From Chryseobacterium sp. Leaf180 (lineage in GTDB: Bacteria > Bacteroidota > Bacteroidia > Flavobacteriales > Weeksellaceae), in assembly GCF_001424585.1 (NCBI RefSeq), contig NZ_LMPJ01000001.1, forward strand, positions 464,442 to 528,441: a DNA stretch of 64,000 nucleotides, in the 5' to 3' direction. The notes beneath the pieces were generated by a model. The model did not search any database and was not told the origin of the DNA. It saw only the letters and a list, made by a program, of their open reading frames with translations. Shown piece by piece: positions 1-64,000 of this stretch; the stretch's first letter is position 1, and every line of letters begins with the position of its first letter. Position numbers and translations under genes: made by a program.

Positions 1-741
1 GGCATTTGCAAGAGACTTTATCATGTCTCCTTTTCCACAAATCAAAACTTCATCTACCGCGTCCCAAATTGTAGATTCTTCATCTGTATCATCGAGATGC
101 AGCAGCTGATTGATAATTAAATTTAATTTCTTATCATCGAGCCGACCGTTGAAAAGCTGGTGCGAAAGTTTTTCCTGAGAATAAAAATAAAAAACCTGCA
201 GTCTTTCGTTATATTTTTCAACTAAATCGTGCAGTTCTTCACGGAAAATAACTTCGCTGCTTGTGCGGTTTCCGTAAAAAAGAAAAAGTCTCGTACGTGG
301 TTCGGTGTGAAGAATAGTTTTAAAATGACTTAGAATCGGTGTAATTCCTATTCCCGCTGCAAAACCAATGATGGTACGAAATTCGCTTGGCTTTGAAACT
401 AAAGTAAAACGCCCTGAAGGAGCACTTACAAGGATTTCATCGCCTGTATGAAAATTTCTATACAGTTCTGAAGTAGCAGAATTTTCTGAGGAAATTTTAA
501 CTGCCAAAGAAATTTTCTGTTCAAAAGGCGCCGATGTCATTGAGTAATCACGAATCACCGTTTCGCCAAAAGCCTGAAAAATCAAACTCACAAACTGACC
601 CGCTTCAAAGCTGAAAATATCTTTTAAATCTTCGGGAATTTCAAGATCCAGCGAAAAAGAATTTTTGGTCAGGTCTTGCTTTTTAGCTATTTTTAAACGG
701 TAAAACCGGGTCGGTTTACCTTTGTAGATTTGTTGCTCCAT
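1..741 (-). CDS. PaaE-like ferredoxin/flavin reductase (3' end outside window)
   Basis: The reading frame runs from an ATG at 741 to the window edge, giving 247 residues. It is an FNR-type reductase: a flavin-binding RDYS motif at residues 64-67, an NAD(P)H-binding GIGITP at 130-135, and CGKGDM at 235-240 where the nicotinamide pocket is expected. The layout matches PaaE-type reductases, which pass electrons from NADPH through FAD to a C-terminal plant-type 2Fe-2S domain. That domain would lie beyond the window, so its presence is inferred. The gene diverges from the lipoprotein gene at 772 with only 30 bp between start codons. No other paa gene is visible, so phenylacetate degradation is only one possibility; a general ferredoxin or flavohemoprotein-like reductase fits equally well. 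Confidence 0.8.
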   Translation of the reverse strand, partial: MEQQIYKGKPTRFYRLKIAKKQDLTKNSFSLDLEIPEDLKDIFSFEAGQFVSLIFQAFGETVIRDYSMTSAPFEQKISLAVKISSENSATSELYRNFHTGDEILVSAPSGRFTLVSKPSEFRTIIGFAAGIGITPILSHFKTILHTEPRTRLFLFYGNRTSSEVIFREELHDLVEKYNERLQVFYFYSQEKLSHQLFNGRLDDKKLNLIINQLLHLDDTDEESTIWDAVDEVLICGKGDMIKSLANA

Positions 742-771
742 AAGTTCAACTCAAATTTAATTAAAATAATT

Positions 772-1338
772 ATGATAAAGATAATTTTCTCCGCGATTGT
801 GCTTACCGCAGTTGTTGGCTGTACCAAAGAAAAAACCGCTGTGACTGAAAAAACGGAAACTAAAGACTCTGTAATCGTCCAAAAACCAGCAACTTCTTCT
901 GCTCCAATTGTTGCGGATGGCTTGAAAGTCTTATCGCCGGATGACGCCGCAAAATTCTTAAATACAAAAAATGACACGCTTTACGTAACCAATTTTTTTG
1001 CAACCTGGTGCGGACCGTGCGTGAGAGAAATCCCTCATTTTAAAGATAAAATTGCTGAAGTGAAGGGTCAGCCGGTGAAAATTTCTTTCGTAAGTCTTGA
1101 TACAAAATCGGCTTGGGAAAAAGACGTTCCGAAGTTTGTCGAAAAGCAGGGCATTCAGGGAAATACCTATCTTTTGGATGGAGGATCTCTTGACGAAGCT
1201 TTTTTCAGCAAAAATTTTAAAGAGTGGAATGGCAGTGCAATTCCATTTACATATATGAGAAAGGGCGATAAAACCGACGAATATCTGGGAATGATGACAC
1301 CTGAAATTCTTGATTCTAAAATAAAGTCTTTCAAATAA
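772..1338 (+). CDS. thioredoxin-like (TlpA/redoxin family) lipoprotein
   Basis: This 188-residue protein starts at the ATG at 772. A longer start at 730 would put extra residues before an otherwise perfect lipoprotein signal, so I reject it. The signal MIKIIFSAIVLTAVVGC places the lipid-modified Cys at residue 17. After a short Thr/Lys-rich linker comes a thioredoxin fold with the redox motif WCGPC at 79-83. TlpA-like proteins of this kind act as periplasmic thiol-disulfide reductases. The gene is 16 bp upstream of an iron-type ABC permease gene and probably shares its transcript. The usual substrate-binding protein of such transporters is missing at this place. Confidence 0.85.
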   Translation: MIKIIFSAIVLTAVVGCTKEKTAVTEKTETKDSVIVQKPATSSAPIVADGLKVLSPDDAAKFLNTKNDTLYVTNFFATWCGPCVREIPHFKDKIAEVKGQPVKISFVSLDTKSAWEKDVPKFVEKQGIQGNTYLLDGGSLDEAFFSKNFKEWNGSAIPFTYMRKGDKTDEYLGMMTPEILDSKIKSFK

Positions 1339-1354
1339 TTCTGAGATTACGTTA

Positions 1355-2326
1355 ATGTCGCAGAAGTTTAAAATCCTGTTTTCAGTTTTAGTAATGGCCA
1401 TTATTCTGTTTGCTTTACTGAATCTGAACACAGGATTTTTATATTTACATTTCAGCGATTTTGTTTCTGAAACTTCGCAATCGCAGATTGCTGAAATTCG
1501 TATCAACAGAGTTTTGGTGATGATTTTGGCGGGAGTTTCCATTCCTACTTCCGGTTTTCTCATGCAGGAATATTTTCAGAATCCGCTGGCAGGACCGGAT
1601 ATTTTAGGAATAACTTCCATCGCAAGTCTTTCGGTAGCTTTTTACATTTTCTTTTCGCAAAATCTATTTATTCCCGAGATTTTTCAGAACAGCTTTATGA
1701 GCATTTCCGCCATTGGAGGAAGTTTACTGCTTATGACGCTTCTCCTTGCCGTTTCCCGTAAATTTTCAGATAAATCATATCTTATCATTTTCGGATTTCT
1801 CGTATCAGCACTTGCTGGTGCAGTAGTTTCGATGTTGCAGCTATATGCAGAAGATCAAAGTCTGAAAAACTATATTCTGTGGTCATTTGGCGCAAATAAT
1901 ACGGCGACAAAAAATCAAATTTACATTCTCGGAATTTTGGTAATCATAGGATTATTTTTCTGTTTTAAAACCATAAAACCGCTCATTGGAAATTCGCTTG
2001 GCTCGGCTTATGCACAAAGTTTTGGCGTAAATCTTAACCGCTTGAAAATATTAATTATCGCCACATCTTCTCTCCTTTCCGCTTCGGTGACGGCATTTAT
2101 AGGTCCCATTTTATTTGTCGGAATCATCGTTCCGCATTTTTGTCGGATGATTTATAATCCGTCGAAACTCTGGCATCAGTGGCTTCTTAATATGCTTCTT
2201 GGGATTGCAATCATGCTGGTATTTTCCATATTTGCCGAAAAATCGCACATTCCAATTAATGTGATCAGTTCCGTTTTCGGAATTCCGGTGATTCTGATGA
2301 TGCTTTTAAAACAGAGCAGGTCATGA
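1355..2326 (+). CDS. FecCD-family ABC transporter permease (iron/cobalamin type)
   Basis: This is a 323-residue polytopic membrane protein of the FecCD/BtuC family, which forms the inner-membrane channel for iron-siderophore, heme or cobalamin import. Family hallmarks are visible: a first membrane segment near residues 9-30, the conserved NPLAGPDILGI loop near residues 75-85, and a C-terminal GPILFVGIIVPHFCR segment that contacts the ATPase. Its length is normal for the family. The stop codon overlaps the start of the ATPase gene (ATGA at 2323-2326), so the two are translationally coupled. Substrate cannot be read from sequence, and no periplasmic binding protein gene is adjacent. Confidence 0.88.
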   Translation: MSQKFKILFSVLVMAIILFALLNLNTGFLYLHFSDFVSETSQSQIAEIRINRVLVMILAGVSIPTSGFLMQEYFQNPLAGPDILGITSIASLSVAFYIFFSQNLFIPEIFQNSFMSISAIGGSLLLMTLLLAVSRKFSDKSYLIIFGFLVSALAGAVVSMLQLYAEDQSLKNYILWSFGANNTATKNQIYILGILVIIGLFFCFKTIKPLIGNSLGSAYAQSFGVNLNRLKILIIATSSLLSASVTAFIGPILFVGIIVPHFCRMIYNPSKLWHQWLLNMLLGIAIMLVFSIFAEKSHIPINVISSVFGIPVILMMLLKQSRS

Positions 2327-3246
2327 TTTTTGATATAAAAAATGCAGATATTGGCTATGATAGCTCGCTGATTTCGGGTGTAAATACACATCTTAAAAAT
2401 GGTGATGTCTGCCTTTTGATCGGAAACAACGGCGTCGGAAAAACAACTTTAATCAAATCAATTCTTCATCAGATTCCATTATTAAACGGAGAAATCTCTA
2501 TTGACAAGCAAAACATAAAAAAGCTTTCTGTAAAAGAAGTTGCAGAGAAAATTGCTATTGTTTTTTCTAAATCTCCCGTTCCCCAAAACCAGACGGTTTA
2601 CGATCTTATTTCGCTGGGAAAATTTATTTATTATCCTTATTATTTTAAACTGAAAAACACCGATCAGAAGGAAATTGATGAAATTATTTCTTCTTTAAAA
2701 CTTAATCAGTACAGAAATACTTTACTGAAAAATCTTTCAGACGGAAATCTTCAGAAAGCATTTATTGGCCGTGCAATCGCACAAAACTCAGCAATTATCA
2801 TTCTTGATGAACCGACCACTCATCTCGATGAAAAGAATAAAATCATCATTCTAAAGACACTTCGGGAGTTGGCGAAAAAACAAAATAAAATAATTCTGTT
2901 TTCCAGTCACGACTGGCGTTTGGCAAAAGAATTTACAGATCAGATTTGGTATATAAAAGGTGAAAAACTGCATAGCGGTTTAGTTGAAGATATTTTGCTG
3001 CAACATCACGAACTTACTGATGTTTCGTTATTCAAAGTCAATAAAAATTTTATTCCGCCACACATATTTGCACCAAAAGTTGAGAAAGAAATGCTTTTCT
3101 CACTGCTGCAGAAGAATTATGATACAGATCTGTCTGATATTATTTTCACTTTCAAAGAAAACATCTGGCAGATTTCTTATAAAAACAATCATCATCAATG
3201 TTTAAACTTTGGTGAAATACTTCTTTTCCTGAACAATCTTCATTAA
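2323..3246 (+). CDS. ABC transporter ATP-binding protein (FecE-like)
   Basis: The product is the ATPase partner of the preceding permease, 307 residues long. Walker A (GNNGVGKTT) lies at about 34-42, a divergent signature LSDGN at 138-142 (normally LSGGQ), Walker B with DEPTTHLD at about 158-169, and the switch His in SSHD near 196. The family is usually about 255 residues; here some 50 extra residues follow the nucleotide-binding domain, with no motif I recognise. The start codon overlaps the permease stop. The likely role is to energise iron-complex or cobalamin-type uptake. Confidence 0.87.
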   Translation: MIFDIKNADIGYDSSLISGVNTHLKNGDVCLLIGNNGVGKTTLIKSILHQIPLLNGEISIDKQNIKKLSVKEVAEKIAIVFSKSPVPQNQTVYDLISLGKFIYYPYYFKLKNTDQKEIDEIISSLKLNQYRNTLLKNLSDGNLQKAFIGRAIAQNSAIIILDEPTTHLDEKNKIIILKTLRELAKKQNKIILFSSHDWRLAKEFTDQIWYIKGEKLHSGLVEDILLQHHELTDVSLFKVNKNFIPPHIFAPKVEKEMLFSLLQKNYDTDLSDIIFTFKENIWQISYKNNHHQCLNFGEILLFLNNLH

Positions 3247-3272
3247 ATTTTACTAATCTTGATCAGATTCAT

Positions 3273-3292
3273 ATACTATGCATGCATAGTAT
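3273..3292. promoter_or_regulatory. perfect 20-bp palindrome, probable MarR operator 1
   Basis: The sequence is a perfect inverted repeat with half-site ATACTATG around a CATG centre. It lies about 120 bp before the marR start and is nearly identical to a second site at 3357-3376. Twenty-bp palindromes of this kind are typical MarR dimer targets. Which promoter this distal copy serves is not clear. Confidence 0.65.
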
Positions 3293-3356
3293 TATGCAAA
3301 TCATACATTTAAACTTATTGATTTTCAGTGCTTTAACGTACATTAACTATTATTAA

Positions 3357-3376
3357 ATACTATGCATGCATAATAT
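3357..3376. promoter_or_regulatory. near-perfect palindrome, probable MarR operator 2
   Basis: This has the same half-site ATACTATG, CATG centre, and CATAATAT as the other arm, so one base pair breaks the symmetry. It ends 4 bp before the predicted -7 box TACATTTG of marR and therefore covers the -33 region. Binding here would block RNA polymerase, which suggests autorepression. Confidence 0.7.
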
Positions 3377-3380
3377 TTGC

Positions 3381-3388
3381 TACATTTG
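3381..3388 (+). promoter_or_regulatory. predicted -7 box of the marR promoter
   Basis: TACATTTG matches the Bacteroidetes -7 consensus TAnnTTTG and lies 26 bp before the marR ATG. The -33 region has no clear TTTG and is occupied by the palindrome at 3357-3376. Confidence 0.5.
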
Positions 3389-3414
3389 AGTAAATCAATT
3401 GTAAAACTTTTATA

Positions 3415-3864
3415 ATGGATAATGAAAAAAACAAAACCGAAAACGTAGATCTTATTTTAAAGCAAACGTGGCTTTCTGTCTCAAAAATGTACACCGAGAT
3501 GGCGCAGGAACATGATTCTACTGCTGTACAGGCACTTACACTTTTAAAAATAGATCCAAAAGAAGGCACGCGAAGCACAAATCTCGGTCCGAAAATGGCG
3601 ATTGAACCCACTTCGCTCACAAGAATCATCAAACTTCTGGAAGACAACGGATATATTTATAAAGAAAAAACTACCACTGATAAACGTGAGGTAATTATTA
3701 AACTCACGGAAAAAGGGTTGAATTCTAGAAATATGTCTAAAGAAGTTGTGGTGAATTTTAATAAGAAAGTGATGGAGAAAATCGCGCCTGAAAAACTAGA
3801 AGTTTTTAAAGATGTGATGAATGAAATAATGAAAATCGCCAACGACATCAACAACCGAAAATAA
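3415..3864 (+). CDS. MarR-family transcriptional regulator
   Basis: This 149-residue protein has the MarR winged-helix layout: an N-terminal dimerisation helix, a recognition region around residues 55-80 (TSLTRIIKLLEDNGYI), a wing with TTDKREVIIKLTEKG near 84-98, and a long C-terminal dimerisation helix. MarR proteins are usually repressors released by small ligands. Two matching palindromes sit in its own upstream region, and the fadN gene begins 62 bp downstream on the same strand with only a short weak hairpin (3888-3902) between. Control of fatty acid degradation, perhaps with an acyl-CoA as inducer, is therefore the best inference. The ligand is not determinable from sequence. Confidence 0.88.
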   Translation: MDNEKNKTENVDLILKQTWLSVSKMYTEMAQEHDSTAVQALTLLKIDPKEGTRSTNLGPKMAIEPTSLTRIIKLLEDNGYIYKEKTTTDKREVIIKLTEKGLNSRNMSKEVVVNFNKKVMEKIAPEKLEVFKDVMNEIMKIANDINNRK

Positions 3865-3926
3865 AAATCATTCAACAAATTTTATTAAAGCCGTAGGCTT
3901 TATATCACCAAATAAATAGTTTATAG

Positions 3927-6320
3927 ATGAAAAGAAGAATCAAACACGTAACGGTTTTAGGTTCTGGAATTATGGGAAGCGGTATTGCAGCACACTTTGC
4001 CAACATCGGCGTGCAGGTTCTACTGCTCGATATTGTTCCTTTTGAGCTGAATGAATCCGAACAGAAAAAAGGTTTGACCAAAGACGACAAAGCCGTTCGT
4101 AACCGAATTGCTTCTGAAAACTTTGAAAAACTGAAGAAATCTAGTCCCGCTCTACTCTATTCCCCAAAATTTGCGGAAAGAATTAAAGTCGGAAATTTTG
4201 ATGATGATTTAAAGAAGATTAAAGATACCGACTGGATTATTGAAGTTGTGGTTGAAAAACTCGACATCAAAAAATCGGTTTACGAAAAAATTGAACAGTT
4301 CAGAAAACCGGGAACTTTAGTTTCATCCAATACTTCCGGAATTCCAATCAATATGTTGGTAGAAGGACGAAGTAACGATTTCAAAAAATATTTTGCAGGA
4401 ACACACTTTTTTAATCCGGTAAGATATTTACCACTTTTAGAAGTGATCCCAACCAAAGAAACGGATCCGGAAATTGCCGAATTCTACATGAATTACGGAG
4501 CGAAATTCTTAGGAAAAACCACGGTTTTAGCAAAAGATACTCCGGCGTTTATCGCCAACAGAATCGGAGTTTTCTCGATGATGGATTTACTTCATAATGT
4601 TCAGAAATTAGGTTTAAATGTTTCTGATGTCGACAAATTAACAGGTCCAATTATTGGCCGGCCAAAATCTGCAACGTTCAGAACTGCCGATGTTGTTGGC
4701 TTGGATACTTTGGTGATGGTAGCGAACGGCGTTCGTAATAGCGGTGCTGAGGCAAATGATTTTAATGACGTTTTTGCTCTTCCAGACTACATCCAGAAAA
4801 TGGTGGATAACAAATGGTTGGGTTCAAAAACCGAACAGGGTTTCTACAAAAAAGTGAAAGGTAAAGACGGTAAATCTGAAATTCACGGTTTAAATCTGGA
4901 TACTTTAGAATACGAGCTTCAGGGAAAATCTTCATTCCCAACTTTAGAATTAACTAAAAATATCGACAAGCCAATTGATAGATTTAAAGTTTTGATTGGC
5001 GGTAAAGACAAAGCTGGAGAGCTTTACAGAAAATCCTTAGGTTCTCTTTTCGCTTATGTTTCTCACAAAGTTCCAGAGATTTCAGATGAAGTGTACAAAA
5101 TTGACGATGCGATGCGAGCAGGTTTCGGTTGGGAAAACGGTCCTTTCGAAATTTGGGATTCGGTTGGCGTTCAAAAAGGAATTGAATTGGCTACAGAAGC
5201 TGGTTATGAAGTTTCTGATTGGGTGAAAAACGTTGAATCATTTTACAAAGTAAACGAAGACGGACAAAGTATTTTCTTCGATAAAAACTCAGGAAACTAC
5301 AATAATATTCCGGGTCAGGAATCATTTATCATTTTAGATAATATCAGAAAAAACAAGACGCTTTGGAGCAACTCAGGTTCTTCGATTGAAGATTTGGGCG
5401 ACGGAATTATCAATTTTGAAATCCGTTCTAAAATGAATTCTTTAGGTGGTGAAGTTCTGGACGGCTTAAACCGGGCCATCGATTTAGCTGAAAAAGAATA
5501 CGACGGATTGGTGATCGGAAACCAGGGAACGAATTTCTCTGTCGGAGCCAATTTAGCCATGATTTTAATGATGGCCATCGAGCAGGATTGGGATGATTTG
5601 AATATGGCAATTGCGTATTTCCAGAAATCAATGATGAGAGTTCGTTATTCTTCAATTCCTGTCGTAGTCGCTCCTCACGGAATGACTTTAGGCGGTGGAT
5701 GCGAAATGACGATGCACTCAGACCGCGTTGTTGCAGCCGCAGAAACTTACATCGGATTGGTAGAAACCGGAGTTGGCGTAATTCCCGGCGGTGGTGGAAC
5801 GAAAGAATTTGCATTGAGAACTTCAAGAGAATTTCACAGTGACGATGTGAAAAACAACCGTCTTCGTGAAGCTTTCATGAATATTGCAATGGGAAAAGTA
5901 GCCACTTCAGCGTACGAAGCTTACGATATGGGAATTCTTGAAAAAGGAAAAGACATCGTAGTTGTTGATAAAAGAACGCAGATTATGACTGCAAAAATGA
6001 TGGCGAAAAGTCTAGCAGAACACGGCTACACGCAACCGATCGAGCAAACGGTAAAAGTTCTTGGAAAAGATGCTTTAGGAATGTTCTACGTTGGGACTGA
6101 TCAGATGTTAACCGGTAATTTCATCTCCGAACACGACAAGAAAATCGCAGATAAATTAGCCAACGTTTTAGTAGGTGGAAATCTTTCTGAACCAACAGTT
6201 GTTACCGAACAGTATTTACTGAATCTTGAAAGAGAAACTTTTTTACAGCTTTGTGGTGAAAGAAAAACTTTGGAGAGAATTCAATACATGTTGCAGAAAG
6301 GGAAACCTCTTAGAAATTAG
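3927..6320 (+). CDS. fadN: 3-hydroxyacyl-CoA dehydrogenase / enoyl-CoA hydratase, FadN type
   Basis: This 797-residue bifunctional enzyme performs the hydration and NAD+-dependent oxidation steps of beta-oxidation. The NAD-binding dehydrogenase domain comes first (GSGIMGSGIAAHFANIG near residues 12-28), with the dehydrogenase C-terminal domains up to about residue 460. The crotonase-fold hydratase domain is at the C-terminus, with FSVGANLA near 535, GGGCEM near 588, and a Glu in GLVETGVG near 613. This order is that of Bacillus FadN, not of E. coli FadB, and the gene order fadN-fadA-fadE here is also the Bacillus one. The thiolase follows after an interrupting four-helix-bundle gene. Confidence 0.93.
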   Translation: MKRRIKHVTVLGSGIMGSGIAAHFANIGVQVLLLDIVPFELNESEQKKGLTKDDKAVRNRIASENFEKLKKSSPALLYSPKFAERIKVGNFDDDLKKIKDTDWIIEVVVEKLDIKKSVYEKIEQFRKPGTLVSSNTSGIPINMLVEGRSNDFKKYFAGTHFFNPVRYLPLLEVIPTKETDPEIAEFYMNYGAKFLGKTTVLAKDTPAFIANRIGVFSMMDLLHNVQKLGLNVSDVDKLTGPIIGRPKSATFRTADVVGLDTLVMVANGVRNSGAEANDFNDVFALPDYIQKMVDNKWLGSKTEQGFYKKVKGKDGKSEIHGLNLDTLEYELQGKSSFPTLELTKNIDKPIDRFKVLIGGKDKAGELYRKSLGSLFAYVSHKVPEISDEVYKIDDAMRAGFGWENGPFEIWDSVGVQKGIELATEAGYEVSDWVKNVESFYKVNEDGQSIFFDKNSGNYNNIPGQESFIILDNIRKNKTLWSNSGSSIEDLGDGIINFEIRSKMNSLGGEVLDGLNRAIDLAEKEYDGLVIGNQGTNFSVGANLAMILMMAIEQDWDDLNMAIAYFQKSMMRVRYSSIPVVVAPHGMTLGGGCEMTMHSDRVVAAAETYIGLVETGVGVIPGGGGTKEFALRTSREFHSDDVKNNRLREAFMNIAMGKVATSAYEAYDMGILEKGKDIVVVDKRTQIMTAKMMAKSLAEHGYTQPIEQTVKVLGKDALGMFYVGTDQMLTGNFISEHDKKIADKLANVLVGGNLSEPTVVTEQYLLNLERETFLQLCGERKTLERIQYMLQKGKPLRN

Positions 6321-6344
6321 ACTTGAGACTGAGAGACTCGAGAC
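6319..6344. repeat. left GACT-rich imperfect inverted repeat
   Basis: A run built from GAGACT units begins inside the fadN stop codon. Its first 21 bases match the reverse complement of 6771-6790 at about 16 positions. The pair flanks the four-helix-bundle gene and could mark the ends of an inserted cassette. Confidence 0.45.
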
Positions 6345-6450
6345 TATAAGAGTTTTCAATTTTAGAATTAAAAATAGAATATAAACCTAATTTAAATCTA
6401 CTGATAATGCATAACATTAGAAAATTAAAAATCTGGAATATTCAATTGAT

Positions 6451-6759
6451 TTGTGTGTAGATGTTTATGAAGCGTTAGCAAATATGCCAAACGATGAGCG
6501 ATATGGACTTTCTTCACAAATCAAAAGGTCAGCGGTTTCAATTCCTTCCAACATCGCAGAAGGCGCAGGAAGAGATACAAATCCCCAATTTTCACATTTT
6601 TTAAATATTGCATACGGTTCTTCTTATGAACTTCAAACACAATTAATTATTTCTGAAAGATTAAATTTTATTTCACCTGAAGTAAATGAATCTTTATTGA
6701 GTAAGTTAAATGGAGTTCAAAAAATGGTTTATGTTTTTAAAGAAAATATTAATAAATAA
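6451..6759 (+). CDS. four-helix bundle protein (23S rRNA IVP family), 5' end apparently frameshifted
   Basis: The open frame codes for residues typical of the IVP/four-helix-bundle family (TIGR02436-type): RYGLSSQIKRSAVSIPSNIAEGAGR, then the FLNIAYGSSYELQTQL helix. Only a TTG at 6451 is available as start. In another frame, an ATG at 6407 encodes the usual family N-terminus MHNIRKLKIW. Adding one base near 6440 would join the two parts, so a 1-bp deletion seems likely. The family's function is not settled; members were first seen inside 23S rRNA intervening sequences. Here the gene sits between fadN and fadA, flanked by GACT-rich inverted repeats, and looks like a late insertion into the operon. 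Confidence 0.7.
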   Translation: MCVDVYEALANMPNDERYGLSSQIKRSAVSIPSNIAEGAGRDTNPQFSHFLNIAYGSSYELQTQLIISERLNFISPEVNESLLSKLNGVQKMVYVFKENINK

Positions 6760-6767
6760 TTAAATGG

Positions 6768-6790
6768 CAAGAGTCTCAAATCTCTTGTCT
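6768..6790. repeat. right GACT-rich imperfect inverted repeat
   Basis: This is the inverted partner of 6319-6344, just after the four-helix-bundle gene and 18 bp before fadA. Similarity is imperfect, so it may be a decayed end of a mobile cassette. Confidence 0.45.
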
Positions 6791-6808
6791 AAAAATCTGT
6801 AATCTACA

Positions 6809-7987
6809 ATGAAACAAGCATATATAATCAAGGGGTTCAGAACCGCCGTTGGAAAAGCTCCAAAAGGTAGTTTAAGATTCACCCGTCCCGACGTAATGGC
6901 AGCAACAGTTATCGAGAAATTGATGGCAGCCGTTCCGCAATTAGATAAAGACAGAATCGATGATTTAATCGTCGGAAACGCAATGCCGGAAGCAGAACAA
7001 GGCTTAAATGTCGCACGTTTAATTTCTTTGATGGGATTACAAACCGACAAAGTTCCCGGAGTTACCGTGAACAGATATTGCGCATCAGGAAGTGAAGCGA
7101 TTGCTATTGCTTCGGCAAAAATTCAGACTGGAATGGCGGATTGTATTATCGCAGGTGGTACAGAATCAATGTCTTACATTCCGATGGGTGGTTACAAACC
7201 CGTTCCTGAAACTGAAATAGCAAAGTCAAATCCCGATTATTATTGGGGAATGGGATATACTGCAGAAGAAGTGGCAAAACAGTTCAACATTTCCCGTGAA
7301 GAGCAGGATCAGTTTGCTTTTGAATCTCATCAAAAAGCTTTAAAAGCGAATGCAGAAGGGAAATTTGCAAGCCAAATTGTTCCTCTTCCTGTAGAATATA
7401 ATTTTCTGGATGAAAATCAGAAAATGCAGACGAAAAAATTTGATTTTTCTGTAGATGAAGGCCCGAGATTAGACACTTCTCTGGAAGGTTTAGCAAAATT
7501 AAAACCCGTTTTCGCAAACGGAGGAAGTGTAACAGCCGGAAATTCTTCACAAATGAGTGACGGTGCAGCTTTCGTAATCGTGATGTCGGAAGAAATGGTA
7601 AAAGAATTAGGATTGGAGCCGGAAGCAAGATTGGTTGCATACGCTGCAGCCGGACTTGAGCCAAGAATAATGGGAATGGGACCAATTTATGCGATTCCAA
7701 AAGCACTAAAGCAAGCAGGTTTAGAATTAAAAGATATTGAATTAATCGAGTTAAACGAAGCATTTGCATCACAATCTGTTGCTATAAAAAAAGAACTGAA
7801 CCTCAATCCAGATATTCTGAATGTGAACGGTGGTGCCATCGCGCTCGGACACCCACTGGGTTGTACAGGAACAAAATTAACCGTTCAGCTTCTCCACGAA
7901 ATGAGAAAGCGTGGAAACAAATACGGAATGGTTTCTATGTGCGTGGGAACAGGACAAGGCGCGGCGTCAATTTTTGAACTTTTATAA
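6809..7987 (+). CDS. fadA: acetyl-CoA C-acyltransferase (thiolase)
   Basis: This 392-residue thiolase carries the three catalytic signatures: the nucleophilic Cys91 in NRYCASGSEA, His348 in GHPLGCTG, and Cys378 in MCVGTGQG. It cleaves 3-ketoacyl-CoA with CoA, releasing acetyl-CoA, as the last step of beta-oxidation. It sits between fadN and fadE, the order seen in Bacillus fadNAE. The length is normal. A biosynthetic acetoacetyl-CoA thiolase is an alternative on sequence alone, but the neighbours favour degradation. Confidence 0.92.
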   Translation: MKQAYIIKGFRTAVGKAPKGSLRFTRPDVMAATVIEKLMAAVPQLDKDRIDDLIVGNAMPEAEQGLNVARLISLMGLQTDKVPGVTVNRYCASGSEAIAIASAKIQTGMADCIIAGGTESMSYIPMGGYKPVPETEIAKSNPDYYWGMGYTAEEVAKQFNISREEQDQFAFESHQKALKANAEGKFASQIVPLPVEYNFLDENQKMQTKKFDFSVDEGPRLDTSLEGLAKLKPVFANGGSVTAGNSSQMSDGAAFVIVMSEEMVKELGLEPEARLVAYAAAGLEPRIMGMGPIYAIPKALKQAGLELKDIELIELNEAFASQSVAIKKELNLNPDILNVNGGAIALGHPLGCTGTKLTVQLLHEMRKRGNKYGMVSMCVGTGQGAASIFELL

Positions 7988-8004
7988 ATTTAAAATTAAC
8001 AGTT

Positions 8005-9774
8005 ATGAACAATATATTAAAGGGCGGCGAATTCCTCATTAAAGAAGTCGTTGCAAATGAAGTTTTCACGTTAGAAGAGCTTTCTGAGGAGCAAAAAATG
8101 CTGAGAGATTCGGCGAAAGAATTTATCGACCGCGATGTGATTCCACAAAATCCACAGTTTGAAAAGAAAAACTACGCACTGACAGAAGAGAAAATGCGTC
8201 AGCTTGGTGAAATGGGACTTTTGGGTGTTGCCGTTCCTGAAGAATATGGCGGACTCGGAATGGGCTTTGTCAATACCATGCTCGCCTGCGATTACTGTTC
8301 GGGTGCAAACGGTTCTTTAGCAACCGCTTACGGCGCACACACAGGAATTGGAACACTTCCGATTTTACTTTACGGAACCGAAGAACAGAAGCAGAAATAT
8401 CTTCCGGATTTAGCGACAGGAACCAAATTTGGCGCATATTGCCTTACAGAACCTGATGCCGGATCGGATGCCAACTCTGGGAAAACCAGAGCCAAACTTT
8501 CTGCAGACGGATCACATTATGTGATCAACGGACAGAAAATGTGGATTTCGAACGCCGGTTTTGCTGAAATATTTATCGTTTTTGCAAAAATTGAAGACGA
8601 TAAAAATATTACCGGATTTATCGTTGAAAAGAGCAAAACTGAAGGTCTAAGTTTCGGTGAAGAAGAGCATAAACTGGGCATACGCTCCTCTTCTACCCGT
8701 CAGGTTTTCTTTAATGATATGAAAGTTCCCGCAGAAAATCTTTTAGGAGAGAGAAATAACGGTTTTAAAATCGCTTTGAACGCTTTGAACGTGGGAAGAA
8801 TTAAACTGGCCGCAGCAAATCTTGACGGACAGAGAAGAATCTTGAATCATTCTATTCAGTATTCAAACGAGAGAAAGCAGTTTGGTGTTTCAATCTCAAC
8901 TTTCGGGGCGATCAGAAAGAAAATTGCAGAAATGGCAACGGGAGTTTTCGTTTCGGAAGCAGGATCTTACCGTGCTGCAAAAAATGTGGAAGATAAAATT
9001 GCAGAACTTACCGCTGGCGGAATGACTCATCAGGAAGCCGAACTGAAAGGTGTTGAAGAATTTGCGGTAGAAGCTTCTATTCTGAAAGTTTTTGTTTCCG
9101 ATCTTACGCAACACACTGCAGATGAAGGTCTTCAGGTGTATGGTGGAATGGGATTTTCGGAAGAAATGCCTATGGAAGCTGCGTGGAGAGATGCCAGAAT
9201 CGGCAGAATCTATGAAGGAACCAACGAGATCAACCGTCTGCTTTCTGTAGGAATGTTAATTAAAAGAGCCATGAAAGGTGAGCTCGACCTGCTTTCTCCT
9301 GCGATGGCAATCAGCAAAGAACTGATGGGAATTCCATCTTTTGAAGTTCCGGATTATTCTGAATTCATGAGTGAGGAAAAAACCATTATTGCCAATCTGA
9401 AAAAAGTATTTCTGATGGTTGCCGGTGCTGCGCTTCAAAAATACATGATGGATATTGAGAAACAACAGCATTTACTGTTAAATGCTTCGGAAATTTTAAA
9501 TCAGATTTATATGGCTGAATCTGCTATTCTCAGAGCCGAGAAAAGTTTTGCACCGGATTCTGCAGAATCGGCGATGGCTCAGCTCTTCCTTTACAAAGCT
9601 GTTGAAAAGACGATTGCTGCCGCTAAAGAAGGCATTATTTCTTTCGCTGAAGGTGATGAGCAACGCATGATGCTTTCCGGTTTGAGAAGATTTACAAAGT
9701 ATACCAATCATCCGAATGTTGTCGCTTTAACGGAAAAAATTGCTGCACATTATATTTCAAAAGGTCATTATTAA
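8005..9774 (+). CDS. fadE: acyl-CoA dehydrogenase, FadE type
   Basis: The 589-residue flavoenzyme catalyses the first, FAD-dependent step of beta-oxidation. The core ACAD domains span roughly residues 20-420: YCLTEPDAGSD near 149-159, the SNAGFAEIFIVFAKIEDD mid-domain, and YGGMGFSEEMPMEAAWRDARIGRIYEGTNEI near 379-409 with a catalytic-type Glu in YEGTNE. A further helical C-terminal extension of about 150 residues makes it long, like Bacillus FadE and the very-long-chain class. It starts 17 bp after fadA, and a strong terminator follows. It is the last gene of the operon. Confidence 0.92.
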   Translation: MNNILKGGEFLIKEVVANEVFTLEELSEEQKMLRDSAKEFIDRDVIPQNPQFEKKNYALTEEKMRQLGEMGLLGVAVPEEYGGLGMGFVNTMLACDYCSGANGSLATAYGAHTGIGTLPILLYGTEEQKQKYLPDLATGTKFGAYCLTEPDAGSDANSGKTRAKLSADGSHYVINGQKMWISNAGFAEIFIVFAKIEDDKNITGFIVEKSKTEGLSFGEEEHKLGIRSSSTRQVFFNDMKVPAENLLGERNNGFKIALNALNVGRIKLAAANLDGQRRILNHSIQYSNERKQFGVSISTFGAIRKKIAEMATGVFVSEAGSYRAAKNVEDKIAELTAGGMTHQEAELKGVEEFAVEASILKVFVSDLTQHTADEGLQVYGGMGFSEEMPMEAAWRDARIGRIYEGTNEINRLLSVGMLIKRAMKGELDLLSPAMAISKELMGIPSFEVPDYSEFMSEEKTIIANLKKVFLMVAGAALQKYMMDIEKQQHLLLNASEILNQIYMAESAILRAEKSFAPDSAESAMAQLFLYKAVEKTIAAAKEGIISFAEGDEQRMMLSGLRRFTKYTNHPNVVALTEKIAAHYISKGHY

Positions 9775-9801
9775 GAGACTTTTTTAAAAACAAAATATTT
9801 A

Positions 9802-9829
9802 AAAACGCTCCGGGAAATCGGGGCGTTTT
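9802..9829 (+). terminator. rho-independent terminator after fadE
   Basis: A 10-bp stem (AAAACGCTCC with GGGGCGTTTT, one G-T pair) closes an 8-nt loop 27 bp after the fadE stop. It marks the end of the beta-oxidation operon. Confidence 0.8.
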
Positions 9830-9912
9830 GTATTAATAAGTATTTTCTGAAGATATATAATTCAGTTTTATTTAATTTTGAAAAATAATAATTTTGAAGT
9901 CAAATTTTAAAA

Positions 9913-10689
9913 ATGATGAAGATCTATTTTTTTTGTGCGCTGCTCACTTTGAATTTTATGTACAGCCAAAACAATACAACCAGTTTTGGGATGAAAGATC
10001 CGACAGTAGATGAAAAAATGTATGGAAACGCAGAACCTTATGAGCAGGCAGACCAGGTCCCGGAATTTAAAGGCGATATCAATAATTTTCGCACATCTTT
10101 AATCAATAATCTGGATGTTAAAAAATTTAATAAAGCAGAAAAGAAATTTGAAACAGATCTGAATTTTATTATCGAAAAAGATGGAACGGTAAGTTCTATA
10201 GAAGCGAAAGGCAGAGATAAAGCCTTTAATCTGGCTGTAGAAAGTGCTTTCAGGAAAATGAAATCTGAATGGAAAAGTGCGAAATATTCACACTGGCAGG
10301 TACGGTATCATGTGAGTGTCCCCATTTTTTATGCGCAACAAACTTCTGTTACGGATAAGAATCTGGCAAACTCCTTTTTCGGGGTAAGAAAAGTAAATAC
10401 ATCACAGATTTTTCAGCACGTGGAACAAGCGGCAGAATATTCCCGAGGCTTGCAGAATTTCAAAAAAATCATTCAAGAAAAAATTAAAGAAATTCCTAAT
10501 GTCTATCCTTTTACAATGAAATTTGTAATTGAAAGAGACGGAACATGCACCGATCTTAAGATTTTCGGGAAAGACGAAAACAAAAGTGAAAAGATTAAAA
10601 GAGCAATTTTGCCCATTAAAGAAGTGTGGTCGCCAGCAAAAATAGAAGGTCAAACCGTACGGTCACAGTACGCGATCGTTTTCGAATAA
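9913..10689 (+). CDS. secreted protein with two TonB C-terminal-like repeats
   Basis: This 258-residue protein begins with a signal peptide ending near MYSQ. It contains two copies of a TonB C-terminal-like fold. The first is at about residues 47-140 (VPEFKGDINNFRTSLINNL, then FIIEKDGTV); the second is at about 165-258 (FKKIIQEKI, then FVIERDGTC). Both keep the pattern of an acidic-aromatic start, an [I/V]xxDGT strand pair and a closing strand. Unlike real TonB it has no inner-membrane anchor or Pro-rich linker. Such proteins are common and uncharacterised in Bacteroidota. The role is unknown; a periplasmic binding function is only a guess. Confidence 0.7.
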   Translation: MMKIYFFCALLTLNFMYSQNNTTSFGMKDPTVDEKMYGNAEPYEQADQVPEFKGDINNFRTSLINNLDVKKFNKAEKKFETDLNFIIEKDGTVSSIEAKGRDKAFNLAVESAFRKMKSEWKSAKYSHWQVRYHVSVPIFYAQQTSVTDKNLANSFFGVRKVNTSQIFQHVEQAAEYSRGLQNFKKIIQEKIKEIPNVYPFTMKFVIERDGTCTDLKIFGKDENKSEKIKRAILPIKEVWSPAKIEGQTVRSQYAIVFE

Positions 10690-10798
10690 TTTCGAAGGCA
10701 ACTTACTGCTCTGTACGTCATTTTCTATTTAAATTTAAGATAAATTTACCATACTACTTCATCAGGTGAAATATAATTTTTACATTTAAAAAAAAATT

Positions 10799-11092
10799 AT
10801 GAAGATTTTGATTATTTCTTTTACGTTTATTTCGGCAATTTCTTCAGCGCAGATTTCAAAGCCTTTACCTGATTCTTCTAAAACAAAATCTAAAAATCTT
10901 TCCCTGCTGTATAATAAACCGTTATTAGAAAAAGAGGAAGATCTGACGCTGAAAATGTACAAGATGCCCAATGTAAAACCGAGCGACACCTCTTTGTATT
11001 CTAAGCTATACATTTTGGAACGTAGAATTAAAATGTATGATATGCCGAATACTTTCAAAAAGAATTCAGAGAAAAAAGAATCATCCAAATAA
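10799..11092 (+). CDS. small secreted hypothetical protein
   Basis: The 97-residue product has a clear signal peptide (MKILIISFTFISAISSAQ) with a typical Bacteroidota Ser-Ala-Gln cleavage site. The mature part is about 80 residues, lysine-rich and polar, with an internal near-repeat (LKMYKMPN and IKMYDMPN about 30 residues apart). I do not recognise a family. It stands alone, 109 bp after the TonB-like gene on the same strand. Confidence 0.55.
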   Translation: MKILIISFTFISAISSAQISKPLPDSSKTKSKNLSLLYNKPLLEKEEDLTLKMYKMPNVKPSDTSLYSKLYILERRIKMYDMPNTFKKNSEKKESSK

Positions 11093-11175
11093 ACATTAAA
11101 CTTCTGTAAATTTTGACAGAATACCCAATGTAATTCCGCTTCATTATTTATTTTTGCAGTCTACTTTAATAGACC

Positions 11176-11622
11176 ATGACCAAAGAAGAACTGCTGCACT
11201 CCGCCATAAAAATCGCCAATAAAGCCCACCGAGGCCAGAAAGACAAATACCACGCGCCGTATATTGCGCACGTAATGCGCGTGATGGAATATGGTAAAAC
11301 TTTTGATGAGAAAATAGTTGGCATTCTACACGATGTGGTAGAAGATAATCCTGAAAATTTCAGTTTTGAATATTTGAGAAATGAAGGTTTTCCTGAAAAT
11401 ATTCTTTTTGCGGTAAAATGTCTGACCAAATTCGACTCAGAAGAAAATTATGATGATTTCATAAGACGTACAGAAAGGTCTCCACTTGCCGTGGCTGTAA
11501 AACTTAATGATCTTCGTGACAACATGGATCTGCGTCGTGTAAACCGGGATTTAACTTCAAAAGACATCGTGCGCTTCAACAAATATCTGAAAGCATACCG
11601 CTATCTTTCTGAAAAGTATTAA
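11176..11622 (+). CDS. HD-domain phosphohydrolase, small alarmone hydrolase (MESH1)-like
   Basis: The 148-residue protein carries the RelA/SpoT-type HD signature: His32, His52-Asp53 in LHDVVED, Glu56-Asp57, and Asp112 in the VAVKLNDLRDN motif. These are the metal and substrate positions of the (p)ppGpp hydrolase domain. There is no synthetase domain. Small stand-alone members such as MESH1 hydrolyse ppGpp or NADPH in vitro, so an alarmone-degrading role is plausible but unproven. Its 3' end overlaps the convergent DUF2490 gene by 4 bp. Confidence 0.75.
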   Translation: MTKEELLHSAIKIANKAHRGQKDKYHAPYIAHVMRVMEYGKTFDEKIVGILHDVVEDNPENFSFEYLRNEGFPENILFAVKCLTKFDSEENYDDFIRRTERSPLAVAVKLNDLRDNMDLRRVNRDLTSKDIVRFNKYLKAYRYLSEKY

Positions 11623-12335
11623 TCGGCGCCGGGAAAGTGAAAAAACCTTTGGTTTTCTGTCGTTCCGTCGATGTTTATATTCAACGATAAATAAACAAAA
11701 TGCACGTTTCGGTTTCCTTTTGCTTCAAACTCGCGTTGCCAGAGATAACCTGTCGCCAAACCAAAATTGTCATCGACCTGATAACCAAATCCGCCATAAA
11801 CACGGTTTCTCGCAAAGGTTGGTTTCTGAGGTGAAACAAGAAATATTTCGTCGTAAACATTGGCGAAAAGTGTTCCTTTTTCAATTTTTTTGGCATTTAG
11901 CGGCACCGAGATATTTAAGCGGTAACGGTATCTCCACCTTTCTGAATCCTTGTTTTTCTGAGGTTCGTGGAAAAACGATTTCTCAGCGCGGAAACGGTTT
12001 TCAAATTTGACGGTTCCTTTTTTAAAATCGATCACATCCTGCAGCCAGACACGGAATTCTTCTTTATCAATAAGTCTGTTTTTGTACGTTGCATACCGAC
12101 CCAAACCAATAAACGGTTTGTGATTTTTGGTGAGTATATATCCTAAACCACCTTTAATCTCATAATAATCCGGATAGGAATAATCTTCAATTCCACGCAT
12201 CTGACCTTCCGCATAAAGGAAAAAATTGGGATGAAACTTGTACGTGACCGTAAGCGCATTAAAATTAGAGATGTGCTCCTGTGCCGAAAAGAAAACCGAC
12301 ATCCATACAAACGCAAAACCCGCAAAAAGTTTCAT
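11619..12335 (-). CDS. DUF2490 family outer-membrane-like protein
   Basis: This 238-residue protein has a signal peptide (MKLFAGFAFVWMSVFFSAQ) followed by alternating aromatic and polar beta-strands, such as NFFLYAEGQMRG, RFRAEKSFFHEP and GLATGYLWQREFE. That matches DUF2490, a Bacteroidota family predicted to form a small outer-membrane beta-barrel. The function is unknown. It lies 50 bp after the TonB-dependent receptor on the same strand and could be co-transcribed with it. Confidence 0.75.
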   Translation of the reverse strand: MKLFAGFAFVWMSVFFSAQEHISNFNALTVTYKFHPNFFLYAEGQMRGIEDYSYPDYYEIKGGLGYILTKNHKPFIGLGRYATYKNRLIDKEEFRVWLQDVIDFKKGTVKFENRFRAEKSFFHEPQKNKDSERWRYRYRLNISVPLNAKKIEKGTLFANVYDEIFLVSPQKPTFARNRVYGGFGYQVDDNFGLATGYLWQREFEAKGNRNVHFVYLSLNINIDGTTENQRFFHFPGAD

Positions 12336-12385
12336 TTAAAAATTTTTGCAAAATTAACAGATTTAATATTTGGGTAATGTTAAGT

Positions 12386-14194
12386 TTACTTAATATTAAT
12401 ATTGTACGAAAAACCGACGTGAAACCACCTTTTCGGCATCGGCACACCAAAGTTTTCGGTATAATCGGTATTCGTTACATTATTTATTAAGGCATATAAA
12501 GAAAAATCTTTTTTATTGAAACTTATTTTTTCATCAAGCAAATGATAGCTTCCCAAATTGATTCTCTCATTGTAACGGTAAACAATTTCGTTGCTGAAAT
12601 TCGTCAGGAAAGTTGTAGTTAATTTTGCCACAAACTGATGTTTCAGATTATCCAAAACATAGCGCGAATTCAAATTTTTTAGATCTTTAAATTTGTTATC
12701 GAGATATGTATAGCCGAGTGTGTAACGAAGCCACGACGAAGCCTGATGAGCAATCTCCGCTTCAAAACCTTTGATTTCTGTATCGCCGACATTCTGTGCA
12801 AACCAAATCGGATCCTGCAAAGAATTTTTCACGAAATCAATCGCATTGGTTGAACTTCTATAGAAAACACCGGCTTTTCCGAGGAAAATTTTATTTTGAA
12901 ACTGATAGCCTGCTTCTGCATAAACGGCACTTTCAGGGATTAAATTTGGATTTCCCTGTTCTGTTTTGCTGGTGTAATACAACTCGGTAAACGTCGGAAC
13001 TCGATGTACTTTCGAAACGTTTCCGTATATTTTGTTGTTATTTAAAAATTTGTAACCGATATCAATTCCAGGATAAAAGAAGTTTCCGTTGGTAGAATAA
13101 TTTGCCCAAGAAGCGCCAGGTGTTACATCTACCTTATCATCAAAAAAAGAAAAATGATGTTCGAGGAAAACCTGCGTCACAAAACGTTCGCGCTGTCCCA
13201 GATTATTACTCGCCAGAAATTCTTTCCTAAGTTCGACACCAAGGCCGGTCGTCCCCAGTTTTGAATCATAAGATGAATTAATTTCGCCACCAACGTTATT
13301 TCCGATGTGCATATTGCGGTAGATTTCGGGCTTACTTCGGTTAAAAAGATATAGATCCTGCCCTCTTCGCCAGTAAGCATTTGAATTAATTTTAAATTTA
13401 CCAAAACTTTGCTGATGGGCGACACTTACAATCGAAGCCTGAAGTTCTTCATACTGATCGGCAGCTGCTGGTGAGGAATAAAAACCGTTCGCTCCGAATT
13501 TTTTTTCTGAAAAACCTGCCTGCATTCTCAGACTGCCATTATTGATTTTTAACTGATTCTGATAAAAAATATTACGAATTTCAAAATCGGTATTGTATCG
13601 GTAGCCTTCGGAAGTGTTGGAATTTGCCTGAAATGTATTCGAGAATTTTTCGTTTCCGATATTTGCATTTAAACCAAAACCAAAAGTCTTGTAATCGCCG
13701 CCATTGGCACTTATTTTCACTTTTTTACCGATCTGCGTTTTGGTAATAATGTTGATAACGCCTGCGTACGCATTTTGCCCGAAACGTCTTGCAGCGGGAC
13801 CTTTTACTATTTCAATACGTTCAACATCATCTAGATCAACAGGGATATTTAAAGAATTATGTCCGGTTTGCGAATCATTCATTCTGATTCCGTTGATGAG
13901 AAGCAAGACCTGTTCAAATGAACTTCCGCGAAAACCAACATCACTCTGAACGCCGTTTGCGCCTCTCCTGCGGATATCCATCCCGGGAATCTGCTGCAGA
14001 ATTTCATCGATGCTCGCTGCAGGAGAATTTTTAATGTCTTCTTTTGTGATAATTGAAATATTTTGGCTTGCGTTTTTGTAAGTCGTAGAGAAAAATTTAG
14101 ACTGAATCTGAACAGAATCAATATCAGAAATTTTCTGAGCAAAAATCTGTACGGAAGCCGTAAGCGCAAAAGCAGCGATAATTTGAAATCTCAT
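12386..14194 (-). CDS. TonB-dependent outer-membrane receptor
   Basis: I take the start at 14194, where MRFQIIAAFALTASVQIFAQ forms a proper signal peptide. A longer frame reaches 14419 but would place 75 residues before it and runs through a promoter. The 602-residue protein has a plug domain at about residues 40-150 (IPGMDIRRRG, FEQVLLLINGIRMND, VERIEIVKGP, GVINIITK), then a 22-strand-type barrel ending in an aromatic strand. No N-terminal carboxypeptidase-like domain is present, so it resembles BtuB/siderophore receptors more than SusC. The substrate is unknown. The DUF2490 gene follows. Confidence 0.88.
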   Translation of the reverse strand: MRFQIIAAFALTASVQIFAQKISDIDSVQIQSKFFSTTYKNASQNISIITKEDIKNSPAASIDEILQQIPGMDIRRRGANGVQSDVGFRGSSFEQVLLLINGIRMNDSQTGHNSLNIPVDLDDVERIEIVKGPAARRFGQNAYAGVINIITKTQIGKKVKISANGGDYKTFGFGLNANIGNEKFSNTFQANSNTSEGYRYNTDFEIRNIFYQNQLKINNGSLRMQAGFSEKKFGANGFYSSPAAADQYEELQASIVSVAHQQSFGKFKINSNAYWRRGQDLYLFNRSKPEIYRNMHIGNNVGGEINSSYDSKLGTTGLGVELRKEFLASNNLGQRERFVTQVFLEHHFSFFDDKVDVTPGASWANYSTNGNFFYPGIDIGYKFLNNNKIYGNVSKVHRVPTFTELYYTSKTEQGNPNLIPESAVYAEAGYQFQNKIFLGKAGVFYRSSTNAIDFVKNSLQDPIWFAQNVGDTEIKGFEAEIAHQASSWLRYTLGYTYLDNKFKDLKNLNSRYVLDNLKHQFVAKLTTTFLTNFSNEIVYRYNERINLGSYHLLDEKISFNKKDFSLYALINNVTNTDYTENFGVPMPKRWFHVGFSYNINIK

Positions 14195-14219
14195 AGTATG
14201 GGATTGGTTTTTGTGGTAC

Positions 14220-14227
14220 CAAAAGTA
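14220..14227 (-). promoter_or_regulatory. predicted -7 box of the TonB receptor promoter
   Basis: On the minus strand TACTTTTG fits the TAnnTTTG consensus and ends 26 bp before the ATG at 14194. It supports the shorter start, because the longer frame would begin upstream of this promoter. Confidence 0.45.
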
Positions 14228-14270
14228 AAAGTCTTGATTGTAAAAACCTATGTGATAAATGTCATAATAA

Positions 14271-14299
14271 AAAAGCATTACGAAGCTCGCAATGCTTTT
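14271..14299. terminator. isolated bidirectional terminator-like hairpin
   Basis: Arms AAAAGCATT and AATGCTTTT form a stem with T-runs on both strands. No long gene precedes it on either strand. On the minus strand it directly follows a 16-codon ORF at 14305-14355. The rest of the 369-bp gap 14195-14563 is AT-rich and otherwise featureless apart from promoter boxes. Confidence 0.6.
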
Positions 14300-14304
14300 T
14301 CTTC

Positions 14305-14355
14305 TTACCTTTTTCTCATCAAATATGCAATAAAATGTCTGAATAGAGCGATCAT
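14305..14355 (-). CDS. possible 16-residue micro-ORF before a terminator
   Basis: An ATG at 14355 opens a frame of 16 codons reading MIALFRHFIAYLMRKR. It ends 5 bp before the hairpin at 14271-14299. A weak promoter candidate (ATTG, 20 bp, TAAAATTG) lies upstream. The peptide would be a basic amphipathic helix. Promoter, tiny frame and terminator together form a complete mini transcription unit, but nothing proves translation; it may be a small RNA or chance. Confidence 0.25.
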   Translation of the reverse strand: MIALFRHFIAYLMRKR

Positions 14356-14538
14356 AATTATTACGTATTTGTGGTACAATTTTACTGATTATTTTTAAAC
14401 CGCACAATACAAAATTCAAAAAACAGTGTATTATATTTTATTTTTTCTGTAATGTATACAGTCAAAATGTAAAAAATCACCTTGCTTCTTTTCGATAATT
14501 TTTAAAATATCAGTACGCGTCTTCTCAGCTTAAAACCG

Positions 14539-14546
14539 TATTTTTG
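14539..14546 (+). promoter_or_regulatory. predicted -7 box of the uvrA promoter
   Basis: TATTTTTG matches TAnnTTTG and lies 17 bp before the uvrA ATG. No SOS-box-like palindrome is visible next to it. Confidence 0.4.
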
Positions 14547-14563
14547 TTAGTCTTAATTTTACC

Positions 14564-17350
14564 ATGGCAATACCGAAAGAAATAGATATAAAAAAGGAGG
14601 TTTTCGTAAAAAACGCACACCTTAACAACCTGAAAAACATTGATGTACTCATCCCGAAAAATAAATTAATCGTCATCACAGGTGTTTCCGGTAGCGGAAA
14701 ATCGTCGCTGGCTTTTGATACAATTTATGCGGAGGGACAGCGCAGATATGTGGAAAGTCTCAGCTCGTACGCGCGACAGTTTCTCGGCAAACTCGAGAAG
14801 CCAAAAGTGGATGACATCAAAGGTCTGGCGCCTTCAATCGCTATTCAGCAGAAAGTAATTTCATCAAATCCGCGTTCTACGGTTGGAACTTCAACGGAAA
14901 TTTACGACTACATGAAGCTTCTTTTTGCAAGAATCGGAAGAACGTATTCTCCGGTTTCTGGTGACGAAGTGAAGAAAGATTCGGTTTCTGATGTGATTGA
15001 TTATATCAAATCTTCCAAAAAAGACGTGCCTTTTTTGCTGACTGCACCCTATGATTATGAAGCAGAAAATTTTACCGAAAATTTGAATGTTTTAAAACTT
15101 GCCGGTTTTACAAGACTCGAAGTTAACGGAAATGTCGCAGGAATAGAAGATCTGGAAAGCTTCGGTTTCACTCCGGAAAAAGGAATGGTCATCAATCTTG
15201 TGATCGACCGTTTTTCTTACGAAGAAGACGAAAGTTTCCTTCAGCGTTTGGCAGACTCCATTCAGATGGCATTTTACGAAGGTCGTGGTTACTGCACATT
15301 AAAAAATACAGAAAGCGGCGACACAAGAGAATTTTCGAATAAATTTGAACTAGACGGCATGGAATTTATCGAGCCGAATGTACATTTTTTCAGTTTTAAT
15401 AATCCTTTTGGAGCGTGCCCGAGCTGTGAAGGCTACGGAAAAGTAATTGGCATTGACGAAGATCTAGTAATTCCAAATAAAACGCTTTCGGTTTTTGAAG
15501 ACGCGATCGCTTCATGGCGTGGCGAATCGATGAGTGAATGGAAAAAAAATTTCATCAAAAAAGCTAAAGATTTCCCGATTCATAAGCCTTATCATCAGTT
15601 AACCAAAGAACAGAAAAACTATCTCTGGAAAGGCGACGGCAGCAAATCTTTTCCTTCTGTAAATAATTTCTTCAGCATGCTGGAGGAAAATTTATACAAA
15701 ATACAGTATCGTGTGATGCTATCCAGATATCGCGGGAAAACGCTTTGTCCGGTTTGTGAAGGTTTGCGTTTGCGCGAAGAAACATCCTGGGTAAAAATCG
15801 ACGGACACAATATTCAGTCGATGATTGATCTTCCTTTGGACGAACTTCATCCGCTGGTTTCAGATTTAACGCTTTCAGATCACGATAAAGAAATTGCCAA
15901 GAGATTGCTTTATGAGATCACTACCCGAATTGAATTTTTGCTGAAAGTCGGTTTGGGATATCTTACGCTTAACCGTACTTCCAATACACTTTCCGGCGGA
16001 GAAAGTCAGCGCATTAATTTGGCTACGAGTTTGGGAAGTTCACTTGTCGGCTCCATTTATATTCTGGACGAACCTTCGATTGGTCTGCATTCCAGAGATA
16101 CAGAAAATCTTATTTTGGTGTTAAAAAATCTCCGTGATCTTGGCAATACCGTGATTGTTGTAGAGCATGACGAAGATGTGATGAGAGCGGCAGATTATAT
16201 CATCGATATTGGTCCGGAAGCAGGTTATTTAGGTGGTGAACTGGTTTTCGCCGGCGATTTTAAACAGCTGAAAAATGCCGATACGCTCACTTCAAAATAT
16301 CTTACCGGAAGACTGGAGATCAAGGTACCGGAGAAAAGACGAAAAAGCAAAGAGAAAATTCAGATAAAAGGTGCACGGCAGAATAACCTCAAGAATATTG
16401 ATGTTGATATTCCTCTGGAAAGTTTGGTCGTTATTTCCGGAGTTTCTGGAAGTGGTAAATCTACTTTAATGAAAGAAATTCTGACGAATGATATTCAGAT
16501 TCAGCTCGGAATGGGTGGCAAAAAAGGCGATTACGACAGCGTAGAATTTCCGAAAAAACTCATTAAAAACATTGAACTGATCGACCAGAACCCGATCGGA
16601 AAATCCTCACGGTCGAATCCTGTAACGTATCTGAAAGCCTACGACGATATCCGCGATCTTTTTTCTAAACAGAAAAGCGCAAAACTGATGGGTTATAAGC
16701 CGAAACATTTCTCCTTCAACGTAGATGGCGGCCGTTGCGACGAATGCAAAGGTGAAGGTGTAATCAATGTTTCGATGCAGTTTATGGCTGATATAGAGCT
16801 TGAATGTGAGGTTTGCAAAGGCACACGTTTTAAAAATGAAATCCTCGATGTAAAATTCGACGAAAAAAATATTTCTGATATTCTGAAAATGACTGTTGAC
16901 GAAGCTTTACAGTTTTTCAGAGAGAATAAAGAAGATAAAATCGCAACAAAACTGACGCCTTTACAGGAAGTTGGTTTGGGCTATCTGCAGCTTGGCCAAA
17001 GCTCCTCCACCCTTTCTGGTGGTGAGGCACAGCGTGTAAAACTGGCATCATTTCTCGTAAAAGGTGTAACAACGGACAAAACCCTTTTTGTTTTTGATGA
17101 ACCATCGACAGGTCTTCATTTTCATGATATTCAAAAATTATTAAAATCGCTGCAGGCTTTAATTGAGCTTGGTCATTCAGTGATCGTGATCGAGCATCAG
17201 CCAGATATTATGAAATCTGCCGATTACATTATTGATATTGGCCCGGAAGCAGGAAAATATGGCGGTGAAATTGTTTTCGCGGGAACTCCGGAAGATCTGG
17301 CAAAAAATAAAAAATCGCATACTGCGAAATATATTGCTGAGAAACTGTAA
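14564..17350 (+). CDS. uvrA: excinuclease ABC subunit UvrA
   Basis: This 928-residue protein is the damage-recognition ATPase of nucleotide excision repair. Both ABC halves are complete: Walker [11 protein letters not shown] near residue 40 and [10 protein letters not shown] near 630, with signatures LSGGESQR and LSGGEAQR. The Zn-binding CxxC pairs (CPSCEG and CPVCEG in the first half, CDECKG and CEVCKG in the second) are intact, so it is not the truncated, zinc-finger-less type. The length is near the usual 940. It is transcribed alone. Confidence 0.97.
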
Positions 17351-17512
17351 AAGACTTTGCTGTTTGAATTAAAATGAACTAATCATTAATTTTATTTCGC
17401 AACGTAAATATGAGATATTTTTTTTGCTAACTTTACTGAAGTAAAAGATAAAATGAAACCAAAAATTGCGTTTTTCTATTCAGAATCAGCAATTAAATTT
17501 GAGATAAAATTT

Positions 17513-17540
17513 AAGCACAGCATCGTCGGCTGTGCTTTTT
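17513..17540 (+). terminator. rho-independent terminator
   Basis: The 9-bp stem AAGCACAGC/GCTGTGCTT with a 7-nt loop is followed by a T-run. It lies about 160 bp after uvrA, far for a simple terminator, so it may end a small upstream RNA. Confidence 0.65.
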
Positions 17541-17580
17541 TGTTGTTGTCTAACTAAAAAATGAGATGTATTTATCTACT

Positions 17581-17607
17581 GGATCCGCTTCTAAAGAGCG
17601 GATTCTT
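17581..17607. terminator. weak terminator-like hairpin
   Basis: Stem GGATCCGCT/AGCGGATTC, one G-T pair, 7-nt loop. The following T-run is interrupted. It lies in the downstream region of the minus-strand VOC gene and of uvrA. Confidence 0.4.
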
Positions 17608-17681
17608 TCGCTTTAACTTCTTAAGAAACGTTGTTTGTAAATATTTACAGCGAGATTTAAAATAACTTTACAATCTCTTTA

Positions 17682-18044
17682 TTAGAAAAATTCTCCAAAA
17701 TGCCAGAGAATTCCGGACGGATCATGAAGAAAGCATTCCTTGCCCCAATCCATAGTTTTTACAGGAACTAATTTTACGTTTTTATATTTTAACGGAAGAT
17801 TAAGAGATAAAAGTTCCGCATAAAAAGCATCTGTATCTTCCACTTCGACAAAAATCATGGTATTATCGACCCAGTCTTTTGCATAATAATCCTGTAAATA
17901 AAATGCAGTTTCATCCTTTTTAAACACAGAAAGATTTGGTGCAATCACAAATTCTTCAAAACCTACATCTCTGTAAAATTCTCTGCTTTCATCAAAGTTT
18001 TTTGAACCGATAAACGGCCGGATTGATTTAATTTTCGTTTTCAT
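17682..18044 (-). CDS. VOC (glyoxalase/bleomycin-resistance) family protein
   Basis: The 120-residue protein has the two beta-alpha-beta-beta-beta modules of the vicinal oxygen chelate fold. It starts with IRPFIGSKNFDESREFYRDVGFEE and closes with CFLHDPSGILWHFGEF, which carries a metal-ligand-type His/Glu pattern. Members include glyoxalases, dioxygenases and antibiotic-binding proteins, and substrate cannot be told from sequence. It is a single gene, with a terminator hairpin at 18061-18090 between its start and the M28 gene end. Confidence 0.75.
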   Translation of the reverse strand: MKTKIKSIRPFIGSKNFDESREFYRDVGFEEFVIAPNLSVFKKDETAFYLQDYYAKDWVDNTMIFVEVEDTDAFYAELLSLNLPLKYKNVKLVPVKTMDWGKECFLHDPSGILWHFGEFF

Positions 18045-18060
18045 AAGTTTAGATAAAGTA

Positions 18061-18090
18061 AAAACCTACAAGAATGATCTCGTAGGTTTT
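18061..18090. terminator. terminator after the M28 peptidase gene
   Basis: Arms AAAACCTAC and GTAGGTTTT form a 9-bp stem with a 12-nt loop, 17 bp after the M28 stop on the minus strand. Confidence 0.7.
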
Positions 18091-18107
18091 TTGATTATTC
18101 ACTGTTT

Positions 18108-19163
18108 TTATTTTCTGTCAACAACAATTCTTGTATCGCGGTTGGCAATTTCCCAGGCCGTTGCAAAAACTAGTTGTGCGCGTTTCTGCAAAAGCGGAAA
18201 GTCAATTTTATCAACATCATCGGTTGGCTTGTGATAATCTTCGTGAATTCCGTCGAAGAAAAACGCCACCGGAATGTTGTTTTTCGCAAAATTATAATGA
18301 TCCGAACGGTAATAAAGTCGCTGAGGATCTTTAGGATCGTCGTATTTATAATTAAGCTCAAGATTTACGGTGCGCTTGTTGGCGGTCTCGTTGATCACTT
18401 TTAATTCTGAACTCAGCATTTCAGATCCGATTACATAAACATACTGTTTGCCGCGGTTTTCAGGATCATCGCGCCCGATCATATCGATATTTAAATCTAC
18501 CACAGTATTGGCCAGCGGAAAAACCGGATTGTCAGAATAATATTCAGAACCAAACAAACCATGCTCCTCGCCGGTTACATGAAGAAAAAGAACCGAACGC
18601 TTCGGTCCGTTGCCGGCTTTCTTAGCATTGTTAAAAGCTTTCGCTAATTCCATTACCGCAACAGTTCCGCTTCCATCGTCGTCTGCACCGTTGTATACCA
18701 CGCCTTTTTGCACGCCAACATGATCATAATGCGCCGAAATCACGATCACTTCATCCGGTTTTTCAGAACCTTCGATGAAGGCTAAAATATTTTCAGAATC
18801 CGGAAGATTTCTCCCGCCGCGCTTCGCCATATAATCTGCAGGAACTTTTTGATAATACGATCCTAAAGCTTTAGGATACGAAATTCCCAGATTTTTATAA
18901 TAATTGGTCATGTAAACACCGGCTTTTTTCTGGCCTTCGCTGCCCGTGTCTCTTCCCTGCATATCATCTGCAGCGATTACCGTGAGGTTTTTCTTGAGAT
19001 CATCTAAGCTGATCGAATTGTACGCTTCAACAAATGCTTTGGTGCCGGACACTTTTCCGGGAGGAGTCTGCGCGGTAGAACCTGTATTTCCGGAAGCCAT
19101 CTTGCTGCTTCCACAACTTGCCAAAAGCATTACGGACAGCGCCGGAATGATGATTTTTTTCAT
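18108..19163 (-). CDS. M28-family zinc aminopeptidase, lipoprotein
   Basis: The 351-residue protein starts with a lipoprotein signal (LLASC, Cys17). The peptidase domain carries the M28 di-zinc set: His145 and Asp147 in SAHYDHVG, Asp161-162 in NGADDDGSG, catalytic Glu pair near 199 in GEEHGLFGS, Asp near 227 in DMIGRDD, and a late His in YRSDHYNF or EDYHKP. It is expected to remove N-terminal residues from peptides at the cell envelope. It diverges from the aminotransferase gene, and TAATTTTG on the minus strand at 19190-19197 is the probable -7 box. Confidence 0.9.
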   Translation of the reverse strand: MKKIIIPALSVMLLASCGSSKMASGNTGSTAQTPPGKVSGTKAFVEAYNSISLDDLKKNLTVIAADDMQGRDTGSEGQKKAGVYMTNYYKNLGISYPKALGSYYQKVPADYMAKRGGRNLPDSENILAFIEGSEKPDEVIVISAHYDHVGVQKGVVYNGADDDGSGTVAVMELAKAFNNAKKAGNGPKRSVLFLHVTGEEHGLFGSEYYSDNPVFPLANTVVDLNIDMIGRDDPENRGKQYVYVIGSEMLSSELKVINETANKRTVNLELNYKYDDPKDPQRLYYRSDHYNFAKNNIPVAFFFDGIHEDYHKPTDDVDKIDFPLLQKRAQLVFATAWEIANRDTRIVVDRK

Positions 19164-19189
19164 TGTCTATTATTTATTCTTAAAAATAG

Positions 19190-19197
19190 CAAAATTA
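19190..19197 (-). promoter_or_regulatory. predicted -7 box of the M28 peptidase gene
   Basis: TAATTTTG on the minus strand fits TAnnTTTG, 26 bp before the ATG at 19163. Confidence 0.4.
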
Positions 19198-19248
19198 TGC
19201 GGTCTGTAAAAGCGAAATCATTTTTTCTATATATTTACCAAAACACTT

Positions 19249-20388
19249 ATGAAGAACAACGGCCTGTTTCAGGATTATACTTTCTTTACCGAGATGTCTG
19301 AACTGGCAAAACAGCACGGAAGTTATGATCTCTCCCTTGGTTTGCCCGACTTTCCTGTGGATCCGAGACTGAAGGAATTTCTGCGGGAATCTGTTGATCA
19401 TGTTTCTCATGGCTACGAATCGCTGGCGGGAAATCCTTTTCTTATCGGCCAGATTATTTCCTTTAATGCAAAACGTGAAAACCCGATTCATTTAAAGGAA
19501 AACGAAGTTTCTGTAGTACCATGCTCCACTTTTGCGCTCTATACTTCATTAAAATCGATTTTGAATCCTGGCGATGAAGTGATCATCATTCAGCCTGCGT
19601 ATTATACGTATGCACCTTCAGTTTCGTTGAACGGTGGTGTGCCTGTTTTTTATGATCTGGAAGATGACTTTTCTATTGATTTTGATAAACTTAAACGTTC
19701 TGTAAACGAGAAAACAAGAGCTGTTATCGTGAATTCTCCCCACAATCCTACGGGAAAGATATGGCGTAAAGAAGACTGGGAGAACTTATATCATGCAATA
19801 AAAGACCACGATATTTATTTGATTTCAGAAGAAATCTATGACATCTACTGCTACGGCGAAAACCGGCATTACAGCCCATTTCTTCATCCTGAACTCAAAA
19901 AACGAACGTTTTCTATTTTTTCTTTCGGCAAAATGTTTCATGCGACTGGCTGGAAAGTCAGTTATTTGATTTCTTCACCCGAACTCCTGGAGAATTTCAG
20001 GTTTTATCAGCAATATATTTCTTTCAGCTCAAACGGTCCGTGCCAACACGCGGTCGCGAAATATCTTGCAGTTTTTGATGAAAATGAAAACCGCATTTTG
20101 ATGGAAAACAAAAGGAATCTTTTTTTAGATGTAATGAAAGAAACGCCTTTGCAAACAGATCACATCTGTGAAGGCGCATTTTTTCAGACAGTAAACTTCC
20201 GTGAGATTTCTAAAGATAAAACCGATGTAGAGTTTGCCAAATGGCTGACGGTTGAGATGAAAGTTTCGTGTTTGCCGCTTTCAGCGTTTATTCATTCAAA
20301 ACAAAATTCAGATTACATCCGTTTCAGTTTTGCCAAGAGAGACGAACTTATCTACGACGCGCTGAATCATCTTCGGAAAAATCTGTAG
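19249..20388 (+). CDS. PLP-dependent aminotransferase, methionine aminotransferase (YbdL)-like
   Basis: This is a 379-residue fold-type I, class I/II aminotransferase. Visible markers are YESLAGNPFLIGQI near 64-77, the NSPHNPTGKIW motif near 163-173, and the PLP lysine Lys228 in SFGKMFHATGWK. It most resembles the methionine/kynurenine aminotransferase branch (YbdL), which transaminates methionine or glutamine with 2-oxo acids. The exact donor is inferred from overall resemblance. It diverges from the M28 gene, and an unusual repeat block follows its stop codon. Confidence 0.85.
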   Translation: MKNNGLFQDYTFFTEMSELAKQHGSYDLSLGLPDFPVDPRLKEFLRESVDHVSHGYESLAGNPFLIGQIISFNAKRENPIHLKENEVSVVPCSTFALYTSLKSILNPGDEVIIIQPAYYTYAPSVSLNGGVPVFYDLEDDFSIDFDKLKRSVNEKTRAVIVNSPHNPTGKIWRKEDWENLYHAIKDHDIYLISEEIYDIYCYGENRHYSPFLHPELKKRTFSIFSFGKMFHATGWKVSYLISSPELLENFRFYQQYISFSSNGPCQHAVAKYLAVFDENENRILMENKRNLFLDVMKETPLQTDHICEGAFFQTVNFREISKDKTDVEFAKWLTVEMKVSCLPLSAFIHSKQNSDYIRFSFAKRDELIYDALNHLRKNL

Positions 20389-20394
20389 CCAGAG

Positions 20395-20556
20395 CGGGAA
20401 AGTTCCACGCAGTAGTGCGGCAAGGTTTCTCTTTCACGAGAAAGTCTCCTGCAGGCTGCAGTAAGGTTTCTCCTTAACGAGAAAGTCTGTCGCACGCGTG
20501 TAAGAAGGTTTCTCTTTCGTGAGAAAGTCTGTTGCACGGCTGCATGAAGCTTTCCC
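20395..20556. repeat. tandem ~41-42 bp repeats of nested palindromes
   Basis: The phrase AAGGTTTCTC recurs at 20422, 20463 and 20505, giving periods of 41 and 42 bp. Each unit holds a hairpin TTTCTC-6 nt-GAGAAA followed by a second, GC-rich palindrome that differs between units (CTGCAG..CTGCAG, CACGCGTG, TGCA..TGCA). The spacer palindromes change while staying self-complementary, which suggests selection on structure. Partial units (GGGAAAG and CTTTCCC) close the block and are themselves complementary. The frames crossing it look non-coding. Confidence 0.75.
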
Positions 20557-20590
20557 GAAAACATGATCAACTTTTACTTTTAAAAACAAA

Positions 20591-20623
20591 AAAAGCCACT
20601 GCAGAAATTCTACAGTGGCTTTT
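20591..20623 (-). terminator. terminator after hppA
   Basis: An 11-bp stem (AAAAGCCACTG/CAGTGGCTTTT) lies 15 bp after the hppA stop, with T-runs on both strands, so it can also stop transcription from the aminotransferase side. Confidence 0.85.
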
Positions 20624-20638
20624 ATCAAACTAAATGAT

Positions 20639-23362
20639 TTAGAGACTCAAAACGCGAACGTCTATTCTGCGGTTTTGTGCGTTGCAGGCTTCACTTTCTG
20701 CGTCATCACAAATCGGATACTGTGACCCGTAACCTTCCGCTTCGATGCGGTCACCGGAAATACCAAGTTCCAGGAGTTTCAGTTTGGCAGTCTGTGCACG
20801 GAGATTCGAAAGACTCATATTGGTTTCTTCGTTTCCTGTGCTGTCTGTGTAGCCGCCAAGCTTCACTTTCACCGTTGGATACGCATTCATAATTTCCGCA
20901 AGATTCGTCAGTGCGGCATCAGATCCAGGCTTTATATCTGCAGAACCTGTCTGGAAATATAAATTTTCGAGCGTGTACCAGGCTTTTGGATCAAGAAGCT
21001 GTTGGTTTTTATTCTTTAATGCGCTCACCAGAGAATTCAACTGACTTTGGTTGCCGATCATTATTTTTCTTCCGCCTTCCAAACTCACCTCCTGCGGTGT
21101 TCCTGTATTATAAACAAAATCTCCCTCTTCATTAATTTCGCCTGTGATCACAGGCATGGCCGCTGCATTTTCCGGCGCCACGGTTCCGTTCAGCATCTGT
21201 CCGCCGGTAAGGCTCGCAATTTTTGCCTGGCGGTTGGCGTCAATTTTATCTTTGTGCATCACAGCCAGCGTTGGTGCGATAACAAGTGAGACAATCGACA
21301 TTAATTTTATTAAAATATTCATTGAAGGACCTGAAGTATCTTTAAACGGATCGCCCACTGTATCTCCGGTAATAGATGCTTTGTGCGGCTCAGAACCTTT
21401 ATAATAAATTTCTCCGTTAATTTTTGCCCCTTTTTCAAATGATTTTTTTGCATTATCCCAGGCACCACCTGCATTGTTCTGGAACATTCCCATTAAAACT
21501 CCGCAAACTGTAGCTCCGGCGAGAAAGCCTCCCAATACTTCAGGCCCGAAAATAAATCCTATCAACAGCGGTGAAACAATGGCAATCGCTCCCGGCAGCA
21601 TCATCTTTTTAATGGAAGCATCGGTAGAGATTGCTACACATTTCTGATATTCCGGCTGGGCTTTGCCTTCCAAAATCCCCGGAATCTCTCTGAACTGTCT
21701 TCTCACTTCTTCTACCATCGCCATGGCAGCCTGCCCCACTGCGGTGATTGCCAGCGACGAAAATATAAACGGAATCATTCCGCCCACGAATAGTCCGGCA
21801 AGAACATCGGCACGATAAATATCTATTCCGTCGATCCCTGCAATTCCTACGAAAGCGGCGAAAAGTGCCAGCGCTGTAAGTGCTGCTGAAGCGATCGCAA
21901 AACCTTTTCCTGTAGCGGCAGTGGTGTTTCCGACAGCATCAAGAATATCTGTTTTCTCGCGCACTTCTTTTGGCAGTTCACTCATTTCGGCAATTCCTCC
22001 GGCGTTATCTGCTATCGGACCAAAGGCATCAATCGCGAGCTGCATTGCTGTGGTTGCCATCATCCCTGCAGCAGCAATCGCGACACCATACAATCCGGCG
22101 CACAGATATGAACCGTAAATTCCGCCTGCAAGAACGATAATCGGAAGAAAAGTAGATTCCATCCCGACAGAAAGTCCGCCGATAATATTTGTTGCGTGAC
22201 CGGTAGAAGACTGCCGCACAATACTTGAAACCGGTCTTTTGCCCATGGCAGTATAATATTCTGTAATTACACTCATCAAAGTTCCGACAACGAGACCCAC
22301 GATGATGGCGCCGTAGACACCCATTTTCGTAAATTCATAGCCTCTTAAAACCATTTTTTCAGGTAAGAGATAGGTAACCAAAAAGTATGAAGCGATTGCA
22401 GTAATTACGATGCTTCCCCAGTTTCCAAGGTTTAAAGCATTCTGAACATTGGAAGTAGAAGCATCTTCGCTGTCATTGATTTTCACGAATAAAGTTCCGA
22501 TCATTGAGAAGATTATTCCGGTTCCTGCGATGAGCATCGGCAACAAAATCGGAGCAAAACCACCAAAAGAATCCTCAGACATGGTTTCCCGTCCTAAAAC
22601 CATTGTTGCCAAAACAGTTGCTACATAAGATCCGAAAAGGTCAGCTCCCATTCCTGCAACGTCTCCCACGTTATCTCCCACATTATCAGCAATGGTTGCA
22701 GGGTTTCTCGGATCATCTTCCGGAATACCGGCTTCGACTTTTCCTACCAGATCGGCGCCTACATCAGCGGCTTTCGTATAAATTCCCCCGCCAACTCTTG
22801 CAAACAGTGCAATGGATTCCGCACCGAGAGAAAATCCTGTAAGGATTTCAATCGTACGCTCCATTTCCTCTGAATTAACAGCAGCATCGGGCGCAAAAAT
22901 CTGTTTTATGATAATAAATAGAGAACCAAGACCAAGCACGGCAAGTCCTGCAACGCCCATTCCCATTACCGATCCGCCGGCAAAAGAAACTTTTAAAGCC
23001 TTGCTTAATGATGTTTTTGCAGCCTGAGCTGTTCTTACATTTGCTTTGGTTGCGATCTTCATCCCAATAAATCCGGCAAGTGCAGAAAAAACAGCACCAA
23101 TAATAAATGCGATACTGATCGTCCAGTGCGAATTGGCATTTGTGGAACCCATTACTGCCAGTAAAATAGCGACAATCACAACGAAATACATCATTATTTT
23201 GTATTCTGCCTTCAGAAAAGCCATCGCACCGTCTGAGATGTGACCGGCGATGATTTTCATTTTGTCGTCACCGGCATTTTGCTTGGTTACCCAATTGCTT
23301 TGCAGAAATGTGTACAGCAAAGCCAACACGCCGAAGATCGGCACTAAGAGAAATAGATTCAT
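20639..23362 (-). CDS. hppA: ion-translocating membrane pyrophosphatase fused to an OmpA domain
   Basis: The first ~700 residues are a multi-membrane-segment M-PPase that pumps H+ or Na+ using pyrophosphate. The catalytic loop DDPRNPATIADNVGDNVGDVAGMGADLFGSY lies near 215-245, with further Asp-rich loops later. GNTTAATGKG near 478 has Ala where K+-independent enzymes have Lys, so it should be K+-dependent and may pump Na+. Residues ~801-907 are an OmpA-like peptidoglycan-binding domain with Asp840 in GGYTDSTG and Arg899 in NRRIDV. At 907 residues it is far longer than the usual 680-750. Both M-PPase termini face the periplasm, so the fused domain could reach the cell wall. A soluble PPase gene lies just upstream. 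Confidence 0.93.
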   Translation of the reverse strand: MNLFLLVPIFGVLALLYTFLQSNWVTKQNAGDDKMKIIAGHISDGAMAFLKAEYKIMMYFVVIVAILLAVMGSTNANSHWTISIAFIIGAVFSALAGFIGMKIATKANVRTAQAAKTSLSKALKVSFAGGSVMGMGVAGLAVLGLGSLFIIIKQIFAPDAAVNSEEMERTIEILTGFSLGAESIALFARVGGGIYTKAADVGADLVGKVEAGIPEDDPRNPATIADNVGDNVGDVAGMGADLFGSYVATVLATMVLGRETMSEDSFGGFAPILLPMLIAGTGIIFSMIGTLFVKINDSEDASTSNVQNALNLGNWGSIVITAIASYFLVTYLLPEKMVLRGYEFTKMGVYGAIIVGLVVGTLMSVITEYYTAMGKRPVSSIVRQSSTGHATNIIGGLSVGMESTFLPIIVLAGGIYGSYLCAGLYGVAIAAAGMMATTAMQLAIDAFGPIADNAGGIAEMSELPKEVREKTDILDAVGNTTAATGKGFAIASAALTALALFAAFVGIAGIDGIDIYRADVLAGLFVGGMIPFIFSSLAITAVGQAAMAMVEEVRRQFREIPGILEGKAQPEYQKCVAISTDASIKKMMLPGAIAIVSPLLIGFIFGPEVLGGFLAGATVCGVLMGMFQNNAGGAWDNAKKSFEKGAKINGEIYYKGSEPHKASITGDTVGDPFKDTSGPSMNILIKLMSIVSLVIAPTLAVMHKDKIDANRQAKIASLTGGQMLNGTVAPENAAAMPVITGEINEEGDFVYNTGTPQEVSLEGGRKIMIGNQSQLNSLVSALKNKNQQLLDPKAWYTLENLYFQTGSADIKPGSDAALTNLAEIMNAYPTVKVKLGGYTDSTGNEETNMSLSNLRAQTAKLKLLELGISGDRIEAEGYGSQYPICDDAESEACNAQNRRIDVRVLSL

Positions 23363-23460
23363 AGTTTAATATTTTTAATAATTTGTTAACTAAATATACA
23401 TATTAATTTCAGTAATCTGAAAAAATATTGACTGCCGCAATGTGTATGCCATCAGATACA

Positions 23461-23491
23461 AAAAAAAGCAGATGAAAAATTCACCTGCTTT
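23461..23491 (-). terminator. terminator after ppa
   Basis: Arms AAAGCAGATGAA and TTCACCTGCTTT pair with one G-T or A-C position, followed on the minus strand by a T-run, 24 bp after the ppa stop. Confidence 0.75.
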
Positions 23492-23514
23492 ATATTTTAA
23501 ACGGAAGTATGATC

Positions 23515-24126
23515 TTATCCTCCGTACTTTGTTTCGTAATCTTTTTTTGATGCTAAAATTACTTCTCTTGCATGCTCAGCGCCGTACACTTCGTGAATTC
23601 GGCATTTTGCAGGCTCATCCGGAAGGTTTTTATACGTCAGGAAATAATGCATGAGTCTTCTCACTTCCGCCTCCGGTAGCTCGAAAATATCTCTGAAATG
23701 TCCAAAAGCGTGATCGCTCACCATTACCGCAACAATTTTGTCATCAGCCTCACCGTCGTCGATCATTTTGAAGCCGCCGATTGGAATAGCTTCCATTAAA
23801 ATTCCACCAGAATGAATATTGTGCGAGCTCAGAACACAGATATCCAAAGGATCGTGATCGCCCATCGTTACGTCTTCTGCACCACTTTCTACCGCCAAGC
23901 GCATCACTTCTTCGTTACAGTAAGTTCTCGGAACAAAACCGTACAGAGCAGGAATAATATTAGAAAATTTTTGCGGACGGTCAACTTTCAGATAACCGGT
24001 TTCTTTATCAATTTCGTATTTGATGGTATCAGAAGGAACGATTTCTACGAACACATTAACGACCTCTGGCGCATTGTCTCCGGCAGAGATTCCGTGCCAA
24101 GGATGTGCTTTAAAATTTGGAATCAT
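23515..24126 (-). CDS. ppa: inorganic pyrophosphatase (soluble, family I)
   Basis: The 203-residue cytoplasmic enzyme hydrolyses pyrophosphate. The active-site signature is DHDPLD at 90-95, with the three metal-binding Asp residues (90, 92, 95) intact; the His at the second position is a variation of the usual Gly/Asn/Ser. EIDKETGYLKVDR near 38-50 supplies the conserved Lys and Glu. It lies upstream of hppA on the same strand, but a terminator at 23461-23491 separates them, so they are probably separate transcripts. Two pyrophosphatases side by side suggest a choice between heat loss and energy capture. Confidence 0.93.
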   Translation of the reverse strand: MIPNFKAHPWHGISAGDNAPEVVNVFVEIVPSDTIKYEIDKETGYLKVDRPQKFSNIIPALYGFVPRTYCNEEVMRLAVESGAEDVTMGDHDPLDICVLSSHNIHSGGILMEAIPIGGFKMIDDGEADDKIVAVMVSDHAFGHFRDIFELPEAEVRRLMHYFLTYKNLPDEPAKCRIHEVYGAEHAREVILASKKDYETKYGG

Positions 24127-24147
24127 TTATTTAGGTTTGTTTTAATT

Positions 24148-24663
24148 TTAAGATAAAAGAAGTGTTTCGCGACGCAGATCTTCAATAGTTGCAGCGATAT
24201 AATCTTCACCGTTTACATAATTCATAATGAAGACCGTTTTAAAATCATCAAGATCAGAATTCTGTGAAAGATCTTCGTATGTTTTGTTTAAAAGCGCAAC
24301 AACAGCATTTTTAGACTCTACAATATTCTGCCAGGAGTTTCTTGAAACATAAAGCTGCTGGGAAGAATTGTACTCAAACTCTTCACTGACCGTTTTTTCG
24401 GTAAGAAACAGAAATTCGTGTGGCGCAAGATTCTTATCAAACTTCTGCACAAGATTGGATGGCTTTATACGCTCCAGAAAAAGCGTCATCCTTTCATAAG
24501 AATGTGTACGGTTTTCACCGCTGCTCTGGCTGGCAAGAAGTTTGAGCTCTTTATTTTTGAGCTTGATGTATGAATATACAAACTGTCGCAGCAAAACCAG
24601 AAAAGGTATGGCGATAATCAGCGCGGCCGCGTACGGCAAATATGGAGTAAAACCTGTGAACAT
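24148..24663 (-). CDS. hypothetical protein with one N-terminal membrane segment
   Basis: The 171-residue protein (start chosen at the ATG at 24663; another in-frame ATG is at 24684) has one membrane helix near residues 8-30 (YAAALIIAIPFLVLLRQFVYSYI). A mainly helical, charged cytoplasmic domain follows. I do not recognise a named family with confidence; similar proteins occur next to ppa in related bacteria as far as I recall. It is 21 bp upstream of ppa on the same strand and may be co-transcribed. Confidence 0.55.
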   Translation of the reverse strand: MFTGFTPYLPYAAALIIAIPFLVLLRQFVYSYIKLKNKELKLLASQSSGENRTHSYERMTLFLERIKPSNLVQKFDKNLAPHEFLFLTEKTVSEEFEYNSSQQLYVSRNSWQNIVESKNAVVALLNKTYEDLSQNSDLDDFKTVFIMNYVNGEDYIAATIEDLRRETLLLS

Positions 24664-24696
24664 TACGGAGCGCAAAATTACCAAAATTTTATCAAA

Positions 24697-25629
24697 CTAC
24701 AACTCAAACAGTGCAGGTCTTTGCGAAACCTCGTGATAACAGATGCTGTTGGCGTCAAAATAATGGTAAACAAGACTTTTTCGGGTCCGCAATTTGTCCA
24801 AATGTGGCTCACCGCCATGAAGAATATTCGCATGCCAGATCAGAAGATCACCTTTTTTAGCTCTGAAAATTTCTTTTTTCAGACCCAGTTCCTGAACTTT
24901 CTTTTCTAAAAATTCTTCGTAGGCTTTATAACTTTTATCACCAATTTTTGCTGCTGAACCTTCATTATCATAATCTGAATTGAGGAAATACGGCAGTTTG
25001 TGACTTCCCGGAATGTAGTGTAATGCACCGTTTTCTTCATCCACGTCTTCCAAAGCGATCCAGACGCCAAGCAGTCCGCCAAGCGGATACGTCGTCATGT
25101 GAATGCTGTCAGAATGCGTTTTTTGCTGACTTCCGTTAATGAAATTAATGCTTTGAAATAGTTTCGCCTGACCATCCATTAAAACCGATAAAAACTCGAG
25201 AAGATTAGGATCGTCGCCAATTTTTTGCACCAGTTCAGAATGATGAATTACAAACATCAACTTACCGCCATACCGGAATTTTATGGTTCCGGCAGAAAGT
25301 AAATGGTCGATTTCTGTATTTATTTGATCGGCTGTTTCAGGTTTCAGATAATCTCTTAAGACCAGAAATCCTTTATCATCAAAGCTTTCCGCACTTTTCT
25401 GATTGTCTTCTGAAAGATTTCTAAAGAAATCGGTTTGCTGCAGTTTTTCAAAATTAAAAAGCCGTTTGTTTTCCGGCAAATGCTGAAAATCCTTGCTCGA
25501 AATACTTGAAAAATAACTTTTCTTCAAACCGAATTTTCTGAACAGCGGAATATTATGTTTCAGTTTTTTGTGCTGAAAAAAATTGTAAAGCGTGTAAGAA
25601 AGCTTGTAATTGCGGAGTATTTGTAGCAT
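24697..25629 (-). CDS. phytanoyl-CoA dioxygenase (PhyH) family protein
   Basis: The product is an Fe(II)/2-oxoglutarate oxygenase of the PhyH type. The metal motif HxD is in KTHSDSIHM (about residues 170-173), the distal His is in ILHGGEPH (about 272), and the 2-oxoglutarate Arg is probably in LRTRKS. The double-stranded beta-helix is also shown by GALHYIPGSHKLPYF. An in-frame GTG at 25686 overlaps the previous stop (GTGA) and would add 19 residues; I prefer the ATG at 25629 but cannot exclude the longer form. The hydroxylated substrate is unknown. It follows the acyltransferase-like gene. Confidence 0.8.
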   Translation of the reverse strand: MLQILRNYKLSYTLYNFFQHKKLKHNIPLFRKFGLKKSYFSSISSKDFQHLPENKRLFNFEKLQQTDFFRNLSEDNQKSAESFDDKGFLVLRDYLKPETADQINTEIDHLLSAGTIKFRYGGKLMFVIHHSELVQKIGDDPNLLEFLSVLMDGQAKLFQSINFINGSQQKTHSDSIHMTTYPLGGLLGVWIALEDVDEENGALHYIPGSHKLPYFLNSDYDNEGSAAKIGDKSYKAYEEFLEKKVQELGLKKEIFRAKKGDLLIWHANILHGGEPHLDKLRTRKSLVYHYFDANSICYHEVSQRPALFEL

Positions 25630-25682
25630 TTCAGAGGAAAATAATTGTATAAATTTAGATAAAAATCGGCTTAAGTGCACTT

Positions 25683-26585
25683 TCACAGATTTTTTTTCAG
25701 ATGAAAAAGTCTGCTGATGATCTCTTTTTTGGAATAATATAAAACCGGATAAGGTCGCATCTCCGGACGGAATCCCCGAAAAAACTCTTCCACGTTCGGC
25801 AATTCGCTTCCTTCAAAATCAAAAATCTTACTTTCAATATTAGTTTTAATGGCATGGTCAATCAGTAAAGAGGCACCGGAAGTTTTTACAAAATTTTTAT
25901 CATTGAAAGTCCCGAGAAGCGCAACTGTTGTTTGATCTTCGTAGAGCGCAATAATATTGATGATTTTTTGCTTCAGTAAAAAAGCTGAAAAATGCAGTAG
26001 TTTATTATCCGCCAATTCTTTGAAAAGTTTCATAAAAACACCATGAACATCAGTTTTGTGCGCACCTATAAAATGTTTGTCAATAAAAAATTCGGCTTCT
26101 TTAAAGCTGACATTTCTGATTTCAGAATTTTCTGCAGCTTCAGGATCAAGACGTAATTTTCTTTTTCTCTTTGGTGAATATTTTGCGTAAACTTTTTGAT
26201 AATCTTCCTTAAAAATCAGATAATTCCTCTTAATCTTCAAATCACTTTTAAAATAATTTCTATCATTAAAATTATAAAGCCTAATAACATAATTTCCTTT
26301 AAAAAAGTTAAGGAAAAGTTCATTGATTTCTGCATTATCAACTACCGAAAAAATTCCGAGCTGCTGACAAAGCATAGGATTATGTACGATTTTTACGAAA
26401 GATTTTTTCACAAAAGGAACGGGCATTACCGCTTCATAATCTCTGTAAATCAACAAATCCCAGTTTTTCCCCGATGTGATGTCTAAAAACAATTTTGTAG
26501 CAGAATATTTCCGCTGCGCAGAATTTTCCAGACATCGGTTGTATTTTTCAAAATCAATATCGCAGTACTTTATTTTTTTAATCAT
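25683..26585 (-). CDS. GNAT/FemAB-like acyltransferase-fold protein
   Basis: The 300-residue protein has the two-lobed layout of BioF2/FemAB-like GNAT proteins: an N-terminal lobe with LEIPxxx-like strands, KRKRKLR near 146-152, and a C-terminal lobe (FLLKQKIINIIALYEDQTTVALLGTFNDKNFVKTSGASLLIDHAI) ending in IFDFEGSELPNVEEFFRGFRP. That last motif is typical of the family, where it forms the acyl-donor site. The substrate is unknown. Its ATG overlaps the radC stop (ATGA), so it is co-translated with radC and followed by the PhyH gene. Confidence 0.65.
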   Translation of the reverse strand: MIKKIKYCDIDFEKYNRCLENSAQRKYSATKLFLDITSGKNWDLLIYRDYEAVMPVPFVKKSFVKIVHNPMLCQQLGIFSVVDNAEINELFLNFFKGNYVIRLYNFNDRNYFKSDLKIKRNYLIFKEDYQKVYAKYSPKRKRKLRLDPEAAENSEIRNVSFKEAEFFIDKHFIGAHKTDVHGVFMKLFKELADNKLLHFSAFLLKQKIINIIALYEDQTTVALLGTFNDKNFVKTSGASLLIDHAIKTNIESKIFDFEGSELPNVEEFFRGFRPEMRPYPVLYYSKKEIISRLFHLKKNL

Positions 26586-27259
26586 AATAAACCTTCGTCT
26601 GCGAAACTCAGATAAGAATTTTGGGTTAAAATAAGATGATCAAGCAGCTGAATATTCATCAGATTTCCGGCGTCTTTAATTTTTCTGGTAATATTTATGT
26701 CTTCGCTGCTCGGCTTTAGATTTCCGGACGGATGATTGTGCGAAACAATAATTCCTGTCGCAAAGTGCTCAAGCGCAGTTTTAAACAAAATTCGAATGTC
26801 AACAATTGACTGATTGATGCCGCCTTGGGTCAGTTGTGCCGTATGAATTACTTTATTGCTTTGGTTAAGGAAAAGTGCCCAGAATTCTTCCGTACGAAGA
26901 TCCTGCAAATGAAGTTTCAAAGCATCAAAAGCATCTTTGCTGGAAGAAATCTGTATCCGGTCCGGAACTTCCTGCGCAGCGCGGCGTCTTCCGATTTCCA
27001 ATGCTGTCGCGATGCAAATGGCTTTCACTTCGCCTACACCTTTAAATTTGGTGAGCTCTTTTACGCCGAGCAAACTGAGCTGATGCCAGCTGTTTTCTAC
27101 CGATGCCAGAATTTTTCTTGCCAGTTCCACGGCTGTTTCATCACGGCTGCCACTTCCCATAATGATCGCAAGCAATTCAGAATCTGAGAGTGAATTTTTT
27201 CCTTTCAGCATAAATTTTTCGCGCGGGCGGTCGTCTTCGGCAAGAAATTTTATCGACAT
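26582..27259 (-). CDS. radC: RadC-family JAB-domain protein
   Basis: I choose the ATG at 27259 (MSIKFLAEDDRPREKF, the typical RadC beginning) over one three codons upstream. The 225-residue protein has a helix-hairpin-helix region (FKGVGEVKAICIATALEIGRR, about 67-87) and a JAMM metalloprotease motif, His174 and His176 in HNHPSGN with Asp187. Despite the old name there is no proof that it repairs DNA; the JAB fold suggests a metal-dependent hydrolase. It is coupled to the following GNAT-like gene. Confidence 0.9.
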   Translation of the reverse strand: MSIKFLAEDDRPREKFMLKGKNSLSDSELLAIIMGSGSRDETAVELARKILASVENSWHQLSLLGVKELTKFKGVGEVKAICIATALEIGRRRAAQEVPDRIQISSSKDAFDALKLHLQDLRTEEFWALFLNQSNKVIHTAQLTQGGINQSIVDIRILFKTALEHFATGIIVSHNHPSGNLKPSSEDINITRKIKDAGNLMNIQLLDHLILTQNSYLSFADEGLL

Positions 27260-27283
27260 GAGATTCAATTTTCAGTTTAAAAA

Positions 27284-27859
27284 TCAGTAAAACGCATACA
27301 GCAGAATGTTATTTTTAGAATCATCTAAAATCTTTGCAGTCGCCAAAAAAGCTTTAGGAGAAAGCATGGGACAACCAAGACTTAAAGCCGAATGTGTTGA
27401 GGTTTCGAAATCATTTACACTTTTATACGGATGCAAAACGATCGCGCGTTCTCTTGCTTTGCTATTTGTTGCGCTTAAACCATCAAGGCGGTAAGATTTT
27501 CCAAAATTGCCCTCGTAGCTTTCACTTATTTTGTAGAAGCCGAGCGATGACTGATACGAATTTTCAGTATTTGAAAAACGCAGATTTTCGGAATTTTTGA
27601 TCACTGAGCCGGAACCGTGCGAAACGGTTGCCTGCTGCAAAATTCTGTTATTCTTTAAATCGTAAACGAAATATCTGAATTTTCCTGAATGTATTTTAAA
27701 GTTGATAAAAACAGCAACATCTTGATTATAAACGCTATTTTGTAAAAATTCTCTCATTTCCTGCACCCTATTTTCCGGCAAAACATTTTTTGCAGACTGC
27801 GATTTTACATCACAACCAGTAAAAAGAAAACACAGAAAAATCAGCAGAAATTTTTTCAT
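27284..27859 (-). CDS. murein L,D-transpeptidase catalytic-domain family lipoprotein
   Basis: The 191-residue protein begins with a lipoprotein signal (LCFLFTGC, Cys16). The catalytic region matches the YkuD_2-type L,D-transpeptidase-like family: His143 in IVLHP and the nucleophile Cys163 in SLGCPML, with SHGSGS near 78-83. Such proteins are thought to cross-link or trim peptidoglycan, or attach proteins to it. It lies 7 bp downstream of the LolD-like ATPase gene, in a run of envelope genes with dacB and a histidine kinase. Confidence 0.82.
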   Translation of the reverse strand: MKKFLLIFLCFLFTGCDVKSQSAKNVLPENRVQEMREFLQNSVYNQDVAVFINFKIHSGKFRYFVYDLKNNRILQQATVSHGSGSVIKNSENLRFSNTENSYQSSLGFYKISESYEGNFGKSYRLDGLSATNSKARERAIVLHPYKSVNDFETSTHSALSLGCPMLSPKAFLATAKILDDSKNNILLYAFY

Positions 27860-27865
27860 AAAATT

Positions 27866-28534
27866 TTACTCGATAATTAACCCATCTTTCATTACCAGTT
27901 TTCGGTCGGTAATCTCTGCGAGATTTGGGTTGTGCGTAACGATAACAAATGTCTGATTGTATTTATCTCTCAGGTCAAAAAAAAGTCGGTGAAGATCGTC
28001 GGCATTTTTCGAATCAAGATTTCCTGTCGGTTCGTCGGCATAAATAATTTTCGGTGAATTGATTAACGCCCGCGCGACCGCCACACGCTGCGCTTCACCG
28101 CCGGAAAGCTGATTGGGTTTGTGCTGGAGACGCTCTGCAATTTTCAAATCTTCAAATATTGATATGGCCTTTTCAGTCGCTTCTTTTTCGTTCGCACCTG
28201 CGATTTTTGTGGGAAGTAAAACATTTTCCAATGCCGTAAATTCTGGTAAAAGCTGATGAAACTGAAACACAAAACCAATATTCTGATTTCTGAACATCGA
28301 AATCTGACGGTCGCTCATATTGATAAAAGATTCACCGTTGAGTGTAATTTCGGTACCATTCTGTACAGGATTTGAAGGCGAATCGAGCGTTCCTAAAATC
28401 TGCAGCAAAGTAGATTTTCCCGCACCGGATTCCCCAACAATCGACACGACTTCACCGGTTTTTATGTGAAGATTTACGCCTTTCAATACTTCAAGATTTC
28501 CGTAAGATTTCCGTACGTTTACTGCTGTTATCAT
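27866..28534 (-). CDS. lolD: ABC transporter ATP-binding protein, LolD/MacB type
   Basis: The 222-residue ATPase has Walker [10 protein letters not shown] at 34-42, signature LSGGEAQR near 142-149, and Walker [12 protein letters not shown]. The [10 protein letters not shown] insert and [18 protein letters not shown] are characteristic of the LolD/MacB/FtsE clade. LolD powers release of lipoproteins from the inner membrane to LolA. The permease partner LolC/E is not adjacent, so the symbol is a family-level assignment; in this phylum the permease is often encoded elsewhere. Confidence 0.82.
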
Positions 28535-28612
28535 GTTTCAAAAGTAAGAATTTGTATTAAATAAATTTTAAATGAAAAGTAAAATTTGTGGCATCTTCTA
28601 TTAATTATTAAT

Positions 28613-29770
28613 TCAGACTTTGCGTATAAAAATCCGGAAGGTTGTTCCCTTACCGATGTCAGTTTGGGAAATTCTAATATCACCGTTATGATATTCCTGC
28701 ACTACTCTTTTTGCCAGCGAAAGTCCTAACCCCCAACCTCTTTTCTTGGTGGAATAACCGGGTTTAAAAGCATTCTGGGCTTGAAATTTTGTCATTCCGC
28801 TACCGTTATCTTTTACTTCAACCAAAATATTTTTGTTGCGTTCAAAAACTGACATTTGCAGAGTTCCCTTTCCCTTCATCGCATCTACCGCATTTTTAAC
28901 GAGATTTTCTATAACCCAGCTGATCAGAATTCTGTTGTGAGGAACCGAAATAATATAATTCGGCATCGTCAGACTGAAATCCACCTGTTTTGAGATGCGG
29001 GTTTTCAGGTAATCGTAATTTTCCTGAATGGTTTGGTTAAAATCCATATCATTAAGTTCGGGCACCGAGCCAATTTTCGAGAAACGCTCAGATATCGTAC
29101 GAAGTCTTTCAATGTCTTTCTCAATCTCAATAACGCCGTCGGATTCCGGATTTTCAAGTTTCATAATTTCCATCCAGCCCATCATTGAAGACAAAGGCGT
29201 CCCGATCTGATGCGCGGTTTCCTTTGCCAGTCCGGCCCAAAGGTAGCCCTCGTCGGTCTTTTTTACGGTACGCAAAAACCAAAAAGAAAAAAGAAAGTAG
29301 GCCAGCACAAAAAGTCCCAGCAAGAATGGTGAATACTGAAGATTATTCAGTACTTTGGAGTTGTCGTAATAAACAAACTGATTGTTTCCATTTGAAAATT
29401 CAAGCTCAATAGGCGGATATTTTTTTGCCATTTTTTTTGCCAGCTGTACTATTTCTTCAGGATGATCCTGCACTTCCTGAGGTAAATTTTTAACCTCGAT
29501 CAGCTGATCATTTTTATCTAAAATAATGACCGGAATAGTCGTATTTGAACTGTAAATCTGCAGAACCAGCGACTGAACTTCCAGACTAGGCGTGGTTACT
29601 TCCTGCTGAAATTTAATCGCGCTCACGAAAATATCGATCCTTTTTACTTCTTCTTTTCTCAGATAGTTCAGTAAAATCGCCGACGAAGCCACGAGCGCAA
29701 TCACAACAACCGTCATGAGCATAAAAATAAACCAGTTATTCAACCGGGAAAGAATGGATCTTTTTTTCAA
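28613..29770 (-). CDS. membrane-bound sensor histidine kinase
   Basis: The 385-residue kinase has membrane helices near 13-36 and 147-167 enclosing a periplasmic domain of about 110 residues. No HAMP linker is visible. The phospho-accepting His187 lies in AHQIGTPLSSMMGWME. The ATPase domain shows the N box NLVKNAVDA, G1 DNGSGM and G2 GWGLGLSLAKRV. No response regulator gene is adjacent, so it is an orphan kinase here. It sits 6 bp after dacB, suggesting a role in envelope or peptidoglycan sensing. Confidence 0.88.
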   Translation of the reverse strand: MKKRSILSRLNNWFIFMLMTVVVIALVASSAILLNYLRKEEVKRIDIFVSAIKFQQEVTTPSLEVQSLVLQIYSSNTTIPVIILDKNDQLIEVKNLPQEVQDHPEEIVQLAKKMAKKYPPIELEFSNGNNQFVYYDNSKVLNNLQYSPFLLGLFVLAYFLFSFWFLRTVKKTDEGYLWAGLAKETAHQIGTPLSSMMGWMEIMKLENPESDGVIEIEKDIERLRTISERFSKIGSVPELNDMDFNQTIQENYDYLKTRISKQVDFSLTMPNYIISVPHNRILISWVIENLVKNAVDAMKGKGTLQMSVFERNKNILVEVKDNGSGMTKFQAQNAFKPGYSTKKRGWGLGLSLAKRVVQEYHNGDIRISQTDIGKGTTFRIFIRKV

Positions 29771-29776
29771 CAGATT

Positions 29777-31153
29777 TTATTTTAATTGATTCAGAATTTT
29801 CTGGAGTTCTGCTCCACCATTATCTGTGTAATTATTTAATATAATAGAAAATACATATTTTTTACCGTCTTTGGAAGTGTGAAATCCGGCGTAGGATTTT
29901 GTATCGCGCATAGTTCCGCTTTTCATTTTCATGCCATTGTCCTGCGTGGGAAAACCTTCAAAAAAATCTTTAAACCAAATCTGCTTTTGCGAGTATAAAA
30001 GTGACTGCACTTCTGCTTTCGCGGAAACATAATTTTGTGGTGAAAGGCCGCTCCCGTCCGCAAAATTAATCATCGCAGGATTGATGCCTTTTGATTTCCA
30101 GAAATCTTTCATAAAAGCTACACCGCTTTTGAAACTTGGGTTTCCGGTTTTTTCTTTTGCCATCGTTTTAAGTAAAGTTTCACCGTAAAAATTGATGCTT
30201 TTTCGGAGAAAATAAAAAATGATTTTACCTAAAGCCGGTGATTCATAAGTGAAAATCCGATTGGTTTCTGCTAATTTAATGGCCGTTTCGCCATTCAGTT
30301 CGAGTTGAGAATTGCTGATTACCTTTCCTGCAAACTCAATTCCTGATTCCTGCAGCCAGCTTTTAATTTCTGCGCCCAACTGCATTGGAGGATTGGGAAC
30401 AGCGCCAGAAACCGTCGTTACTTTTCCTGAAGGGAGTTTTCCATTGATTAACGCAACATCAGAATTTGGCGCTGTAAAAATCAAACTTTGGTCAGAATTT
30501 CCTTCTGCTTCAAGATCATTGAGCCATTTTACATTTTCCAGTTTGTATGAAAAACTTTTAAATTCAGTTCCTTTAATATTGATATCAAACTGATTTTCGC
30601 GCCAGTTGATTCCCCAAACTCCAGCACCGTAATAATTCCCGAGATCGTCCCACGGCCAACCGCCGGGAATGGTTTGGTGATCAAAATACGAGTCGTCGAT
30701 GATCAGATTTCCGGATATTTTTTTTATTCCTGATTTTTTTATGGCATCAACAAGTTTATTTTTAAAATTATCAGGCGAAAAAGCTTCATACCGCCAGCTT
30801 CCCAAAGTCGGATCGCCATTTGAAGTCACGATAAAATCTCCGACAAGATTTCCTGATGAAACAGTTCCGGAAAATCCCGCGTAGGTTTTATATGTATAAT
30901 TTTTGCCCAGAGTTTCCAAAGCAGCTGCAGCGGTAAAAATCTTCTGCGTACTTGCCGTCGAAAGACCTTTATTGGCGTTGAAATCATAAATTTTATCGCC
31001 GTTTTCATCCGTCACATAAAATGATAGTGACGAAGAAACTGCTGCCGGAGAATTCATCAGCTTTTGAACGGCTGCATCGAGTTTTTGGGAAATATTTTGT
31101 GAAAAAGCAGCACCTGAAACCGCAATTGCCAAAATAGTTAGACTACTTTTCAT
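29777..31153 (-). CDS. dacB: D-alanyl-D-alanine carboxypeptidase/endopeptidase (PBP4)
   Basis: This is a 458-residue periplasmic penicillin-binding protein of the S13 (PBP4) class. It has a signal peptide (ending near FSQN), SxxK at 68-71 (STQK), SxN as SIN in RKSINFYGETLL, and the KTG-equivalent KSG in MKSGTM. PBP4 enzymes trim terminal D-Ala and cut peptide cross-links. The gene is followed at 6 bp by the histidine kinase and preceded at 10 bp by pepE, so the four genes from pepE to the kinase region probably form a transcript. Confidence 0.92.
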   Translation of the reverse strand: MKSSLTILAIAVSGAAFSQNISQKLDAAVQKLMNSPAAVSSSLSFYVTDENGDKIYDFNANKGLSTASTQKIFTAAAALETLGKNYTYKTYAGFSGTVSSGNLVGDFIVTSNGDPTLGSWRYEAFSPDNFKNKLVDAIKKSGIKKISGNLIIDDSYFDHQTIPGGWPWDDLGNYYGAGVWGINWRENQFDINIKGTEFKSFSYKLENVKWLNDLEAEGNSDQSLIFTAPNSDVALINGKLPSGKVTTVSGAVPNPPMQLGAEIKSWLQESGIEFAGKVISNSQLELNGETAIKLAETNRIFTYESPALGKIIFYFLRKSINFYGETLLKTMAKEKTGNPSFKSGVAFMKDFWKSKGINPAMINFADGSGLSPQNYVSAKAEVQSLLYSQKQIWFKDFFEGFPTQDNGMKMKSGTMRDTKSYAGFHTSKDGKKYVFSIILNNYTDNGGAELQKILNQLK

Positions 31154-31163
31154 TTAAATAAAT

Positions 31164-31856
31164 TTAAAGCGGCATTCCTGGTTTCATCTCGTAAGGTTCT
31201 TTACCTTTTTCGAATATTCTCGTCATTTCGCTGCCTTTAACAGTGATTATATCACCAATTCTGCGAATCCAGTTTCCTTCACGAAGACCCACAACTTTGA
31301 TGTCACTCTGTGTAAGAAATTCTCTGATGCGGGTTTCGCGCGTTTCTCCATTGTGTTTCAAATCCGGATTTGGATCCAGATAATGCGGATTGATATTAAA
31401 CGGAACTAATCCCATACAGTCGAAACTTGGCGGGTATACGATCGGCATATCGTTTGTTGTTTTCATATTCAAACCGCCAAGATTGCTTCCTGCACTGCAT
31501 CCGAGATATGGTTTTCCGTTTTCAACCTGACTTTTCAGAGCGGTCATCAGTTGCTCTTCATGTAAAGTTTTTACAAGCAGAAAAGTGTTTCCGCCACCTG
31601 TAAAAAAGCCCTGCGCGTTCTGTATAGCTTCTTTTTTATTTTCAAATTCGTGTAATCCTCTAACGCTGATGTTTACAGTTTTAAAAAATGATTTTGCTTT
31701 CTGTGTGTAATCGTCGTGAGAAATTCCGCCAGGTCTGGCAAACGGCACAAAAATAATTTCATCCAAACCTTTGTAAAGTTCTTTGATTTCTTCTTTTAAA
31801 TATTCCAAATAATTTCCGCCGTATAAAGTGGAAGTCGAAGCCAGAATAATATTCAT
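31164..31856 (-). CDS. pepE: alpha-aspartyl dipeptidase (peptidase E)
   Basis: The 230-residue serine peptidase of family S51 cleaves Asp-X dipeptides. The nucleophile Ser121 is in LGCSAGSNLGG, with Asp136 and His158 at positions equivalent to the Salmonella PepE triad (Ser120, Asp135, His157). There is no signal peptide, so it acts in the cytoplasm. It is the first gene of the minus-strand run with dacB. Confidence 0.93.
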   Translation of the reverse strand: MNIILASTSTLYGGNYLEYLKEEIKELYKGLDEIIFVPFARPGGISHDDYTQKAKSFFKTVNISVRGLHEFENKKEAIQNAQGFFTGGGNTFLLVKTLHEEQLMTALKSQVENGKPYLGCSAGSNLGGLNMKTTNDMPIVYPPSFDCMGLVPFNINPHYLDPNPDLKHNGETRETRIREFLTQSDIKVVGLREGNWIRRIGDIITVKGSEMTRIFEKGKEPYEMKPGMPL

Positions 31857-31956
31857 AGTATTTCTTTAAATAAAAACTGCAAAACTGTTCTCAACAAAGA
31901 TAATTAAAACTCAATATTCGCACCACCCAAGTCGATCATCATTTGTGGCTAATGAT

Positions 31957-31964
31957 TATCTTTG
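31957..31964 (+). promoter_or_regulatory. predicted -7 box of fsa
   Basis: TATCTTTG matches TAnnTTTG, 20 bp before the fsa ATG; the leader would be about 14 nt. Confidence 0.45.
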
Positions 31965-31984
31965 CATAATAAATCTTGTAAATA

Positions 31985-32638
31985 ATGAAATTTTTTATCG
32001 ACACTGCCAATCTTGAGCAGATTAAAGAAGCAAAAGACCTTGGAATTCTTGACGGCGTTACAACAAACCCTTCATTAATGGCCAAAGAAGGAATTCGTGG
32101 AAGCGAAGCTGTAAAAGATCATTACAAAGCAATTTGCGAAATCGTGGACGGCGATATTTCTGCGGAAGTTTTGTCTACGACATACGAAGAAATGATCAAA
32201 GAAGGTGATGAACTTGCTGCGATTCATCCAAATATCGTGGTTAAAATCCCGATGATCAAAGATGGGATCAAAGCTTTGAAATATTTTTCTGACAAAGGAA
32301 TCAAAACCAACTGTACGTTGATTTTTTCTGCCGGACAGGCACTTTTGGCAGCAAAAGCCGGAGCGACTTATGTTTCTCCGTTCTTAGGAAGATTAGATGA
32401 TATTTCTACCGACGGTCTTTATTTAATTGAAGAAATCCGTTTGATTTTTGATAATTACATGTACGAAACTCAGATCCTTGCCGCGTCAATCCGCCACTCG
32501 ATGCACATCATAGACTGTGCTAAAATCGGTGCTGATGTGATTACTTCACCACTTCCTCCGATCTTGAGTTTGCTGAAACATCCACTTACAGACAGCGGTC
32601 TTGCGCAGTTTGTAAGCGATTCTCAGAAAATGGCTTAA
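31985..32638 (+). CDS. fsa: fructose-6-phosphate aldolase / small transaldolase
   Basis: The 217-residue TIM-barrel protein belongs to the short transaldolase/FSA subfamily. The N-terminal [10 protein letters not shown] and [13 protein letters not shown] are signature regions, and Lys87 in VVKIPM is the Schiff-base lysine. Members either act as true transaldolases in the pentose phosphate pathway or cleave fructose-6-phosphate; sequence alone cannot decide. It is a single gene closed by a very strong terminator. Confidence 0.92.
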
Positions 32639-32658
32639 TACATTTTTCTAATAAGATA

Positions 32659-32693
32659 ATTACGGCGCGGAAACTTCGTTTCCGCGCCGTAAT
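32659..32693. terminator. very strong bidirectional terminator
   Basis: A perfect 16-bp GC-rich stem with a 3-nt TTC loop and T-runs on both strands serves the convergent fsa and GLPGLI genes. Confidence 0.92.
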
Positions 32694-32695
32694 TT

Positions 32696-33520
32696 TTATC
32701 TGAGTAAATCGATTTCCAGGATATTATTATTTTTCCGGTTGGCTTCTCTTTGCCTTTTCTCATTCATCTGCATAATCTCTTTCATACTCATCACTTTTCC
32801 CGAAGAATCTGTTATTTCAAGCGATCCACCACTGACAGCCAGATCTCTGAATTTTTTATTTGGATCGGCTCTGTTTTCCAGAAAAATATTTTTAAACTTT
32901 TCCGTTTCTATAACGATTGGCTTTTTAGAATTTTCATCGCTTTTAAAACTTTTAAATTCTGCTTTTGAATCTAAATTTGCGCCTTTCAGAATGAAAGAGT
33001 GTGATCTCGACGAATCTTCGATTTTAATAATAAATCCAGGCAAGCCATGAAATTTATACGGTCCATCCTGAATTGGAATCTCTGTGGTAAACCATGCGAT
33101 CCATTTTCTCCCGGCAAAATCTGTGGTCGCCTTCTGCGCTGTAAACTCACCGATTTTTTCCTTTTCAGGAAGAATTTTCCAGTTCATTTTTCGGTCATCT
33201 TCAACCCAATAGTTGTCTAAACCAGCCTCTGATAAATAACCCATCTTAAATTCTGGGTGTTTTTTTTCTACTTTAAATTTAATTTTACCCTGAGGACCAG
33301 TTGGACCTAATGTTATAGAACCTGTTTCACGCATTTTTTTTATTTCCTTCTGCCTTATAGAATCGGATACAAAAGATGCCCTGCTGTAAAACTGCGAGCC
33401 TTCTTTAAAAACGTTAAGAATCATTATTTTTGATTCTAGTTGGTTTTTAGCTGTAGAATCGTTCGCAAATTGATATTCGTAAGTAAACTGCTGATTTTGC
33501 GCTGAGAATGTAATGCTCAA
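32696..33520 (-). CDS. GLPGLI family protein, signal peptide apparently frameshifted
   Basis: The 274-codon open frame carries the family motif in PYKFHGLPGFIIKIED and the usual IQDG strand before it. GLPGLI proteins are secreted Bacteroidota proteins of unknown function. As it stands the frame has only a TTG start and half a signal peptide. In another frame an ATG at 33549 reads MGFKLFFF. If the A-run at 33526-33531 (T6 on the coding strand) had one more base, the two would join into a normal signal peptide ending in Ser-Ala-Gln. Either a homopolymer deletion, slippage-based switching or a sequencing error explains this. Confidence 0.75.
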   Translation of the reverse strand: MSITFSAQNQQFTYEYQFANDSTAKNQLESKIMILNVFKEGSQFYSRASFVSDSIRQKEIKKMRETGSITLGPTGPQGKIKFKVEKKHPEFKMGYLSEAGLDNYWVEDDRKMNWKILPEKEKIGEFTAQKATTDFAGRKWIAWFTTEIPIQDGPYKFHGLPGFIIKIEDSSRSHSFILKGANLDSKAEFKSFKSDENSKKPIVIETEKFKNIFLENRADPNKKFRDLAVSGGSLEITDSSGKVMSMKEIMQMNEKRQREANRKNNNILEIDLLR

Positions 33521-33575
33521 TAAATAAAAAAGAAAAGTTTAAATCCCATTTGTTTTTTCCTAAATGTAAGATAAA

Positions 33576-34130
33576 TTATTCAAGCATCTTTATCACTTGA
33601 CACGGATTTCCCACTGCGGCAGCAAATGCCGGAATATCTTTTGTTACAACGCTTCCCGCACCGATTACTGCATTGTTCCCAATCGTAATTCCGGGGAGAA
33701 CAGTGACATTTCCGCCAAACCAGACGTTGTTTCCTACAAGGATCGGTTTAGCGAATTCTAATCCCAAGTTTCTTGTTTCTGCATCAAGCGGATGACCTGC
33801 GGTGTAGAAATTGCAGTTCGGGCCGATGAAGACGTGATCTCCGAAACGAACTTCGGCGCAGTCTAAAATAACGAGATTATGATTGGCATAAAATTGATTT
33901 CCGAAAAAAATATTGTAGCCGTAATCACACCAGAAATTGGGTTCAATAACGAAATCTTCACCGCAGTCTCCGATAATTTTTTTAATTAATTCCTGCTTTT
34001 CTTGGTTTTGAGAATAAGTCAGCTGATTGTAATTCTGACACAGATCTTTGCAAATCATTCGGTCGTTCATCAGTTCGGGATCGATGGCGTCATACAACAT
34101 TCCGGCGTGGCATTTTTCTTTTTCTGTCAT
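33576..34130 (-). CDS. maltose/galactoside O-acetyltransferase-like enzyme
   Basis: The 184-residue protein has the Mac N-terminal segment (CHAGMLYDAIDPEL) and a left-handed beta-helix of hexapeptide repeats, with the catalytic His113 in YTAGHPLDAE. The C-terminal VIGAGSVVTKDIPAFAAAVGNP is typical of the family. It transfers acetyl from acetyl-CoA to a sugar hydroxyl; the natural acceptor is usually unknown. It is a single gene between the GLPGLI gene and a large palindromic element. Confidence 0.9.
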   Translation of the reverse strand: MTEKEKCHAGMLYDAIDPELMNDRMICKDLCQNYNQLTYSQNQEKQELIKKIIGDCGEDFVIEPNFWCDYGYNIFFGNQFYANHNLVILDCAEVRFGDHVFIGPNCNFYTAGHPLDAETRNLGLEFAKPILVGNNVWFGGNVTVLPGITIGNNAVIGAGSVVTKDIPAFAAAVGNPCQVIKMLE

Positions 34131-34170
34131 GGTTTGAATTTTTGTGAGATTTTATTTGAAAGACCAATCG

Positions 34171-34270
34171 CCAGCCCCGATTGCAGCGGCATCCTTTTTT
34201 TGTATTGGGGCGGCGGCAAAGCCGCCGCCCCAATACAAAAAAGATACAGCGGAAAGCGGGATAAAGCTGC
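34171..34270. repeat. large palindromic intergenic element (REP-like)
   Basis: The core is a 22-bp perfect stem, GTATTGGGGCGGCGGC against its complement plus T6/A6, around an AAA loop (34196-34242). Outside it, the flanks (GATTGCAGCGGCATCC on the left, GATACAGCGGAAAGCGGG on the right) can also pair imperfectly, giving a two-storey cruciform of about 100 nt. Elements with this flank pattern recur between genes in Chryseobacterium and Flavobacterium genomes as I remember them; only one copy is in this window. The function is unknown. Confidence 0.65.
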
Positions 34271-34277
34271 ATAAAAA

Positions 34278-34307
34278 AAACCTCTCAAATAAATATCTGA
34301 GAGGTTT
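34278..34307 (-). terminator. terminator after pdhC
   Basis: A 10-bp stem (AAACCTCTCA/TGAGAGGTTT) with a 10-nt loop and a minus-strand T8 run, 19 bp after the pdhC stop. Confidence 0.85.
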
Positions 34308-34326
34308 CTGTATCTGTTAAAATTTT

Positions 34327-36003
34327 TTACAGCAATAAGGTGAGCGGACTCTCTAAATATGTTTTCAGAGTCTGCAAAAACTGTGCACCTGTGGCGCCGT
34401 CTACCACTCTGTGGTCGCATGCTAACGAAAGTTTCATGGTATTTCCTACTACGATCTGTCCGTCTTTTACAATTGGTTTTTCGACAATCGCACCTACAGA
34501 TAGAATCGCAGCGTTTGGCTGATTGATGATGCTGGTAAAAGTTTCGATGCCAAACATTCCTAAATTGGAAATCGAAAAGGTTGAACCTTCCATTTCGTTT
34601 GCTTTCAAACCTTTAGATTTTGCTCTTCCGGCCATATCTTTCACTGCAGCAGAAATCTGCGTGTAAGACATCTGATCAGTATTTTTCAGAACAGGTACGA
34701 CTAATCCGTCAGGAATTGCAACTGCTACACCAATGTTTATATTTCCTCGGTGAATAATTTTATCGCCAGCCCAGCTCGAGTTTACCTGTGAATGTTTTCG
34801 TAGAGCAATCGCCGTTGCCTTTATGATCATATCATTGAAAGAGATTCTGGTATCTGGCAGTGAATTGATTTCTTTTCTCGCTTCAATTGCTTTATCCATG
34901 TTGATCTCAACCATCAGATAATAATGTGGCGCTGAGAATTTGCTTTCTGAAAGACGTTTCGCGATGATATTTCTTACCTGAGAATTTTGCGTTTCTGTAT
35001 CTTCACCCTGAACGAACATTGCTGGCGGTTGCAATGCAGTTTTTGTTTCTGCTGCCGGCTGCGCTTTTTGTGAAGGCTGATAATTTTCGATATCTTTTTT
35101 CACGATGCGCCCGTTTTCTCCAGAACCCTGAAGTTCATGAATGTCAACACCTTTGTCTTCAGCCATTTTTTTAGCTAAAGGTGAAATGGCTACACGGTCT
35201 GATGATGAGTTTGCTACAGATTTCTGAGAATCTTCTTTATTTGTATCTTCCTTTGGTGATTCTTTTTTTTCTGCTGGTTTTTCTTCAGGTTTTTTAGATT
35301 CAGCTTTTTCTTCTTTCTTCACAGATTCTCCCTTTCCAACTTTAGAAACATCTGTTCCTTCCGGTCCGATCATTGCCAGAACAGTATCGACAGGTGCAGA
35401 ACCTCCTTCTTCAACGCCTTGCTTCAACAAAACACCGTTGAATTCAGATTCAAAATCCTGCACTGCTTTATCGGTTTCGATTTCCGCCAAAAGATCGCCC
35501 TCTTTTACCTGATCGCCAACATTTTTGTGCCATTTCGCCACTTTACCTTCCGTCATTGTATCAGAAAGACGTGGCATTGTAATCACTTCCACACCTTCAG
35601 GCTTTTCGTCTGAAGAACTTTCTACATCTGTCGATTCGTTTTCAGTTTTCAGCTCATCTTCAGATTTTTTCTCTTCAGACTTCTGTTCGCTTGAACTTTT
35701 ATCTTCTTTTTTCTCTTCTGAATTGTCGGCACCTTCGCCACCTTTCAGCGATGAAATATCCTCACCTTCTTCGCCAATAATGGCTAAAACAGAATCTACT
35801 TCTGCACCCGAACCTTCTTCTACACCAATGTATAACAGAGTTCCGTTAATTTCAGATTCAAAATCCTGTACTGCTTTATCTGTTTCGATCTCGGCAAGAA
35901 TATCTCCTTCTTTTACCTGATCTCCAACTTTTTTATGCCATTTAGCCACTTTACCTTCCGTCATTGTATCGGAAAGGCGGGGCATGGTGATTACTTCTGC
36001 CAT
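34327..36003 (-). CDS. pdhC: pyruvate dehydrogenase E2, dihydrolipoamide acetyltransferase
   Basis: The 558-residue E2 subunit has two lipoyl domains with lipoyl lysines at about 43 and 179 (both in IETDKAVQDF). Long Glu/Lys/Ser-rich linkers follow each, then a peripheral-subunit-binding domain near 272-307 (ISPLAKKMAEDKGVDIHELQGSGENGRIVKKDIE). The catalytic domain ends with DHRVVDGATGAQF (His531). It transfers acetyl groups to CoA in the pyruvate dehydrogenase complex. The linkers are acidic and lysine-rich, not Ala/Pro-rich as in E. coli. pdhA lies 91 bp upstream on the same strand. Confidence 0.95.
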   Translation of the reverse strand: MAEVITMPRLSDTMTEGKVAKWHKKVGDQVKEGDILAEIETDKAVQDFESEINGTLLYIGVEEGSGAEVDSVLAIIGEEGEDISSLKGGEGADNSEEKKEDKSSSEQKSEEKKSEDELKTENESTDVESSSDEKPEGVEVITMPRLSDTMTEGKVAKWHKNVGDQVKEGDLLAEIETDKAVQDFESEFNGVLLKQGVEEGGSAPVDTVLAMIGPEGTDVSKVGKGESVKKEEKAESKKPEEKPAEKKESPKEDTNKEDSQKSVANSSSDRVAISPLAKKMAEDKGVDIHELQGSGENGRIVKKDIENYQPSQKAQPAAETKTALQPPAMFVQGEDTETQNSQVRNIIAKRLSESKFSAPHYYLMVEINMDKAIEARKEINSLPDTRISFNDMIIKATAIALRKHSQVNSSWAGDKIIHRGNINIGVAVAIPDGLVVPVLKNTDQMSYTQISAAVKDMAGRAKSKGLKANEMEGSTFSISNLGMFGIETFTSIINQPNAAILSVGAIVEKPIVKDGQIVVGNTMKLSLACDHRVVDGATGAQFLQTLKTYLESPLTLLL

Positions 36004-36094
36004 AATTTATTGATTTAATTTGAAATTCGAAATTTAATACTTGAGATTCACAGAATGTCAAACTTCAGACTTCATATTTCAAATAATACTTTTT

Positions 36095-37096
36095 TTAGTT
36101 TTCTAGTTTATCTAAGAACGGGTAATCTTCCTGAGCATACACATACTCATAGATTTTTTCTGTTTCGGGATATGGTGAATTTTCCATAAACTCGATGCAC
36201 TCTTCCACAAATTCTCGTGATTTATTATCCGTTGCTTCCAGTTCTTCTTCAGTTGCCCAATTATTTTCCAGAATTCTCGCTTTGATAAGTTCGATCGGAT
36301 CATCTTTCTTATTGATCGCTACTTCGTCTTTGCTTCTGTAAGGTTCAGCATCAGACATTGAGTGACCTCTGAAACGGTAAGTTCTAGCTTCGATAAACGT
36401 TGGGCCGTCTCCTCTTCTTGCTCTTTCGATCGCTTCGTATGCAGCCTCAGCAACCTTTTCAGGATCCATTGCATCTACAGCAAGACACGGCATTTCATAG
36501 CCTAAACCTAATTTATAAATATCTTCGTGATTCGCAGTTCTTTTTACGGAAGTTCCCATCGCGTACTGATTGTTTTCAACAACAAAAACCACCGGAAGTT
36601 TCCAGTTCATTGCCATATTGAAAGTTTCGTGAAGAGATCCCTGTCTCGCAGCGCCATCACCAAAGAAACAAATATTTACCGCTTTTCTGTCGAAATATTT
36701 ATCGGCAAAAGCAATACCTGCGCCTAATGGAATCTGTCCGCCCACGATACCGTGACCACCATAAAAACGGTGTTCTTTGCTGAAAATGTGCATAGAACCA
36801 CCCATTCCGCCAGATGTACCGGTAGCTTTACCGCAAAGTTCAGCCATGATTCTCTTCGGGTCAACGCCCATCGCCATTGGATGAATATGACATCTGTACG
36901 CCGTGATCATGCTGTCTTTGCTAAGATCCATCGCGTGTGTAAAACCTGCCGGAATTGCTTCCTGCCCGTTATATAAATGTAAAAAACCTCTGATTTTTTG
37001 TTTAAGATAGAGCGATCTGCATTTGTCTTCAAATCGTCTCCACATGGTCATATCTTCATACCACTTCAGGTATACCTCTTTAGAAAATTCTTTCAT
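36095..37096 (-). CDS. pdhA: pyruvate dehydrogenase E1 component, alpha subunit
   Basis: I start the gene at 37096 (MKEFSKEVYLKWYEDM); the longer frame from 37135 begins inside the predicted -7 box. The 333-residue subunit binds thiamine diphosphate: GDGAARQGSLHETFNMA near 145-161 with the downstream ENNQYAMGT is the ThDP/Mg motif, and RTYRFRGHSMSDAEPYRSKDE near 244-264 is the phosphorylation-loop region of E1-alpha. It decarboxylates pyruvate with E1-beta, whose gene is not next to it. pdhC follows. Confidence 0.94.
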   Translation of the reverse strand: MKEFSKEVYLKWYEDMTMWRRFEDKCRSLYLKQKIRGFLHLYNGQEAIPAGFTHAMDLSKDSMITAYRCHIHPMAMGVDPKRIMAELCGKATGTSGGMGGSMHIFSKEHRFYGGHGIVGGQIPLGAGIAFADKYFDRKAVNICFFGDGAARQGSLHETFNMAMNWKLPVVFVVENNQYAMGTSVKRTANHEDIYKLGLGYEMPCLAVDAMDPEKVAEAAYEAIERARRGDGPTFIEARTYRFRGHSMSDAEPYRSKDEVAINKKDDPIELIKARILENNWATEEELEATDNKSREFVEECIEFMENSPYPETEKIYEYVYAQEDYPFLDKLEN

Positions 37097-37132
37097 GTGA
37101 TAGCTTCTTGCTTTTTTGTGATGAAATATCAG

Positions 37133-37140
37133 CAAAATTA
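37133..37140 (-). promoter_or_regulatory. predicted -7 box of the pdhA-pdhC promoter
   Basis: On the minus strand TAATTTTG fits TAnnTTTG and lies 36 bp before the ATG at 37096. Confidence 0.45.
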
Positions 37141-37218
37141 TAAAAAAAAAGTCAGTTTAATTGTATATCCCACAATTGTTTTTTCCCGATAATGGTATCT
37201 TTACACATCGCAAATCCT

Positions 37219-37812
37219 ATGACCACACAAATCTCATCGCGCTTCGATTTTTTATACCGTTTCATCTCGAATTTCTTCAACCCGATGATTTCTCTTTTCA
37301 TCTATTTTATTTACATGAGTGTCGAAAAGTACAGTTTAAAAGAAGCTTCAGTACACTTTCTCCCAATTCTTATTTTGACGATTATTCCGGTGATGGGTTG
37401 GATTATATATCGCGTGCGCACCGGCCGCTATACTAATATGGATGTTTCAAACCGTCTGCAGAGAAAAAGTCTGTATTATTTTGCTGAAAGCTGCATGGTC
37501 GTTTATCTTATTTATTTTTATTGGCAAACAAATCTTATTGATCTTGTGATGCTTTTTATTTTGATTCTTCTGCTGGTACTCCATTTCAGCAATCTCTATA
37601 TTAAAAGTTCGATGCACACAGCGTACAATGTTTTTGTTGCCGCGTTATTTTATGGCATGAACTGGAAAATTGGTGTCATTTGGTTTCTTATTGCAGCATT
37701 GGTAGGTTTTACGAGAATTAAACTGAAAAGGCATACATTGCCGGAAGTATTGCTGGGTGCAGGTATTTCGATATTCGTTTCTTTTATCTATCTTTATTTT
37801 TCACCAGCTTAA
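37219..37812 (+). CDS. PAP2-like integral membrane protein
   Basis: I start at the ATG at 37219 (MTTQISSRFDFLYRFISNFF). The 197-residue protein has about five to six membrane helices. Late in it, SSMHTAYN resembles the PSGH motif and RIKLKRHTLPEV resembles the SRxxxxxHxxxD motif of type 2 phosphatidic acid phosphatases, with Glu in place of the last Asp. The first PAP2 motif (KxxxxxxRP) is not evident, so activity is uncertain. It could act on lipid phosphates such as undecaprenyl pyrophosphate. The BlaI-type gene follows after 34 bp. Confidence 0.65.
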   Translation: MTTQISSRFDFLYRFISNFFNPMISLFIYFIYMSVEKYSLKEASVHFLPILILTIIPVMGWIIYRVRTGRYTNMDVSNRLQRKSLYYFAESCMVVYLIYFYWQTNLIDLVMLFILILLLVLHFSNLYIKSSMHTAYNVFVAALFYGMNWKIGVIWFLIAALVGFTRIKLKRHTLPEVLLGAGISIFVSFIYLYFSPA

Positions 37813-37846
37813 GGATTATTTTAAATGATTAAATTATAAAAACAAC

Positions 37847-38290
37847 ATGAAAATAAATCATCTCACTACTGCCGAAGAAAATCTTATGAAACTATTCTGG
37901 CAGATGGAACATTTTTATCTGAAAGAAGTTATGGAAAAGCATCCTGAGCCGAAACCACATCAAAATACGGTAAGCACTTATCTTAAAATTCTGGTCGAAA
38001 AAGAATTTCTTTCCATAAAAAAAGAAGGCAGAATTTTTAAATACAGCGTTGCGATTCCGGTGGAGCATTACAAAAGTTTCCTTTTTCAGGAGATTATTGA
38101 TAAGTTTTTTGAAGGTAAAAAAGAAGATTTTCAGGAATTTTTGGTCAGCAACAGTTTTATCGCTGGAAACATCGAAAAAGAAAAACCTCAGAAAAAAGAA
38201 AAACTGAGTATTGCAGATGAGATTTTAAACCCAAAAAAAACGAAAAAGAAGAAAGACAAAAAGTCCAAAAAGAAAAAGACCGGCAATTAA
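37847..38290 (+). CDS. BlaI/MecI/CopY-family regulator with lysine-rich tail
   Basis: The 147-residue protein has an N-terminal winged helix (LTTAEENLMKLFWQMEHFYLKEVMEKHP, then TVSTYLKILVEKEFLSIKKEGRIFKYS) typical of BlaI/MecI repressors, and a dimerisation part to about residue 105. The last 40 residues are extremely Lys-rich and look disordered. The usual membrane protease partner (BlaR1/MecR1) and a beta-lactamase are not adjacent. The PAP2-like gene just upstream is the only candidate partner. The tail may raise DNA affinity. Confidence 0.82.
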   Translation: MKINHLTTAEENLMKLFWQMEHFYLKEVMEKHPEPKPHQNTVSTYLKILVEKEFLSIKKEGRIFKYSVAIPVEHYKSFLFQEIIDKFFEGKKEDFQEFLVSNSFIAGNIEKEKPQKKEKLSIADEILNPKKTKKKKDKKSKKKKTGN

Positions 38291-38302
38291 ATTACCGGTC
38301 TT
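38276..38302. terminator. shared bidirectional terminator overlapping the blaI-like stop
   Basis: AAGACCGG pairs with CCGGTCTT around an AT-rich inner stem and loop. It contains the stop codon of the BlaI-like gene and serves the convergent RRM gene. Confidence 0.75.
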
Positions 38303-38336
38303 CGAACAAAAACAGTTTGTACTGCCTTTTATATTC

Positions 38337-38720
38337 TTACCAACGACCTCCGCCGCCGCCAGTGTTTCCACCACGGTTGTTGCTTCCGTATCCGCCTCCG
38401 CTGTTTCCACCAGAACGGTTACCTCCTCCAAAACTTCCACCACCGCTTCTGTTATTGTCAAAGCTTCTTCTTGGCTTCTCTTCTCTTGGCTTAGCCTCAG
38501 ATACGTTAAGGATTTTTCCGTTAAGTTCTTTTTCATGTAGCGCTTCAATCGCCTGCTGACCTTCTTCGTCACCCATTTCTACGAAACCGAAACCTCTAGA
38601 ACGGCCCGTTTCTCTGTCTGTGATGATTTTTGCAGAAGTTACATCGCCAAATTCAGCGAATAGATCGTGCAACTCATACTCTTTAGTTGCGTAATTGATG
38701 TTTGAAACAAAAATGTTCAT
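38337..38720 (-). CDS. RNA-binding protein, RRM plus glycine-rich tail
   Basis: The 127-residue protein has one RNA recognition motif with RNP2 IFVSNI at 3-8 and RNP1 RGFGFVEM near 43-50, both keeping the aromatic RNA-stacking residues. A 45-residue Gly/Asn/Arg-rich tail follows, ending in GGGGGRW. Such proteins resemble cyanobacterial Rbp and plant glycine-rich proteins and are often cold-induced RNA chaperones; this role is inferred. The 297-bp upstream gap (38721-39017) is AT-rich, with only the thioesterase promoter recognisable. Confidence 0.92.
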   Translation of the reverse strand: MNIFVSNINYATKEYELHDLFAEFGDVTSAKIITDRETGRSRGFGFVEMGDEEGQQAIEALHEKELNGKILNVSEAKPREEKPRRSFDNNRSGGGSFGGGNRSGGNSGGGYGSNNRGGNTGGGGGRW

Positions 38721-38967
38721 TTTAAAAAAAAATTAAATTAATAAATATCTTGTGTATAGGTAGAAAAGCAACATAATAATGAACATGACATTGATTCCTC
38801 ATATAAACCTGTGCAAGATACAATTAAATTGAATACGCCAAAACTTTTTTATTATTATTTCACCTACTTATCAAAAATTTAAAACAGTGAACATTCGCAG
38901 GAACGTTTTCTTAACAGTATTGCACGCAAAAGGCATTTTTAATACATTAAGGCAGGAATTCTGATGG

Positions 38968-38998
38968 TCTGAAGTATCATATATAAAGCTTAAATTTG
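38968..38998 (+). promoter_or_regulatory. predicted promoter of the thioesterase gene
   Basis: TCTG (one mismatch to TTTG), a 19-bp spacer and TAAATTTG give a near-consensus Bacteroidetes promoter, ending 19 bp before the ATG. Confidence 0.6.
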
Positions 38999-39017
38999 TG
39001 TAGAAAAATGCCGACGA

Positions 39018-39413
39018 ATGAATTATCACACCAGAAAATGGGTAAAACCTGAAGATTTAAATCCCAACCAGTCGCTTTTTGGCGGCCGCCTTCTGCAGTG
39101 GATTGATGAAGAAGCCGCACTCTACGCTGTAATTCAACTTGGAAATAAGAAAGTAGTAACCAAATTTATTTCCGAAATTAACTTCGTCAGTTCTGCAAAA
39201 CAGGGCGATATTATTGAGATCGGGATTGAAGTTTCTGCATTTGGCTCGACTTCTCTCACGCTGAAATGCGATGTAAGGAATAAAATGACGCACCAGACAA
39301 TCATCACGGTTGATAAACTGGTTATGGTAAATCTTGATGACGATGGAAACCCTTTACCGCACGGAAAAACGAAGGTTGAATTTATCAAAGACCGTTTGGG
39401 GGATTCGGTTTGA
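39018..39413 (+). CDS. acyl-CoA thioesterase (hotdog fold, YciA type)
   Basis: The 131-residue protein is a single hotdog domain. NPNQSLFGGRLLQWIDEEAALYA at about 14-36 contains the catalytic-type Asp in the central helix, and IIEIGIEVSAFGSTSLTLKCDV is the matching beta-sheet. YciA-like enzymes release CoA from acyl-CoA of varied chain length. It could recover CoA during fatty acid breakdown. It has its own predicted promoter; the P-type ATPase gene follows after 50 bp. Confidence 0.87.
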   Translation: MNYHTRKWVKPEDLNPNQSLFGGRLLQWIDEEAALYAVIQLGNKKVVTKFISEINFVSSAKQGDIIEIGIEVSAFGSTSLTLKCDVRNKMTHQTIITVDKLVMVNLDDDGNPLPHGKTKVEFIKDRLGDSV

Positions 39414-39463
39414 TTCAGATTTAAAAAAATTCGGCGAAAGTTTATCTTTTTTAAAATAAACAA

Positions 39464-42181
39464 ATGCACGCAAAATATAAAGTTACCGGCATGACCTGCG
39501 AAGGCTGTCAGAAGAAAATATCAGAGAAACTCAACAGTCTGAAAGGGATTTCAGCAACTGTTGATCTCGAAAAAAATACCGTAGAAATTAATTCTGAAAA
39601 TGAGATCGATATTTCTGCTATCAATCTGGGTTTAAAGGAAATTGGAAATTATCAGCTTGAAGATTTAAATGCCGAAGAATCTGGTTTTGTAAAGCCTCAG
39701 GATCGCATTTCTCCTTCGTCTGTTTACTATTGTCCGATGGAATGTGAGGGCGATAAAGTGTATTTTCAGCAGGGAAAACGCTGCCCGGTATGCAATATGT
39801 ATCTTGTCCCAATTGAAGAAAAGCTAGCGAAAGATCCCAATTACAAAACGACATTTTCTAAAACAAATCTTCCCGACAATTTTAAAAATCACATCGGCGG
39901 TTACTATTGCCCGATGTTCTGTGAAGGCGATAAAACCTACAGTGAAAAAACCGACTGCCCGGTTTGCCACATGCATCTGGAAGAAATCACAGATGATTTA
40001 ATTAAAAATTCAGTATCTCAAAATTCTCATGATCAGCACAAAATCCCAGAAGTAACGGCTGATATGGCGGGAAAATATTACTGCCCGATGTTTTGTGAAG
40101 GCGACAAAACCTACGACAGCAATGTGGGCTGTCCCGTTTGCGGGATGGATTTGGTAAAATATCCCGACAAAAATGGTAACGAAAGCGACGACACTTTAGA
40201 CATATTAAAGAAAAAACTGATTACCGCACTCATTTTCACGGTTCCTGTTTTTATCCTCTCGATGGGCGGAATGCTTTTTACATTTCCATTTTCACACCAG
40301 CTTCAGGGTATTTTTGAACTTATTTTAACGTTGCCTGTAATTTTTTACGCCGGATGGTTTCTGATGAAGCGTGGCTGGGTTTCTTTTAAAACCTGGAATC
40401 TTAATATGTTCAGTTTAATCGCTTTAGGCGTTGCGGCAGCATTTCTGTTCAGTGCTTTTGCTTTAGTTTTTCCGAATATTTTACCTCATGAATTCCGTGG
40501 TCACGGTCATGAAATTCCATTATATTTTGAGGCCGTCTGCGTGATTATTACACTTGTGATTCTCGGTCAGCTGCTTGAAGCTTTAGCGCACAAAAAAACC
40601 GGAAACGCAATTAAAGATCTGATGAATTTATCACCGGCAGAGGCGAATCTTATTAAAAATGGTGAAGAAAAAAGAATTTCTCTTTCTGAAGTTAAGGTTG
40701 GCGATTTTTTAAAGGTTAAACCTGGCGAAAAAATTCCTGTGGATGGCGTCATTACTGAAGGAAGTTCTTTGGTTGACGAAAGTATGATTACCGGAGAACC
40801 GATTCCTGCGGAGAAAAACGTACATGATAAAGTGAGTTCAGGAACAATTAACGGAAATCAGGTTTTTGTAATGAAAGCCGAGAAAATCGGACAGGAAACT
40901 TTGCTTGCAAAAATTATAAAAATGGTGAATGATGCGAGCCGAAGCCGCGCTCCTATTCAGAAACTCACCGATAAAGTTGCGAAGATATTTGTGCCAGCAG
41001 TCATCGCTTCTTCTATAATCACGTTTGTCATCTGGCAAATATTCGGACCGGAAAACCAGAAAACACTTTTCGCCTTTATCAATGCCGTTGCCGTACTTAT
41101 TGTGGCTTGTCCGTGTGCGCTTGGGTTGGCGACGCCGATGTCGCTCATGGTCGGAATTGGGAAAGGTGCTAAAAACGGAATTCTGATAAAAAATGCTGAA
41201 GCCTTGGAGCTGATGAAAAAGGTAAATGTTCTGATCACCGACAAAACCGGAACTTTAACGGAAGGAAAACCATCGCTGGAAATTATCGAAACTTTTGGAA
41301 ATTCAGATAAAAATGATCTTTTGAGACTGGCTTTTTCTTTAAATAAAAATTCTGAACATCCGCTTTCCGGTGCTGTTATTAAGAAAGCGAAAGAAGAAAA
41401 TATTTCATCTGAAAAAGTGGAAAATTTTGAAAATCTTACCGGAAAAGGCCTGAAAGGAATAATTAATGGAAAAAAAGTTTTTCTCGGCAATGAAAATCTA
41501 ATGATTTCGCAAAACATTATTATTCCTGAAGAACTGAAAATAAAAGCAAAACAGACTCAGGAAAAAGCGCATACTGTTTCTTATTTGGCCCAAGAAAATC
41601 AGGTTTTAGGTTTTCTGAGTTTTACAGATAAAATTAAACAGAGTTCGAAAAAAGCCATTCTTGATTTGAGAAATGATGGCATCGAAATTATAATGATGAC
41701 CGGCGACAATGAAAATACGGCGAAAGCTGTGGCAGACGAACTTGGCATTATAAACTTTAAAGCCAACTGTCTTCCTGAAGATAAATTAACGGAAGTAAAA
41801 AAACAGCAGCACCAAGGAAAAACCGTGGCGATGACCGGCGACGGAATCAACGATGCGCCTGCTCTGGCACAGTCCGACATCGGAATTGCGATGGGAACCG
41901 GAACCGATGTGGCGATTGAAAGCGCTGAAATTACTTTGCTGAAAGGAGATATTTCTGGCGTTCTACGCGCCCGCACTTTAAGCGAGAAACTCGTACGAAA
42001 CATTCGGGAAAATTTATTTTTTGCCTTCTTTTACAACGTGCTCGGCATCCCTGTTGCAGCAGGTTTGCTCTACCCTTTCTTCGGAATTTTACTTTCGCCA
42101 ATGATTGCAGCGGCAGCAATGAGTCTGAGCTCCGTTTCTGTTATTTTAAATTCTCTGAGGTTAAATTCAGCTAAAATTTAG
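39464..42181 (+). CDS. copper-type heavy-metal P1B-ATPase with HMA and three metal-binding repeats
   Basis: The 905-residue pump starts with an HMA domain (GMTCEGCQ, Cys12 and Cys15). Three repeats of the pattern YYCPMxCEGDKxY...CPVCxM follow, at about 88-116, 147-173 and 205-231. They are variants of the heavy-metal-binding domain found in CopA-like pumps, where CEGDK replaces the usual HPE. The catalytic core has the membrane motif CPC (549-551), the phosphorylated Asp593 in DKTGT, and [12 protein letters not shown] near 790. CPC and the Met/Cys repeats suggest Cu(I) export. No copper regulator is adjacent. The DUF72 gene begins 1 bp after the stop. Confidence 0.9.
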
Positions 42182-42182
42182 A

Positions 42183-42929
42183 ATGCAAAATATGAATTTT
42201 AAAGATTTCTATATTGGATGTTCAGGGTTTTACAATCCGGCTTGGAAAGGCTCTTTTTATCCCGCTGACGCAAAAAATCTAGATTTTCTGACCCTTTACT
42301 CTCAGCAGCTGAATGCAGTTGAAATAAACTCAACCTTTTATAGAAAACCCACAGTAAAAACTTTAGAGCGCTGGAAAAGTGAAACGCCTGACGATTTTAA
42401 GTTTTTTATTAAAATTCCGAAAGCCATCACGCATATTAACCGTTTGGTCGACAGTAAAAATTCTGTTGATGGATTTTGCAGTTACATCAGTGAAAATTTA
42501 GGTGAAAAACTTGCCGGATTTCTTTATCAGTTTCCGCCATCGTTCAAAAATACTGAAGAAACGCGGGAGCTGATCGGGAAAAATATAGCTAATGACTTTT
42601 TGAACGTGATAGAATTTCGGCATGAAACATGGTTTGATGAAGAAGCTTTTAAATTTTTAGCAAAATTAAAATTAGTTTTTTCGGGAACGAGTTTTCCAGG
42701 TAAAATTCCTGACACATTGATTGCAAATCATCCGAAAATACTATACTACAGACTTCACGGAAATCCTTTTTTATATAAATCTGAATATACAGAAGAATTT
42801 CTTGTTAATCTTGCTGAAAATTTAATAAAATCCAACAGGAAATCATTCATATTTTTCAACAATACGTGGGGAACGTCAGCCATAAAAAACGCTCCGGAAT
42901 TAATACAAATTATTAAAAACAAATTATGA
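42183..42929 (+). CDS. DUF72 domain-containing protein (YecE-like)
   Basis: The 248-residue TIM-barrel protein carries the DUF72 hallmarks YIGCSGFYNPAWKGSFYP at the start, LNAVEINSTFYRKPTVKTLERWKSETPDDFKFFIKIPKAITH, and IEFRHETWF near 140. The biochemical function of the family is unknown. It overlaps the following YggS gene by 4 bp and follows the ATPase by 1 bp, so the three are probably one transcript. Confidence 0.87.
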   Translation: MQNMNFKDFYIGCSGFYNPAWKGSFYPADAKNLDFLTLYSQQLNAVEINSTFYRKPTVKTLERWKSETPDDFKFFIKIPKAITHINRLVDSKNSVDGFCSYISENLGEKLAGFLYQFPPSFKNTEETRELIGKNIANDFLNVIEFRHETWFDEEAFKFLAKLKLVFSGTSFPGKIPDTLIANHPKILYYRLHGNPFLYKSEYTEEFLVNLAENLIKSNRKSFIFFNNTWGTSAIKNAPELIQIIKNKL

Positions 42930-43582
42930 GTTTGACAGAAAATTATCAAAATATAAAGTTGAAAATTCCTGATCACATCGAACTTGTTGCAGTATCAAAA
43001 ACGCATCCGGCTGAAATGATTGCGGAACTTTATGAGATCGGACAACGTGTTTTTGGTGAAAATAAAGTGCAGGAACTGACCGAAAAATATGAAAAGTTAC
43101 CAAAAGACATTCATTGGCATCTGATTGGGCATCTGCAGAGTAATAAAGTAAAATACATTGCACCTTTTGTGAATACGATTCAAAGTGTAGATTCTGAAAA
43201 AATTTTAGATGAAATCAATAAGCAGGCGGAGAAAAACGACCGAAAGATTAATGTTTTGCTTCAGGTGAAAATCGCGCAGGAAGATTCTAAATTTGGTCTA
43301 GAAATATCGGAAGCTGAAGATTTAATCAGAAAAAAAATGGCCGGAGAATTTGCAAATGTAAATATCAAAGGCTTGATGGGAATGGCAACATTCACAGAAA
43401 ATCAGGAACAGATTGCAGGCGAATTTAATATTTTAAAAAGTCTTTATGATAAGATAAACAACTATTTCCCACTGGAAAAACTGTCGATGGGAATGAGCGA
43501 TGATTTTCTTCTGGCAATAAAATCAGGCTCAAATTCTGTACGCGTTGGTTCAGCGATTTTCGGGGCAAGAGATTACCGCTAA
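42926..43582 (+). CDS. YggS/PLPBP-family pyridoxal-phosphate homeostasis protein
   Basis: The 218-residue alanine-racemase-fold protein binds PLP through Lys25 in AVSKTHP. IHWHLIGHLQSNKVKYI near 71-87 and MGMSDDFLLAIKSGSNSVRVGSAIFG near 192-217 are family signatures, the last binding the phosphate. These proteins have no known catalysis and buffer PLP and amino acid pools. It overlaps the DUF72 gene by 4 bp. Confidence 0.93.
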   Translation: MSLTENYQNIKLKIPDHIELVAVSKTHPAEMIAELYEIGQRVFGENKVQELTEKYEKLPKDIHWHLIGHLQSNKVKYIAPFVNTIQSVDSEKILDEINKQAEKNDRKINVLLQVKIAQEDSKFGLEISEAEDLIRKKMAGEFANVNIKGLMGMATFTENQEQIAGEFNILKSLYDKINNYFPLEKLSMGMSDDFLLAIKSGSNSVRVGSAIFGARDYR

Positions 43583-43629
43583 AAGGCTAATTGGGAACGA
43601 TTATTGATGCTCATCAAGCAAAAAATAAT

Positions 43630-43637
43630 TAAATTTG
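43630..43637 (+). promoter_or_regulatory. predicted -7 box right before the sigma-54 activator gene
   Basis: TAAATTTG matches TAnnTTTG and ends only 5 bp before the ATG at 43643. If used, the transcript would have almost no leader. No good -33 element at the normal spacing is visible. Confidence 0.35.
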
Positions 43638-43642
43638 CACCT

Positions 43643-44827
43643 ATGCAAAAAATCCTTATAGTAGAAGACGAAAAAGCCATTTCAGGAGTGCTTCAAAGTA
43701 TCCTTTCTGAAGAACTTACAGAATATGAATTTCTTGTTGCAGAAGACGGTCTGGAAGGTTACAAACAAATCGAAAAAGAAGATTTCTCACTTGTAATTTC
43801 AGATATTAAAATGCCGAAACTTTCCGGCACAGAGCTTCTTAAACAAAGTCTTACACTAAAACCAGAATCTACTTTCATCATGATTTCCGGGCACGCAGAT
43901 ATCGATTCTGCTGTTGCCTGCCTAAGAGACGGTGCGTATGATTTCATCTCTAAACCTATTGATATCAACCGTTTAATCACCAGTGTTAAGAATGCGCTGG
44001 CGAAAGAAACACTTAAAATAGAGAATAAAAATCTTCAGACTGAAAACAAGACACTGAAGAAAAAAGTCAATAAAAAGTATCAGATGATTGGCCAGTCGGC
44101 TCCGCTGAAGAAAATTCAGGAGATGATCGAAAAGGTAGCTGTTTCTGATGCGAGAGTTTTGATTACAGGTCCGAACGGTGCCGGTAAAGAACTTGTTGCG
44201 CACGCCATTCACAACCTCAGCGACAGATCCCGCGGACCAATGGTGGAAGTTAACTGCGCCGCAATTCCTTCTGAGCTTATTGAGTCTGAACTGTTCGGTC
44301 ACGTGAAAGGATCTTTCACAGGAGCTATAAAAGACAAACAGGGGAAATTTGAACAGGCAAATGGTGGAACCATTTTCCTCGATGAGATCGGTGATATGAG
44401 TTTAATCGCTCAGGCAAAGGTGTTGAGAGCACTTCAGGAAAGTAAAGTTTCTCCGGTAGGAAGCGACAAAGAGATAAAAGTTGACGTACGCGTACTTGCG
44501 GCAACCAACAAAAACATGCAGAAGGAGATTGAAGAAGGGAAATTCAGAGAAGATTTGTATCACAGACTTTCAGTGATCGAAATTTACGTTCCACCTTTGG
44601 ATGAGCGTAAGGATGACATCAAGTTATTGGTAGAGCATTTTGCCGGTATTATCTCTGACGAACACGGTACTGCACTCAAGAAGTTTGACGACTCGGCAAT
44701 TGATGCGCTGATGGAATTATCCTGGACGGGTAACATCCGTGAGTTGAGAAACGTTGTAGAGCGACTCATCATTCTCGGCGGATCCACAGTTTCGAAAGAA
44801 GACGTGGCAAGCTTCGTAAGAAAATAA
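43643..44827 (+). CDS. sigma-54-type response regulator without DNA-binding domain
   Basis: I start at the ATG at 43643 (MQKILIVEDE), the normal beginning of a receiver domain. The 394-residue protein has a receiver at 1-120 with phospho-acceptor Asp54 in VISDIKMP. A coiled linker follows near 123-145, then an AAA+ sigma-54 activator domain: Walker A GPNGAGKE near 176-183, the sigma-54 contact loop GSFTGA at 223-228 (usually GAFTGA), Walker B GGTIFLDEIG near 241-250. It ends just after the AAA+ lid, with no Fis-type helix-turn-helix. It may act from solution or through a partner. No kinase gene is adjacent. Confidence 0.9.
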   Translation: MQKILIVEDEKAISGVLQSILSEELTEYEFLVAEDGLEGYKQIEKEDFSLVISDIKMPKLSGTELLKQSLTLKPESTFIMISGHADIDSAVACLRDGAYDFISKPIDINRLITSVKNALAKETLKIENKNLQTENKTLKKKVNKKYQMIGQSAPLKKIQEMIEKVAVSDARVLITGPNGAGKELVAHAIHNLSDRSRGPMVEVNCAAIPSELIESELFGHVKGSFTGAIKDKQGKFEQANGGTIFLDEIGDMSLIAQAKVLRALQESKVSPVGSDKEIKVDVRVLAATNKNMQKEIEEGKFREDLYHRLSVIEIYVPPLDERKDDIKLLVEHFAGIISDEHGTALKKFDDSAIDALMELSWTGNIRELRNVVERLIILGGSTVSKEDVASFVRK

Positions 44828-44859
44828 AAAGACAACCCAAATACCGAAACATAAAAAAA

Positions 44860-44889
44860 TTTGCAGTAATTATGCTGCAGATTTTTTTT
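44860..44889 (+). terminator. terminator after the sigma-54 activator gene
   Basis: TTTGCAG pairs with CTGCAGA (one wobble) over an 8-nt loop, followed by a T8 run, just before the MATE gene. Confidence 0.7.
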
Positions 44890-44899
44890 GTATTAAACC

Positions 44900-46261
44900 A
44901 TGACATTCCTTAATAAAAACTACACCAAAGAAGCACTCACCCTCGCACTTCCCGTAATGCTTACGCAGGTAGGCCAGGTTTCTGTTAACCTTTTCGACAA
45001 TATCATTGTGGGAAGACTTCTCGGTGCAGATGCACTTGCGTCGGTATCTTTGGGCAATGCGGTCTTTTTCTCGATGTTCGTTCTGGCGTTGGGTTTCTCC
45101 TTTGCCATTCCGCCATTGGTGTCTGAGGCGCATTCTCAGCACGATCACAAAACGATCAACTCAGTATTCAGCCACGGGTTTGTAATCAATATGTCGGTAG
45201 GATTTATCTTAATGACACTTCTTTTAACAGGAATGCCGCTGCTCTATCATTCAGGGCAGCCTGCGACAATTGTTCCCAATACAGTAGATTTCCTCACCAT
45301 CATGGCGGTCAGTATCATCCCTTTTATGGCGTTTCAGACACTGCGGGAAGTATCAGAAGGTCTGTCGTACACGATCGGTGTAACCAAAGCGACGATCATT
45401 GCCAACGTCATCAATATTGCGCTAAACTATGTCTTTATTAAAGGAATGTGGATTTTCCCTGAGATGGGCGTGAAAGGTTCGGCACTCGCCAGCCTTATCG
45501 CCAGAATCTTTATGGTGATCTTCCTGTATTTTGTATTGATGAAAGAGCCGAAAACCAAACAGTACATCAAAGATTTCACCTTAAAAGCACAGATCTTTTC
45601 AAAGAATATGTTTGAGAAAATGATCCGTCTCGGCTTTCCGACCGCTTTACAGATGTTCTTCGAAGTGACGGCTTTTGCTGCGGCTGCATTCATTTGCGGA
45701 CTGGTTTCTGCCCACGATATCGCCTCGCATCAGATCGCCCTCAGTATGGCTTCATTCACCTTCAACCTATGTATCGGTTTCAGTGTCGCATCAACAGTGA
45801 TGATCGGACGGAAGCTTGGCGAACAGAACTTCGTAGAACTCCGCAAAATCGGTATTAATAATCTTAAAATCGCCTTTCTCTTTATGTGTCTCTGCGGTTT
45901 GTTTTTCGTGATCGGCCGAAACGTTTTGCCAACCTTCTTTACCAAACCCGAAGAAACCGAAGTCATCCTTTTAGCATCAAAACTCATGATCATCGCTGCA
46001 TTATTCCAGCTTTCAGACGGCATTCAGGTGACGGCTTTGGGAATGCTTCGCGGACTTCAGGATGTGAAAATTCCTTCTATCTACACCTTCATTGCGTACT
46101 GGCTTATTACCATTCCTTTAGGATATATTCTTTGCGTCACCATGGAAATGGGCGCGCTCGGTATGTGGATTGCGCTCGGCCTGGGACTTACCATCTCTGC
46201 CGTAATGCTCGTCAAACGTTTTCTCAATATGTCTGCCCGAAGATTAAAATCTTCTGAGTAG
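44900..46261 (+). CDS. MATE-family multidrug efflux transporter
   Basis: The 453-residue protein has about twelve membrane helices in two similar halves, as expected for MATE exporters: the first half begins ALTLALPVMLTQVGQVSVNLFDNIIVGRLLGADALASVSLGNAVFF, and the second contains FPTALQMFFEVTAFAAAAFICG. MATE pumps expel cationic compounds in exchange for Na+ or H+. The substrate is unknown. The terminator upstream makes it a separate unit, with the HU gene 65 bp downstream. Confidence 0.92.
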   Translation: MTFLNKNYTKEALTLALPVMLTQVGQVSVNLFDNIIVGRLLGADALASVSLGNAVFFSMFVLALGFSFAIPPLVSEAHSQHDHKTINSVFSHGFVINMSVGFILMTLLLTGMPLLYHSGQPATIVPNTVDFLTIMAVSIIPFMAFQTLREVSEGLSYTIGVTKATIIANVINIALNYVFIKGMWIFPEMGVKGSALASLIARIFMVIFLYFVLMKEPKTKQYIKDFTLKAQIFSKNMFEKMIRLGFPTALQMFFEVTAFAAAAFICGLVSAHDIASHQIALSMASFTFNLCIGFSVASTVMIGRKLGEQNFVELRKIGINNLKIAFLFMCLCGLFFVIGRNVLPTFFTKPEETEVILLASKLMIIAALFQLSDGIQVTALGMLRGLQDVKIPSIYTFIAYWLITIPLGYILCVTMEMGALGMWIALGLGLTISAVMLVKRFLNMSARRLKSSE

Positions 46262-46290
46262 AAAATTTTTTATGATATTGCTTTAAATGG

Positions 46291-46298
46291 TATATTTG
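46291..46298 (+). promoter_or_regulatory. predicted -7 box of the HU-like gene
   Basis: TATATTTG fits TAnnTTTG, 28 bp before the ATG. Confidence 0.4.
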
Positions 46299-46326
46299 AT
46301 TTAAATAATTCTTAAAACACAACGAT

Positions 46327-46719
46327 ATGCCAGTACAGTACACATTAACACAGAAAGGTAATCCTTCTAAACCTACAGCACCAAAGAAGTATTACGCCAA
46401 TGCAAAATCTTCGGGTGAAGTGACCTTAAGAAGTCTCAGCAAAGAAATAGCAGGTGCATCAACTACCGTAAGCGACACCGATGTTTTGGCGGTTCTTAAT
46501 GATTTAACGAAGATACTTTCCAGACATCTTGCCGAGGGAAAAATTGTAAGGTTCGGTGATTTTGGATCATTCAGTTTAACCCTCAGCAGCGAAGGCTCAG
46601 AGCAGGAATATGATTTTAATGCTTCAATGATCAAAACCGCGAAGATCGGCTTCAGACCGGGTTTGGATCTGAAAGATATGCTTGCTACATTGAAGTTTGA
46701 GAAAGCAAGTAGGGATTAA
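46327..46719 (+). CDS. HU/IHF-like DNA-binding protein, Bacteroidetes type
   Basis: The 130-residue protein belongs to the HU-related family with an N-terminal extension (MPVQYTLTQKGNPSKP...KKYYANAKSSG) found in Bacteroidota. The HU core follows: LSKEIAGASTTVSDTDVLAVLNDLTKILSRHLAEGKIVRFGDFGSFSLTLSSEG. The extended DNA-contacting arm is shorter than in classic HU. It probably bends or compacts DNA. It is transcribed alone and closed by an unusual double terminator. Confidence 0.85.
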   Translation: MPVQYTLTQKGNPSKPTAPKKYYANAKSSGEVTLRSLSKEIAGASTTVSDTDVLAVLNDLTKILSRHLAEGKIVRFGDFGSFSLTLSSEGSEQEYDFNASMIKTAKIGFRPGLDLKDMLATLKFEKASRD

Positions 46720-46721
46720 TA

Positions 46722-46806
46722 AAAAAGCAGGCGTGCTTTCACCCAAAAGCCCGCCTGCTTTTACCTAAAAGCCCGCCTGCTTTTTGAAAAAGCAGGCGGG
46801 CTTTTT
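46722..46806 (+). terminator. double terminator built from four related arms
   Basis: Four copies of one arm occur in a row. AAAAGCAGGCGTGCTTT is inverted and one base off; AAAAGCCCGCCTGCTTTT occurs twice directly with a 22-bp period; a final inverted copy at 46787-46805 is perfect. The first two can form one hairpin and the last two another, but other pairings are equally possible. A T5 run follows. Confidence 0.8.
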
Positions 46807-46898
46807 ACTAAGTCGTTACTACGAGTTGCCAAAGTCGTCTAAGGCTTTATTTAAAAGCCATATTGTGAAGCTTTTATAGCCTTAAAATCAATACAAAA

Positions 46899-46927
46899 AA
46901 AACCTTACTCTCATCGAGTAAGGTTTT
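46899..46927 (-). terminator. terminator after the S9 peptidase gene
   Basis: A perfect 12-bp stem (AAAACCTTACTC/GAGTAAGGTTTT) with a TCATC loop, directly before the stop of the minus-strand S9 gene. Confidence 0.85.
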
Positions 46928-46931
46928 GCTT

Positions 46932-49334
46932 TTATTTCTTTAAACATTTCTCCAGAAACTGATCCTGTTCCCAAAGAAGGTGCAGAATGTTTTCTTTGGC
47001 GACGTAGCCGTGCGCTTCTTTCGGCAGCAGCACCATCTTCACCGGTGCGCCGAGATTCTTTAAAGCCTGAAAATATCTCTCGGTCTGCAGCGTAAAGGTT
47101 CCCGGGTTGTTGTCGGCATCACCGTGGATGAGAAGCAGCGGCGTCTTCATCTTGTCGGCATTCATAAACGGCGACATCGTGTTGTAAATCTCAGGTACAT
47201 CCCAGTAATTTCTCTGCTCACTCTGGAAACCAAACGGCGTCAAAGTACGGTTGTACGCACCACTTCTGGCAATACCGCATGCATAATCTTTGGAATGTGT
47301 CAATAGATTTGCGGTCATAAACGCGCCGTAAGAGTGCCCGCCCACTGCCACTTTTGTGCGGTCTATGTAGCCAAGTTTGTCTAAAGCGTCGATCGCAGCG
47401 CGGCCGTTTGCCACAAGCTGCGGGATGAAAGTATCGTTGGGCTCGGTCTTTCCTTCACCGATAATCGGGAACGCGGCATCATCGAGCACAGCATATCCTT
47501 TGGCCGTCCAGTACACAAAAGAGCCATAATTCGGGAAGGTAAAATCGTTCGGGTTCTGCGTATTCTGCCCTGCGGTGTTCCTGTCTTTGTATTCAGTCGG
47601 GTACGCCCAGATCAGGAGCGGCAGTTTTTCTTTCTTCGCTTTGCGGTCGTAGTTGGCTGGTAGGTATAAAGTTCCCGTAAGCGTCACGCCGTCGTTACGT
47701 TTGTAGGTAATCACTTCCTTATATACATCTTTAATGCTTTCAAAAGGATTTGGGAAGGCGGTTATCGCATCTGCTTTATTTGATTTAATATTCTTTCTGA
47801 AATAATTGGGATACGCACTTGCAGACTGCTGTATGGTGAGGATGTCTCCCTTCGCCGGATCAATAATATCGATGATATCTTCTTTGCCGGTCTTCAGGTT
47901 TGAGGTGTACAGTCTTTTCTTTTTTAAAGTTTTCACATCCATCTCATCGATGAAAGGATGCTGACCGTCTTTGGTAAAGCCGTCGCCGATGAGGTAGGCT
48001 TTATCCTTTTTCATATCTAAAACATAGCGGCCGTAATCGTTTTTCACGGTGTTAAAAGTCCCCGGATCACTGTAGACATCCTGGTAATTCCTGTCCTGAA
48101 TCACTCTCGAGCTGCCATCATTGAGATCAACTAAATACGATTTTGTATTTCGCGTGTCGTACCAACCTTCAGAAACGATTGCGTAATGATTATTCGTCCA
48201 GCTCGTGCCTTCATACCGTTGTTTCGTTTTAAAGAAAGACTTCGGTGAAGCGTTGAAAGGCGCCTGCCACGTGAATATCTCGTCACGGTAGTCTGCACTT
48301 TTCGACTGGTCGCCGCCGTCTAATGCTTCTGTATACACCAAAGTTGCCGGCTCATCTGCACGCCAGCTCATATCTCTCTTGCCGGTTCGTACCGATGAAA
48401 AGCCTTTGGGCATGATTTCATTTAAAGGAACATCGTTTACTGTCTTTACCATTTTGCCTTCTGCATCGTACACCGTCGTCGTCATCGGGAATCTGCTGAG
48501 GGGAACGATATAGGAAAATGGCTTCTTAATCGTCGTCAGCATGAGGTAATTTCCGTCTGGTGAATAGGAAATTCCGGCGTACATATCCTGATCTTTCAGC
48601 TTCTTCATGCTGCCGTTCATATCAACATACTGCAGTTCGGATGCGGTGAGGATTTCAAAATTCTTCTCGTCTTGCGGGTTTTTCAGCAGATCCTGATAGG
48701 TTCTGTTCTGCGACACTTTGCCGTCTGCTGTAGAGACAATCGGGCCGGTCGGAAGATCTTTGGAAGAATCGCTCAGCTTCATTCGGTTCTCCGGAAGTGT
48801 TTTTACAAGGAAACGCTGAGAATCTTTCATCCAGATGTAAGGATTACCGAGGTTGGCGTTGAGGTTGTCTTTGGTGATTTTCTTCGCGGTTGCGGTTTCA
48901 AGATCGACGATCCAGAGTTCTACGCCTCTGTCGGTTGTATTGGTGAAGGCCAGCTTTTTCTCATCTGGTGAGAACGATGTATTGGTAATCTTAGGATTTT
49001 GCGGAAGATTCTTTACCTGCGTTTCGGTCTTGTCACTCATTCTGCGTACTTTCAGATTGTTAGAATACGTAGCAGAACTAGAGATGTTGGTAACAGGATT
49101 AATGCGCAGTCCGCCGAGTTTCATCTCCTGCTGATTGAGATCGTCGAGGGTTTTGTAGGTCGGTCTGTAGACGAAAACGACCCAGTCTTTCTTCGAATTG
49201 GTAAGAACGCTTGGTGGCCTTTCGTAATCGGCAAGCTTCAGAATCTCCGCCGATGGTTTTTGATAGGTGATATTCTCCTGCGCTTCATAAAAATTAAGGA
49301 AAGCAAGCAGGCAGATGGTGAGTTTTATCTTCAT
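46932..49334 (-). CDS. S9-family prolyl oligopeptidase-like peptidase
   Basis: The 800-residue secreted protein has a signal peptide (MKIKLTICLLAFLNFYEAQ) and an N-terminal beta-propeller with WD40-like PD repeats (FSPDEKKLAF, YSPDGNYLML). The C-terminal alpha/beta-hydrolase carries Ser near 667 in GGHSYGAF, Asp near 742 in HGDADNNPG, and His near 778 in KEAHGYV. It is expected to cleave peptides after proline or other residues in the periplasm. It resembles glutamyl/dipeptidyl aminopeptidases of this phylum. It is transcribed alone. Confidence 0.92.
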   Translation of the reverse strand: MKIKLTICLLAFLNFYEAQENITYQKPSAEILKLADYERPPSVLTNSKKDWVVFVYRPTYKTLDDLNQQEMKLGGLRINPVTNISSSATYSNNLKVRRMSDKTETQVKNLPQNPKITNTSFSPDEKKLAFTNTTDRGVELWIVDLETATAKKITKDNLNANLGNPYIWMKDSQRFLVKTLPENRMKLSDSSKDLPTGPIVSTADGKVSQNRTYQDLLKNPQDEKNFEILTASELQYVDMNGSMKKLKDQDMYAGISYSPDGNYLMLTTIKKPFSYIVPLSRFPMTTTVYDAEGKMVKTVNDVPLNEIMPKGFSSVRTGKRDMSWRADEPATLVYTEALDGGDQSKSADYRDEIFTWQAPFNASPKSFFKTKQRYEGTSWTNNHYAIVSEGWYDTRNTKSYLVDLNDGSSRVIQDRNYQDVYSDPGTFNTVKNDYGRYVLDMKKDKAYLIGDGFTKDGQHPFIDEMDVKTLKKKRLYTSNLKTGKEDIIDIIDPAKGDILTIQQSASAYPNYFRKNIKSNKADAITAFPNPFESIKDVYKEVITYKRNDGVTLTGTLYLPANYDRKAKKEKLPLLIWAYPTEYKDRNTAGQNTQNPNDFTFPNYGSFVYWTAKGYAVLDDAAFPIIGEGKTEPNDTFIPQLVANGRAAIDALDKLGYIDRTKVAVGGHSYGAFMTANLLTHSKDYACGIARSGAYNRTLTPFGFQSEQRNYWDVPEIYNTMSPFMNADKMKTPLLLIHGDADNNPGTFTLQTERYFQALKNLGAPVKMVLLPKEAHGYVAKENILHLLWEQDQFLEKCLKK

Positions 49335-49418
49335 GAAATGTTGAATTGATTTTCACGAAAATAAGAAAAACTTTCTGGCAAAAGAAAAGTCTTTCGGAAG
49401 ATTTTGCAGCAAAGAAAA

Positions 49419-49440
49419 AGAGCAACTGTATGCTGCTCTT
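49419..49440 (-). terminator. terminator after the DoxX gene
   Basis: A 7-bp stem (AAGAGCA/TGCTCTT) with minus-strand T-run, 24 bp after the DoxX stop. Confidence 0.65.
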
Positions 49441-49464
49441 CGAATGTTTAACCTTAAAATATAA

Positions 49465-49893
49465 TTACCAGTCGCTTGCGCGTCTTCTTTTTTCTATCAT
49501 ATAATCAACGGAAATCTTTCCGGCACCAACCGTGATCAGCACCATATATATCGCAGCGTACAGCAGACTCATCTCGCGGTCACTAAACGGATCTGCGCCA
49601 TGAACGACAAAAGCGGCAATACCCATCGTGAATAATAAAATGCCTGATGCAATTCTTGTGAATAAACCTAAGATAATAAAGATCGAACAGACAAACTCGG
49701 CTAAGACTGTTAAAGCAAGGGAAACTGTCGTTCCCATTCCGAGAAAATCGTAAAAGTCGGCAGTTTTTCCGGAAATGAGTTGCTGAAGTTTAGGAAAACC
49801 GTGCGTGAGCATTGCAAATCCCACAAACAGTCTCACCACAAACACCACAATATCTACCTTCAGGTTGCGGTTTGATCCATTCAAGTTATTCAT
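49465..49893 (-). CDS. DoxX family membrane protein
   Basis: The 142-residue protein has four membrane helices. The DoxX motifs are visible: VRLFVGFAMLTHGFPKL near 21-37, LTVLAEFVCSIFIILGLFTRIASGILLFTMGIAAFVVH in the middle, and EMSLLYAAIYMVLITVGAGKISVDY at the end. DoxX proteins have been linked to quinone- or thiol-related redox chemistry, but the role here is unknown. Confidence 0.85.
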   Translation of the reverse strand: MNNLNGSNRNLKVDIVVFVVRLFVGFAMLTHGFPKLQQLISGKTADFYDFLGMGTTVSLALTVLAEFVCSIFIILGLFTRIASGILLFTMGIAAFVVHGADPFSDREMSLLYAAIYMVLITVGAGKISVDYMIEKRRRASDW

Positions 49894-49959
49894 TTCATTA
49901 AGTTTTAACTAAGATAGCACTTATTTGTGAAATCTTGATTAAAATCATAAAAAGTATGT

Positions 49960-50835
49960 TTATCTGTAGCCAAAATTCTTCAGATCCCGGTCATTTTTAC
50001 GCCAGTCTTTCTTCACTTTCACGAAAAGATTGAGGTGAATTTTCTTCGAGAAAAACTTCTCCAGATCTATTCTTGCTTCAGTTCCGACCTTTTTTATCGC
50101 TTCACCTTTATGCCCGATGATGATGCCTTTCTGCGTGTCGCGCTCTACATAAATAATAGAATCGATGAAAATGATGCCTTCTTTTTCTTTAAACATTTCC
50201 GTCACTACTTCTACAGAATACGGAATTTCTTTCTCATAATTAAGCAAAATTTTCTCACGGATGGCTTCATTTACAAAGAAACGTTCCGGCTTGTCGGTGT
50301 ACATATCTTTGTCGTAATAAGCAGGACTTTCGGGCAGCATTGATTTTAATTTCGGTAAAATAACATCAATGTTGAAAGCATTTAATGCAGAGATCGGCAG
50401 AATCTCCGCCTTCGGAATGCGCTCGTGCCAATCTGTCGCAATCTTTTCCAGTCCTTCCTGATTAGTTTGATCGATCTTATTAAGAAGCAACAAAACAGGC
50501 ACCGGGATTTTATTCAGCTTGTCGATCAGAAATTCTGAAGGTGCAGCTTTATCGGTCACATCCACAATAAAAAGAAAAACATCGGCATCCTGCAGAGAAT
50601 CTTTCACAAAATCCATCATTTTTTCCTGCAAACCATATTTCGGATCCAGCACGCCGGGCGTATCAGAAAATACAATCTGAAGATCTTCTTCATTATAAAT
50701 CCCGAATATTCTGTGTCTTGTCGTCTGTGCTTTTTGGGTAACGATGGCCAGCTTCTCGCCCATCAACTGATTGAGCAGCGTAGATTTCCCCGCATTGGGC
50801 TTTCCTACGATGTTTACAAATCCTGCTTTGTGCAT
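49960..50835 (-). CDS. era: ribosome-assembly GTPase Era
   Basis: The 291-residue GTPase has G1 GKPNAGKST near 11-19, switch region TRHRIFGI, G3 DTPG near 58-61, G4 NKID near 119-122, and a C-terminal KH domain with VERDTQKGIIIGHKGEAIKKVGTEARIDLE. Era binds the 3' end of 16S rRNA during 30S assembly. The full length fits the family. The SMR gene diverges from it. Confidence 0.96.
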   Translation of the reverse strand: MHKAGFVNIVGKPNAGKSTLLNQLMGEKLAIVTQKAQTTRHRIFGIYNEEDLQIVFSDTPGVLDPKYGLQEKMMDFVKDSLQDADVFLFIVDVTDKAAPSEFLIDKLNKIPVPVLLLLNKIDQTNQEGLEKIATDWHERIPKAEILPISALNAFNIDVILPKLKSMLPESPAYYDKDMYTDKPERFFVNEAIREKILLNYEKEIPYSVEVVTEMFKEKEGIIFIDSIIYVERDTQKGIIIGHKGEAIKKVGTEARIDLEKFFSKKIHLNLFVKVKKDWRKNDRDLKNFGYR

Positions 50836-50986
50836 ATAAATGTTTTAAAACTTATCTAATAAATATTGAGCAGCAAAGTTAAGGAAACAAAACCGTACAC
50901 TCCCGAATTTGCCAAAAAACTCGCCCGAGCATCTTTCAGCGGTTTTAATAATCTTATATTTACGCTTAAACCTTAATTGATTTTTT

Positions 50987-51313
50987 ATGAACTGGATTAT
51001 TCTGATTATTGCAGGATTTTTTGAAGTGGCTTTCGCAAGCTGCCTCGGGAAAGTAAAAGAAACAACCGGAACCGCAATGTACATTTGGTTTGCAGGATTT
51101 TTAGTTTGCCTTACTGTAAGTATGCTTTTATTAATCAAAGCCACTCAGACTCTACCGATTGGTACAGCTTACGCGGTCTGGACAGGTATTGGGGCAGTCG
51201 GAACCGCACTTGTCGGAATCTTCTTCTTTAAAGATCCGGCAACTTTCTGGCGCATCTTTTTTATCTGCACGCTCATAGGCTCCGTGATTGGTTTGAAAGC
51301 AGTTTCGCATTAA
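50987..51313 (+). CDS. small multidrug resistance protein, SugE/Gdx-like
   Basis: The 108-residue protein has four membrane helices and the essential Glu13 in AGFFEVAFA. TLPIGTAYAVWTGIGAVGTALVGI matches the SugE/Gdx branch, whose members export guanidinium. It is a dual-topology-type single gene. I see no guanidine riboswitch in the 151 bp upstream, so the substrate (guanidinium or quaternary ammonium) remains inferred. Confidence 0.88.
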   Translation: MNWIILIIAGFFEVAFASCLGKVKETTGTAMYIWFAGFLVCLTVSMLLLIKATQTLPIGTAYAVWTGIGAVGTALVGIFFFKDPATFWRIFFICTLIGSVIGLKAVSH

Positions 51314-51350
51314 ATAATTTTAAATATCTTCGCGGCTAAATTTAGTTTTA

Positions 51351-52058
51351 ATGAAAAAAGCTTTACTTCTTCTTTTTATCGGTGGTCTCTTAAATGCGCA
51401 GATCAGCGATTTACTTTCAAACAACTGGTACATTTCTAAAATGGTAACAAGTGCCGGCGTTACAACCAATACGCCGGTTATGGATATGAGCGTTCCTGCG
51501 TCAACATTTACGTCTGCGGGTTCCAGTTATGTTTTTACTTCAAGATATTACAATCAGGCTTCATTCGCATTCGGAATCATGCCGGGAACGACAAACATGA
51601 TTAAAACCGCGCAAAGCTGTACCCTTTTATTTTACAATGGTGGAAATGCTACTGCCGTAAGAAACTATGATCAGAAAAACTGTGATTTTTATATAAACGG
51701 TGCCTATGCATCGGTTTACAGTTATGTGCTTACTACGACAGGAACTTTGAAAACGCTTGCGATTACCGATCCTTCTGGCAATAAAATATATTATAATAAT
51801 ACAGCAAATCTTGGAACAAGTGATTTGGACTTGAATAAAAAATCATTCGAAATTTATCCCAATCCTGTAAACGATGTGCTTAATATAAATATTGCTGAGA
51901 AAAATGTTCCGGTAAAGATTTTTGATATTTCAGGGAAAATTGTTTTACAGACGGTAAGTTCTGACAAGAATTTTAAAATAGATGTCAGCAGTTTGCCAAC
52001 GGGACAATACATTTTAAATATTGAAAACTACACAGCAACAAAATTTTCAAAAAATTGA
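51351..52058 (+). CDS. secreted protein with T9SS type A sorting domain
   Basis: The 235-residue protein has an N-terminal signal peptide (MKKALLLLFIGGLLNAQ) and a C-terminal T9SS type A domain from about residue 165 (FEIYPNPVNDVLNI, VKIFDISGKIV, LPTGQYILNIE). The middle part (about 145 residues, with short lipocalin-like strands) has no family I recognise with confidence. The domain shows it is exported across the outer membrane by type IX secretion. A terminator follows. Confidence 0.85.
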   Translation: MKKALLLLFIGGLLNAQISDLLSNNWYISKMVTSAGVTTNTPVMDMSVPASTFTSAGSSYVFTSRYYNQASFAFGIMPGTTNMIKTAQSCTLLFYNGGNATAVRNYDQKNCDFYINGAYASVYSYVLTTTGTLKTLAITDPSGNKIYYNNTANLGTSDLDLNKKSFEIYPNPVNDVLNINIAEKNVPVKIFDISGKIVLQTVSSDKNFKIDVSSLPTGQYILNIENYTATKFSKN

Positions 52059-52079
52059 TAAATTTATTTAATCAAAGAA

Positions 52080-52105
52080 AAACGTCTTCCGAAAAGAAGA
52101 CGTTT
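52080..52105. terminator. terminator between convergent genes
   Basis: A perfect 10-bp stem (AAACGTCTTC/GAAGACGTTT) with a 6-nt loop. Its end overlaps the methyltransferase stop by 2 bp. Confidence 0.8.
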
Positions 52106-52871
52106 ATTTTTTGTACACAATGGGAAGAATCTCATTGCGGTTCAGACCGTATTTTTTAATTTCTTCGTCGGAAAATGTCTGCGAATAATAATTAATTTCA
52201 ACTTCAAAACCTGCATCGCGAAGTCGGTCAAAATAGTCAATTCCGTACCAACGAACATGATCATACTGCCCAAAATGTTTCTGTCTTTCTGCCGGATTTT
52301 TTATGGTGAAATCTTCGTACGTTTTCATCAAAGAATTCTTCATCGGAACCTGCAAAATTCCCCATCCGCCAGGTTTCAAAACACGGTACAGCTCACTCAT
52401 CGCTTTTGAATCGTCTTCTATATGTTCTAAAACGTGATTGCAAAATATCACATCAAAACTTTGTGAAGCAAAAGGCAAATCGAGAATATCGGCTTTCACA
52501 TCAACAATAGGAGAATACAGATCAGCAGAAATATAATCAAGATTCTGCATTTTTTTAAATTTCCGGAGAAATTCCTGCTCGGGAGCAATATGAAGGACTT
52601 TGGTATTTTTAATGAAAAATTCGGTTTCGTTCTGAAGATAAAGCCACATTTGACGGTGCCTTTCAAGGCTCAAAGTTCCGGGAGACAAAGCGTTCTCACG
52701 TTGTTTTCCGTAGCCGTACGGTAAAAATTTTCTGTACGATTTGCCGTCAATAGGATCAAAGAATTGATCACCTTTAAAAAACTGATAAATTAACGGACGA
52801 GCCAAAACACTTGCTTTGATAAGCAAAGGTCTTGGAATTTTATTCAGCAGAAATCCGGTAATTTTTTTCAT
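52104..52871 (-). CDS. class I SAM-dependent methyltransferase
   Basis: The 255-residue protein has the Rossmann-type methyltransferase core: VLHIAPEQEF near 90-99, DILDLPFASQSFDVIFCNHVLEHIED near 128-153, and LYRVLKPGGWGILQVPM near 160-176. The pattern of an N-terminal LERHRQMWLYL region with a methyltransferase_11-type core resembles uncharacterised Bacteroidota enzymes; the substrate is unknown. Its start overlaps the map stop by 1 bp, so it is co-translated with map. Confidence 0.85.
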   Translation of the reverse strand: MKKITGFLLNKIPRPLLIKASVLARPLIYQFFKGDQFFDPIDGKSYRKFLPYGYGKQRENALSPGTLSLERHRQMWLYLQNETEFFIKNTKVLHIAPEQEFLRKFKKMQNLDYISADLYSPIVDVKADILDLPFASQSFDVIFCNHVLEHIEDDSKAMSELYRVLKPGGWGILQVPMKNSLMKTYEDFTIKNPAERQKHFGQYDHVRWYGIDYFDRLRDAGFEVEINYYSQTFSDEEIKKYGLNRNEILPIVYKK

Positions 52872-53680
52872 TAAAAATCCATTTGAAATGGCGCTTCTTC
52901 GTCGCTCGTAATGCCAAGCGCTTCGTAAACATATTTGAAAGTCGACAGCAGAACCGGTTTTCCGTTGATAACTGCCACATCATGCTCGAAATGTGCCGAA
53001 GGCTGATTATCCAGAGTTGTCACGGTCCATCCGTCATTATGAAAACGAACCTTCTCCGATCCCATATTTATCATCGGCTCAATCGCGATGGTAAGACCGT
53101 CTTTGATCACTTTTCCACTTCCTTTTTTGCCATAATTTGGTACTTGCGGATCTTCATGCATTTTTCTGCCGACACCGTGACCGACTAAATCTCTAACCAC
53201 GCCATAACCTTCTTTTTCACAGTGCGACTGAATTGCATGCGAAATATCTCCGATTCTCTTTCCGCGAACACACTGCTCGATTCCTTTGTACAAAGATTCT
53301 TTGGCAACTTTAAGAAGTTTTTTCGTCTCAGGTTTTACTTCTCCGATTTCGAAAGTGTAGGCATGATCGCCAACAAAACCATTCAAAACCGCTCCGCAAT
53401 CTACAGAAAGCACATCACCTTCTTTTATTTCATCTTTATTTGGAAAACCGTGAACGACCTGTTCATTTGGTGAAATACAAAGCGAATGCGGAAATCCGCC
53501 ATATCCTAAAAACGCAGGCTCTGCGCCGTGATCTTTAATATAATCATGCGCAAGTTTATCGAGATATAAAGTTGTGATTCCAGGTTTGATTTCTTTCGCG
53601 ATCATTCCTAAAGTTCTGGAAACCAACTGTGCACTTTCGCGCATCAGACGAAGCTCGTCTATATTTTTTAACTGAATCAT
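52871..53680 (-). CDS. map: type I methionine aminopeptidase
   Basis: The 269-residue enzyme removes the initiator Met from new proteins. The ligands follow the E. coli spacing: substrate His77, metal ligands Asp94 and Asp105, His168 (GHGVGRKMHEDP region), Glu201 (IAIEPMI) and Glu232 (HFEHDVAV). It is cytoplasmic and the length is standard. The methyltransferase gene follows with a 1-bp overlap. Confidence 0.96.
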   Translation of the reverse strand: MIQLKNIDELRLMRESAQLVSRTLGMIAKEIKPGITTLYLDKLAHDYIKDHGAEPAFLGYGGFPHSLCISPNEQVVHGFPNKDEIKEGDVLSVDCGAVLNGFVGDHAYTFEIGEVKPETKKLLKVAKESLYKGIEQCVRGKRIGDISHAIQSHCEKEGYGVVRDLVGHGVGRKMHEDPQVPNYGKKGSGKVIKDGLTIAIEPMINMGSEKVRFHNDGWTVTTLDNQPSAHFEHDVAVINGKPVLLSTFKYVYEALGITSDEEAPFQMDF

Positions 53681-53770
53681 TTAATAAATTTGAGATTTGA
53701 ACTATTGAATTTAAAATTACAGCTGATTTTGTAAACAACTTTATTTTATACATCAATTTCAAATTATATT

Positions 53771-54202
53771 TTACCAGAATAGTCCTTTTTTCTTTTCTTT
53801 TTTAAGTTTTGAATAAGGCAAAACTTCATTTCCTTCCACACGGAATTCGATTCTTTCATTGATGATATTATAAATCTCACCCCAACCAGGAAATCCGCCT
53901 AAATTACGGTCATCAATAAACCAGTCGGCATCAAGCTTACGCGACTGCACGTTCTGATCAAAAACTTCACCTTCAAAACTTGAATTGATCGCGTAAAATT
54001 CGATCCCGTTTTTACGGCAAAATTCTACGGCTTCATCCAAAGTCTGACCATGTCGGTAAGTCCATAGAATCAGACGAAAACCCTGCGACTGAAGCTTTTT
54101 CAGAGTTTCAAATGCAAAAATCTTTGCTTTACCGATTCCTGGGTACGCATCATCTACAATGGTTCCGTCAAAATCGACCGCAATTTTTTTATTATTCATC
54201 AT
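53771..54202 (-). CDS. HAD-like phosphatase, BT0820 type
   Basis: I start at the ATG at 54202 (MMNNKKIAVDFDGT), which lies 19 bp after a predicted -7 box; a longer frame to 54265 would cross that promoter. The 143-residue protein carries the HAD nucleophile motif DFDGT (Asp10, Asp12), LILWTYR as motif II, and DADWFIDDRNLGG as motif III/IV. It resembles the structurally known BT0820-type small phosphatases. The substrate is unknown. Confidence 0.82.
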   Translation of the reverse strand: MMNNKKIAVDFDGTIVDDAYPGIGKAKIFAFETLKKLQSQGFRLILWTYRHGQTLDEAVEFCRKNGIEFYAINSSFEGEVFDQNVQSRKLDADWFIDDRNLGGFPGWGEIYNIINERIEFRVEGNEVLPYSKLKKEKKKGLFW

Positions 54203-54221
54203 CTTTTGTGATTTAGATTGG

Positions 54222-54229
54222 CAAAGATA
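54222..54229 (-). promoter_or_regulatory. predicted -7 box of the HAD phosphatase gene
   Basis: TATCTTTG on the minus strand matches TAnnTTTG and supports the start at 54202. Confidence 0.45.
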
Positions 54230-54240
54230 GCAAATAAATA

Positions 54241-54266
54241 AAAAAGTGCCGATGGATACCGACACT
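54241..54266 (-). terminator. terminator after the desaturase gene
   Basis: AGTGTCGGT pairs with ATCGGCACT (two wobbles) over a 4-nt loop, then a T6 run, 32 bp after the desaturase stop. Confidence 0.75.
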
Positions 54267-54297
54267 CTTACGTTATAATTAACTGTTAAAAGATAAT

Positions 54298-55278
54298 TTA
54301 TTTTTTTACCCAGCTGAATTCAAACTGCAGATCTGGAGTAGAAACCCGGTCTGTAATTTTCTGAAGTCTTGATGGTAATTTCATTAAATATTCCTGAGCT
54401 TTTTCAGCTTTTTCGGTAAGACCTGTGATGTGCTCGATCTTCCATTCATCAAGCAATTCCTTCATAATATTTATATAATCCTGACCGGTGTAAACCATGC
54501 AACGCTGTGCAGCATCCGAAAAATGACCCCACAATTCGCCGGCTTTTTGCCCTGACTGTCTCATCATGTGCGCCGGCATTACGATTTTCTTACGCATCAT
54601 ATCTTCAAAAGCAAGAATCATTTCTGAAGGATCGAGTTCCAGAATTTTAGCTACAAAATGTTTGTAAGCTTTTGCGTGTCTTGCTTCGTCAGCTGCGATG
54701 ACACCGCACATCTTAGCAAGTTTTCCGTTTCCAGACTGTTTTGCTAATGTTCCTACTCTTCTATGAGAAATATTGGTTGCAGTTTCCTGAAAACTCGTAT
54801 AAATAAAGTTTCTGTACGGATCCATACTCGTTCCGATATCAAAACCGTCACTGATCAGATATTGTGTTGTAATCTCCACCTGACGCATATTAACACGACC
54901 GCAGAGATAAAGATATTTATTTAATAGATCGCCGTGTCTGTTTTCTTCGCCGGTCCACGATCTGATCCAATCTGCCCAGCCAACGGTTTGTTTTTCCTGA
55001 TCGATACCATCTACGCTCAAAAGCCAGGATTCATAAGACGGAAGCGCCTCTTCCGTAATACAGTCACCAATTAAGGTTACAAACAAATCATAAGGCATTT
55101 CTCTTGCAAAAGTCTGAATCTCTTCAAGATCATATTTGAATTGATCGCTAGAAGGATCCGGAAGGTAATCTGAAGGCTGCCAAATTTTTTCGATGGGCGT
55201 CAAAAATTTTCCCAGAAAAGACCCTACTTCCTTCTCCAAAATTCCCATTACTTCTTTTCTTACCAGCGTGTTATACAT
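54298..55278 (-). CDS. acyl-ACP desaturase (soluble di-iron, stearoyl-ACP type)
   Basis: The 326-residue enzyme belongs to the soluble fatty acid desaturase family best known from plants and actinobacteria. The two di-iron motifs are intact: Glu111-Glu112-His115 in GEENRHG and Asp197-Glu198-His201 in DEARHA, with a further Glu near 76 in DCITEEALPSYE. It introduces a cis double bond into acyl-ACP with O2 and ferredoxin. A near-palindrome related to the MarR operators lies just upstream of its predicted promoter, suggesting shared control with fadNAE. Confidence 0.93.
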   Translation of the reverse strand: MYNTLVRKEVMGILEKEVGSFLGKFLTPIEKIWQPSDYLPDPSSDQFKYDLEEIQTFAREMPYDLFVTLIGDCITEEALPSYESWLLSVDGIDQEKQTVGWADWIRSWTGEENRHGDLLNKYLYLCGRVNMRQVEITTQYLISDGFDIGTSMDPYRNFIYTSFQETATNISHRRVGTLAKQSGNGKLAKMCGVIAADEARHAKAYKHFVAKILELDPSEMILAFEDMMRKKIVMPAHMMRQSGQKAGELWGHFSDAAQRCMVYTGQDYINIMKELLDEWKIEHITGLTEKAEKAQEYLMKLPSRLQKITDRVSTPDLQFEFSWVKK

Positions 55279-55299
55279 TTTAAAATACGTTTATCCTTG

Positions 55300-55307
55300 C
55301 AAAGATA
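55300..55307 (-). promoter_or_regulatory. predicted -7 box of the desaturase gene
   Basis: TATCTTTG on the minus strand matches TAnnTTTG, 21 bp before the ATG at 55278. Confidence 0.5.
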
Positions 55308-55328
55308 TTAATAATTATATTAGAAATA

Positions 55329-55353
55329 CTGCATTATGCATGCCATAATACAG
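55329..55353. promoter_or_regulatory. 25-bp imperfect palindrome, possible MarR site upstream of the desaturase
   Basis: Ten-base arms (CTGCATTATG and CATAATACAG, one mismatch) surround CATGC. The inner part TTATGCATG resembles the sites at 3273 and 3357, but the centre is 5 nt instead of 4. It ends about 21 bp upstream of the predicted -7 box, just above or touching the -33 region. Confidence 0.5.
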
Positions 55354-55400
55354 ATGACTTCTGTCAGAATTATTATTTAAACATTTAAATTAAATCAGAA

Positions 55401-56942
55401 TTAGCTTACCAAAATATCGCCGGTCATCACCGCCGGAATATGAATTCCCATCACATGCAAAATAGTTGGTGCAATATCTCCGAGTTTTCCGGGTTTCAAT
55501 TTCCAGGATTGTTCTTTATCCATAACAATTAACGGAACCAGATTTGTCGAGTGCTGTGTGTTTGGTGAACCGTCCGGATTGACCATTACATCAGAATTTC
55601 CGTGATCTGCAAGAATGAAAACGGCATAACCATGCTCATACGCGGCAGTCGCTACTTTCTGAATGCACTGATCCACCACTTCGGCTGCCTGAACTGCCGC
55701 TTCGAAAACGCCTGTATGACCTACCATATCTGTATTGGCAAAATTCAAACAGATAAAATCAGCCGTTTCGTTCTCGATTTCCGGAAGAATGGAATTGGTA
55801 ATATCAAAAGCAGACATCTGTGGTTTCAGATCGTAAGTCGGCACATCTTTCGGGCTCGGACAAAGCAATCTTCGTTCGCCATTGAAAGGTTCTTCCCGGC
55901 CACCGGAGAAAAAGAACGTCACGTGAGGATATTTTTCTGTCTCTGCGATTCTGATCTGCGATTTTCCGTTTTGCTCTAAAATTTCGCCCATCGTTTCCTT
56001 CAACACTTCTTCATCAAAAACGACCTGAACATTTTCAAAAGTTTTATCGTAATTGGTAAGCGTCACGTAATGAAGTCTCAGTTTTTTCATTCCAAACTCC
56101 AGCATATCGTGCTGCGAAAGCACTTCCGTAATTTCACGGCCACGGTCTGTGCGGAAATTAAAGCAAATCACCACATCATCATCCACAATATTTGCTTCAG
56201 GAACCTCGTTGCCAATCTGCGTTTTCTGCATCATAATAATCGGCCTGATAAATTCATCCGTAATGCCTTCGTCGTAAGATTTTTGAATAGATTCGACTGC
56301 ATCATAACTTCCTTCGCCAGTTCCGGCAACCATCGCATCGTATGCAAGTTTTACACGTTCCCAGCGTCTGTCACGGTCCATCGCGTAATATCTTCCGGTA
56401 ATTGTCGCTAATTTTCCGGTTGAAATTTTCATATGATCTTCAAGCTCTTTTATAAAATCAATCCCAGAGTGCGGATCGCAGTCACGACCGTCTGTGAAAG
56501 CGTGAACGTAAACATTTTCATTAAAACCAAAATCTTTTGCTGCCGAAAGCAATCCTTTCAAATGATTGATATGCGAATGCACGCCTCCGTCAGAAACCAG
56601 ACCGATGAAATGCACATTTTTATTCTCTTTTAAAGCATATGCAAATGCTTCCTGAATTACCTGCTCTTTACCAAGACTCCCATTTTCTACCGCCATGTTG
56701 AGCTTTACCAAATTTTGATAAACCACTCTTCCGGCTCCGAGATTCATGTGCCCGACTTCAGAATTTCCCATCTGACCGGCCGGTAAACCAACTGCGAGAC
56801 CGCTTGCTTCGAGTGTTGTATGTGGGAAATTCTTCAGACAGCTGTCTATAAAAGGCGTGTTTGCCTGATCGAGTGCAGAAACTGCCGCATTTTTCCCCAA
56901 ACCCCAGCCGTCTAAGATGGCGAGTATAGCTTTTTTAGACAT
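55401..56942 (-). CDS. gpmI: 2,3-bisphosphoglycerate-independent phosphoglycerate mutase
   Basis: I start at the ATG at 56942 (MSKKAILAILDGWG), the normal beginning; a longer frame adds seven residues. The 513-residue Mn-dependent enzyme has Asp11 in LDGWG, the phosphorylated Ser61 in MGNSEVGHMN, and the C-terminal metal motifs NFANTDMVGHTG and ADHGNSD. It interconverts 3- and 2-phosphoglycerate in glycolysis. The desaturase gene downstream is separated by 122 bp with its own promoter. Confidence 0.96.
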   Translation of the reverse strand: MSKKAILAILDGWGLGKNAAVSALDQANTPFIDSCLKNFPHTTLEASGLAVGLPAGQMGNSEVGHMNLGAGRVVYQNLVKLNMAVENGSLGKEQVIQEAFAYALKENKNVHFIGLVSDGGVHSHINHLKGLLSAAKDFGFNENVYVHAFTDGRDCDPHSGIDFIKELEDHMKISTGKLATITGRYYAMDRDRRWERVKLAYDAMVAGTGEGSYDAVESIQKSYDEGITDEFIRPIIMMQKTQIGNEVPEANIVDDDVVICFNFRTDRGREITEVLSQHDMLEFGMKKLRLHYVTLTNYDKTFENVQVVFDEEVLKETMGEILEQNGKSQIRIAETEKYPHVTFFFSGGREEPFNGERRLLCPSPKDVPTYDLKPQMSAFDITNSILPEIENETADFICLNFANTDMVGHTGVFEAAVQAAEVVDQCIQKVATAAYEHGYAVFILADHGNSDVMVNPDGSPNTQHSTNLVPLIVMDKEQSWKLKPGKLGDIAPTILHVMGIHIPAVMTGDILVS

Positions 56943-57057
56943 AATAATCGTTTTGTTGCCCAAAAATACCGATTTCAGCGTAATTTTTTATGATTTTGAA
57001 ACTTAAAATTTCGTTAAAGAATATTTTTTGTAATTAAAATTATTTAAAACAAGTCGG

Positions 57058-57088
57058 TTTGTGATTTGAAAAAAAGGCATTACTTTTA
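57058..57088 (+). promoter_or_regulatory. predicted promoter of the SUI1 gene
   Basis: TTTG, a 19-bp spacer and TACTTTTA (one mismatch) match the Bacteroidetes promoter consensus, 16 bp before the ATG. Confidence 0.6.
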
Positions 57089-57104
57089 ACCTTAAATAAA
57101 TGAT

Positions 57105-57428
57105 ATGGATTTACGCGATCAGCTGAAAAATCTTTTCCCGGAGCATGATGAGCAGGATTTTGAAATGCCTGAAGAAGCTTTTAAACAAAAAGAACCTTTG
57201 GTCTGCAAATTTGAGAAAAAGGGCCGCGCAGGAAAACCGGTTACCATCATCGAAGGCTGGGAAGGCACCGAAGAGGGACTGAAAGATATTTCAAAAAAAA
57301 TAAAATCAACACTTGGCATCGGAGGGTCTGAAAAAGACGGAACCATCATCATACAGGGTGACAACCGCGACAAAATAATGGCAATTTTAAAAGATCTTGG
57401 CTATAAGACAAAAAGAGTCGGAGGATAA
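57105..57428 (+). CDS. SUI1/eIF1-like translation factor (YciH type)
   Basis: The 107-residue protein is a single SUI1 domain: KFEKKGRAGKPVTIIEGWEG near 45-64, LKDISKKIKSTLGIGGSEKDGTIIIQGDNRDKI near 68-100. Bacterial members resemble eukaryotic eIF1; E. coli YciH is linked to start-site fidelity and stress, so a similar role is plausible. A nucleoside phosphorylase gene follows after 15 bp. Confidence 0.9.
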   Translation: MDLRDQLKNLFPEHDEQDFEMPEEAFKQKEPLVCKFEKKGRAGKPVTIIEGWEGTEEGLKDISKKIKSTLGIGGSEKDGTIIIQGDNRDKIMAILKDLGYKTKRVGG

Positions 57429-57443
57429 AATTTAAATACAATT

Positions 57444-58298
57444 ATGCAGCAAAAACTTGCCGCTTCTGAGCTTATACTAAATGAAGACGGAAGCATTTAT
57501 CATCTAAATCTTCATGCAGGAGATATTGCCGAAAAAATAATTCTGGTTGGCGATCCGGATCGTGTTCCTAAAGTTTCGGAGTATTTTGATACTGTAGAAA
57601 TCCGAAAAAACAAACGCGAATTTTACACACACACCGGAACTTTGCGCGGAGAAAGAATTTCTGTAATGTCAACAGGGATCGGAACAGAGAACATCGACAT
57701 CGTGATGAATGAGCTTGATGCGCTCGTAAATATCGATTTAGAAAAGAAGGAAATCAGAAGTGAGAAAAAAGCCTTAAAATTATTCCGCATGGGAACGTGC
57801 GGAAGTGTAAATCCTGACATCGAAGTCGATCAGATGCTGGTGACAGAAAATGTTGTGGGTCTTGACGGTCTGATGAACTTTTATGCCGATTATGATTTTA
57901 AAAATGAATTTTCGGAAGCGTTTTATGAGAAATTTCCTTATGATAAAATAAAACCGATGCTCTATTTTTCTGAGTCTTCAACAGAACTTGCTTCATTATA
58001 TAAGGATGCGAAATATCACGGAAATACGGCGACTTTTCCTGGGTTTTACGCGCCACAAGGAAGACAGTTACGCTTAAATGCGACCGATGAAAATTTTCTG
58101 GAAACATTAAATAATCTTGGTATCAGTAATTTCGAAATGGAAACTTCTGCCATCTATGCCTTCGCAAAACTTCTTGGTCATCATGCAATCACGGTCTGTA
58201 ATGTAGTTGCCAATAGACGTCGAGGAGAATTCAGCAAAGATCATCATATATCAGAAAAAAAACTGATCGAATGGGTTTTGGATCGTGTTATTTCTTAA
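57444..58298 (+). CDS. nucleoside phosphorylase (uridine phosphorylase-like)
   Basis: The 284-residue protein is an NP-I family hexameric-type phosphorylase: VGDPDRVPKVSEYFD near 31-45, GIGTENIDIVMNELDAL near 77-93, phosphate-site FRMGTCGSVNPDIEVDQML near 113-131, and NFEMETSAIYAFAKLLGH near 231-248 at the nucleoside site. It splits nucleosides into base and ribose-1-phosphate. Uridine is the likely substrate by overall resemblance. It probably shares the SUI1 promoter. Confidence 0.87.
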   Translation: MQQKLAASELILNEDGSIYHLNLHAGDIAEKIILVGDPDRVPKVSEYFDTVEIRKNKREFYTHTGTLRGERISVMSTGIGTENIDIVMNELDALVNIDLEKKEIRSEKKALKLFRMGTCGSVNPDIEVDQMLVTENVVGLDGLMNFYADYDFKNEFSEAFYEKFPYDKIKPMLYFSESSTELASLYKDAKYHGNTATFPGFYAPQGRQLRLNATDENFLETLNNLGISNFEMETSAIYAFAKLLGHHAITVCNVVANRRRGEFSKDHHISEKKLIEWVLDRVIS

Positions 58299-58392
58299 AA
58301 TTAGCTTAAAAAGTTAAATATTTCATACCGGAAATATTTTAGGAACACTTCTTGTTTATAATAAAACAGAAACTTAAAAACATCAAAATATT

Positions 58393-58692
58393 ATGGACAA
58401 TCAAGATTACAACAACGCAGAAAAAGCAGTTAATAACGCAGAAAATTCTGTAAAAAATACTGCAAGTGATGTAAAGTGGAAAGCTGAAGATTTAGCTGAC
58501 CGTGCGAAAGATTACATCAGCGAAAAAAGAGAGAACGATCCTGAAGCTACTCAGGAAGGTTGGTTTGAGCGAGTGAAAGAAAACATTTCAGACACTTGGG
58601 AAGACATTAAGGATGGAGCAAGTGATGCATGGGAAAAAACCAAAGATGCATCTGAAGATGTAAAAGCTGAATGGAGAAAGAAAACAAACTAA
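58393..58692 (+). CDS. LEA-like/YtxH-like helical stress protein
   Basis: The 99-residue protein has no signal peptide or membrane segment and is highly charged. It shows 11-residue-type periodicity with Ala, Trp and acidic/lysine patterns: VKWKAEDLADRAKDY, then WEDIKDGASDAWEKTKDASEDVKAEWRKK. This pattern resembles group 3 LEA proteins and CsbD/YtxH-like stress proteins that form amphipathic helices on drying or cold. No functional motif is visible; the assignment is by composition. It is a single gene with a terminator. Confidence 0.6.
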   Translation: MDNQDYNNAEKAVNNAENSVKNTASDVKWKAEDLADRAKDYISEKRENDPEATQEGWFERVKENISDTWEDIKDGASDAWEKTKDASEDVKAEWRKKTN

Positions 58693-58719
58693 AATTCATT
58701 CTTTTTAAATATTATTCAA

Positions 58720-58753
58720 AAAAGCGGAGCTTTGTATAAAGCTTCGTTTTTTT
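58720..58753 (+). terminator. terminator after the LEA-like gene
   Basis: A stem of AAAAGCGGAGCTTT with AAAGCTTCGTTTT (one wobble) and a GTAT loop leads into a T7 run. Confidence 0.8.
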
Positions 58754-58777
58754 GCGTATAAAAACTATTTTTATTGC

Positions 58778-58785
58778 TACATTTG
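58778..58785 (+). promoter_or_regulatory. predicted -7 box of fabI
   Basis: TACATTTG fits TAnnTTTG, 24 bp before the fabI ATG. Confidence 0.45.
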
Positions 58786-58809
58786 TGCATCAATTAACAT
58801 TAAAAAGAT

Positions 58810-59619
58810 ATGTCATACGGTTTACTAAAAGGTAAAAAAGGGATTATTTTCGGTGCTTTGAATGAGCAGTCTATCGCCTGGAAAGTTGCAGAAAGATGCC
58901 ACGAAGAAGGTGCTGAGTTTATTTTGTCTAACGCTCCAATCGCTTTGAGAATGGGCGAACTGAATGGTTTGGCCGAAAAAACAGGTTCAGAAGTAATCGG
59001 TGCAGATGCAACTTCTACAGAAGATCTGAATAAACTTTTTGATGCTGCGATCGAAAAATTTGGTAAAATCGACTTTATACTTCATTCAATCGGGATGTCT
59101 GTCAATGTAAGAAAAGGCAAACATTACACAGAAATGAACTATGACTGGTTGGAAAAAGGCTGGGATATTTCTGCAGTTTCTTTCCACAAAGTAATGCGTA
59201 CGGCTTGGGAAAAAGACTGTATGAACGAATGGGGAAGCATTTTGGCGCTGACTTATATCGCTGCTCAAAGAACATTTCCTGATTATAATGATATGTCGGA
59301 TAACAAGGCGTATCTCGAAAGTATCGCAAGAACTTTCGGATATTACTGGGGCGAAAGAAAAGTGCGTGTAAATACTGTTTCTCAATCTCCAACGGTTACT
59401 ACTGCTGGAAGCGGTGTGAAAGGTTTTGGCGGATTTTTAGGTTATGCAGAAGATATGTCTCCGCTTGGTAACGCTACAGCTTTGGAATGTGCAGATTACT
59501 GTGTCACTATGTTCTCTGATCTAACGAAGAAAGTGACGATGCAAAATCTTTTCCACGACGGTGGATTCAGCAATACAGGAGTATCGCAGAAAGTTATTCA
59601 GAAATATGATATTGAATAA
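58810..59619 (+). CDS. fabI: enoyl-ACP reductase FabI
   Basis: The 269-residue SDR-family enzyme performs the last step of each fatty acid elongation cycle. The catalytic set is Tyr149 in LTYIAAQR, Tyr159 and Lys166 in YNDMSDNK, with the usual six residues between Tyr159 and Lys166. The NAD-site loop is FGALNEQSIAWK near 16-27. It is the Bacteroidota type of FabI, with a somewhat different C-terminal substrate loop (SPTVTTAGSGVKGF). It has its own predicted promoter and a strong terminator. Confidence 0.95.
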   Translation: MSYGLLKGKKGIIFGALNEQSIAWKVAERCHEEGAEFILSNAPIALRMGELNGLAEKTGSEVIGADATSTEDLNKLFDAAIEKFGKIDFILHSIGMSVNVRKGKHYTEMNYDWLEKGWDISAVSFHKVMRTAWEKDCMNEWGSILALTYIAAQRTFPDYNDMSDNKAYLESIARTFGYYWGERKVRVNTVSQSPTVTTAGSGVKGFGGFLGYAEDMSPLGNATALECADYCVTMFSDLTKKVTMQNLFHDGGFSNTGVSQKVIQKYDIE

Positions 59620-59644
59620 TTTACTAGCTTAAATAATATTTTAT

Positions 59645-59675
59645 GTTTCGGCGGCACCTTCGGTGCCGCCGAAAC
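59645..59675. terminator. strong GC-rich terminator after fabI
   Basis: A perfect 14-bp stem (GTTTCGGCGGCACC) around TTC, giving a C(TTCG)G-type tetraloop, with T-rich flank. Confidence 0.88.
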
Positions 59676-59790
59676 TGTTTTAAGCGCAATAAAATAGAGC
59701 TTCAACCCAAGAATTTGCAAATCAGTAGAAATGCATTTAAATTTTACTTATTATTCACACCACATCGAAGATCATTGTTAAAAATAATTT

Positions 59791-59798
59791 TATTTTTG
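59791..59798 (+). promoter_or_regulatory. predicted -7 box right before the NUDIX regulator gene
   Basis: TATTTTTG fits TAnnTTTG and ends 5 bp before the ATG at 59804, so the message may be nearly leaderless, or translation may start at the second ATG at 59810. Confidence 0.4.
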
Positions 59799-59803
59799 TT
59801 GCT

Positions 59804-60544
59804 ATGAAAATGGAAGAAACAGAAAGCCGGAAAAAGCTGCAGCATCTCGTTGACGAAAAAAATTACATCCCACATCTATCAGTTGACTGTACGATTTTTG
59901 GTTTTCATAATAATATCCTGAAAGTTCTTCTGTTGCGTCATCCCGACTTCGACCGCTGGGCGCTTCCTGGCGGATATATTTATCAAAATGAAGATTTGCG
60001 CGTCGCTGCAGACCGAGTTTTATTTGAAAGAACGCATCTGACCGGAGTATTCCTTGAACAGTTTCATACTTTCGGAAGAGTAAACCGCACCGACGATTTT
60101 GTGCATCAGTCGGTTTTAAAAAACAGAAATATCGAATTTGATGAGAACCTCTGGATTTTAGACCGGTTTATTACCGTTGGATATTGCAGTCTTATCGATT
60201 TTTCCAAAGCCGATTCATTTCCAAATTCCAATACCGAAATTTGTGAATGGTTTGAAGTGAAAAATCTTCCTCAAATGATTTTTGATCACGCTAGAATTGT
60301 AGAAGAAGGTTATCTCTATCTCCAGAAAAATATCGACACGCAGATCGCTGCCAGCAATTTACTTCCAGAGAAATTTACGATGAAAGAACTTCAGCAGGTT
60401 TACGAAACCATTTTAGGCGAAGAATTCAGAAGAAATAATTTTCAGAGAAAAATCTTAAACAGCAATTCACTCGAGCGTCTAGAGAAATTCTACAGCGGCT
60501 CTGCCAACAAGGCGCCTTACCTCTACCGTTTCAAGAAAGATTAA
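59804..60544 (+). CDS. NrtR/AraR-like NUDIX-domain transcriptional regulator
   Basis: The 246-residue protein has an N-terminal NUDIX fold (about 22-170) and a C-terminal winged-helix part (EKFTMKELQQVYETILGEEFRRNNFQRKI, near 190-220). The NUDIX box at 56-79 is degraded: GGYIYQNEDLRVAADRV keeps the Gly and first Glu, but the REUxEE core reads RVLFER. This suits NrtR-type regulators, which bind a nucleotide-sugar-like ligand instead of hydrolysing it. The target genes are unknown; the acyl-CoA dehydrogenase gene lies 63 bp downstream. The second ATG at 59810 is also possible. Confidence 0.82.
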   Translation: MKMEETESRKKLQHLVDEKNYIPHLSVDCTIFGFHNNILKVLLLRHPDFDRWALPGGYIYQNEDLRVAADRVLFERTHLTGVFLEQFHTFGRVNRTDDFVHQSVLKNRNIEFDENLWILDRFITVGYCSLIDFSKADSFPNSNTEICEWFEVKNLPQMIFDHARIVEEGYLYLQKNIDTQIAASNLLPEKFTMKELQQVYETILGEEFRRNNFQRKILNSNSLERLEKFYSGSANKAPYLYRFKKD

Positions 60545-60607
60545 ATTTTTCCGCAAGATTTTTCGCCAAAAAGAATGAAAAGTCTTATTTTTAGGAAAAT
60601 ATTTTAC

Positions 60608-61786
60608 ATGTCATATTATCCGCTTACCAGCATCCCGGATTATTTTGGAATTGATGCGTTACTTACTGAAGAACACAAGCTCATCCGCCAGTCGATCAGA
60701 GACTGGGTAGAAAGTTTTGTGATGCCTCAGATCGATCAGGCAGCACAGGAACACCGCGATTTGCCAAACCTGATGAAAGAATTGGGAGCAATTGGCGCTC
60801 TCGGACCGTACATTCCGGAAGAATATGGCGGTTCCGGTTTAGATCAGATCTCCTACGGAATTATCATGCAGGAACTAGAGCGTGGAGATTCGGCGGTTCG
60901 TTCAGCGGCATCTGTACAGTCGTCATTGGTAATGTTTCCAATCAATGAATTCGGTTCTGAAGAGCAGAAAAAGAAATATTTACCAAAACTGGCTTCTGGC
61001 GAAATGATCGGTTCATTTGGTCTTACAGAGCCGAATCATGGTTCAGATCCTGGTTCTATGGAATCTCAGTTTAAAGACATGGGCGATCACTACTTGCTTA
61101 ATGGCGCTAAAATGTGGATTACGAATGCACCGCTATGCGATATTGCCGTAATCTGGGCAAAAAATGAAGAAGGGAAAGTACAGGGATTAATTGTAGAACG
61201 CGGAATGGAAGGCTTCACAACACCTGAAACGCATAACAAATGGAGTTTGAGAGCTTCCAAAACCGGAGAATTGGTTTTCAATAATGTAAAAGTTCCTAAA
61301 GAAAATCTATTACCAAATGTTACTGGACTTAAAGGTCCATTGTCTTGTTTAAATTCTGCCCGTTATGGTATTTCGTGGGGCGTAATCGGTGCGGCAATTG
61401 ACTGTTACTGCACTGCTGTTCAGTACTCTAAAGAAAGAAAACAGTTCGGAAAACCTGTTGGGGCATTTCAGCTTCAGCAGAAAAAACTGGCTGAATTTTT
61501 AACTGAGATTACCAAGGCACAACTTCTTTGTCTGCAGCTCGGTCATCTTAAAAATGATCACAAAGCTTCGCCCGCCCAGATCTCAATGGCGAAAAGAAAT
61601 AATGTAAAAATGGCGATTGATATTGCCAGAGAATCACGTCAGGTTTTGGGAGGAATGGGAATTATGGGAGAATTTCCGATGATGCGCCACGCTGCTAATC
61701 TCGAATCGGTAATCACCTACGAAGGCACACACGACGTTCACCTTTTGATTACAGGAATGGATATTACAGGCTTCAATGCTTTTTAA
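60608..61786 (+). CDS. acyl-CoA dehydrogenase, glutaryl-CoA dehydrogenase-like
   Basis: I start at the ATG at 60608 (MSYYPLTSIPDYFGI). The 392-residue FAD enzyme has SVQSSLVMFPI near 95-105 preceded by an Arg in RSAASVQ, as in glutaryl-CoA dehydrogenases, and the catalytic Glu in ITYEGTHDVH near 371. FGLTEPNHGSDPGSM near 130-144 and LNSARYGISWGVIGAA near 250-265 are further signatures. It would oxidise and decarboxylate glutaryl-CoA from lysine or tryptophan breakdown. No other pathway gene is adjacent, and the NUDIX regulator upstream may control it. Confidence 0.87.
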   Translation: MSYYPLTSIPDYFGIDALLTEEHKLIRQSIRDWVESFVMPQIDQAAQEHRDLPNLMKELGAIGALGPYIPEEYGGSGLDQISYGIIMQELERGDSAVRSAASVQSSLVMFPINEFGSEEQKKKYLPKLASGEMIGSFGLTEPNHGSDPGSMESQFKDMGDHYLLNGAKMWITNAPLCDIAVIWAKNEEGKVQGLIVERGMEGFTTPETHNKWSLRASKTGELVFNNVKVPKENLLPNVTGLKGPLSCLNSARYGISWGVIGAAIDCYCTAVQYSKERKQFGKPVGAFQLQQKKLAEFLTEITKAQLLCLQLGHLKNDHKASPAQISMAKRNNVKMAIDIARESRQVLGGMGIMGEFPMMRHAANLESVITYEGTHDVHLLITGMDITGFNAF

Positions 61787-61793
61787 ATCATAA

Positions 61794-61825
61794 AAAAATC
61801 CGGCTCATTTTGCAGCCGGATTTTT
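61794..61825. terminator. bidirectional terminator
   Basis: A perfect 12-bp stem (AAAAATCCGGCT/AGCCGGATTTTT) with an 8-nt loop between two convergent genes. Confidence 0.88.
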
Positions 61826-61827
61826 AT

Positions 61828-64000
61828 TTAAAACTGAAAACTCTTTACATTTTCTGTAAAATCGATTTCCGGATTTAAAATTTCTTCAATTAAACTTTTT
61901 ACGCCAATCATTGCATCATCCAGATTTCCCTGCGCAAATTCCAGAGGCACTACTCCATTTTTTGCATCAGCGAAACTCCAGATTCCGGTTTCAACCGGCA
62001 AACCCCAAAATTCTGGTAAATTTTCTACAACATACTGATAAATGCAAAGCTGCAAAGCTTGCTTTCGATCACTGTTTCTAAAATAATCTTCAGCATTATC
62101 TTTATCAATTTTTACTGAAATATTCTTCACTTTTGCGGTTTTATAATCAATAATTCTGATCTTTCCGTCAATCCGGTCAATCCGGTCAATATAACCGTAG
62201 AAATTAATCTGATCATTTTCATTTAACTTAAATTCAACGTTTTCAAATTTCCGCTCGATATCGATAATTTCAAGTGCATGACCTTCTTTGATTAGATTTA
62301 AATCATGATTTAAAATGGACAAAACAACTTTTTCCGCAATAGCTTTATGAATAAAATTCATTCCCTTGGTGTAAAATTCCGGATGATGTTTCAGCTTCAC
62401 AATTCCTTTTGAAATATATTCATCCAGTTTATTAAGTGAATTCTGTAAATCGTTTTGTTTTAAGATTTTACCTTTAAGCTCTTCATAGATTTCTTGAAGT
62501 GTGTAATGCACAAGATTTCCGTAATTTCTAACAGATAATTCTTCCTCAATTTCGTCTGCTTCAGCCGTTTTTAAAATTTTTGACAGATAAAAATCAACCG
62601 GATTATACAGATAACTCGTAAGATGTGAAGCTGAAACTTTATTTTTCCAAAGCTCTAACTGTTCCAGAACAATGGGTGTTTTTTTGAAAATTACAGGTTC
62701 ACTGAAAATAGGTTCTGAAGTATTTTCGACAATAATATGCTCAATTTCGTGATCGCTTTCCATCTCAATCTGTGTGATAAACCTACTTTTTTCTCCTGTA
62801 TTTACACCAGAGCTCAAGGCATTGTAAAGCAGATGAACGTTCTGCGAATCCTGAATCAAACGGTAAATATGATATGCATAAATACCATCATTTTCCAGAA
62901 AAGTGTGCAGATCAAAATGTTTCCGAATATCAAACGGAATGTAGGTATTGTGCGAATTTCCCAGCGGTAATTTTCCTTCGTTTACAGAAAGCAGAATCAC
63001 ATTTTCAAAGTTTAGAAGTCTGGTTTCCAGAAGTCCCATCACTTGAAGGCCTTCCAGAGGCTCACCTTCAAAATCTATATTTTCAGAATTGATGTGTTGG
63101 TTGATGAGTATTTCGAGCGTTTCCATTTTCACATCAAAACCATACGGCGACATCTGGTTTTTTATGATGCGGAACGTTTTTTCAAAATGCGAAACGTTTT
63201 CGTACTGAATATCATCCAGCGGAAGCCATTTTATCTGCTGACAATATTCATTTAACAGATCCAGAAAAGCCAATCCGGATTCGGATTTCAGCAGGAGCTT
63301 AAAATACGACAGTTTGCTTAGAAGCTCTCTGATCAGAGACGGTGAAATGTAAACAATATTTCGCTCTTCAATTTTAGATTTAAAAATATTGATGATATCT
63401 TCATCGTTTTCCGCGCGTGGCAGTTCATCAAAAATCGGATAAATGTCGCGGTAGTAATAGGAGGAATTGTTTTTCTCTAATTGTCTCTGAAGATAAAAAA
63501 GCTGTTTTACCGCATTCGAAAAAGAGAGATTTTTGAGAGGAAACCCCATTGTGATGTTTAGTTTTTCAAAATTGTGCATCACATCCAGACTTGCCGGAAG
63601 AAGATTTTCATCAAGCAGAACAACGGCGGTATTGCTCAGTTTCCGGTCCTGAATTTTCTCAAAAATATCTGGCAAAAGTTTCGTCTGCGTTACATTCCCG
63701 GAAACTTCATACACTTTTATATTTTTTAGCTGCCGAAAATCGTCTTCGATCCAGCAAAACGCACGCGAATCATTAAATTCTTTCCAAAGGCTGTGATCGC
63801 GCAAAAACCGTCCGGCTTCCTGCCTTTCATCATCAAAATAATATTTATCTGCCTGAAAAAAACATTTTGCTTTATCCCATTGCAAAAGGTTTCTCACGAG
63901 TTTTTCTTCTGTCGGCGTAAAAGCATTAAAGCCACAAAACACGAATTTCTTATCCGTTTCTTTGGCAAATTTTTCAGTTTTAATTTTCGCACATTCATGA
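61828..64000 (-). CDS. AddB/RecB-type PD-(D/E)XK nuclease family protein (5' end outside window)
   Basis: The frame is open to the window edge; the 723 residues visible are the C-terminal part. The end is a RecB-family nuclease: VSASHLTSYLYNPVDFYLSKIL, YGNLVHYTLQEIYEEL, then GYIDRIDRIDGKIRIIDYKTAKVKN with the catalytic Asp, and QALQLCIYQYVVENL with the QxxxY motif. The earlier part (SVNEGKLPLGNSHNTYIPFDIR) resembles the inactivated helicase core of AddB. It probably works with an AddA/RecB-like helicase in double-strand break repair. A GTG or ATG start inside the window would be wrong because coding continues beyond 64000. Confidence 0.88.
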   Translation of the reverse strand, partial: HECAKIKTEKFAKETDKKFVFCGFNAFTPTEEKLVRNLLQWDKAKCFFQADKYYFDDERQEAGRFLRDHSLWKEFNDSRAFCWIEDDFRQLKNIKVYEVSGNVTQTKLLPDIFEKIQDRKLSNTAVVLLDENLLPASLDVMHNFEKLNITMGFPLKNLSFSNAVKQLFYLQRQLEKNNSSYYYRDIYPIFDELPRAENDEDIINIFKSKIEERNIVYISPSLIRELLSKLSYFKLLLKSESGLAFLDLLNEYCQQIKWLPLDDIQYENVSHFEKTFRIIKNQMSPYGFDVKMETLEILINQHINSENIDFEGEPLEGLQVMGLLETRLLNFENVILLSVNEGKLPLGNSHNTYIPFDIRKHFDLHTFLENDGIYAYHIYRLIQDSQNVHLLYNALSSGVNTGEKSRFITQIEMESDHEIEHIIVENTSEPIFSEPVIFKKTPIVLEQLELWKNKVSASHLTSYLYNPVDFYLSKILKTAEADEIEEELSVRNYGNLVHYTLQEIYEELKGKILKQNDLQNSLNKLDEYISKGIVKLKHHPEFYTKGMNFIHKAIAEKVVLSILNHDLNLIKEGHALEIIDIERKFENVEFKLNENDQINFYGYIDRIDRIDGKIRIIDYKTAKVKNISVKIDKDNAEDYFRNSDRKQALQLCIYQYVVENLPEFWGLPVETGIWSFADAKNGVVPLEFAQGNLDDAMIGVKSLIEEILNPEIDFTENVKSFQF

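Follow-up and report, generated by a model that had tools for sequence, protein, structure and literature searches.

The degradation of fatty acids in Proteobacteria is controlled by FadR of the GntR family or by PsrA and FadP of the TetR family, and the available excerpts of PMC5343134 describe one regulator acting on dispersed operons. These proteins have the same job as that proposed here for a MarR-family regulator from Chryseobacterium, but they belong to unrelated protein families and recognize other operators. Within the MarR family, CouR is the repressor of p-hydroxycinnamate catabolism in Rhodococcus, and it shares with the locus described in this report the control of a CoA-thioester catabolic pathway by a MarR protein. 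The inducer of CouR is a CoA thioester, and p-coumaroyl-CoA removes CouR from DNA, whereas the free acid and CoA do not (PMC4737184, available sections). CouR differs in that its pathway is for aromatic acids and its sequence is only distantly related; CouR-named chains are found among the PDB relatives by profile search (6c28, E 1.8e-8). FabT, the regulator of fatty acid synthesis in Streptococcus, shares both the family and the connection to fatty-acid metabolism, and its DNA-bound structure (6jbx) can be superimposed on the predicted model of our regulator with a Z of 15.0 and an rmsd of 2.3 over 140 residues at 16% identity. FabT represses synthesis genes together with acyl-ACP, according to the accessible part of PMC5487221, but the regulator in our window is located with degradation genes, and it scores 28.8 bits against the FabT equivalog NF050133, for which the cutoff is 200.

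Among the literature matches listed, which are open-licence papers and do not speak for everything in print, none describes a MarR regulator of β-oxidation in Bacteroidota, and no account of how fatty-acid degradation is switched in these bacteria was found in the open literature searched. A Leptospira paper was considered as an account of such a regulator and was set aside because the terms occur in unrelated places in its available text. A MarR-controlled catabolic regulon is already known as a kind, and it is the particular regulator, operator, and regulon for which no description was found in that literature.

The window, which is the whole 64-kb stretch of DNA that was analyzed, contains a MarR-family gene and the fatty acid degradation genes behind it in a single direction from 3415 to 9774, all on the plus strand, as was originally predicted. 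The regulator gene (149 amino acids, 3415–3864) is followed after a gap of 62 bp by a gene for a fadN/fadB-like bifunctional enzyme (3927–6320; PF02737, PF00725, and PF00378), and then by genes for a fadA-like thiolase (6809–7987; PF00108 and PF02803, with TIGR01930 above its cutoff) and an acyl-CoA dehydrogenase of the Bacillus FadE type (8005–9774; NF058590, 699.3 bits against a cutoff of 600). The operon had been named fadNAE, a name that omits an additional gene between those for the fadN-like enzyme and the thiolase. This gene (6451–6759, plus strand) encodes a four-helix-bundle protein of the 23S rRNA-intervening-sequence type (PF05635 and TIGR02436 above cutoff). The upstream neighbors of the palindromes discussed below are genes for a FecCD-type permease and an ABC ATPase.

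The regulator was found by the curated profile PF01047 (43.2 bits, cutoff 24.6) to carry the winged-helix domain of the MarR family, and its Pfam matches at E ≤ 0.001 are to MarR and related winged-helix models, with no GntR or TetR domain among them. The AlphaFold2 model (mean pLDDT of 89.6) has the MarR fold over the whole chain, and named MarR-type structures are at the top of the fold search with Z values of 14–16 over 128–149 residues. In 27 aligned MarR proteins, the region of the recognition helix has invariant residues, among them S67, L68, and R70. The regulator reaches no equivalog cutoff among those listed, including those of FabT and HpaR (TIGR02337, 47.6 bits against a cutoff of 121.2), and the profile and fold searches of the PDB indicate a MarR protein and give no pointer to a ligand. 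A palindromic operator at the promoter of its own gene, which is a trait of MarR proteins, is predicted here from sequence and conservation.

Two nearly identical 20-bp palindromes are located upstream of marR, at the positions and with the spacing that had been claimed. The distal one, the predicted operator O2 (3273–3292, no strand assigned; ATACTATGCATGCATAGTAT), is a perfect palindrome, and the proximal one, the predicted operator O1 (3357–3376, no strand assigned; ATACTATGCATGCATAATAT), is one base removed from O2 and from a perfect palindrome. The two centers are 84 bp apart, which at 10.5 bp per turn makes 8.0 turns. O1 and O2 were the sole matches when the window was scanned for the half-site pattern ATACTATG-N4-CATAGTAT with three mismatches or fewer; shuffled windows gave a mean of 0.08 matches, and two matches were reached in none of 100 shuffles. 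The palindromes are not due to chance. In the 3.35-Mb genome, the same pattern with a free 4-bp spacer and up to three mismatches gave 7 matches versus 12 for the reversed control, and thus this loose pattern is background beyond the best three sites and tighter patterns were adopted. One three-mismatch match from the loose pattern (L004) was dropped because it does not count as a site under the tighter patterns. When the full 20-mer was searched with three mismatches allowed, the genome gave three sites and the reversed control none. The constant part of the operator was found by comparison to be TATGC-NN-GCATA. The palindromes of the original prediction are retained, and its half-site of ATACTATG with a 4-bp spacer is therefore replaced by one of approximately TAYTATGC with a 2-bp spacer.

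O1 ends 4 bp before an inferred promoter box for marR and the fad genes (TACATTTG, 3381–3388, plus strand), which fits TAnnTTTG, the −7 box of flavobacterial promoters in the available text of PMC9723704. The six specified bases of this box are constant across 81 aligned upstream sequences. The mean frequency of the commonest base in the alignment of 81 upstream regions is 0.99 in O2, 0.98 in O1, 0.87 between the sites, and 0.82 in the leader. The right end of O2 is overlapped by an imperfect dyad, TATTATGC-NNN-TCATA (3290–3305, no strand assigned). Of the 81 aligned sequences of Chryseobacterium type, 80 retain this dyad, as do 6 of the 7 twin-site loci from other genera, and it may offer a further protein contact. 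Because of this overlap, O2 may bind two dimers or another protein, and because the interval between O1 and O2 is fairly conserved as well, O2 may have a different partner.

The third copy in the genome, ATATTATGCATGCATAATAT, is located 83 bp before etfB, which is followed by etfA. ETF accepts electrons from acyl-CoA dehydrogenase, and thus all three sites of the genome, each at marR-fad or etfBA, point to one pathway. The genome-wide motif search that had been proposed as a check returned these two targets only. The etfBA site is preceded by a gene for a short-chain dehydrogenase (L003, 731–1465). Matches to this gene occur in each of the 20 congener loci retrieved, beside the site in 18 of them, and in 9 of 16 etfBA loci of other genera.

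An orthologue of MarR was found at E ≤ 1e-79 in 58 of 59 genomes of the same genus. When 22 genomes of the genus, including our own, were searched with up to two mismatches, 21 contained exactly three sites and one contained a single site, compared with 2 sites in total for the reversed control in the same genomes. The third-site locus was read in 21 of the 22 (G041 was left out); etfB is the next gene in 20, and in one the contig ends first. The genome with one site (G056) keeps etfBA and its site. A contig end truncates the fadN-like gene of this genome, so the absence of the MarR locus is a gap in the assembly and not a demonstrated loss. Both sites are found upstream of marR in 80 of 80 Chryseobacterium-type loci, these being the closest named ones (78 from Chryseobacterium and two from Weeksellaceae assemblies) and not independent, as some Chryseobacterium records are the same assemblies as other genomes in the set. 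The spacing from O1 to O2 is 83 bp in 79 of these loci and 84 bp in one, and no further site was found in the 80 loci with up to one mismatch.

In the family, MarR is present at E ≤ 1e-15 in 135 of 148 genomes and in 30 of 33 genera. A search with TAYTATGCNNGCATARTA allowing one mismatch gave matches in 20 of 23 genomes from other genera, with 46 sites versus 2 for the reversed control. These 46 sites are before marR (28), etfBA (16), and pckA (one), with one lacking an evident gene, and marR-fad or etfBA thus account for 44. Some of the other genera have a second site at 77–84 bp, and others have the proximal one only. Of 20 family loci, hand-picked at one genome per genus from the 135 MarR-positive genomes, 18 have the core TATGC-NN-GCATA with no mismatches in the 250 bp preceding marR. 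The core precedes marR in 16 of 19 loci from other families of Flavobacteriales, from which one locus (L155, genome G071) with a weak MarR match (E 8.2e-6) and no site match was kept out. It also precedes marR in 19 of 23 other loci of the class, which are the best-scoring of 95 MarR-positive genomes, with L236–L242 (our own genome and Flavobacteriales) kept out; one class locus (L247) has little upstream sequence before the contig end. Several of the loci come from the same genus or family, as L257, L258, and L261 do, and the counts are thus not from independent loci. Neither the reversed pattern nor equal stretches inside and after the gene gave any match to the core, even with one mismatch. 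The MarR proteins of the order and class loci are 35–46% identical to the one in the window. A failure of the palindromes to be conserved before orthologous genes had been named in advance as a refutation; they were instead found to be kept in the genus, the family, the order, and most of the class loci examined. In six loci (L145, L147, L149, L242, L250, and L084), tandem operators 28–31 bp apart before marR replace the pair at 83–84 bp.

Among 198 genomes of the class, 95 have MarR (E ≤ 1e-20) and 165 have a fadN-like gene, and all 95 are among the 165. Adjacency could be scored in 88 genomes, and in 82 of these marR and the fadN-like gene are neighbors on one strand; for the other 7 of the 95, the position of the fadN-like gene was not listed, and one genome in which the two genes touch (G356) was scored as not adjacent. 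Since the fadN-like gene is found with no MarR match at E ≤ 1e-20 in 70 of the 165, the enzyme is not dependent on this regulator throughout the class. Those 70 genomes must control the enzyme otherwise or carry a more distant relative of MarR.

The relaxed pattern TDBTATGCNNGCATAVHA with no mismatches was matched in 21 of 27 MarR-bearing genomes and in none of the remaining 6, with 36 sites versus 2 for the reversed control. There are 19 sites before marR, 4 before etfBA, and 13 elsewhere. Pfam was applied to ten proteins at nine of these 13 extra sites, and the other four (L300, L301, L303, and L305) were judged by eye. At eight of the 13, the site precedes or coincides with the beginning of a gene whose predicted function is in keeping with lipid use or gluconeogenesis, and for the other five no such neighbor was seen. 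The genes at the eight sites encode an FMN oxidoreductase (for which Pfam gives domains only, and which we read as FadH-like in build), a protein of the OMPP1/FadL family, a patatin phospholipase, a fatty acid hydroxylase, and a secretory lipase, and at one site a nitronate monooxygenase followed by an enoyl-CoA hydratase. PEPCK is the predicted target in two genomes from two families, and every other extra target is from one genome. The operator is located between fabF-like and pckA genes in genomes of two families (L135, 1955–1972, and L298, 2003–2020). From their position, the pckA sites hint that gluconeogenesis may be under the same regulator. The etfBA site was found in all four other Flavobacteriales with MarR, three times exactly and once with one mismatch 225 bp away, and is weak or absent outside of the order (4 of 23 class loci, with 2–3 mismatches). 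The original interpretation of the regulator and its targets is supported at the level of sequence, and the predicted targets are wider than stated, with etfBA and, elsewhere, some lipid genes and pckA added to the fad operon.

It is with considerable confidence that we propose that MarR represses its own gene, the fad operon, and etfBA through the palindromes and is released by a fatty-acid intermediate. What was observed, and speaks for this reading, is the sites themselves, their positions, their conservation, their near-exclusivity, and the joint loss of regulator and operon in 12 family genomes, along with genome G100, in which MarR was kept, the fadN-like gene was lost, and no site is found. 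The binding, the repression, the ligand, and the role of O2 in the following scheme are those that we infer. A dimer of MarR (3415–3864) would bind TAYTATGC-NN-GCATARTA and thereby repress marR, the adjoining fad operon, and, at a separate place in the genome, etfBA. At O1, which ends 4 bp before the −7 box, the dimer would exclude RNA polymerase, and since marR is the first gene of the operon, this position suggests negative autoregulation. O2 is eight turns farther upstream and faces the same side of the helix; a second dimer there would make the repression tighter and may form a bridge with the first. Uptake and activation of fatty acids would yield an intermediate, most likely an acyl-CoA, that binds the MarR dimer; the dimer would then leave the DNA and allow the β-oxidation enzymes and the electron carrier to be made together. 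An acyl-CoA is the likeliest ligand by analogy with CouR. The β-oxidation genes of Flavobacterium psychrophilum are raised strongly in fish mucus and plasma, which fits with induction by fatty acids, and MarR is not mentioned in the available portion of that paper (PMC9723704).

It can also be imagined that MarR acts at these sites as an activator, or that a ligand tightens its binding in the manner of FabT and acyl-ACP. MarR proteins that activate and the co-repression mode of FabT both exist (PMC5487221, available text), and the location of O2 upstream of the promoter would suit an activator. However, O1 is immediately upstream of the −7 box, where a dimer should block the polymerase. In 43 of 62 loci, the core is followed at no more than 45 bp by a TAnnTT[TC]G box, which starts 8–13 bp after it in 38, counts for which there is no control for the box. 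We regard activation or co-repression as unlikely.

Another transcription factor could bind the palindromes and control fad and etfBA, with the neighboring marR being merely one of its targets. A palindrome of 18–20 bp near their own gene is usual for MarR proteins, and the site precedes the same MarR gene in most loci from the genus to the class. The relaxed site was found in none of nine class genomes lacking both MarR and the fadN-like gene (one match for the reversed control), versus the 21 of 27 with MarR. In genus g43, exact sites are present in the three genomes with MarR (G167, G192, and G201) and absent from six MarR-less genomes, which together have 6 single-mismatch matches versus 9 for the reversed control; in one of the six (G138), etfBA is retained but has no site. 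However, of the 13 family genomes without MarR, 12 (all except G056) are without a fadN-like gene at E ≤ 1e-60 as well, and since gene and regulator are lost together, gene loss alone could explain part of this pattern. A second protein may bind as well, given the conservation of the region between the sites and of the dyad that overlaps O2, and genome G100 has MarR without sites. The orphan orthologue in G100 (L079, 2225–2686; 71–72% identity) is also without a fadN-like gene. On this evidence, control by another factor seems quite improbable. It is scarcely credible that the palindromes are RNA hairpins or a terminator, for although O2 begins 26 bp past the upstream gene's stop codon and, as RNA, has a folding energy of −10 kcal/mol (z of −1.91), the search gave no terminator-like site, O1 folds no better than shuffled sequences (z of −0.07) and lies upstream of the −7 box, and the same sequence recurs before the unlinked etfBA.

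The depth to which the regulator, the operator, and the operon are conserved together is unusual, and across much of the class this trio is probably a main on/off switch for the use of fat. We would further suggest, tentatively and with more doubt than conviction, that the protein is an ancient master regulator throughout the Bacteroidia: a repressor sensing acyl-CoA and acting through a single conserved operator that governs β-oxidation and ETF and, in certain lineages, also uptake of the FadL type, lipases, a reductase resembling FadH, and the gluconeogenic PckA. In this view, the repressor would span two operators separated by eight turns in Chryseobacterium and some of its relatives, and the distal operator would be a composite that includes the third, overlapping dyad. 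The identification of a regulator, a precise operator, and a short list of targets makes the question of how fatty-acid use is switched testable. The pairing of regulator and operator allows the prediction of regulons in many genomes, as the regulator is found in 95 of the 198 sampled from the class, and the marR-fad promoter is a candidate fatty-acid-responsive promoter for this group of Bacteroidota.
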